The notes under the pieces are model-generated. The model was given only the letters and a program-made list of their open reading frames with translations. It made no database searches and was not told where the DNA came from. Shown here piece after piece: positions 1 to 21,978 of a stretch of DNA of 21,978 bases. The position numbers and the translations under genes were made by a program. How positions within the stretch are numbered: position 1 is the stretch's first letter; each line of letters opens with the position of its first letter. Source of the stretch: a virus; the IMG/VR virus record IMGVR_UViG_3300028802_000061, positions 1 through 21,978 of that record. The stretch is one strand, 5' to 3'.

Positions 1-49
1 CGCCGCTGTTGCCGCCGAAAATACTTGAGAAAAAACTCCCGATGCTCAT
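1..49 (-). CDS. Start of an unidentified structural-block gene (partial)
   Basis: An ATG at 49-47 opens a reading frame that runs off the left edge of the window after 16 codons (MSIGSFFSSIFGGNSG). It overlaps the stop codon of the nozzle gene in a TAATG arrangement, the same coupling used at other junctions in this block, which is why I accept it as a real start. In P22-like phages the genes after the nozzle or stabilisation protein encode tail needle, ejection or internal virion proteins, so a virion protein is likely. The 16 visible residues, rich in Gly, Ser and Phe, are too few to identify it. Confidence 0.6.
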   Translation of the reverse strand, partial: MSIGSFFSSIFGGNSG

Positions 50-2097
50 TAGGCGTTCTCCTTCAAGCTTTGGTGATGCACCGCAATGCTGGACAGCCGC
101 GCATACTTATTGGGCCGTCCGACAAAGCGCAGTGCCAAGGCGGTCACGTCTTCGCCCTGGAAGGGATTGATGCCTTGCGCCAAGGTCGTGCCGTTGACCG
201 TGCCGATAATTTCTTCGGCATCCGGCACCAGCGGGTCAGTGGAAATCGACACTTCAAAGACGCCATCACACACCACATCCAGCCCCGTGAAATGCTTGAG
301 GGTGGAAAGCTGGCGCGCGGACAGGAACGGCAGTTTAATGTCCATCGCCTGGGGGCTGTATTCGTCGTTGTTGATCCCGCCCAGCAAATACAAGGTGTCG
401 CCCGCCCGCGCGTACAGGCGCTGTTCGATGACCGCAAAATCGGTGAAGGCAATGCCGGTTTCGTACATTGTCCAGCCGCCCACCTTGGCGTCAGGATAAT
501 AGTTGAAGACATAGGTGGTGGTGCCGATTTGCTGCATGAAGCGGCCATCCACCGGCTCCATCGTGGCGACCGCTTTTTTGATGGCGTCCAGGCCAACCGC
601 CTTGATCGCCGCGACAACCAGATTGTCGATAGGGCTGCCGATGTCCGACAGGGTTGCGCTGTTGGTGGCGGCGCGGGTCTTCAGCGAGCGGATGCCGCTA
701 TCCGACAAGAAGAACAGGTCGGTGTCACCGAACGGCACAATGGATTTGCCCGCCATCGTGCCGATGTTCTGCATCACCTGTATCTGTTCGTTGTTGGCCG
801 GGTCGGGATCGACAAAGCGCATCTGAATGGTGGTGCGCGAGAAGACCGCCAAATTATTCTGGTAAAGCCCCATGCCGGTCAGGATTTCCGCGCCCGCCAA
901 TTCCGATGACATATCGGTGACGAAGCAACCTTCCGCGCCTGTGCCGTTCCAAACCGTGCTGTCGCCAATCTTGGAGCCAAACAGGTTCGGCCCTGCGATG
1001 ACATATGTCTTGCTGTTCTTTGCCAGCCCCATCGTAGGAAGCTGGCCCGCGACCCCAACGCCTGTTGATGTGGTGAACACCGTGCCGCCAACGGTGATTG
1101 AATAGGTGTCCTGCGGCTCAAAGGTGCCGCCGAAGGTGACGGTGACAATCTCAGGCAGCGGCGGGCTTGCATCGACACCACCAGCCATCACGCTGTTTGC
1201 GCAGTAGGTATTTGGTGTGACGACAATCGGATAGCCATTGACCCAGGTGCCCCGCGTCGGTGGGCCAATATCGACCACACCGCCCGTATAGCCCGCGCCA
1301 TAATCCGGGGTGCTGTGGAAAGCGTTCATGTTGGCGACAATGGCAGCCGCCGCCCCCACATCGCTGGACGCAATGACCGGGCCGCTCAAAATCTCGACAC
1401 CATTGATCTTGATGGATGTGGCGACCGTGACCGTCCCCGGCCCAACGCCGCTAAACGTGATCACGCCATGCGCAAAGTCGCCGCTGGTGCCCAGCGTGCT
1501 GTACTGCACATAATTGACGGTCGCGGTTTGGTCGTTGTTGGCGCCGCCGTTGGTCGCGCTCGCGGTCACAAGGAAGCCAGCGCCAGGGCGCCCGGTGATG
1601 GTGACGACATTGCCCGCCGCAACGGCGGTGTATTCCGCGCTTTGGTTGATTTGCGCGGCAAACTTCACCGCGATGTCGGCGTAACTGCTGCCACCTGACG
1701 GCAGGAAGTCATCAATCAACACGCCATCCATGAAGACGCCAATGCCAGTCGTAAAGCTGGCGATGACGAACGGACGGCCCTTGACCGGGGTGGCGTGGAC
1801 GACGCCGGTCATGGCGCCGCCAGAAGGATGGACAAGCTGTTGATATTGGACGCCGGACGGCACGCCAGGATTGGCGACAGAACCGAAGGTCCACAATTTG
1901 CCGCCCGCCGACAGCAGCCCGAAGGTCTGACCGGCTGGCAAGAAAATCCGTGGCACGAACGCCTTGGCGCTTTCCGGTTCGCCGCCGCGATTGAGGTTGC
2001 AGTTTTTCGCCCGATAGAGCGCCCCAGGCGGAAGGTTCAGGATGTGCTTGCGCGCATCCAACCCATGCCCAAAACTCTCAACCACGAAATAGGTCAT
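49..2097 (-). CDS. Tail nozzle / DNA-stabilisation protein with beta-propeller (P22 gp10 / T7 gp12 type)
   Basis: The 682-residue product is predicted to form the tail nozzle below the head-tail adaptor and help retain packaged DNA. The N-terminus (GLDARKHILNLPPGALYRAKN, roughly residues 12-32) fits the opening of podoviral tubular tail protein B and gp10-like proteins. Residues about 355-580 carry propeller-like segments, such as NNLAVFSRTTIQMRFVDPDP and the later DTDLFFLSDSGIRSL. Two similar beta-rich segments of about 80-90 residues (around 112-195 and 221-300) precede this core and make the protein longer than P22 gp10 (about 470 aa). The ATG overlaps the adaptor gene's stop (TAATG). The position directly after the adaptor supports the call; the family assignment is from sequence feel and synteny, not a search. 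Confidence 0.75.
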   Translation of the reverse strand: MTYFVVESFGHGLDARKHILNLPPGALYRAKNCNLNRGGEPESAKAFVPRIFLPAGQTFGLLSAGGKLWTFGSVANPGVPSGVQYQQLVHPSGGAMTGVVHATPVKGRPFVIASFTTGIGVFMDGVLIDDFLPSGGSSYADIAVKFAAQINQSAEYTAVAAGNVVTITGRPGAGFLVTASATNGGANNDQTATVNYVQYSTLGTSGDFAHGVITFSGVGPGTVTVATSIKINGVEILSGPVIASSDVGAAAAIVANMNAFHSTPDYGAGYTGGVVDIGPPTRGTWVNGYPIVVTPNTYCANSVMAGGVDASPPLPEIVTVTFGGTFEPQDTYSITVGGTVFTTSTGVGVAGQLPTMGLAKNSKTYVIAGPNLFGSKIGDSTVWNGTGAEGCFVTDMSSELAGAEILTGMGLYQNNLAVFSRTTIQMRFVDPDPANNEQIQVMQNIGTMAGKSIVPFGDTDLFFLSDSGIRSLKTRAATNSATLSDIGSPIDNLVVAAIKAVGLDAIKKAVATMEPVDGRFMQQIGTTTYVFNYYPDAKVGGWTMYETGIAFTDFAVIEQRLYARAGDTLYLLGGINNDEYSPQAMDIKLPFLSARQLSTLKHFTGLDVVCDGVFEVSISTDPLVPDAEEIIGTVNGTTLAQGINPFQGEDVTALALRFVGRPNKYARLSSIAVHHQSLKENA

Positions 2098-2792
2098 TAC
2101 TGTGCAATCACAATCGGCGGCGGGCGATACTGTTCAAGTTGCGGGTCTTCGCCACCGCCGCTGACGAAGGTGCGGGAATTGTTGAGGTTGCGCGCCAGCA
2201 TGAACACATGGCGGTCTGCCTTGGTCTGCGCGGCTTGGCGGTCCTTGGTTGTCGTCAGGTCGGCGGCGGCGGTCAGCACCAGAGCAAGGTCGTCCAGATC
2301 GGCCAAGTCCTTGTCCATCAGCAGCGGCGACAATTTCTTGATGCCGTAGAACCGCAGCTTGGAATAGCCGGTCGTCAGCGGGATCGGCCACACTTCAAAC
2401 ATGGCGTCGTTGGTGTCGGGGTCGTTGTGATGATCCCATTTCCAAACCGGGTCTTGGCGCACATCAGCATCGGAATTGATGGTGTCGTAATCGTCGGAGC
2501 AAATGCCTCGCGTCACGCATTGCCACTGCGAAGCGTTCAGGCATTTGACCTCGCGGATATTCTCAATATCCATGTCTTCGTGCAGCTTGTAGTAGCGCTC
2601 GCCCGCGTACATCGCTTCATCGCGATAGATTTTTTTGAACGGCCAATCCCAAGCCTGATAGAGCCGCTCCTGCGCCGAACGCAACGCTTGGGCGTGAGCC
2701 TCGCGTGTGTTACGCCCCAATGCCGGACTTTCCGCCACACCTAGTTCGCGGCGAAGCATCTGGATTAAGGCGCCAAGTGAATTGCGGCGCAT
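2097..2792 (-). CDS. Head-tail adaptor / tail accessory factor (P22 gp4 or T7 gp11-like)
   Basis: This 231-residue protein probably docks beneath the portal ring and joins head to nozzle. Its N-terminus is helical (GALIQMLRRELGVAESP), followed by a long helix (REAHAQALRSAQERLYQAWD) and aromatic-rich central strands (FEVWPIPLTTGYSKLRFYGI). Such a helical start followed by a beta region is typical of gp4/gp11-class adaptors, although P22 gp4 is shorter at 166 aa. The ATG at 2792 has a GGGAG ribosome-binding site about six bases upstream, just after the stop of the acidic gene. Its stop overlaps the nozzle start, so the two are coupled. Function is inferred from order and length; no catalytic motif is present. 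Confidence 0.65.
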   Translation of the reverse strand: MRRNSLGALIQMLRRELGVAESPALGRNTREAHAQALRSAQERLYQAWDWPFKKIYRDEAMYAGERYYKLHEDMDIENIREVKCLNASQWQCVTRGICSDDYDTINSDADVRQDPVWKWDHHNDPDTNDAMFEVWPIPLTTGYSKLRFYGIKKLSPLLMDKDLADLDDLALVLTAAADLTTTKDRQAAQTKADRHVFMLARNLNNSRTFVSGGGEDPQLEQYRPPPIVIAQ

Positions 2793-2802
2793 GGGCTACT
2801 CC

Positions 2803-3360
2803 CTACTTCTGATACATGGGGAACAGCGACCGGATCAGATGCACCTTTATGTCGGGCACCTTTTTCGGCAAGCTGGTTACATCCACTTCATTGTCTTCTG
2901 CGATTGCGCGCAGTTCATCCGTGGATTTGGCCTCTTGGATCATGGCTATCAGGGCCTTGTCGTCGGGGGATAGATCGTCTTCCACCCCCGGCTTCGGGTC
3001 CATCGCTTCCATGCGCGTGACTACTTCTTTTTCTTGGTCGCTACTTTCTTCTTCGCTTTCTTCTTCGGCATCGTCTTCACTCTCCCTTCCGTGTCCAATG
3101 TCTTTCAACGTGACCGGCAGCTTGGCAAAGCTGCCGGGGAAAACCTTTTCCACGACCTCTTTGCCGTAGGTGTAATTCAGCCTGTCGCGTTCGTTGGCGT
3201 GGGGCATGTTGTCCATGCCGGTGGGCTTAATATCCACCACAGCATCGTCGCCGCCGTGGATATGGCGAAGAATGACAATCTCCGCTGGCGACACCATCAC
3301 CTTATGAACGGTGTTGGTGATGTCGCCACCCAGGCGCACTGTACATTCGCATCTCTGCAT
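2803..3360 (-). CDS. Acidic virion-block protein of unknown function
   Basis: The frame stays open far upstream (to 3996), but that part lies over the preceding gene in another frame. I place the start at the ATG at 3360 because AGGAG lies six bases before it; an ATG at 3381 in the same frame is the alternative. The 185-residue product has an N-terminal half with the motif CECTVRLGGD and a short, very acidic stretch around residues 95-115 (Glu, Asp and Ser only, preceded by GHGRESEDD). The C-terminal segment is helical (SPDDKALIAMIQEAKSTDEL, ending SLFPMYQK). It lies between the decoration protein and the adaptor, so a head-completion or capsid-associated role is possible, but I do not recognise the family. 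Confidence 0.7.
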   Translation of the reverse strand: MQRCECTVRLGGDITNTVHKVMVSPAEIVILRHIHGGDDAVVDIKPTGMDNMPHANERDRLNYTYGKEVVEKVFPGSFAKLPVTLKDIGHGRESEDDAEEESEEESSDQEKEVVTRMEAMDPKPGVEDDLSPDDKALIAMIQEAKSTDELRAIAEDNEVDVTSLPKKVPDIKVHLIRSLFPMYQK

Positions 3361-3431
3361 TTCTCTCTCCTGGCAGGACATTGGGAAAAAGCGCGGAGCA
3401 GGAAAATGCCCTAACCCACCCCGCGCATCGC

Positions 3432-4313
3432 CTACGCGGCGAATTGATCCGCGCCCTGATAACCAGGGTCCGGCATGCAAACCAAAATGCCATAAGCTTT
3501 CAGCCCATCGGGCGCGGACGCGGGCAGATAGGTGCCGCGCACGTCGCCCGTGATGCCGGTCGCGGGGTTTTGGTCGCCAAAGGTGAAGGCGCCAGCAGCC
3601 GCCACCGCGCCGTCCATCAATTCCTTCTGGACGAAGGCAGCGGACGGCAGGAAGGCGGGCAAGCCAAGCTGGCTGCCCCATCCCACGCTGATGTTGCCCG
3701 GTGGTGCTGCGGACGGCGTGATGGTGATGTTGGTGTAATGGGCCTTCTTGCCGGTGACGGTGCCGATGCCCGCGCCAACAAAATTTTCCGTCACCGGATA
3801 GCCGTTCACATCGTTGGACTTGACGACAAAAGTAATGCCGGTCACATCGGCGGATGCCGCAATGGTGATATTGCGCGGAACGTCCAGATTGGTTTTCAGT
3901 AGATTGAGTGTCGGCGTGGCGACAGCCGCCGCAACGCGCAAGCCCGCTGGGTCGATCAACAGCGGCGAACCCAGGTTGAAATAGACGGTCGGCCAATCCT
4001 GCACCTTGGGCGCGACCGCGCGCCCGTCATTGGTCAGCCAGCCGGACCCGGCGCCGGGAATATCCAGGCTCAAGGTGTAGCTTTCGCCAATCGGCCACGC
4101 CCCGCCGCTCTTGTTGGTGACGGTGATGTTGGCGGCATTGAACACCAAGGCAATTCTGTTCGGCGCATTATAGGCGGATTGCCCGACAAGGATTTGATGC
4201 TGGTAGGCGCCGAAATAATCCCCGCGCGCCGTGCCAGCGGGATAGGCGGCGTTGAAGGTTGCATTGTTGGCGACGGCAGCAGCCAGAACGCCCGAAACAT
4301 TTTTGCGTGTCAT
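3432..4313 (-). CDS. Putative head decoration / capsid-associated protein
   Basis: A 293-residue protein follows the major capsid gene. It begins MTRKNVSGVLAAAVANNATF and is rich in Gly, Ala, Thr, Val and Asn, with alternating hydrophobic segments (ITVTNKSGGAWPIGESYTL; ASADVTGITFVVKSNDVNG) that suggest beta-sandwich domains. It has no cysteine-based motif or membrane segment. Its place directly after the coat gene is where decoration or head-fibre proteins normally lie, which is the main basis for the call. The start ATG at 4313 has only a weak AAGAG upstream. An intrinsic terminator ends about 20 bases before this start, so expression probably depends on read-through. Confidence 0.5.
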   Translation of the reverse strand: MTRKNVSGVLAAAVANNATFNAAYPAGTARGDYFGAYQHQILVGQSAYNAPNRIALVFNAANITVTNKSGGAWPIGESYTLSLDIPGAGSGWLTNDGRAVAPKVQDWPTVYFNLGSPLLIDPAGLRVAAAVATPTLNLLKTNLDVPRNITIAASADVTGITFVVKSNDVNGYPVTENFVGAGIGTVTGKKAHYTNITITPSAAPPGNISVGWGSQLGLPAFLPSAAFVQKELMDGAVAAAGAFTFGDQNPATGITGDVRGTYLPASAPDGLKAYGILVCMPDPGYQGADQFAA

Positions 4314-4333
4314 GTGACGCTCTTTCTGTTGCG

Positions 4334-4364
4334 AAAAAACCAGCGGGCTTTCACCCGCTGGTTT
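4334..4364 (-). terminator. Intrinsic terminator between capsid and decoration genes
   Basis: Read leftward, AAACCAGCGGG (4364-4354) pairs perfectly with CCCGCTGGTTT (4347-4337) over 11 bp around a six-base loop. The stem runs into a T-run (the plus strand reads AAAAAA at 4334-4339). It lies about 10 bases after the capsid stop. Only 20 bases separate it from the next start codon, so complete termination would silence the downstream genes. Confidence 0.85.
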
Positions 4365-4373
4365 CTCCTAGTT

Positions 4374-5420
4374 TTAACCGACCTGATACACGCCCTGCGC
4401 GTTAAGCTGGTCAGCGGTCATCCCGCCGGTCCAAGTCATCGCGCGATAGTAGGTGTATTTGTCGTAGGGCCGTGCGGGGGTGTGGGTCTTCTTGTCTTCG
4501 CCGTCCATCACGCGAAGACCGATGTGGGACAGGTCCAACAGGAAGATGAAATCGGACATGCCCAGATCGTCCAGCGTCGGGTCGTACTGGAAAGTGCCGA
4601 CCTGTTTCATGCTGATGGACGAAATGCCGATGTCGTTTTTGCCCATGTTGGCAAACCCGCTATCGGTGTAATACCCCTTTTCCGTCAGTTCGCCTTCCAG
4701 CTTTTCCAGGGCCAGCGAACCGCACAGCGCGGTGGAAGGACGCCCGCCATACCGGCGAAGCTGGCGCACTTCCTTGCGCAGCGTCTTCGTCAGAAGCTGC
4801 GTGGTGTTGTTGGCAATAATCTTGGACGCGCCAACAAGCGCACGGTTGCGCCACCAGACATTGGCAACGCGGTCCAAGCCGCCCGTCATGCCGACAGCCG
4901 GGGTGTCGATCACGATGGAGCGAATACCCGGAACCTGTTTGGCATCCTGCGTACCATCCTGCCACAACATGCGGTTAAAGCCCTCGGCCCAACCCTTCGC
5001 CATGTCATCCAGTTTGTCGGCAAGAAGGCCGGTCAACACCGTCATTTCGCGTTCACTGTGTTCAACAGTGTCGGCGCCGTTGATGCTATCGACAACGGAA
5101 ATGCCGTCGATTTTCAGTTCGGTGTTGGTGAAGGTGATGCCCGCATGAATTTCCTTCCAGGGATAAATCACCCGCTTGATATTCGCCGGGTTCTGGTAGG
5201 TCACCGTGTCATCGTGGGTGTAGCCCATGATGGTGGTGGTGCGGTCCCCTTTGACGGGAATTGAGATATTGCCCTTGCCACCAGGGAAAGTTTTCTGTGC
5301 TTTCACCATCGCGTTCAGCAAAGGTTTGTCCTGCACGGCTTGGTCAAGAGCGTCGCCCTTGATGTAATAGTCCAACGCTGCGTTGGCGATATTCGCCAAC
5401 TGTGGTGCTGTAAAAGGCAT
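4374..5420 (-). CDS. Major capsid protein
   Basis: The 348-residue product begins MPFTAPQLANIANAALDYYI when started at the ATG at 5420, which has AGGTGG six to seven bases upstream; an in-frame GTG at 5429 would add three residues. It is the likely coat subunit. Size, position straight after the scaffold gene, the strong terminator after it and the absence of signal or membrane segments all fit. An early positively charged segment (KAQKTFPGGKGNISIPVKGD, about residues 41-60) is followed by beta strands, a long helix (TGLLADKLDDMAKGWAEGFN) and a closing domain, consistent with an HK97-fold coat protein. The fold is inferred, not demonstrated. The scaffold stop lies about 30 bases upstream. Confidence 0.8.
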   Translation of the reverse strand: MPFTAPQLANIANAALDYYIKGDALDQAVQDKPLLNAMVKAQKTFPGGKGNISIPVKGDRTTTIMGYTHDDTVTYQNPANIKRVIYPWKEIHAGITFTNTELKIDGISVVDSINGADTVEHSEREMTVLTGLLADKLDDMAKGWAEGFNRMLWQDGTQDAKQVPGIRSIVIDTPAVGMTGGLDRVANVWWRNRALVGASKIIANNTTQLLTKTLRKEVRQLRRYGGRPSTALCGSLALEKLEGELTEKGYYTDSGFANMGKNDIGISSISMKQVGTFQYDPTLDDLGMSDFIFLLDLSHIGLRVMDGEDKKTHTPARPYDKYTYYRAMTWTGGMTADQLNAQGVYQVG

Positions 5421-5451
5421 GGTCGCCACCTGAAGATTGGTGGCGCGTCGG

Positions 5452-6522
5452 TTACATTGCCGCCGCTCGCTCTAGTGCTTCTCGCAAGCTTTTGGGTGCA
5501 GCCTTCGCGCCGTTTGAGGACGGTGCGACAGGCAAGCGTGCGACAGCGGTCTTAGGGGGAAGGGCTTGGGCAAAATCCTTGTTCACTTTGGCGTAGGCAG
5601 CTTTCATAAGCTGCACAGCTTCAGCCGGGGACTTCGGCAATCCGTGTTCCTGCATAAGACCGCGCGCATACATGCCAATCGCGTTCTCTTTTTTTGCAAA
5701 ATCAGGATCGACCTTCCTTGTATCCACATCCCACGCCTGAACCGCGCTGGCTTGTGCATTTGCCAGGGCTGATTGGGTGCGGGTGGCTTCGGCTACGCGC
5801 TGTTCTTCCTGCCGTGCCGCTTCGCGGGTTTCGGCAAGCTTGTTCGCAGCGCGCGACTTCGCCAATTCACTGCCAGCAGTTTCGCTGATTTCCCCGGCAT
5901 CAATTCGGTCCTGAATATCGGCGGGCAAAGCCTCGCCAATCGCCAGGGCAAAATTGCTGCGCAGTTCGTCAAGCTTCTGAAGGGCACGGGCATCTCCGTT
6001 CTTCATCATCGCCGCAAGAATAAAACTGTCGCCCACTTCATTGGGCGTCAGGTGATGTTCCTGCATGAATGAATTGATTTTACGGAATTGGTCAGCATCG
6101 GGTTCTAAGGCTTTCACCTGTTCCCGATACTGCTTGTTTTGCCCGATGACCTCTTGCCAGCGTGGGTGATTGTGGAACGAAAGTTTTGTGTCGTCCGGCG
6201 CGTCGGCTTTCTCGCCCGCGTCGGGCGCATCATCACGATGCGCCGGATCGACTGTATCTTTCCCAGATTTCGCAGGGTCGGGCGACTTCCCATCAACGTC
6301 CGGCAACTCGGCTGCGGATTTCAAAACATCCAGCAGCGAAGGCTTGTCGTCGTCTTTTTTAGCGCCCTTGTCAGCCGATGGTGACGGATCATCAGCAGGA
6401 GATTTAGCGTCGTCACCGCCCGATTGCCCTGCGTCCTGCGGCGATGCACTGGCCGGTGCGTCGTCTGCCGGTTGCGGGGTGTCAGTCGCGGCGTGATCGG
6501 AAGGCGAACCCCGGTCACTCAT
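5452..6522 (-). CDS. Capsid scaffold protein
   Basis: The 356-residue product (start MSDRGSPSDH at 6522, with GAGGG nine bases upstream; a TTG five codons earlier is less likely) has scaffold composition. The first 120 residues or so are disordered and rich in Asp, Pro, Ala, Ser and Lys. A charged helical centre follows (SKSRAANKLAETREAARQEE-type heptads around residues 210-250). The C-terminus is basic and helical (APKSLREALERAAAM), where P22-like scaffolds bind the coat protein. It lies between portal and capsid genes, the normal place for a scaffold. The protein should fill the procapsid core and leave on maturation. The portal-scaffold gap holds two hairpins that may adjust its expression. 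Confidence 0.8.
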   Translation of the reverse strand: MSDRGSPSDHAATDTPQPADDAPASASPQDAGQSGGDDAKSPADDPSPSADKGAKKDDDKPSLLDVLKSAAELPDVDGKSPDPAKSGKDTVDPAHRDDAPDAGEKADAPDDTKLSFHNHPRWQEVIGQNKQYREQVKALEPDADQFRKINSFMQEHHLTPNEVGDSFILAAMMKNGDARALQKLDELRSNFALAIGEALPADIQDRIDAGEISETAGSELAKSRAANKLAETREAARQEEQRVAEATRTQSALANAQASAVQAWDVDTRKVDPDFAKKENAIGMYARGLMQEHGLPKSPAEAVQLMKAAYAKVNKDFAQALPPKTAVARLPVAPSSNGAKAAPKSLREALERAAAM

Positions 6523-6537
6523 GTTTAGCGCCCTCAA

Positions 6538-6636
6538 AGTTGGGCCACCCTATATCGGGTGTCCGATGTTGCGCAACATCCGCAACATCGGATTTCCCAA
6601 ATCGCTGGCAGATTATGCAAATTCTATGCGGCGCCC
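6538..6636 (-). promoter_or_regulatory. Portal-scaffold intergenic region with two hairpins
   Basis: This is the only sizeable gap in the terminase-to-capsid run. CCGATGTTGCG (6563-6573) and CGCAACATCGG (6581-6591) form an 11-bp perfect stem around a seven-base loop. A second, 5-bp hairpin (CACCC / GGGTG, 6547-6562) lies between it and the scaffold ribosome-binding site. Neither has a T-run on the leftward strand, so they look like RNA-processing or stability elements, or a protein-binding palindrome, rather than an intrinsic terminator. Confidence 0.6.
6567..6588 (+). repeat. 22-bp repeat copy 1 containing palindrome TGTTGCGCAACA
   Basis: TGTTGCGCAACA followed by TCCGCAACAT. The same 22 bases, with one mismatch and in inverted orientation, occur at 15743-15764. 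The 12-bp core is a perfect palindrome; the extra half-site to its right allows a hairpin as well. Confidence 0.75.
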
Positions 6637-8919
6637 TTACTGCATGACCGGGGGCGCGGCGGGACCGCCGAAGCCCTGCGGCTGCGGCCCCAGCGCCCCG
6701 CCAGCGTCGGCGCCCTGGGGAGAATTGCCAGCCCCTTCAGGGCCTTGGGCATTGGGGTCTTCCGCCCCTGGCCCTGCTGGGCCAGCCCCCAGCGGCTTGG
6801 CTTGCAGGGCGTTCATGGTCTGGATGCTGGGCTGACCGGCAATGAAGGCGTCGGTCAAATCCAGCCGGTCGTCCATCCGCATCAGCAACTGCTTGCCCAG
6901 CCATTCGGGCGATAGCCCTGGAATTTGCAAGAGGAACGGTGCGGCCTGTGTGAAATTCTGGACTTCCACGGCCTTGTTCGGGCGCCCCGATGAACCCGCC
7001 ACAATCTCAAGAAAGATTTCATCGGCCACGTCCTGGCTGGACAGCGTGGGCCACACGGCCCCGACGCCGACAACCCGCGTGACTTCTTCGGCACCGATTT
7101 CGACAAGTGCCACTTTTCCCGCATCGCGCATGACCTCCGTCAACAGATCGTCCAGATCGTCCATATTGGATTGCAGCGCCGACATCCGGCTGCTTTCGGC
7201 AATGCTGCTTTCGGTGGCCGTGGCGCTGGACGTGCCGCCCAAATTGGCTTCTTGCGTCCCTACCGTGCGCAGGATGTCTTCAAACTGCGGCGTGACATCG
7301 TACAAGTCGGCGTTGATCGGCGGGTGCTTCACAACCTGAAGCACGTCATCAATCTTGGCCCCCGGCGTCAGGGCGTTCAACTGCACCACGCCATTGGCGG
7401 GCCGGGTTTCCAGCTTCTTCACATCGTCATCGGACAGCATGCCATTGGCGACCGCCGTCAGCGGGCGGTTGGCGATGCGATGCTGGCGTAGCCCTTCGCG
7501 CGCACGGTTCATGTCGCGCTGTTCGTGCCGCATCAAGAAGCAATCGGACAGCGGAAAACGCTGCTTGTGATGTTCAATGAGATTGAAGGCCAGCGGATAC
7601 CAGGGGAAAAAGCGTTCCAGCACCAGCGGCGGCGCCTTTGGCTCCTCTAGGAAATTGGGGAAGCCATCGCAAATTGTGTACATCAACCCGGTGGGCCGGT
7701 CGTAGCGCACCCACACGCACGCGCGGCCCTTCTTGGGGTCGTTGCCATAGCCGCTGTCGGTGCCGCCGTCCTGGGGCTGCGACATCACCACATTGTCGGC
7801 ATTGTACAAGCTGCACTTGCCGCTGACATCGACCTTCCAGATGGTCTGGATTTCATCAATCGAGAACAGATATTCCTCGCTGACAAAATCGCAGCCGACA
7901 AAGCCCTGAAGGTGAACCATGCGCCAGTCGGGGATGATCGAAGTCGCGCCGGGGAAATCGAAGACAATGCCTTCTTGCACCACGTCATTGGGCTTGGAGC
8001 GCATGGCTTCCATCGCCAGCCGCAGTTCTTCCTTTTCGGACGCGCAGCCCTCCATCGCGGCAGGGTCGTCAATCAAATCCGCCATCAGCATTTCGATGCG
8101 GGACATGCGTTCCGTCATCGTCGCCATGCCCTTCAGTTCGTCGGGCGACAGCACATGCTCCTGCATCTCGCGCACCAGCCCCAGCTTGGTGTAGCCAACG
8201 CCAGCCGCCAGTGTGCGACGCACCAACTGCTTCATCATCGCCTTGAACGGCGGGTTCTGCTGCGACAGCACCTTATTCTTGAAATACAGTTCCATCGTCT
8301 TGCAGATGCGATTTTTCATCGCTTTGCGCGCGGCGCCTTCGTTGATGTCGGCTATCAGCGCTTCGGCTTGCAGCACCGCCTTCATCATTTCCGGGTTCTG
8401 GGCCGCTTGCACGGCGGCGCCCTGGGCTTGGGGGTTGCCCGCCTGGGCGCCCTGCATGACAGCCGTGGCCGCTTGCAAAGTCTGCTGGGCCATCTGGAAC
8501 GACGCCTGATTTTCGTCCCACAGCTTGAAATCCATCATCTCCTTGCGGCGCGCAACCACGGTCGGGTTCTTGGCATAGATGGCTGCGGTGCGCTGCTGCA
8601 CATGCCGCTGGATCACATTGACCACATAGCGGTTGTCTTCCAGCTTGCCTTGGCCCTCCCACTGCAAGCCCAGCAGCATGTCTTCGTCTTTCTTCATGCG
8701 CTTGAAATCTTCTTCCCAGAACTTCCTAGCTTGGCGACACTCCTTGGTCAGCTTTTTGACCAACTCTTTGCGTTCGGTGGGGATTTCGCCGGGTTCGCGC
8801 ATGACATCGGCCATGCCAGCCTGTTGGTCGCCGCCGCCATAGCCGCTGCCTTTCTCGCTGCTTTCGTTGGGCGTGACGGACGTGCCAAGCGGCAGATCGT
8901 CGTCGCTGTCATTGGGCAT
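6637..8919 (-). CDS. Portal protein (P22-like, large)
   Basis: This 760-residue protein is predicted to form the dodecameric portal ring through which terminase packages DNA. Length and layout match P22-class portals (gp1, 725 aa). There is an acidic N-terminus, helices (ERKELVKKLTKECRQARKFW, about residues 50-69), then QRHVQQRTAAIYAKNPTVVA, a long helical core, and a low-complexity Gly/Pro/Ala/Gln C-terminal tail (residues about 700-760), where P22 portals carry the barrel region. No barrel heptads are obvious here. The ATG at 8919 overlaps the stop of the preceding 60-aa gene by 11 bases, placing it in the terminase operon. The 100-base gap downstream, before the scaffold, is unusual for this tight block. 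Confidence 0.85.
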   Translation of the reverse strand: MPNDSDDDLPLGTSVTPNESSEKGSGYGGGDQQAGMADVMREPGEIPTERKELVKKLTKECRQARKFWEEDFKRMKKDEDMLLGLQWEGQGKLEDNRYVVNVIQRHVQQRTAAIYAKNPTVVARRKEMMDFKLWDENQASFQMAQQTLQAATAVMQGAQAGNPQAQGAAVQAAQNPEMMKAVLQAEALIADINEGAARKAMKNRICKTMELYFKNKVLSQQNPPFKAMMKQLVRRTLAAGVGYTKLGLVREMQEHVLSPDELKGMATMTERMSRIEMLMADLIDDPAAMEGCASEKEELRLAMEAMRSKPNDVVQEGIVFDFPGATSIIPDWRMVHLQGFVGCDFVSEEYLFSIDEIQTIWKVDVSGKCSLYNADNVVMSQPQDGGTDSGYGNDPKKGRACVWVRYDRPTGLMYTICDGFPNFLEEPKAPPLVLERFFPWYPLAFNLIEHHKQRFPLSDCFLMRHEQRDMNRAREGLRQHRIANRPLTAVANGMLSDDDVKKLETRPANGVVQLNALTPGAKIDDVLQVVKHPPINADLYDVTPQFEDILRTVGTQEANLGGTSSATATESSIAESSRMSALQSNMDDLDDLLTEVMRDAGKVALVEIGAEEVTRVVGVGAVWPTLSSQDVADEIFLEIVAGSSGRPNKAVEVQNFTQAAPFLLQIPGLSPEWLGKQLLMRMDDRLDLTDAFIAGQPSIQTMNALQAKPLGAGPAGPGAEDPNAQGPEGAGNSPQGADAGGALGPQPQGFGGPAAPPVMQ

Positions 8920-9091
8920 CGAATAATTCCTTTACCGACACGACATTGAAGGTGTTGGCTTTGTGCTTGCGGCGATAGACCAACATGGCGCGGATCGCCA
9001 AAAGCTGGGTCCGAAACAATTCCACCATTTCGCCGTCCATCATCACGGCCCATTTGAAGGCTTGGCTTTGATAGGCGTTATTCAGGCGCAT
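8909..9091 (-). CDS. Small protein before portal, unknown function
   Basis: A 60-residue product (MRLNNAYQSQAFKWAVMMDG to SVKELFDAQ) contains one long amphipathic helix rich in Arg and Leu (VELFRTQLLAIRAMLVYRRK). Its ATG lies inside the last codons of the upstream zinc-ribbon-like gene (14-base overlap), and its stop lies inside the portal start region (11-base overlap). The conserved style of overlap with both neighbours argues that it is a real, coupled gene. No family is recognised. Confidence 0.65.
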   Translation of the reverse strand: MRLNNAYQSQAFKWAVMMDGEMVELFRTQLLAIRAMLVYRRKHKANTFNVVSVKELFDAQ

Positions 9092-9359
9092 GAAGCTTGT
9101 CCTTCAGTTCAGGACGGTTGCCGTGGCCGCGCATGTAGGGACGCCCGACGACATAAGGCGGGCGCGTGGTGTCGCGCGGGGGCGGGGGCACCGATGGGCG
9201 CCGCCCTGGCACGACGCGGGTTGCCGCTGCGTTGGCCTTATAGACCGTGTGCTTCTTGGGGTAGCCTTGCGCTTGCGGGATAAGGTGGGTGCAGCGGATC
9301 GTCCTTCCGTCCCACCATTTGCCGCAATGCCCGCACAGCCACTCACGCTTGTTGTTCAT
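9078..9359 (-). CDS. Small zinc-ribbon-like protein with Pro/Arg-rich tail
   Basis: The 93-residue product opens MNNKREWLCGHCGKWWDG and continues TIRCTHLIP, giving a CxxC, nine-residue gap, CxH pattern that could bind one zinc. The rest (residues about 45-93) is rich in Pro, Arg and Gly and looks disordered and basic, so nucleic-acid contact is conceivable. The start overlaps the end of the upstream 62-aa gene by 17 bases in another frame. I know of no named family; the metal-binding suggestion rests only on the Cys/His spacing. Confidence 0.65.
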   Translation of the reverse strand: MNNKREWLCGHCGKWWDGRTIRCTHLIPQAQGYPKKHTVYKANAAATRVVPGRRPSVPPPPRDTTRPPYVVGRPYMRGHGNRPELKDKLHAPE

Positions 9360-9531
9360 CGCTGGCCTCCGCTTTCAGATCGGCCACCAGAATTTCCAGG
9401 CCGCGCAGCGCGGCAAGATACTTGTCTTGCTGCGCCGCGTTCATCGCGCGATGGTGCGTGTCGATAAACTGCGTGGCAAAGTTCATTTGTTGTTGCGCCC
9501 GTTCAAGCACGGCAAGATGTTTGTTGTTCAT
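9343..9531 (-). CDS. Small helical protein, unknown function
   Basis: A 62-residue, highly helical product (MNNKHLAVLERAQQQMNFAT, then AAQQDKYLAALRGLEILVAD) rich in Ala, Gln and Leu, with possible coiled-coil character over most of its length. It starts by an ATGA overlap with the upstream 56-aa gene and overlaps the next gene by 17 bases. Its first four residues, MNNK, and the DNA around its start are nearly repeated at the next gene's start, which suggests a local duplication of the junction. Confidence 0.65.
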   Translation of the reverse strand: MNNKHLAVLERAQQQMNFATQFIDTHHRAMNAAQQDKYLAALRGLEILVADLKAEASDEQQA

Positions 9532-9698
9532 TGCGCGGCCTCTGCGTCGCCTTCCAGATAGGCGCTCAACTTATCCGTCGCTTCGTCGTAAAGCTTCACA
9601 CCGTCAGGGTGCATCTTCTCGCGCGAGACAATAAATTTGCGCGCGTGGTAAAGGGTCTGCAACACGTCTTCCAAAATTATATATTCATTGTTTTCCAT
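9528..9698 (-). CDS. Small acidic helical protein directly after terminase
   Basis: The 56-residue product begins MENNEYIILEDVLQTLYHAR and ends LEGDAEAAQ; it is acidic and predicted helical. The ATG at 9698-9696 overlaps the large-terminase stop by one base (TGATG), and its own stop overlaps the next start (ATGA). Coupling on both sides is the main evidence for a genuine gene. No family is recognised. Confidence 0.65.
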   Translation of the reverse strand: MENNEYIILEDVLQTLYHARKFIVSREKMHPDGVKLYDEATDKLSAYLEGDAEAAQ

Positions 9699-11293
9699 CA
9701 GAAGCCTCCCATCGCTTCCAGTTCTTTCTGTTCATCTTTCTCCGCTTGGCCGCACCACTTGATCCAGGCATAGGTGCCGGACGGCGGTTCTGCCTTGCGC
9801 GGGTCTGGCGTCTTCGCCGCCCTTACAAGACGCCCAATGCCCATGCCCAAATGAGCGAGAGGATCAACGAAATCGTCGTGAGCAGCGCGATCAAATTTAA
9901 GCAACTCATCCAAAGCCTCCGACCACCACGATGCGAATGTGGGGAAGCGGACCTTTCCCATCGCCATGCGTCCGCGAATTGCTTGTGCGCGTGTGCGCTT
10001 GTCCTTGGCGGCTGAAACCTTCTCGACTGTGCAATAGACTTTTCGTTCCGCCATTCTCTTGAAAAGAAATGGACCAATAGATTTAAAAATGTGATCATTC
10101 TCGCCCCACCACACCAATGGCTTGTGCAAATCCATCATGTCGATCATGCGTTCCACGACAATTTCCGTGCCCGCACGCGACCAAAAAATGTCTGGCATGA
10201 TCCAGATATTGTCTTCTTGATCCACGCCAGCGACCATCAAACAGGTTTTGTCATTTTCCTGTTTAAGCCCCACGGCATGGTCAGATGCGGCGTACATTCT
10301 TAGATTTTTTGGCAAGTCTTTAAGCTGGTAAGGCGTCAGCCAGTTGCGCAGGAAAAACGCGCCTTCTTCCGGCGTCGGTCGGCCTTGATAATTCGCGTTG
10401 AAGCCGCGCGGATTGAGCCGCCGCATTGCGAAAAGGCGTTTCTCATTATGCCGCTGCGGCCAAAGGGCTGTGTCCTTACTGCGCTTCAGGCAGTCGTCGT
10501 CTTCCGCCAAGGCGGTCAGGTGCAGGATTTTCCACGTCGCCGCTTCGTCTTTATTATAGAAAGGGTTCAAAGGGTCAGTAAGGCGACCAATGATGTCATC
10601 TTCATGCCAGCGCGTCATAATGACGATGACCGCGCCCATGTCGGTCATCATGCGCGACATCAGATCGGACGAAAACCACTTCCAAACCTTGTCTCTTTGA
10701 CCGGCGCTGTCAGCATCAGCGCTGCCCTTCATCGGGTCATCGACAACAAGAACGTCGCCGCCTCGTCCGGTGATAGTGCCACCCACCCCCGTAAACGCGG
10801 CAATGCCGCCTTCAAGGGTCTGAAGCCTGTCAACTGCTTTTGACCCCTTGCGTAAATGACAACCGGGGAAAACTTGGCGGTACATTGGGGAAAGCATGTA
10901 CTCGCGGACTTTTGATCCGGCTTCGGTGGCAAGTTCTTCATTGTAGGACGCCAAGATTGCAGAGTTGAACGGATTGCGGCCCATGTACCACGCCAAGAAA
11001 GCCCAGCTTGCGAGTTGAGATTTGCCGTGGCGCGGCGGCATGATGATGATAAGGCGGGGCATCTCGCCTTTTTCCAATTGCTCCAAGGCTTCGGCAAGAA
11101 GGCGATGAAAATGCTGCGCGTCATAGCGCGACAGCAAGACATTATCCGGGTCGTTGGGGTCGGGCATCATCAGCCGGACGAACTCAATAAGTTCGTCCTT
11201 GGCCTTCATGCACGCCAGCATCCGCCGCGCCGCTGTTAAAGCGAGTTCGGGCGAGACTTCGCCGGGTACGATGTTGGCGTCAGCCAGCGCCAT
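9698..11293 (-). CDS. terL: Terminase large subunit
   Basis: The 531-residue packaging motor and headful nuclease. I chose the ATG at 11293 (MALADANIVPGE) because AAGG lies six bases before it; the frame is open to 11368 but that extension is Arg-rich and lies over the preceding gene. Motifs: Walker A PPRHGKS (residues about 86-92), Walker B VLVVDD (181-186), coupling motif MTRWHEDD (227-234). The C-terminal RNase-H-like nuclease has likely acidic residues in ASDHA (Asp338), WGEND (about 397-400) and HDDFVDPLAH (472-481). The protein should bind the portal and use ATP to translocate DNA. It overlaps its neighbours at both ends. The small subunit is 4.7 kb away, across two fibre genes. Confidence 0.95.
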   Translation of the reverse strand: MALADANIVPGEVSPELALTAARRMLACMKAKDELIEFVRLMMPDPNDPDNVLLSRYDAQHFHRLLAEALEQLEKGEMPRLIIIMPPRHGKSQLASWAFLAWYMGRNPFNSAILASYNEELATEAGSKVREYMLSPMYRQVFPGCHLRKGSKAVDRLQTLEGGIAAFTGVGGTITGRGGDVLVVDDPMKGSADADSAGQRDKVWKWFSSDLMSRMMTDMGAVIVIMTRWHEDDIIGRLTDPLNPFYNKDEAATWKILHLTALAEDDDCLKRSKDTALWPQRHNEKRLFAMRRLNPRGFNANYQGRPTPEEGAFFLRNWLTPYQLKDLPKNLRMYAASDHAVGLKQENDKTCLMVAGVDQEDNIWIMPDIFWSRAGTEIVVERMIDMMDLHKPLVWWGENDHIFKSIGPFLFKRMAERKVYCTVEKVSAAKDKRTRAQAIRGRMAMGKVRFPTFASWWSEALDELLKFDRAAHDDFVDPLAHLGMGIGRLVRAAKTPDPRKAEPPSGTYAWIKWCGQAEKDEQKELEAMGGF

Positions 11294-11459
11294 CTTCCGC
11301 CTTCGGCCCTTCGGTCTGGACAAGCTGCGGCTGCATCTGCGGCGCGGCTTGCTTCTGTAGTTCGGCAATGATCGGCGCCGCCGTGCGATAGGGCGTGCCC
11401 GCCAGCGCTTCCATGATTGTGTTGGTCATGTCCAGCGACAGGTCAAACTTTAGCTGCAT
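11280..11459 (-). CDS. Small conserved-type phage protein, unknown function
   Basis: The 59-residue product starts MQLKFDLSLDMTNTIMEALA; GGAGG ten bases upstream of the ATG at 11459 fixes this start, although the frame extends to 11519. It continues AAPIIAELQKQAAPQMQPQ and resembles small helical proteins seen near terminase or virion genes in many phages, by memory and without a search. It overlaps the upstream gene by 17 bases and the terminase start by 14, so all three are likely translated from one message. Confidence 0.7.
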   Translation of the reverse strand: MQLKFDLSLDMTNTIMEALAGTPYRTAAPIIAELQKQAAPQMQPQLVQTEGPKAEDGAG

Positions 11460-11658
11460 CGGGGAAATCCTCCGTTTGAAAATCATCGCCAAATTGCTCA
11501 ACACAGGCGGCACAGCCACAGTGCGCGCCCGTGCCGCGTTCGGTGTGGATCACGGCCATTTCCGCCGCCACATCATCGGGCGGGATCGGCGTCAGACGTC
11601 CCACCAGATAAACCTTGTCGGCGGCTTGCGCGGCATTGGGGATTTTAATGGTTGGCAT
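11443..11658 (-). CDS. Small cysteine-containing protein, unknown function
   Basis: The 71-residue product (MPTIKIPNAAQAADKVYLVG start) has three cysteines close together (HCGCAACVEQF, about residues 46-56) that could hold a metal or form disulphides. The start overlaps the fibre-2 stop (TAATG), and its own end overlaps the next gene. Position suggests it belongs to the fibre-terminase operon; a fibre chaperone is possible but there is no sequence evidence for it. Confidence 0.65.
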   Translation of the reverse strand: MPTIKIPNAAQAADKVYLVGRLTPIPPDDVAAEMAVIHTERGTGAHCGCAACVEQFGDDFQTEDFPDAAKV

Positions 11659-13412
11659 TACGCGCTCCCCGTGAAAGCCTGAATGGCCTGGTAATCATCA
11701 ATGCCGATAAGCTCCATCGAACAGGTAATGCGCGCCGTGGAGATACCCGTCGATCCGCTGGAAAGCGGCGTGACTGTCAGGTTCATTTGACCGGGCGGGC
11801 TTTGCACCAAGCCAACCGCGACATTGATCCCACACACACCGGCATTGACGCTTTGCGGGTGATGCGCGACTTGGATCATGCCAGCAAACACGATAGCGCC
11901 CGCAAAGCAGGAATAATTGCCGACAATCTCCCGGTACACGCTGGTATAGCCGGTGTTGCCGTCATCGTTGCTCGCCGTCACCTTGACGCGAACGCTGCAA
12001 GAAAAATTAGAAAGCTCAATCGGCCACTTGAAAGCGGTGACTTGGTTGTTGGCGGCAACGTGATCCTTGGTGGTGTGGCGCTTGCTGCCGCGCGATGCCG
12101 TGTTGTAAAGCTGGCCGTTGGTGTCCACTCGCAAGGTTTCGGTAAAGGGAGCGACGCTGCCTGCCGCGCCTGTGGCCGAATAATAAAGAAGGAATTGCCC
12201 GGCATCGAGACTGAGAGCGGAAACCGGATTGGCCGATTGCCGGATATGGCTTGCGCCGTTGAAATATGAGTTGGAACTCAGGACAAGTTGACCGCCCGCG
12301 TTGCTGGCATACAGCGCCGCCGTGGGGCCAAGCTGGAGAGCCTTGTACGCCGCACCCCATGCCGCTGGCACGACGCCCACGCCGAGAAAGCCGTTAATGT
12401 CCAACCGCAGCCGTTCGGTCAGCACCGCGTTCGCGCCCGCCGCGCCAGCGGGGGCGGTGTACCAAGTGTACGTCCCGCCGCCGCTACCGTTCATGCCCGC
12501 GCCACCGGCTGAAATCAGCTTCCAGTTCGCGCCGTCATAATAAAGATTGGAGCCGAGAAAGACGCCCGCATTGCCGACCGCGCCAAAGACTGAGCCAGCC
12601 GCGCCAAGGACAAGCGCCTTGTTGCCCGCGTCCCAAGCATCTGGCGCGCGGCCAATGCCGAGATTGCCCGTCATGGTGTCGCCAGCCTTGGAGACTTTGC
12701 CGGTGGAAAGGGTCAGCGCCGCCGCATCGACATACTGTTTCGTCGCCGCCCCCAACGGCGCGGCGGGATCAGCCGACAGCAGCAGCAGCCCCGTCATGGC
12801 GTCGCCAGCCAGGGCAACGCCGCGCTGCCAGCCCAGGGCAAAGCGCCCATAGAGCAAGCCGTCATTCGGCGCTTCAGTAATCATGCCCGCCGCCGACATC
12901 GAAGCGGCGACAAAGGCTGTCGTGGCAATCTGGGTGGTGTTGGTGCCGGTGATAGCGGTGGGCGCGGTTGGGACGCCGGTCAAATTAAGTGACGGTCCCA
13001 GCTTGGAAGACGTGACGCTGGCATCGGCCAGCTTGGGGGTCGTGACCGCGAAATCCAGAATGTGGCCGGTCTGCACGGAGAGCGGCGCGAGCCGGTTGCT
13101 ATCGACCGAATTGATCCCAAGCTTGGCGGTCGTCACACTGGCATCGGCCAATTTCGGCGTGGTGACGCTCAAATCCTGAAGGGTGCGGGTGCTGACCGAA
13201 AGATCGGCAAGTTTCGGTTCCGTCACACTGCCATCGGCCAGCGACGCCGTGGTGATCAGACCATCTTTCAGCCCGCCGTCATCTCTTTGGATAAGAGCCA
13301 AACGATCAATGGTTTGATCGGTCGTCACCTTCACGCGGTCGAAATCGACATTCAGCGGCGGGGTGGCCGCGTAGTCGTAGCTCTTGATATATTTGGTGGG
13401 AGGGCTGGACAT
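11658..13412 (-). CDS. Tail fibre 2 (paralogue of fibre 1)
   Basis: The 584-residue protein begins MSSPPTKYIKSYDY and has the same N-terminal organisation as fibre 1. QTIDRLALIQRDDGG is followed by about eight irregular repeats of the kind VTTPKLADASVTTAKLG (residues about 55-140), then a shared block (PTAITGTNTTQIATTAFVAA, ITEAPNDG, YGR). After about residue 210 it diverges into Gly/Ala/Asn-rich shaft segments with the pattern ETLRVDTNGQLY, typical of trimeric phage fibres. The last 110 residues carry a cysteine-containing beta-rich region that differs from fibre 1 and is presumably the receptor-binding tip. The start has GGAAG nearby; the 76-aa gene lies just upstream. Confidence 0.85.
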   Translation of the reverse strand: MSSPPTKYIKSYDYAATPPLNVDFDRVKVTTDQTIDRLALIQRDDGGLKDGLITTASLADGSVTEPKLADLSVSTRTLQDLSVTTPKLADASVTTAKLGINSVDSNRLAPLSVQTGHILDFAVTTPKLADASVTSSKLGPSLNLTGVPTAPTAITGTNTTQIATTAFVAASMSAAGMITEAPNDGLLYGRFALGWQRGVALAGDAMTGLLLLSADPAAPLGAATKQYVDAAALTLSTGKVSKAGDTMTGNLGIGRAPDAWDAGNKALVLGAAGSVFGAVGNAGVFLGSNLYYDGANWKLISAGGAGMNGSGGGTYTWYTAPAGAAGANAVLTERLRLDINGFLGVGVVPAAWGAAYKALQLGPTAALYASNAGGQLVLSSNSYFNGASHIRQSANPVSALSLDAGQFLLYYSATGAAGSVAPFTETLRVDTNGQLYNTASRGSKRHTTKDHVAANNQVTAFKWPIELSNFSCSVRVKVTASNDDGNTGYTSVYREIVGNYSCFAGAIVFAGMIQVAHHPQSVNAGVCGINVAVGLVQSPPGQMNLTVTPLSSGSTGISTARITCSMELIGIDDYQAIQAFTGSA

Positions 13413-13414
13413 GG

Positions 13415-13645
13415 CTAAACCACTTCCGGTTCGACAAGGACGGGTTCAAGACCAAGCTGGGCGAGCCGCGCCGCCGTGTAGGGCCGTGGCTGGTGGTTCT
13501 GGTTGACCGCGATGGCGCCGTTCATCCACTCCCAGATGAAGCGCCGGGTGAAGCGATCTTCCATCGAAAGCGGGAGGCTCCAACCGTCATCGCGCGTCAC
13601 AATGCGAAACGGCCCGCCGACATTGGCAATGACATAGCTGTGCAT
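13415..13645 (-). CDS. Small protein between the two fibres (possible fibre accessory)
   Basis: The 76-residue product (MHSYVIANVGGPFRIVTRDD start, ending PVLVEPEVV) has aromatic and charged residues in its centre (RRFIWEWMNGAIAVNQNH) and no signal or membrane segment. It starts two bases after the fibre-1 stop, and fibre 2 follows it by two bases. Small genes after fibre genes often encode assembly chaperones, so that is a plausible role, but no chaperone family is recognised. Confidence 0.65.
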   Translation of the reverse strand: MHSYVIANVGGPFRIVTRDDGWSLPLSMEDRFTRRFIWEWMNGAIAVNQNHQPRPYTAARLAQLGLEPVLVEPEVV

Positions 13646-13647
13646 CG

Positions 13648-15621
13648 CTACAACTCCGCATCAAAGGAGAGAGAGGACGCCGCATTATTATTGGCCGAAA
13701 CAAACCCCGATGTGTTGGCGGTAAAGCCGCCCACCGTGGTTACTGCCAAGCCCGCGCCATGCTGGCTCTGTTCGCCGCCCGCCAGGGCCGGGGTCGCCGC
13801 CGAACCACCGCCACCATTGACAAAGCGGAACGTCCCGGCAACTTGAAGCGCCGGGAAATTGCGCATCACCACCGGGTACGGCAGCACCATATAAGCCTGA
13901 TTGGAATTGATGAACGTCGCCACGCCGAGTTCGGCGTAAGACTGTCCGGCCAACCACTTCCAGAAATAACGCTGGCACTTGGCGAGCGTGGTAACAAACG
14001 TATCCGCGACAAAAGGCGTGGCGACGTTGCCAATCTCGATCTTGACTTTCCCAAGATGAAACTTGTTTCCCGCCGCCCCCCAAATCCGCGCGCCGCCCTG
14101 CAAGCCGACAGCCAAGCCCGCGCCCGACGCCGCCCAGGCGCCCGCCGAGGCTGGCCGGTTGTTGTTCGCGCCGCAGCCCAAATCCCACCAGACCCGCAAG
14201 CCGCGACCGGAGGCGTCAAGCCATGTCCCCGCCATATCGCCGGGGATGGTGACGCTCTTTTGCTCAATGGCATTTGCCACATTGATGGTGTAACTCGCCA
14301 TGTAATAGCGATCACCAGCGGCATTACCGAAAGACAAACCAAAGGTGCCGACAATGTTGGAACTGACAAGAAAGCTAACTGTGATCGGCTTTGCGATGGC
14401 ATAGCCAAAAAACGCTTCGGCAAAATCAACGCCTTCAACGCAATACTGGATACCGGAATAATCCGTCACATCGGGCGGCACGGCGGCGGTGTTGACGAGA
14501 TAGCGCAGCATATAAGGGGTTGGCGCTCCGGCGTGATAGCACTGAATATCCGCCGAGAGGTTATCGGTCAGGGACCGGGCGTAAGCGTTCCAGCGATCCG
14601 CGATCCAACCATTCGTCGCGCCAGCGCCGCCAATGGTGGTCTGGACATAGGACCGCCGCTGATCCGCCACGCAATCGCCGTTGATAACCAGATTTTTATT
14701 CGGCACGCCGGGGAAGTTGCCGGTGATGCTGCCGGTCACATTTACATCACCGCTGAAGTCAGCGTCTTTGGCGAATAGTTTTTTCCAGCGCAGGGCTGCT
14801 GTGCCCAAGTCATAAAGAATGTTCGCGCCGGGATTGTGGGCCGCAGATGCCAGCGCCGCAAAGCCGCTGTCGTCCGCGAGCCGCGCTTGCAATTCGGGGC
14901 CGTTGGATTTGAGCGCGGCGAAAGCCGCTGTGCTGCCACCCAGCTTTAGAGCCGGGAGAACTAAAGGCCCGGTCATCACATCGCCCGCCAGCTTGACGCC
15001 AAGCTGCCAGCCCAAGGCTTGCCGCCCGTAAAGAGCGCCATCGTTTGGCGCTTCGGTGATCATCCCTGCCGCACTCATTGATGCCGCCACAAAAGCCGTG
15101 GTGGCAAGCTTGGTGGTGTTGTCGCCGGTATTGGGGGTTGGGGCTGTCGGCACACCGGCCAGGGCGAGCGATGGCGCGAGTTTGGCCGAAGTGACAATGC
15201 CATCACCCAGATCGACCGTGGCAATGGAGCCATCGACTATCTTTGAACTGTTGATGCTGTCGTTGGCGATGTTGGAGCCATCGACCGCCGCGACACCGAT
15301 ATGAGAGTGAACCACCGCGCCAGCCGCGATCTTGGATGGCCCGACCGCGCCATCCGCGATCTTGGGATTTGTCACCGCGCCATCGGCAAGCTTCGGAGTG
15401 GTGACGGCGCCATCAGCCAAATTCGATGTGCCGATGACATCCCGCAGCCCGCCGTCATCGCGCTGAATTAAAGCGAGACGGTCGATGGTCTGGGTGGTTG
15501 TGGCGAGAAGCCGGTTCAGTTCCTGATCGACTGATGCCCCCGGCAAGGGCTTTTCAGGATTGGTCGTGGCGTACTGTGTGAAATCGAAATAGCGAAGATA
15601 TTTGGTTGGAGGGCTAGACAT
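13648..15621 (-). CDS. Tail fibre 1
   Basis: A 657-residue fibre protein. N-terminal residues 1-60 (MSSPPTKYLRYFDFTQYA; QTIDRLALIQRDDGG) are presumably the virion attachment module, as they are shared with fibre 2. Residues about 65-150 form imperfect 10- to 11-residue repeats (LADGAVTTPKLADGAVTNPK), likely a trimeric shaft. A common block to about residue 215 follows, then a unique C-terminus with NKNLVINGDCVADQRRSY, a motif type frequent in phage fibre tips. An SD-like GGGAGAGG lies 12 to 15 bases from the ATG, somewhat far. Transcription probably begins in the gene-free region just upstream, which holds a candidate operator. Confidence 0.87.
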   Translation of the reverse strand: MSSPPTKYLRYFDFTQYATTNPEKPLPGASVDQELNRLLATTTQTIDRLALIQRDDGGLRDVIGTSNLADGAVTTPKLADGAVTNPKIADGAVGPSKIAAGAVVHSHIGVAAVDGSNIANDSINSSKIVDGSIATVDLGDGIVTSAKLAPSLALAGVPTAPTPNTGDNTTKLATTAFVAASMSAAGMITEAPNDGALYGRQALGWQLGVKLAGDVMTGPLVLPALKLGGSTAAFAALKSNGPELQARLADDSGFAALASAAHNPGANILYDLGTAALRWKKLFAKDADFSGDVNVTGSITGNFPGVPNKNLVINGDCVADQRRSYVQTTIGGAGATNGWIADRWNAYARSLTDNLSADIQCYHAGAPTPYMLRYLVNTAAVPPDVTDYSGIQYCVEGVDFAEAFFGYAIAKPITVSFLVSSNIVGTFGLSFGNAAGDRYYMASYTINVANAIEQKSVTIPGDMAGTWLDASGRGLRVWWDLGCGANNNRPASAGAWAASGAGLAVGLQGGARIWGAAGNKFHLGKVKIEIGNVATPFVADTFVTTLAKCQRYFWKWLAGQSYAELGVATFINSNQAYMVLPYPVVMRNFPALQVAGTFRFVNGGGGSAATPALAGGEQSQHGAGLAVTTVGGFTANTSGFVSANNNAASSLSFDAEL

Positions 15622-15742
15622 TTGGAGTGTGTGCCTCTCCCAAATTAGGGGCGGTCAGCCCTGGAATGGGAAGGGCTTGTTTGGGCTGGGAAGCACACAC
15701 AGGGCCGGTAATCCCAAGGCTGACCGGGAAGGGTTGTAGGGC

Positions 15743-15764
15743 ATGTTGCGGGTGTTGCGCAACA
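15743..15764 (-). repeat. 22-bp repeat copy 2 containing palindrome TGTTGCGCAACA
   Basis: The plus strand reads ATGTTGCGGG then TGTTGCGCAACA. It matches the minus strand of 6567-6588 at 21 of 22 bases. Here it abuts, and shares two bases with, the operator-like site at 15763-15777. Confidence 0.75.
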
Positions 15765-15777
15765 AATACAAAATGTA
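15763..15777 (-). promoter_or_regulatory. Operator-like site, copy in fibre control region
   Basis: The minus strand reads TACATTTTGTATTTG, identical over 15 bases to the site in front of the HTH regulator at 20911-20925. The core TACA-TTT-TGTA is palindromic. It points leftward, toward the fibre genes, 142 bases before the fibre-1 start. Confidence 0.6.
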
Positions 15778-15877
15778 GCCTGATAAGTGGGGTGGGGGTG
15801 AAAATTTGGCGAGGGGGGCGAATAGGGAATACGCGGGCGAGCGCGGGTGACGCGGGTAGGGGCGGGGATTTCGGTAA

Positions 15878-15896
15878 GGGGCGGGGTCGGGTCGGG
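15878..15896 (+). other. Candidate G-quadruplex motif
   Basis: Four G-runs of 4, 4, 3 and 3 with loops of 1, 2 and 2 bases (GGGGCGGGGTCGGGTCGGG). More G-runs lie to the left (GGGTAGGGGCGGGG at 15854-15867 and runs of five and six G nearer 15790-15815). The G-rich strand is the template for leftward transcription. It lies 100 bases past the end of the small-terminase gene. Confidence 0.55.
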
Positions 15897-15996
15897 ATCA
15901 GACATCTGTAGTAGATGCCCAGAAAACCCAATGAAATGCTTCGCCCTTTCTAGATTAGATAGGCAACAGTCGGGTTAAGCCTTTGTAGCGGTTACG

Positions 15997-16563
15997 CTAT
16001 TCGGCTGCTGTCTTCTCAGGTTGGGCATTAACTTGGGCATCAATGGTCTGCCCAGGTGAAGGCAACGCCGCAGCCGCCTGAAGGATAGCGGCGCCCTGAT
16101 GGCACACAGCCTCTAATTCTGCGCGCGTCATTTCCCCCAGGCTTTTTACTCCCGGCGCCTGGGAAGCTTCTAAGCCTGTGCTGCGCGCCTTCTCAATTCG
16201 CACGCGGTCCACAATGCCAGAGTATTCGACAATGCGTGACGCAATATCTCCGCGCAATTTGAGCGGCGCTGCTTTGTCGCCAATGATTTCACGCATCACA
16301 CCAATAGCTTGCGCAGTTAATTGAACGCCGATTTCTTCACGCAATGCCGCGTCTATTGCAGCGCTTACGTGAGGAAGGCGAACCAACCGCCAACCGATTT
16401 CCGCCGCTGTCGCTGCGCTATAACCGGCTGCAATAGTGCTTTGCTTCACTTTTCCAGAATGTTCGCCCCTGACAAATTCGCGAACAAAAGCAGCCTGTTT
16501 CTCCGTCAACTCTCCGTGTACGGATTTGTCGCCTTCCTCGCGAACAATTATTTGTTTTGACAA
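15997..16563 (-). CDS. terS: Terminase small subunit
   Basis: The 188-residue product should recognise the packaging start site and recruit the large terminase. An N-terminal LTEKQAAFVREFVRGEHSGK is followed by QSTIAAGYSAATAAEIGWRL and LPHVSAAIDAALREEI, the classic DNA-binding helix-turn-helix and linker of the TerS (terminase_2) family. A helical centre and a Pro/Ala/Gln-rich tail follow. The reading frame has no upstream ATG; the start is TTG at 16563-16561 with GGGA about nine bases before it. That start lies inside an operator-like sequence, so binding there could block its expression. It is separated from the large subunit by the fibre genes. Confidence 0.88.
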   Translation of the reverse strand: MSKQIIVREEGDKSVHGELTEKQAAFVREFVRGEHSGKVKQSTIAAGYSAATAAEIGWRLVRLPHVSAAIDAALREEIGVQLTAQAIGVMREIIGDKAAPLKLRGDIASRIVEYSGIVDRVRIEKARSTGLEASQAPGVKSLGEMTRAELEAVCHQGAAILQAAAALPSPGQTIDAQVNAQPEKTAAE

Positions 16564-16604
16564 TTTGTATTCCCGGCTGGTAGTGAAGGACTGTTGCTAT
16601 TCTA
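16557..16604. promoter_or_regulatory. Divergent promoter/operator region between terS and the early genes
   Basis: Rightward, a perfect -35 hexamer TTGACA lies at 16557-16562, but the -10 at 17-18 bases is poor; an extended -10-like TGCTATTCT at 16595-16603 is an alternative. Leftward, TAGAAT (16604-16599) is a five-of-six match to a -10 for terS, without a clear -35. A third, variant operator-like site (ACAATTTGTATT, 16560-16571, 11 of 12 matches to the other copies) overlaps the TTGACA and the terS start codon. Exact promoters cannot be fixed by eye. Confidence 0.4.
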
Positions 16605-16659
16605 ACGCAACATTCCGCCGGACGCTAAACCGGCCTAACCTACTGACGGAGAATAAAAA
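16592..16659 (+). repeat. Cassette 0: hairpin leader of the first early gene
   Basis: TGTTGC (16592-16597) pairs with GCAACA (16607-16612). GCCGG (16617-16621) pairs with CCGGC (16630-16634) around ACGCTAAA. The second hairpin has the CGG...GCTAA...CCG form shared by most of the downstream cassettes. ACGGAG and the ATG at 16660 follow. Confidence 0.65.
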
Positions 16660-16932
16660 ATGACTACCAATTCCATCCAGAGCGGCGCAGGCGGCACCAT
16701 CTTCAGCGGCCCCTTGGGCGTGAATATCTATCGCGCGACTGTCATCGCTTCGGCGCTGAAGCTGTACGCAAACACTGGCATGAAGGCGAACCGCGCCTAT
16801 ACGCCGTCCAATATGTTGGCGGCTGCGACTGAAATCACTGGCATCAAGTTCAAGCGCGGCGAATATCTCAAAGCAGCCGAAGCGCTGAAGGCTTGGGCGC
16901 GTGACAATGCCCTGACCATCGCGAAGGACTAG
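16660..16932 (+). CDS. Early-region small protein, unknown function
   Basis: The first gene of the rightward block encodes 90 residues: MTTNSIQSGAGGTIFSGPLG, then VNIYRATVIASALKLYANTG and a basic helical end (AAEALKAWARDNALTIAKD). The segment after residue 40 (KANRAYTPSNMLAAATEITG) has the look of a compact helical phage accessory protein; similar sequences occur in other phages by memory, without known function. The ATG has ACGGAG twelve bases upstream inside cassette 0. Its TAG stop is the first codon of cassette A. Confidence 0.8.
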   Translation: MTTNSIQSGAGGTIFSGPLGVNIYRATVIASALKLYANTGMKANRAYTPSNMLAAATEITGIKFKRGEYLKAAEALKAWARDNALTIAKD

Positions 16933-17025
16933 CCACAGCTAAAGCAGCGTCCTTTGTGGCGCTGCTTTGACGGTTGCTAAACCGGCACGCTGAATATCAG
17001 CGTGCAACCCACGGAGAAAAAACCA
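16930..17025 (+). repeat. Cassette A: three-hairpin intergenic element
   Basis: Starts at the stop codon TAGCCACAGC. H1: AAAGCAGCG/CGCTGCTTT (16941-16949 with 16960-16968). H2: CGGT-TGCTAA-ACCG (16971-16984). H3: GCACGCTG/CAGCGTGC (16985-16992 with 16998-17005). Then CCCACGGAG and a GTG start. GGTTGC (16972-16977) can alternatively pair with GCAACC (17004-17009). Confidence 0.85.
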
Positions 17026-17316
17026 GTGTTCATTTTTGACGATAGCGAATTGACCCAGACTGCCGAAGCAATCCGCGCCTTAAACCCGCACGCAGCCGCC
17101 TATCCCCTCGAAAGCCTGATTTCGCACATGAAAGGAAGCGCCGCGATTGCCTACCCGAACGAAGGCGATAACGGCTATGTGTCCACCCTGGGTTATGTGC
17201 TGACCATCTGGACTTCTAAGGACACTGGCGCGCGGCATGTGAAGGCTTCGGTTTCTTCCTATACCGTCATGCAAGGCCTGAAGGCTTTCAAACCGCGCGC
17301 CAAAGCTAAAGCCTAG
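17026..17316 (+). CDS. Early-region small protein, unknown function
   Basis: I start this gene at GTG 17026 because it sits nine bases after ACGGAG, exactly where the ATG lies in the other cassettes; an in-frame GTG at 17002 would fall inside hairpin 3. The 96-residue product (FIFDDSELTQTAEAIRALNP; then YPNEGDNGYVSTLGYVLTIW and a basic tail FKPRAKAKA) mixes helix and strand and has no recognised motif. The basic end may contact nucleic acid. TAG is the first codon of cassette B. Confidence 0.78.
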   Translation: MFIFDDSELTQTAEAIRALNPHAAAYPLESLISHMKGSAAIAYPNEGDNGYVSTLGYVLTIWTSKDTGARHVKASVSSYTVMQGLKAFKPRAKAKA

Positions 17317-17408
17317 CCACAGCCTATCCCGCGTCCAATGTGGCGCGGGATATACGGTTGCTAGACCGGCGCCCTGGTAGTCATGGCGCAACCCACGGAG
17401 AAACTAAA
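17314..17408 (+). repeat. Cassette B: three-hairpin intergenic element
   Basis: TAGCCACAGC stop. H1: TATCCCGCG/CGCGGGATA (17325-17333 with 17344-17352). H2: CGGT-TGCTAG-ACCG (17355-17368). H3: GCGCCCTG/CATGGCGC (17369-17376 with 17382-17389), with one mismatch. ACGGAG and ATG follow. GGTTGC/GCAACC alternative pairing is present. Confidence 0.82.
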
Positions 17409-17801
17409 ATGCGTTTTGAAACTGTTTGGCAATTTAAGACCGCGCAATTCCGCGTCGCGCTTGAAGCGACCTATGACGACGACTGCGATTTGTCTTTTGA
17501 CGACACTGGCGAAACCCGCGCCAATATCAAAAGCGGGTTGTGGACGCCCTATCTGTTCAAGGTCGCGGTTTATGATCTGACTAGCGGCAATGAAATCGGC
17601 GCCGACTATCTGGGCGGTTCTATCCACGAAAACGCATCAGATTTTATTGACCATCGCGAAGTTGGCAAACAGAACCGCGAATATGCAGCCCAGGGCAATG
17701 CCGCGCGTTGCGGTTCCTATTTCCATGACATGATCAAAGGCGCCATTGCAGAAGCGCGCAAAAACTACAGTGTCCCGCGCCCCAAGCTTCGCCACCTTTA
17801 G
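17409..17801 (+). CDS. Early-region conserved-type phage protein, unknown function
   Basis: The 130-residue product begins MRFETVWQFKTAQFRVALEA. It contains VAVYDLTSGNEIGADYLGGS and a helical C-terminus (CGSYFHDMIKGAIAEARKNY). This FETVWQFKT...EIGADYLGG...GSYF..M...AI.EAR layout occurs in hypothetical proteins of other phages and prophages as I recall; no biochemical role is known to me. It is acidic in the middle (YDDDCDLSFDDTGE). The ATG is preceded by ACGGAG in cassette B; the upstream open frame (from 17340) covers cassette hairpins and is not coding. Its TAG begins cassette C. Confidence 0.82.
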   Translation: MRFETVWQFKTAQFRVALEATYDDDCDLSFDDTGETRANIKSGLWTPYLFKVAVYDLTSGNEIGADYLGGSIHENASDFIDHREVGKQNREYAAQGNAARCGSYFHDMIKGAIAEARKNYSVPRPKLRHL

Positions 17802-17895
17802 CCACAGCCTAGACCCAGGCTCGCACCCTGGGTCTATACGGTTGCTAGACCGGCAAGCTGATGAACAGCTTGCAACCCACTACGGAGAATACAAA
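17799..17895 (+). repeat. Cassette C: three-hairpin intergenic element
   Basis: TAGCCACAGC stop. H1: TAGACCCAGG/CCTGGGTCTA (17810-17819 with 17827-17836). H2: CGGT-TGCTAG-ACCG (17839-17852). H3: GCAAGCTG/CAGCTTGC (17853-17860 with 17866-17873). TACGGAG and ATG follow. GGTTGC/GCAACC alternative pairing is present. Confidence 0.85.
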
Positions 17896-18087
17896 ATGTC
17901 ATTCCATACCAAAGCCTTTGGAAGCATCGCGATTGCGGCCTGTGTCGCCATTTCTGCAATGGTGCTTTGTGCCAGTGATCCCGGCTATACGCCTTTGCTG
18001 GCTTCCCTGATGGCGCCCTATGCCCTGTTGCTTGGCGTTGTGGCTACCCTGTCTTATGGCTTCGACCTTGTGACGGGCGCGCAGTGA
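17896..18087 (+). CDS. Small membrane protein
   Basis: The 63-residue product (MSFHTKAFGSIAIAACVAIS start) has two hydrophobic stretches, about residues 9-27 and 33-53, separated by a short polar turn (ASDPGYTP), so a two-pass inner-membrane hairpin is likely. There is no holin motif beyond this generic topology. Small two-pass proteins in early phage regions may modify the envelope or act in lysis, but nothing here decides. ACGGAG precedes the ATG in cassette C. The stop overlaps the next start by one base (TGATG), so the two are coupled. Confidence 0.78.
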   Translation: MSFHTKAFGSIAIAACVAISAMVLCASDPGYTPLLASLMAPYALLLGVVATLSYGFDLVTGAQ

Positions 18088-18395
18088 TGGCCTATCAACC
18101 CAAGCGATCCCGTGCCCAATTTTCCAAAGGCGCACCGGCCCACATTCTGGCTTGCTACGATAACGGCGCCAAAACAATCGACCGCTATACGGTCTTAATC
18201 GGTGCCCCTTTTTGGTGCGATTATATGGGTCGCGATGTGCCCTATATCGCCATGAGTGACGCGCCCACGCATCCACAAGGCTTTTCACAATGGGGCGAAA
18301 TGCCTAGCGCCAATCGCGCGGCATGCGGAAAGCATGTGGCTTGGCTTGATCTGCCCGAACACATCCGCGCCCATGTGATCGCCCGCACAGCCTAG
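18087..18395 (+). CDS. Early-region conserved-type phage protein, unknown function
   Basis: The 102-residue product includes ILACYDNGAKTIDRYTVLIG, then DVPYIAMSDAPTHPQGFSQW and LDLPEHIRAHVIARTA. The DRYTV...VPY.AMS..PTHPQGFSQWGE...LPEH....I pattern is one I recall from many phage and prophage hypothetical proteins, with no known activity. No cassette separates it from the small membrane gene; it begins by TGATG overlap and so relies on coupling. Its TAG is the first codon of cassette D. Confidence 0.83.
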   Translation: MAYQPKRSRAQFSKGAPAHILACYDNGAKTIDRYTVLIGAPFWCDYMGRDVPYIAMSDAPTHPQGFSQWGEMPSANRAACGKHVAWLDLPEHIRAHVIARTA

Positions 18396-18490
18396 CCACA
18401 GCTAAAGCCTGGGCACATTGCCCAGGCTTTGACGGTTGCTAGACCGGCAAACTGGATACCAGTTTGCAACCACTACGGAGAAAAACCACC
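18393..18490 (+). repeat. Cassette D: three-hairpin intergenic element
   Basis: TAGCCACAGC stop. H1: AAAGCCTGGGC/GCCCAGGCTTT (18404-18414 with 18420-18430). H2: CGGT-TGCTAG-ACCG (18433-18446). H3: GCAAACTG/CAGTTTGC (18447-18454 with 18460-18467). TACGGAG, AAAAACCACC and ATG follow. GGTTGC/GCAACC alternative pairing is present. Confidence 0.85.
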
Positions 18491-18889
18491 ATGCCAGAAT
18501 TTATTTTACCGGGAAACTCAGATGAGCGCTTTGCCGCTCTAGACCCCTTTATTCAGGGTTACATAGAAGCGCTTTTTTTCACCTGTGAGGAAGAACTTGG
18601 CGACAAAGGGTTTAGCGATCTTGACCCCGCGACCCTGGGCGAAATCCTGACCACCTGTGAAGCCTTTCAAATGGCGGCGGCTGATCTGCTAACCGAAGCC
18701 TATACCCGCGACTATGACGCCACCCAGGCGGGGCGCGATTATTGGTTTACCCGCAACGGTCACGGTGTCGGCTATTGGGACCGCAAGCAATTAGACGGCG
18801 CCCTGGGCGAAGCCTTGACCGCACGCGCCAAAAGCTTTGGCGAAGTGTGGGCCTATGAAGGCGATTGCGGCAAGATTTTCATTTCCTAG
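18491..18889 (+). CDS. Early-region conserved-type phage protein, unknown function
   Basis: The 132-residue acidic product begins MPEFILPGNSDERFAALDPF and includes IQGYIEALFFTCEEELGDKG. It ends with an aromatic-rich segment (DYWFTRNGHGVGYWDRKQLD) and FGEVWAYEGDCGKIFIS. The GYIEA.F...E...L......YW.TRNGHG.GYWDR layout is familiar from hypothetical proteins of diverse phages; I cannot assign a function. The ATG is twelve bases past the ACGGAG motif of cassette D. Its TAG starts cassette E. Confidence 0.83.
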   Translation: MPEFILPGNSDERFAALDPFIQGYIEALFFTCEEELGDKGFSDLDPATLGEILTTCEAFQMAAADLLTEAYTRDYDATQAGRDYWFTRNGHGVGYWDRKQLDGALGEALTARAKSFGEVWAYEGDCGKIFIS

Positions 18890-18982
18890 CCACAGCTAAA
18901 GCCCAGGGCGCCCGATGCCCTGGGCTTTGACGGCTGCTAGGCCGTGCTGGAAATAATTCCAGCAAAAACCACGGAGCGAAAA
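18887..18982 (+). repeat. Cassette E: variant three-hairpin intergenic element
   Basis: TAGCCACAGC stop. H1: AAAGCCCAGGGC/GCCCTGGGCTTT (18898-18909 with 18917-18928). H2: CGGC-TGCTAG-GCCG (18931-18944), a compensatory change from CGGT/ACCG. H3: TGCTGGAA/TTCCAGCA (18945-18952 with 18957-18964), unrelated in sequence to the other H3 stems. ACGGAG and ATG follow. The GGTTGC/GCAACC alternative pairing is lost here. Confidence 0.83.
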
Positions 18983-19423
18983 ATGAAAAATACCTGCATC
19001 CCCACGCTATTGAGCGCGGGCATTAGTTGGGATGATGCGCACGCCTTGCGGCGCATTTCCATGACGCTGCAACGCTGGCACGAACTTGAGTGCGGCGACG
19101 GAAACGACCATGCGTCGTGGACGATTGCGCGCGGCGCCTTTGTCAAAAAGGACGGTGTGAAAACCTTTGAGCATGACGAAGACGGCAAGCCTTTTAGCGA
19201 ATACCACCCGCACAGGGGCGCCGTGTCCTACACGCCCATTCCTGACCGTGAGAAGGGCGCTAAGAAGCGCTTGGCCGCGATCCTGGCACGCTATCCCGGC
19301 TTCCGTTCCTACATCCAAGGCGACCCGCGCGGCGCCGCGCTGTACATCCTGCGGCCTGATGATTTGCCTATGGGCCGTGACATTGACTGCACCTATTCCA
19401 ACGGCATCGCGGTGTACAAATGA
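18983..19423 (+). CDS. Early-region conserved-type phage protein, unknown function
   Basis: The 146-residue product includes HALRRISMTLQRWHELECGD, then PFSEYHPHRGAVSYTPIPDR and YIQGDPRGAALYILRPDDLP. This LRRI.MTL.RWHE.ECGDGN...YIQGDPRGAALYILRP signature is, as I recall, widespread in phages, with no established role. The ATG at 18983 follows the cassette-E ACGGAG; an earlier in-frame ATG would lie in hairpin 3. The stop overlaps the next start (ATGA), so no cassette is needed there. Confidence 0.85.
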   Translation: MKNTCIPTLLSAGISWDDAHALRRISMTLQRWHELECGDGNDHASWTIARGAFVKKDGVKTFEHDEDGKPFSEYHPHRGAVSYTPIPDREKGAKKRLAAILARYPGFRSYIQGDPRGAALYILRPDDLPMGRDIDCTYSNGIAVYK

Positions 19424-19605
19424 TCACCAATCAACCCGACCTTCGCGCGGCGTTCTGGCGCGATCATCCGCAATACACGCGGCGCCCCGGTTGGACGCAG
19501 AATAACTACCCCGCCGATATTCGCGTGGAATGGGTTGCCTTTGTTGATCACATGAACCGCGTGGGGGCTATCAGCGACGCCTTGGCTTCGCGCGCCACGC
19601 TCTAA
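19420..19605 (+). CDS. Small early-region protein, unknown function
   Basis: The 61-residue product (MITNQPDLRAAFWRDHPQYT start; then IRVEWVAFVDHMNRVGAISD) is translationally coupled to the preceding gene by ATGA. It has aromatic and charged residues and a likely C-terminal helix, and no recognised motif. The pattern LR.AFW..HP looks like a conserved small phage protein, recalled rather than searched. Its stop is TAA, unlike the TAG used before cassettes A-E and G, and the junction after it is the shorter cassette F. Confidence 0.75.
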   Translation: MITNQPDLRAAFWRDHPQYTRRPGWTQNNYPADIRVEWVAFVDHMNRVGAISDALASRATL

Positions 19606-19676
19606 GGGTTGGAGTTAATGCCCAGGGCGCCACGCCCTGGGCATTGGCGGCAATCCTGCCGATACGGAGAAAAACC
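19603..19676 (+). repeat. Cassette F: short two-hairpin form
   Basis: Begins with TAA rather than TAGCCACAGC. H1: AATGCCCAGGGCG/CGCCCTGGGCATT (19617-19629 with 19633-19645), 13 bp with a three-base loop. H2: CGGCA-ATCC-TGCCG (19648-19661). There is no H3; TACGGAG and AAAAACC then lead to ATG. Confidence 0.78.
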
Positions 19677-19964
19677 ATGAACGCACACACACCAGGGCCT
19701 TGGATTATTGACCCTGACGCCACCCTACCGCTTGCCGTTATCCGCTTGTCTAGCGATGAAAACGTGGACGGTGACGGCATCTGCGAAATAGGCGAACGCA
19801 CGCCACAGAACGAAGCTGACGCGCGCCTGATCTGTGCGGCGCCTGATCTGCTGGCGGCGGCTGTAGATTGCATCTCCTGCGCCGATGCCGCCGACTATGA
19901 CAGTATGTTGAACGCATTGGACGCCTTGCGCGACGCCATCACCAAAGCCAAGGGTGACGCATGA
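19677..19964 (+). CDS. HTPGPW-type small phage protein
   Basis: The 95-residue acidic product begins MNAHTPGPWIIDPDATLPLA and carries NEADARLICAAPDLLAAAVD before a C-terminal helix. The HTPGPW opening together with the ADARLI.AAPDLL segment marks a very common phage hypothetical family; its function is unknown to me. ACGGAG precedes the ATG in cassette F. It ends in KGDA, and the last codons carry GGTGACGC directly before the next ATG, an arrangement copied at the end of the following gene. Confidence 0.85.
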   Translation: MNAHTPGPWIIDPDATLPLAVIRLSSDENVDGDGICEIGERTPQNEADARLICAAPDLLAAAVDCISCADAADYDSMLNALDALRDAITKAKGDA

Positions 19965-20248
19965 CCGCCCCTACAGATTGGATGTGGGACCGCCACCCTG
20001 GCGGGCTGCATTATGTGATGGAATTAGACCGTTCAATTGTCGCCACCATTGACGCCAAACGCCAACGCCCAGGCAATACCGCGCGCTTTATCGCGGCTGG
20101 GCCTGAAGTGTTTGCCGCGCTGCTGGATACGCTGCATGAATTGAAGCTCTATAGCGTGGATGTGGACGACGACGATTTGCGCGCCACTATCGCTAGGGCG
20201 AACGCTGCTATCGCCAGGGCACGCACAACCCCCAAAGGTGACGCATGA
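19961..20248 (+). CDS. Small early-region protein, possible diverged paralogue of HTPGPW gene
   Basis: The 95-residue product has MTAPTDWMWDRHPGGLHYVM at the start and ARFIAAGPEVFAALLDTLHE in the middle, which parallels ADARLICAAPDLLAA of the preceding gene. Length, KGDA ending and junction DNA also match, so an old duplication with divergent N-terminus is likely. It starts by ATGA overlap and is coupled at its end to the RMF-like gene by the same overlap. Function unknown. Confidence 0.8.
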   Translation: MTAPTDWMWDRHPGGLHYVMELDRSIVATIDAKRQRPGNTARFIAAGPEVFAALLDTLHELKLYSVDVDDDDLRATIARANAAIARARTTPKGDA

Positions 20249-20427
20249 CCAAAGCAGAGCGCGCGGCCTATGGCATGGGCTGGCATGTGGGCCGCTGCGG
20301 CGCCCCGACGCGCCTATGCCCTTACACGCGCGGCTCTAGCCTGTGGCGCTGCTGGCAAGAGGGGCACGCCAACGGCGCCGCCGCCAAGGCCAAGACAGCA
20401 CAGCAAGGCGGGCCGACCGCGTTCTAG
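20245..20427 (+). CDS. Ribosome modulation factor (RMF)-like small protein
   Basis: The 60-residue product contains AYGMGWHVGRCGAPTRLCPY then SSLWRCWQEGHANG. E. coli RMF has GYQAGIAGRSKEMCPY then SQWLGGWREAM; shared features are the spaced glycines, CPY and the W..(G/C)W pair. RMF binds the 30S subunit and drives formation of inactive 100S ribosome dimers. Family members, or look-alikes, exist in phages and alphaproteobacteria, often uncharacterised. Whether this one hibernates host ribosomes is inference. It is coupled to the preceding gene by ATGA. Its TAG opens cassette G. The last 15 residues are low-complexity. Confidence 0.7.
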   Translation: MTKAERAAYGMGWHVGRCGAPTRLCPYTRGSSLWRCWQEGHANGAAAKAKTAQQGGPTAF

Positions 20428-20497
20428 CACCAGCCTGGGCCGCGTCGCTAAGGGCGCGGCCCATACGGGCGCTAATGTCCGCAGGAGAAAAACCACC
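20425..20497 (+). repeat. Cassette G: short two-hairpin form
   Basis: TAGCACCAGC stop. H1: TGGGCCGCG/CGCGGCCCA (20436-20444 with 20455-20463). H2: CGGGC-GCTAAT-GTCCG (20466-20481) with one G-T pair. There is no H3; CAGGAGAAAAACCACC then leads to ATG, the only full AGGAG in the series. Confidence 0.78.
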
Positions 20498-20590
20498 ATG
20501 TCAGTTAGTCTTTTTCATTGGGGCATGTATGCCATGTTTACCGCTATGGGCTTTCTCATTGGCCGCGCGAGCAAGGACAACGGGGGGTAG
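20498..20590 (+). CDS. 30-aa single-pass membrane micro-protein
   Basis: The product starts MSVSLFHWGMYAMFTAMGFL and ends IGRASKDNGG: one hydrophobic segment at residues about 5-22 followed by a short basic, polar tail that should stay cytoplasmic. A good AGGAG lies twelve bases upstream at the end of cassette G, the best evidence that this micro-gene is translated. Size and topology fit small phage membrane proteins, including spanin- or holin-related and toxin-like peptides, but no family is identified. Confidence 0.6.
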   Translation: MSVSLFHWGMYAMFTAMGFLIGRASKDNGG

Positions 20591-20627
20591 CGGCGTGAAC
20601 AACGCTATTCAAACTTGAAGAACCACC

Positions 20628-20723
20628 ATGCCCCAAAATGAAACATCCCCCTGGCGCGGGCTGGCCCTGGCCCTGCTGTTGATTGTGGCCGGTGTCGTGC
20701 TAGGCAGCATTAGCGGGCTTTAA
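20628..20723 (+). CDS. 31-aa single-pass membrane micro-protein
   Basis: A second micro-gene encodes MPQNETSPWRGLALALLLIV and AGVVLGSISGL: a polar N-terminus, then one hydrophobic helix of about 20 residues to the end. It shares the ACCACCATG start context with two cassette-preceded genes, but only GAAG is available as ribosome-binding site. The large hairpin and terminator follow, so it is probably the last gene of the operon. Function unknown; it might pair with the preceding membrane peptide. Confidence 0.5.
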   Translation: MPQNETSPWRGLALALLLIVAGVVLGSISGL

Positions 20724-20726
20724 ACA

Positions 20727-20776
20727 TGCGCCTGTGCGGCCTTGCGGACCCTCCGTTCTGCAAGGCCGCTGGCGCA
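20727..20776 (+). other. Large imperfect hairpin after the early operon
   Basis: TGCGCC (20727-20732) pairs with GGCGCA (20771-20776). GCGGCCTTGC (20736-20745) pairs with GCAAGGCCGC (20760-20769). The apex can form a small CGGA/TCCG hairpin. The structure is almost as stable on either strand and lacks a T-run; it may protect the 3' end of the early mRNA. Confidence 0.65.
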
Positions 20777-20779
20777 TTA

Positions 20780-20813
20780 GGGGGCGGGTCTTAGCAACCC
20801 GCCCCCGCCTTTT
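20780..20813 (+). terminator. Intrinsic terminator of the early operon
   Basis: GGGGGCGGGT (20780-20789) pairs perfectly with ACCCGCCCCC (20797-20806) around a seven-base loop, followed after three bases by TTTT. It lies between the last early micro-gene and the HTH regulator and separates the two transcription units. Confidence 0.78.
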
Positions 20814-20846
20814 GCCAGTTTGTCAATGGTCTTTAGGTCCAATACG

Positions 20847-20866
20847 GCTAACCCACTGCTAACCCA
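20847..20866 (+). repeat. Tandem 9-bp direct repeat GCTAACCCA, 11-bp spacing
   Basis: GCTAACCCA occurs at 20847-20855 and 20858-20866, one helical turn apart, upstream of the regulator promoter. It also resembles the GCTAAACC of the cassette H2 loops. Confidence 0.5.
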
Positions 20867-20910
20867 GAAAATTTGTCCCTTTGCCTTGAAATGTGTACGG
20901 TACGGGCGAA

Positions 20911-20925
20911 TACATTTTGTATTTG
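20911..20925 (+). promoter_or_regulatory. Operator-like site in front of the HTH regulator
   Basis: TACATTTTGTATTTG. With its flank it forms a palindrome AATACA-TTT-TGTATT (20909-20923). It lies 12 bases before the regulator ATG and about 20 bases downstream of a -35-like TTGAAA (20886-20891), so TACATT may also serve as the -10. A bound protein here would block transcription or translation of the regulator, consistent with autoregulation. Confidence 0.55.
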
Positions 20926-20937
20926 CCAGGGGGACGC

Positions 20938-21225
20938 ATGTCCAAAAAAACCAAGGACTACCGTTTTTATTTGGAAGGGAAGGAGAAAGACCCGATCATT
21001 GGGCAACTCCAAACCATTTTGCAGCAAAGCGGCAACATCAGCCCCGCGCAAATTCGACTTCTGTCGGAGCGGTCAGGGGTTTCCTATCACACGATTTGGG
21101 CCTGGTTTTACGGCCCGACACGCAACCCGCAAACCATCACCATGCGCTTTGTGATCAAAGCGGCGGGCGCCCGCTTGGGCATCATCATGGAAGACGGATC
21201 AATCGCCAAAGAACCAAGGAAATAA
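20938..21225 (+). CDS. Small HTH DNA-binding protein (Cro/CI-like fold), probable regulator
   Basis: The 95-residue product starts MSKKTKDYRFYLEGKEKDPI at ATG 20938, with GGGGGA six bases upstream; a GTG in frame at 20893 would read through the operator and is less likely. The segment ISPAQIRLLSERSGVSYHTI followed by WAWFYGPTRNPQT (residues about 35-67) has the turn and recognition-helix pattern of lambda-repressor-like HTH proteins, with a helical C-terminal part (RFVIKAAGARLGIIMEDG). It lacks an obvious CI cleavage or dimerisation domain, so a Cro-like role is plausible. The palindrome before it is a candidate target. The next gene follows by two bases and should be co-transcribed. Confidence 0.72.
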   Translation: MSKKTKDYRFYLEGKEKDPIIGQLQTILQQSGNISPAQIRLLSERSGVSYHTIWAWFYGPTRNPQTITMRFVIKAAGARLGIIMEDGSIAKEPRK

Positions 21226-21227
21226 AA

Positions 21228-21978
21228 ATGCCGAAGGGAATACCGAAGGACATAAAAATCAGCCCGAAATGCCCGCCGCTGCTAAGGCAGCTTATTTTGC
21301 AGCATGGCAGCCGCGTGGGGGCGGCGCATGCCAGTAAGACCGGCACCACCACCATCGCCAGAATTGCGGACGGCACTATTGAAATGAGCGACGCACAAAG
21401 GTTCAGGATTGAAGCCGCTTTGAACAGCGGCCCGTCGCCTATCACCACGGAGAAAAGAACAATGGCCGAAGTCGAGAAGCCGCCTGTTGTGATACCGCCC
21501 TGGAACAAGAAGATGGGCACCTACAAATTCAAAAACCCCAAGGGCAAGACCGTAACCCTCAAGCTGCCCGCCGATCTGGTGCAGCTTGTGAAGATAAGCG
21601 GCAACAATCTGAACGGCGCCGCGCGCTCCATCGGCTTCAGCGGCTGGAACACAGTCGGCAACAATCTTGAAGGCAAGTATGCGGAGAAGGTGCATCCGCG
21701 CGTCTATGCAGCCCTGAACGGGCTACCGCTGCCCATGAACGGGCACGGCGGCGCCGTAGGCGAAGAAGACCACTACACCCTGGGCATCGCAGTGTGCATC
21801 ATCAGCTTGGCCGACTACGAAAGGCTGGAAGACATGGCGACTATTTTAAGCGGTACGTTGGTCACCAAAATGTCGGCGGGTAATGTGTGGATTGTGATTT
21901 ACAAATTCAGCAGTCGCGACAAGCAGGAAAAGTTTGCCAAGCTGGCGCGTCGCGACGCCAAAAAGATTGTCTGTCCTT
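21228..21978 (+). CDS. Tandem HTH-like protein, unknown function (partial, runs off right edge)
   Basis: The reading frame is open from ATG 21228 to the window end (250 codons). Two segments look like repeats of each other: LRQLILQHGSRVGAAHASKT through RIEAALNSG (residues about 20-69) and LVQLVKISGNNLNGAARSIG through VYAALNGL (about 116-165). Both share L.QL, G....AA and a closing ALN. The first has an HTH-like pattern. The linker holds an internal ATG (21462) with the cassette-type ACGGAG nine bases upstream, so a second product may be made. A separate C-terminal part begins near residue 180. It could be a regulator; the rest of the gene is not in the window. Confidence 0.65.
   Translation, partial: MPKGIPKDIKISPKCPPLLRQLILQHGSRVGAAHASKTGTTTIARIADGTIEMSDAQRFRIEAALNSGPSPITTEKRTMAEVEKPPVVIPPWNKKMGTYKFKNPKGKTVTLKLPADLVQLVKISGNNLNGAARSIGFSGWNTVGNNLEGKYAEKVHPRVYAALNGLPLPMNGHGGAVGEEDHYTLGIAVCIISLADYERLEDMATILSGTLVTKMSAGNVWIVIYKFSSRDKQEKFAKLARRDAKKIVCP

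Follow-up and report, generated by a model that had tools for sequence, protein, structure and literature searches.

A structurally conserved, probably bistable RNA element at the cistron junctions of a phage early gene run

Along a run of small early genes in a phage, hairpin elements of similar design are present at seven junctions and in the first gene's leader, which raises the question of what is being conserved at these sites and what the element does between one cistron and the next. The window analyzed here, 21,978 bases long, is an entire virus record and probably covers about half of a genome; the closest named relatives of the phage are about 48.7 kb in size, and its terminase and major capsid protein (MCP) are closest to those of Microcystis phage Mae-Yong1326-1 and Rhizobium phage RHph_N65. 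Structural genes run leftward and the small early genes run rightward from position 16660, with the terminase small subunit gene adjoining the early region. Within the run e1-e12 every non-overlapping junction, seven in total, has the element, and the four junctions with overlapping start and stop codons (e4/e5, e7/e8, e9/e10 and e10/e11) lack it. None of the seven early genes tested had a match in Pfam, and no homology is detectable between the early proteins of the window, so that gene duplication does not explain the repeats.

The elements had been described in a sequence-only reading of this DNA, and direct reading of the junctions together with a repeat search found them at the places that it had given, in the seven junctions between 16930 and 20498 and in the first-gene leader (Table 1). 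The elements start at the upstream stop codon and extend as far as the ribosome-binding site downstream. The full form, found in copies A to E, comprises an exact head TAGCCACAGC, a first hairpin (hp1), a second hairpin (hp2) CGGYTGCTARRCCG, a third hairpin (hp3) and ACGGAG. This design stands as it was originally drawn, except that hp3, taken to be 8 bp throughout, measures 8-9 bp in copies A, C, D and E but in B consists of 5+2 bp flanking a mismatch; hp3 was seen in the window phage only. Copies F and G contain hp1 and hp2 without hp3, and G has a different head and AGGAG instead of ACGGAG. The TAG of the head is the upstream gene's own stop codon in A-E and G. The motif pattern gave five forward matches against none in a backward control, and the fold z-scores of single copies range from -2.2 to -6.6 (the latter for D) relative to dinucleotide shuffles; a separate analysis gave -6.7 for F. 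A compensatory change, CGGCT/GGCCG, is seen in hp2 of copy E. The leader copy L was missed by the covariance model described below and is therefore a degenerate copy.

Table 1. Positions of the early gene run and of the element copies in the window
Feature	Span	Strand	Head/stop	hp1	hp2	hp3	Ribosome-binding site	Remarks
Small early genes e1-e12	16660-20588	+						Neighbors joined either by start/stop overlap or, at the 7 non-overlapping junctions, by the element
Leader copy L	16592-16651	+			Homologue GCCGG(ACGCTAAA)CCGGC, 16617-16634		ACGGAG, 16646-16651	Before first early gene; two hairpins, the other at 16592-16612
Copy A	16930-17016	+	16930-16939	16941-16968	16971-16984	16985-17005	ACGGAG, 17011-17016	Full form
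Copy B	17314-17400	+	17314-17323	17325-17352	17355-17368	17369-17389	ACGGAG, 17395-17400	Full form
Copy C	17799-17887	+	17799-17808	17810-17836	17839-17852	17853-17873	ACGGAG, 17882-17887	Full form
Copy D	18393-18480	+	18393-18402	18404-18430	18433-18446	18447-18467	ACGGAG, 18475-18480	Full form
Copy E	18887-18976	+	18887-18896	18898-18928	18931-18944	18945-18964	ACGGAG, 18971-18976	Full form
Copy F	19603-19669	+	Stop TAA + head, 19603-19616	19617-19645	CGGCAATCCTGCCG, 19648-19661		ACGGAG, 19664-19669	
Copy G	20425-20487	+	TAGCACCAGC, 20425-20434	20436-20463	CGGGC(GCTAAT)GTCCG, 20466-20481		AGGAG, 20483-20487	

A covariance model (R1) was built from window copies C, D and E and six copies from outside the window. 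The model recovered the held-out window copies A (E 2.6e-7), B (E 7.2e-6) and G (E 2.5e-6) and matched a further locus, L252 (E 5.7e-9); the search beyond the window that the sequence-only reading had proposed thus led to matches in prophage-like contigs of T7 type. In the alignment of 18 matches (17 distinct copies), which is fitted to the model and hence leans toward the modelled structure, 202 of 202 cells in hp1 and hp2 are paired, with slid partners (21-51% paired) and shuffles falling far below. Two-sided change occurs in 8 of the 12 pairs, and the two-sided cells number 32 against 6.7 in shuffles; the lineages are few and the copies inside one phage are related rather than independent, so part of these changes is inherited. 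The conclusion that hp1 and hp2 represent conserved pairing, in which structure rather than sequence is kept, is well supported, in agreement with the earlier claim that the arms differ yet remain complementary, and the covariation in homologues on which that claim had been staked is present. The part best conserved in sequence is hp2 (CGG..GCTR..CCG). Non-Watson-Crick cells in hp1 and hp2 comprise nine G-U and no A-C, indicating the sense RNA strand. The same imbalance argues for the top strand; a site resembling integron attC is characterized by bottom-strand structure and by GTTRRRY/RYYYAAC cores, which were looked for by eye.

The element is not confined to the window phage. A pattern based on hp1 led to two prophage-like contigs, L098 and L099, both with a T7-type terminase, and other patterns led to L139, L162 and L252. 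Among the matches listed, many proteins are common to L098/L099 and the records of L139 and L252 (G030 and G032), the record of L162 (G031) shares little with either group, and the window phage shares little with L098, L099, G030 and G032, which places the element in at least two unrelated phage groups. The stop codon that precedes the head in L098 is TGA (TGA-TAGCTACAGC), and thus TAGC is not conserved merely as a stop codon. We also used a sequence-free scan for a stop codon, 6-19 nt, a hairpin, a short linker, a hairpin and a ribosome-binding site. Its seven matches in the window all lie inside the array, and it detected arrays in G001, G028, G029 and G030, including new G030 copies of different sequence. 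Among 373 loci, arrays (three matches within 4 kb) occur only in those phages and in L097, a near-identical relative of G001. Sixteen comparison genomes gave zero to four scattered chance matches each and no array; scattered matches are commoner in high-GC genomes such as Mae-Yong, and therefore density alone is no evidence, and it is sequence likeness and arrays that count. Phage G001, with 74% MCP identity to the window, carries the same general design in other letters at about six early junctions, and two of its copies, though flanked by different genes, match almost letter for letter over the whole stretch from stop to start codon. Arrays are absent from G002, which has 74% MCP identity as well. 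The early genes differ between element-bearing phages, and the neighboring genes are unrelated. Only chance-level matches were returned by an exact-motif search of near relatives, by phage-wide BLAST with the elements and by pattern scans of bacterial genomes, and further viral pattern scans added no new member.

The three side-by-side hairpins of the original description are one of two predicted folds; the 10-nt head, left unpaired in that fold, can pair with hp2, and in the minimum-energy fold of copies B, G and F it does so. In the alignment, 92.9% of cells are paired between head positions 1-4 and 6-7 and the loop and 5' arm of hp2. The first of these pairs is T-A or C-G and the sixth is A-T, C-G or T-A; two-sided cells number 14 against 5.8 when shuffled, and slid registers pair at 25-63%. 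Divergent copies form the same fold with other letters, as in F (AGGGTTG:CAATCCT), G030_6 (AGCGT:ACGTT), G001_2 (CAG..CGG:CCG..CTG) and G001_4 (CGTC.CGG:CCG..GACG). Two further tests used hp1 borders set by hand, and the energies involved are predictions. In constrained folding, the 21 distinct classes together gave a Fisher P of 2e-6; shuffled heads were as good in copy F with P 0.006, and most GCTR copies gave P 0.1-0.4. In a separate test, head-arm energies taken copy by copy were weak (Fisher 0.03). The 21 distinct copies were also read outward from hp1 in a bulge-free fixed register; pairing was found at 149 of 231 levels, compared with a mean of 91.5 (maximum 120) for shuffled letters. 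When heads were swapped between copies the mean was 125.1 levels, and none of 5000 swaps was as good as 149; the divergent copies alone gave 72 against 61.6 (P 0.002). By computation, then, head and hp2 are complementary in a copy-specific manner in this fixed register. Because the 5' arm and loop of hp2 have two alternative partners, the 3' arm of hp2 and the head, the RNA is predicted to be bistable, probably adopting either a pair of hairpins or a single rod of about 20-25 levels. The predicted energies of the two folds lie within about 2 kcal/mol of each other in many copies, with the rod favored by F, L162, G030_2, G030_5 and G001_6 and the two-hairpin fold by L098a. A different pairing in A-D, GGTTGC:GCAACC, was dropped since it is not kept in E. 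A simple pseudoknot, with hp2 intact and the head paired to its loop, is less likely, as head positions 6-7 also pair with the 5' arm of hp2 and only four bases are available in the loop of window copies A-E.

We regard the element as genuine, an RNA at cistron junctions whose structure is conserved and which is probably bistable, and infer its function from its position and its two folds. The reading that we prefer, tentatively and with somewhat less than even confidence, is that of an intercistronic element that would cut or insulate the early polycistronic mRNA, its state being set by ribosomes terminating upstream. In the side-by-side state, the upstream message would be capped at its 3' end by hp1, and the downstream message at its 5' leader by hp2; in the alternative state, the head would reach across hp1 to pair with the loop and 5' arm of hp2, generating a single rod interrupted by single mismatches. 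At termination the A site of the ribosome is on the stop codon. A ribosome ending the upstream gene would presumably cover the head, with hp1 at its leading edge, which suggests that the fold reports translation termination: a ribosome on the head would keep the side-by-side state, and the rod would form when none is there. RNase III, a double-stranded-RNA endonuclease, has a substrate of two helical turns. The length of the rod matches such a substrate, making cutting or insulation the likeliest job; that RNase III may cut the rod is deduced from this size. An RNase III site calls for a helix of about 20 bp or more, in which small internal loops are allowed, and the predicted rod is clearly favored in some copies only. 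The leader of gene 1 has an hp2 homologue and no preceding gene, tying hp2 to the downstream message or 5' UTR. Together, the fold, the rod size and the leader hp2 favor processing or insulation of the early message, which would be split into units translated and decaying separately. It is unlikely, in our estimate, that the elements act as a serial termination-sensing switch, in which translation of each gene would decide the processing or expression of the next and the module would have passed into unrelated phages, its letters changing but both pairings being retained.

Other functions account for part of these observations. An element that insulates cistrons or controls termination-reinitiation, decoupling the genes purely at the level of translation and without RNA cutting, would be expected to begin at a stop codon, end at a ribosome-binding site and be absent where genes are coupled, and the element does all three, occurring only at non-overlapping junctions. 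Masking the head, however, gave no consistent change in the predicted accessibility of the ribosome-binding site or start codon; thus no translational read-out was found, and we consider a purely translational device rather unlikely. The same result led us to reject a riboswitch that sequesters the ribosome-binding site, and although CCG can pair with the CGG of ACGGAG in B, E and F, such sequestration is not general. We attach similarly little weight to an operator for a phage or host RNA-binding protein that recognizes the GCTR loop of hp2 and switches the translation of many early genes jointly. The sequence conservation of hp2, its position just upstream of the start site and its recurrence at each junction and in the leader are what such an operator predicts, but F, G001 and some G030 copies retain the pairing and not the sequence of the loop. 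Moreover, only integrase, RusA and tail fibre are common to the element-bearing phage groups among the matches listed, and on this ground a shared trans-acting protein was rejected.

A recombination joint, in which the stop-to-start repeat serves as shared sequence for exchanging small early genes and structure is secondary, would fit the two near-identical G001 copies, the differing early genes of element-bearing phages and the presence of arrays in G001 but not in G002. Exchange of this kind needs similar sequence, yet the arms diverge while the pairing stays, and it has no need of two competing pairings; gene exchange can also be a by-product of an element that serves another function, and we think a recombination joint quite improbable. 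The untranslated gaps of this early operon contain strong hairpins, which could likewise act as a transcription attenuator, pause site or anti-Rho structure. This seems to us very doubtful: no hairpin is followed by a U-run, no element contains a terminator-like or promoter-like site, and a promoter scan of 16400-20900 yielded a single promoter-like match, located inside a gene and scoring below the shuffle mean. A σ70 promoter and an intrinsic terminator were therefore rejected, and a role as transcription promoter or terminator is unlikely. A phage RNA polymerase promoter was also rejected, since the arms vary freely; that the window phage and G001 are not T7-like yet carry the element is a further argument against it.

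As far as the tools used show, the element, which may cut or insulate the early message, is new as an RNA family. In the window region Rfam 15 yielded no match with E<=1, and in the homologous loci only a weak, unrelated isrG match elsewhere in L098; a literature search for such junction elements found none. If the proposal is correct, an undescribed family of structured RNAs with a two-state design at cistron boundaries exists in at least two unrelated phage groups, giving a view of uniform post-transcriptional control over many small, fast-exchanged early genes, and the covariance model can be used to annotate otherwise anonymous early regions. The nearest working analogue is the early region of T7, where intergenic RNase III sites process the polycistronic mRNA. 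In both systems, the gap that separates the stop codon of one early gene from the ribosome-binding site of the next contains structured RNA, with a helix near two turns that has internal mismatches. Unlike the T7 sites, the present element is repeated with one architecture in non-T7 phages and has a second, competing fold, and its cutting is a prediction; a comparable competing fold is not known to us for the T7 sites. Leaders of the trp attenuator type also contain a strand that can pair with either of two partners but not with both, and a ribosome can reach one of the two. The present element shares this property but lies after a stop codon between cistrons, lacks a terminator hairpin and is repeated serially. 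The PeSLs of T4, stem-loop cassettes repeated between small, fast-changing early genes and possibly aiding gene shuffling, are composite promoter-terminator motifs (PMC4503421, citing Arbiol 2010 and Comeau 2014); the window elements differ in having neither early promoter nor terminator. The start-associated sequences (SAS/ESAS) of cluster K phages, from which the sequence-only reading had rightly set the element apart, are also repeats just upstream of non-structural start codons, with a conserved 13-bp GGGATAGGAGCCC at the start site and, in about half, 17-bp imperfect inverted repeats with a variable spacer (PMC3203893). The junctions, read directly, lack both GGGATAGGAGCCC and the 17-bp repeats, and the window element instead begins with the stop codon of the gene upstream and conserves pairing rather than sequence.

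In G001, a relative of the window phage (locus L076), the elements at 42067 and 42458 on the minus strand are near-identical from the stop codon through the start codon. Because their flanking genes differ, this near-identity suggests that the element was recently copied or converted as one unit. In the predicted rod, in which the head pairs with hairpin 2 around hairpin 1, mismatches in the helix, for example in copies A, D and G, fall repeatedly at levels 2, 4 and 7, counted outward from hairpin 1, a spacing of nearly every third position.

Four mutually related T7-type phages, L098, L099, L139 and L252 (records G028, G029, G030 and G032), all bear the element among small genes, close to repressor-like and integrase-like genes. 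Since they encode an integrase-like protein, these phages are probably temperate. One L099 copy is followed by other sequence in place of the next gene, and looks like a decayed junction.

Within the window, the second hairpin beyond the early run (GGGGGCGGGT..ACCCGCCCCC), followed by GCCTTTT, is a possible terminator of that run. Both tail-fibre genes match several tail-fibre families in common, near their N-terminal parts.

Coordinates of individual features in the window and in L099
Feature	Sequence	Position	Strand	Location
Element copy, hairpin 2 disrupted	L099	2445-2520	minus	
Two strong hairpins	window	20724-20820		3' of last small gene
Two neighbouring tail-fibre genes	window	11658-15621

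Follow-up and report, generated by a model that had tools for sequence, protein, structure and literature searches.

Repeated cassettes between small early genes

The DNA analysed here (the window) is a 22-kb sequence of an uncultured phage (IMG/VR record IMGVR_UViG_3300028802_000061, positions 1-21,978). Its capsid and terminase share 42-48% identity with those of Microcystis phage Mae-Yong1326-1 and Rhizobium phage RHph_N65. Between its small early genes we detected seven cassettes, A to G, all on the + strand and all built on a core element of about 55 nt. Every copy, in the window as well as in the other phages described below, fills the slot from the upstream stop codon to the Shine-Dalgarno (SD) sequence of the next gene. 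The pattern ACGGTTGCTARACCG, with up to three mismatches allowed, matched six times where 1.1 matches were expected, each time at a gene junction on the + strand, and no shuffled sequence reached six. The positions of the cassettes and the parts of cassette E are as follows (CM, covariance model).

18887-18976, + strand: cassette E, whole, running from TAG, the stop codon of ORF 18491-18889, to the SD CGGAG (18972-18976) of ORF 18983-19423; 61.1 bits with CM R1
18887-18893, + strand: cassette E, 5' strand TAGCCAC (columns 2-8), overlapping the stop codon; covariation
18894-18896, + strand: cassette E, AGC linker; A9 and G10 (alignment columns) invariant in 13 copies
18897-18929, + strand: cassette E, hairpin P1, hypervariable in sequence and paired in every copy; covariation
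18931-18944, + strand: cassette E, hairpin P2, CGGC-TGCTAG-GCCG, the small central hairpin of the preliminary description; its loop pairs with 18887-18890
18945-18964, + strand: cassette E, hairpin P3, TGCTGGAA-ATAA-TTCCAGCA; P3 is present in A-E and missing from F and G
16930-16984, + strand: cassette A core, with P3 at 16985-17005; alignment and CM
17314-17368, + strand: cassette B core; alignment and CM
17799-17852, + strand: cassette C core; alignment and CM
18393-18446, + strand: cassette D core; alignment and CM
19605-19661, + strand: cassette F core, 5' AGGGTTG pairing with CAATCCT, loop covarying independently; alignment and CM
20425-20481, + strand: cassette G core, P2 CGGGC-GCTAAT-GTCCG at 20466-20481; alignment and CM
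16581-16634, + strand: uncertain, degenerate eighth copy preceding the first gene, with TAGT..GCTA and P2 GCCGG-ACGCTAAA-CCGGC

Other features of this region may be mentioned. ORF 20245-20427, a small frame preceding cassette G, is similar to ribosome modulation factor, with a Pfam RMF match (E 4e-4) that falls short of the curated cut-off. The adjacent ORFs 19677-19964 and 19961-20248 both match phrog_1273 and are tandem paralogues with no cassette between them. Just 5' of ORF 20938-21225 lies a near-perfect palindrome with an operator-like look (GGCGAATACATTTTGTATTTGCC, 20903-20929).

A loop that pairs back to the stop codon

Numbering the alignment from the base preceding TAG as column 1, the element comprises a 5' strand (columns 2-8), AGC (columns 9-11), P1, two linker bases, P2 (columns 37-52), often P3, and then CGGAG. 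The TAG within the 5' strand terminates the upstream gene in cassettes A-E and G; in F a TAA stop ends at column 1. The CTAGC that overlaps the TAG stop, 7 nt 5' of the first hairpin, is complementary to the P2 loop, GCTA of the loop facing TAGC of the 5' strand. In cassette F, whose P2 reads CGGCA-ATCC-TGCCG and so carries no GCTAA loop, both sides are altered (GGGT/ATCC) and the register is kept. Neither cassette F with its different loop nor the complementarity at the stop codon was part of the preliminary description.

The pairing is strongly supported by covariation. When P1, P2 and the loop pairing are scored together on A-G, counting the lower 9 pairs of P1 because its apex was shortened in the alignments, 119 of 119 cells are paired (equalled by 0 of 500 shuffles), the covariation score is 0.65 against 0.18 in shuffles, and 11 pairs are changed on both sides against 4.9. 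Over 13 copies, 96.6% of cells are paired compared with 65.6% in shuffles, and 15 of 16 pairs are doubly changed. Double changes maintain the pairing between columns 2-5 and 42-45 and between columns 7-8 and 39-40; the loop is ATCC, ACAC, ATTC or GCTT in F and in phage loci L143, L288, L258 and L249, with the 5' strand altered to match. In a strand-swap test, whose permutations take the copies as independent and ignore their relatedness, the loop and 5' strand are paired in 43 of 44 cells (11 distinct rows) against a mean of 32 when swapped, and the inner pairing 7-8/39-40 in 20 of 22 cells, neither being matched in 20,000 permutations; with the eight divergent rows only, P is 0.0005 for the outer and 0.001 for the inner pairing.

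These results bear on the preliminary description, in which P2 was regarded as a selected hairpin presenting a conserved loop. The compensatory change it reported, from a T-A pair in A-D (CGGT-TGCTA(A/G)-ACCG) to C-G in cassette E, is indeed there, as is the GCTAA loop of cassette G on CGGGC/GTCCG. Selection on the hairpin is supported, since the inner pair of columns 40 and 49 is TA, CG, GU, AU or GC and is paired in 13 of 13 copies; the 4-bp hairpin is kept in all seven window cassettes. The comparison with related phages thus bore out the covariation of the stem and not the proposed greater conservation of the loop, which covaries with the 5' strand and is constant in A-E and G because it pairs in cis with TAGC. 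The letters that are invariant across the 13 copies are instead A9, G10, C37 and G38, beside the stems.

The suggestion that the loop binds a protein or another RNA in trans consequently loses its support. A binding site for a phage regulator or antiterminator would be in keeping with repeated copies in one operon and with the four invariant letters, but the loop is not fixed and the copies occur in unlike phages adjoining unlike genes, and we consider such a site very unlikely.

Two competing helices

Columns 39-40 have two covarying and competing partners, namely columns 7-8 of the 5' strand and columns 49-50 of the 3' arm of P2. In two of the three L249 copies (L249b and L249c), C8, G39 and C50 are jointly replaced by T, A and T. 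Two covarying partners for the same columns imply either helices that alternate or a pseudoknot with base triples; judged from sequence, the element RNA is therefore predicted to be a pseudoknot, a two-state switch, or both. The same letters can also form a long nested hairpin, whose pairs covary as well. For A-G it comes out as the predicted minimum, exceeding the P2 form in stability by 1.9-8.3 kcal/mol. This nested fold has about 19-26 rungs, mismatches included, and only about 19-20 in L249, where P1 is 7-8 bp.

One may speculate that this competition couples translation of neighbouring genes. According to this speculation, a ribosome at the stop codon would cover the 5' strand, allowing P2 to form and the next gene to be translated, while without a ribosome the 5' strand would pair with columns 39-45, and the freed CCG would pair with the CGG of the SD. 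The stop codon does lie inside the 5' strand in A-E and G, and two mutually exclusive covarying helices, of which the nested state is the more stable by default, are what such a switch would need. Blocking the 5' strand in silico clearly raised the predicted accessibility of the SD in cassettes E (0.41 to 0.74) and F (0.53 to 0.76), but changed it little or not at all in A, C, D, L258 and L249, and L143 and L288 have no CCG:CGG pairing. With a clear response in E and F only, SD control is no general rule, and we regard the coupling switch as distinctly unlikely. Another candidate, GGTTGC/GCAACC pairing before the SD, was rejected on reading the sequences, as it is present in A-D and gone in E.

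No match to a known class

A search of the window cassettes against Rfam 15, including pistol, hatchet, twister and the RAGATH motifs, gave nothing at gathering thresholds, and only chance matches at E up to 5. No hammerhead core (CUGANGA, GAAA, stems I-III and a NUH cleavage site) was found in the window by descriptor or by Rfam. None of the cassettes carries an intrinsic terminator, a G+C stem followed by a U-tract, and the attC boxes GTTRRRY/RYYYAAC were not recovered on reading the alignment (GTTGCTA, the sequence in A-D, does not fit GTTRRRY, and E, F and G have lost GTT), so that terminator and attC identities are excluded. More generally, inverted repeats between small genes in a single orientation throughout might suggest an element acting as DNA, such as an attC-like recombination site or a module boundary. 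Against this, the GTT cleavage box is not conserved, the fit from stop codon to SD suits mRNA, and the G-U pairs (4-43 in F, 40-49 in G) hold on the + strand only, G-U counts alone being a weak guide to strand. An element acting at the DNA level is thus extremely unlikely.

Copies in other phages

Neither exact nor degenerate sequence patterns built on the window cassettes returned a true copy from IMG/VR (no match, or 11 chance matches in coding sequence). CM R1 found only chance matches in coding regions of the capsid relatives, where intergenic folds were ordinary hairpins, and only GC-rich chance matches in host genomes, some of them due to the GAAA apex placed in the model. We turn to 53 virus loci (L numbers) found by searching with ORF 18983-19423, the gene 3' of cassette E. 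There the CM found a copy in L143, whose P2 sequence then led to copies in L288 and L258. CM R2 scores these copies at 51.5 (L143), 59.2 (L258) and 55.1 (L288) bits, all three having been included in its training, and gives 39.1 bits to L249, a phage outside the training set, which holds two further copies, three in total. Weaker candidate copies occur in L142, L167 and L173.

The loose descriptor of P1, P2 and their pairing does not discriminate alone (about 100 matches per 385 kb, the same in reversed sequence), and with a tighter one there were 34 matches in context overall against 35 in the control, with only a seeming enrichment of the top ranks. A pattern of the L143 type had one match, unrelated, in 385 genomes of the class of Rhodopseudomonas. 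Erythrobacter phage XM05 was rejected as a carrier: it has early genes in common, but its junctions hold terminators, palindromes and promoter-like repeats. In that phage (L189, 86000-99000), nearly all junctions have a terminator hairpin, GTTAACCTTAAC palindromes and a promoter-like repeat containing TTGAC, and the small genes appear to be transcribed singly. Junctions in L143 and L288 also contain recurring hairpins that resemble P3, with variable stems and a loop similar to TTGGC; TAACTGAGAGGGA follows them, and they lie 5' of start codons. L288 has a cluster of eight tRNA genes as well (9444-10246, Rfam).

Hammerhead ribozymes in the same slot

A descriptor for type II hammerheads (GAAA, stem III, UH, stem I, CUGANGA, stem II), run on both strands of 5.96 Mb, gave 8 matches in relatives and none in reversed or scrambled-core controls.

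L143, 5074, 5357 and 5904: type II hammerheads, descriptor
L138, 3177: type II hammerhead, descriptor
L156, 2885, 3498 and 4021: type II hammerheads, descriptor
L288, 6807 (reverse-complement coordinates), minus strand: type II hammerhead, descriptor

All eight extend from the stop codon of a frame of at least 69 codons to the SD of the gene that follows. Of these, the Rfam type II model picks up a single one, whose 28.6 bits fall short of the gathering score of 37; the core is canonical in L138 and L156 and has an extra U adjoining stem II in L143 and L288. The L143 orthologue of ORF 18983-19423 has the hammerhead at L143:5904-5965 directly 5' of it, in the position taken by cassette E in the window. 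L249 has instead a type I hammerhead, scoring 30.4 bits where the cut-off is 34 (E 5.5e-6 on a 201-base stretch), on the same strand as its three copies of the element and at a stop-SD junction, starting at the stop codon of ORF 7060-7242.

The element thus accompanies a known ribozyme in three phages, with a type II hammerhead in L143 and L288 and a type I in L249, and shares an operon with it in L143 and L249; in L143 one of the hammerheads is at the orthologous junction. L143 and L288 are related, so that few lineages underlie the association. In a third group, L157-L185, the junction of the ORF 18983 orthologue holds another structured RNA.

L157, 5510-5602 and 5873-5955; L163, 4244; L171, 3794 and 4500; L181, 4764, 5511 and 5873; L167, 5877: second intercistronic RNA, 16 distinct sequences

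This RNA, which had no Rfam match in the loci scanned, is laid out as NAGACTG, P1, TGGCCTN and P2 (CCTAG..CTAGG, CCTTGG..CCAAGG or CCTGC..GCAGG), with a 5' NAG that matches the CTN of P2 (TAG/CTA, AAG/CTT, CAG/CTG), and one copy is directly 5' of the ORF 18983 orthologue. Comparison of the junctions in these relatives therefore indicates that one position is occupied by unlike folds, among them a known self-cleaving ribozyme.

A proposed role in separating cistrons

In the T7 early region, RNase III hairpins between consecutive early genes separate the cistrons. Our element resembles these sites as a series of hairpins between successive genes with cistron separation as a putative outcome, and differs in sequence and in having a second covarying helix that excludes the long hairpin. 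The long irregular hairpin could be a non-catalytic site, T7-like, for processing by host RNase III or another RNase, or for mRNA stability; RNase III sites are long double helices of about two turns. That A-G are predicted to have the nested fold as their minimum, that its pairs covary, and that the elements sit between cistrons one after another, fit this possibility, but P2 is conserved and covaries even though the nested hairpin excludes it, the short P1 of L249 limits the number of rungs, and hammerheads in equivalent slots suggest that a protein is not needed. We find it an unlikely account.

The explanation we prefer, to which we would give an even chance, is that the cassette is a cis-acting intercistronic RNA that processes or insulates mRNA, equivalent in position to a ribozyme and possibly a ribozyme itself, with cleavage inferred. 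Self-cleavage by the element is possible, if somewhat unlikely. According to this model, the 5' strand beginning at the stop codon, AGC, P1, (N)CG and P2, with its loop paired to the 5' strand, would do the job that hammerheads do in this slot, separating or insulating cistrons through defined mRNA ends. These ends might arise by self-cutting or from a site offered to a host nuclease, and the products would be mRNAs of cistron size. When a ribosome terminates at the overlapping stop codon, it should open the 5' strand, and the element's activity could therefore depend on translation of the upstream gene. Four invariant letters, fewer than in a typical ribozyme, the more stable nested hairpin and a response of SD accessibility that is clear only in E and F count against this explanation.

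In pistol ribozymes, the loop of a short hairpin pairs in a pseudoknot. Our element shares this trait and the logic of discovery, but it has no Rfam match to pistol, and strand order and fixed letters differ. By placement, the nearest systems are the type II hammerheads found in operons of phages and bacteria (PMC3088659); among repeats at translation starts, the nearest are the SAS/ESAS of Cluster K mycobacteriophages (PMC3203893). With the former the element has in common the slot from stop codon to SD, a small fold with hypervariable stems and few fixed letters, and its occurrence in the same phages (L143, L288), but the window cassettes have a hairpin with a pseudoknot or switch in place of the CUGANGA/GAAA core and three-way junction. 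SAS/ESAS are likewise repeated inverted repeats with variable spacers directly 5' of the translation starts of many small phage genes, but of unrelated sequence, the ESAS arms being fixed 17-mers beside the 13-bp SAS (PMC3203893), and they are not known to show loop pairing or overlap with a stop codon. On reading, the cassettes contain no ESAS (17-bp inverted arms beside the 13-bp GGGATAGGAGCCC). The pseudoknot of T4 gene 32 mRNA (PMC3014915) also lies 5' of a start codon in a phage message, but is a single copy bound by gp32, away from a stop codon and without an insertion hairpin.

About nine classes of self-cleaving ribozyme have been described, and pistol, hatchet and twister-sister were found through their location where hammerheads and twisters sit (PMC10085705). 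The element is found in such proximity to hammerheads, with a fold supported by covariation and with no Rfam match. A motif found by hammerhead proximity need not be a ribozyme. At gene junctions this undescribed fold may serve to cleave the mRNA or to insulate its parts, and it might represent a novel type of self-cleaving RNA. Even without self-cleavage it remains a repeated RNA element overlapping stop codons, which shows how phages punctuate operons of small genes.
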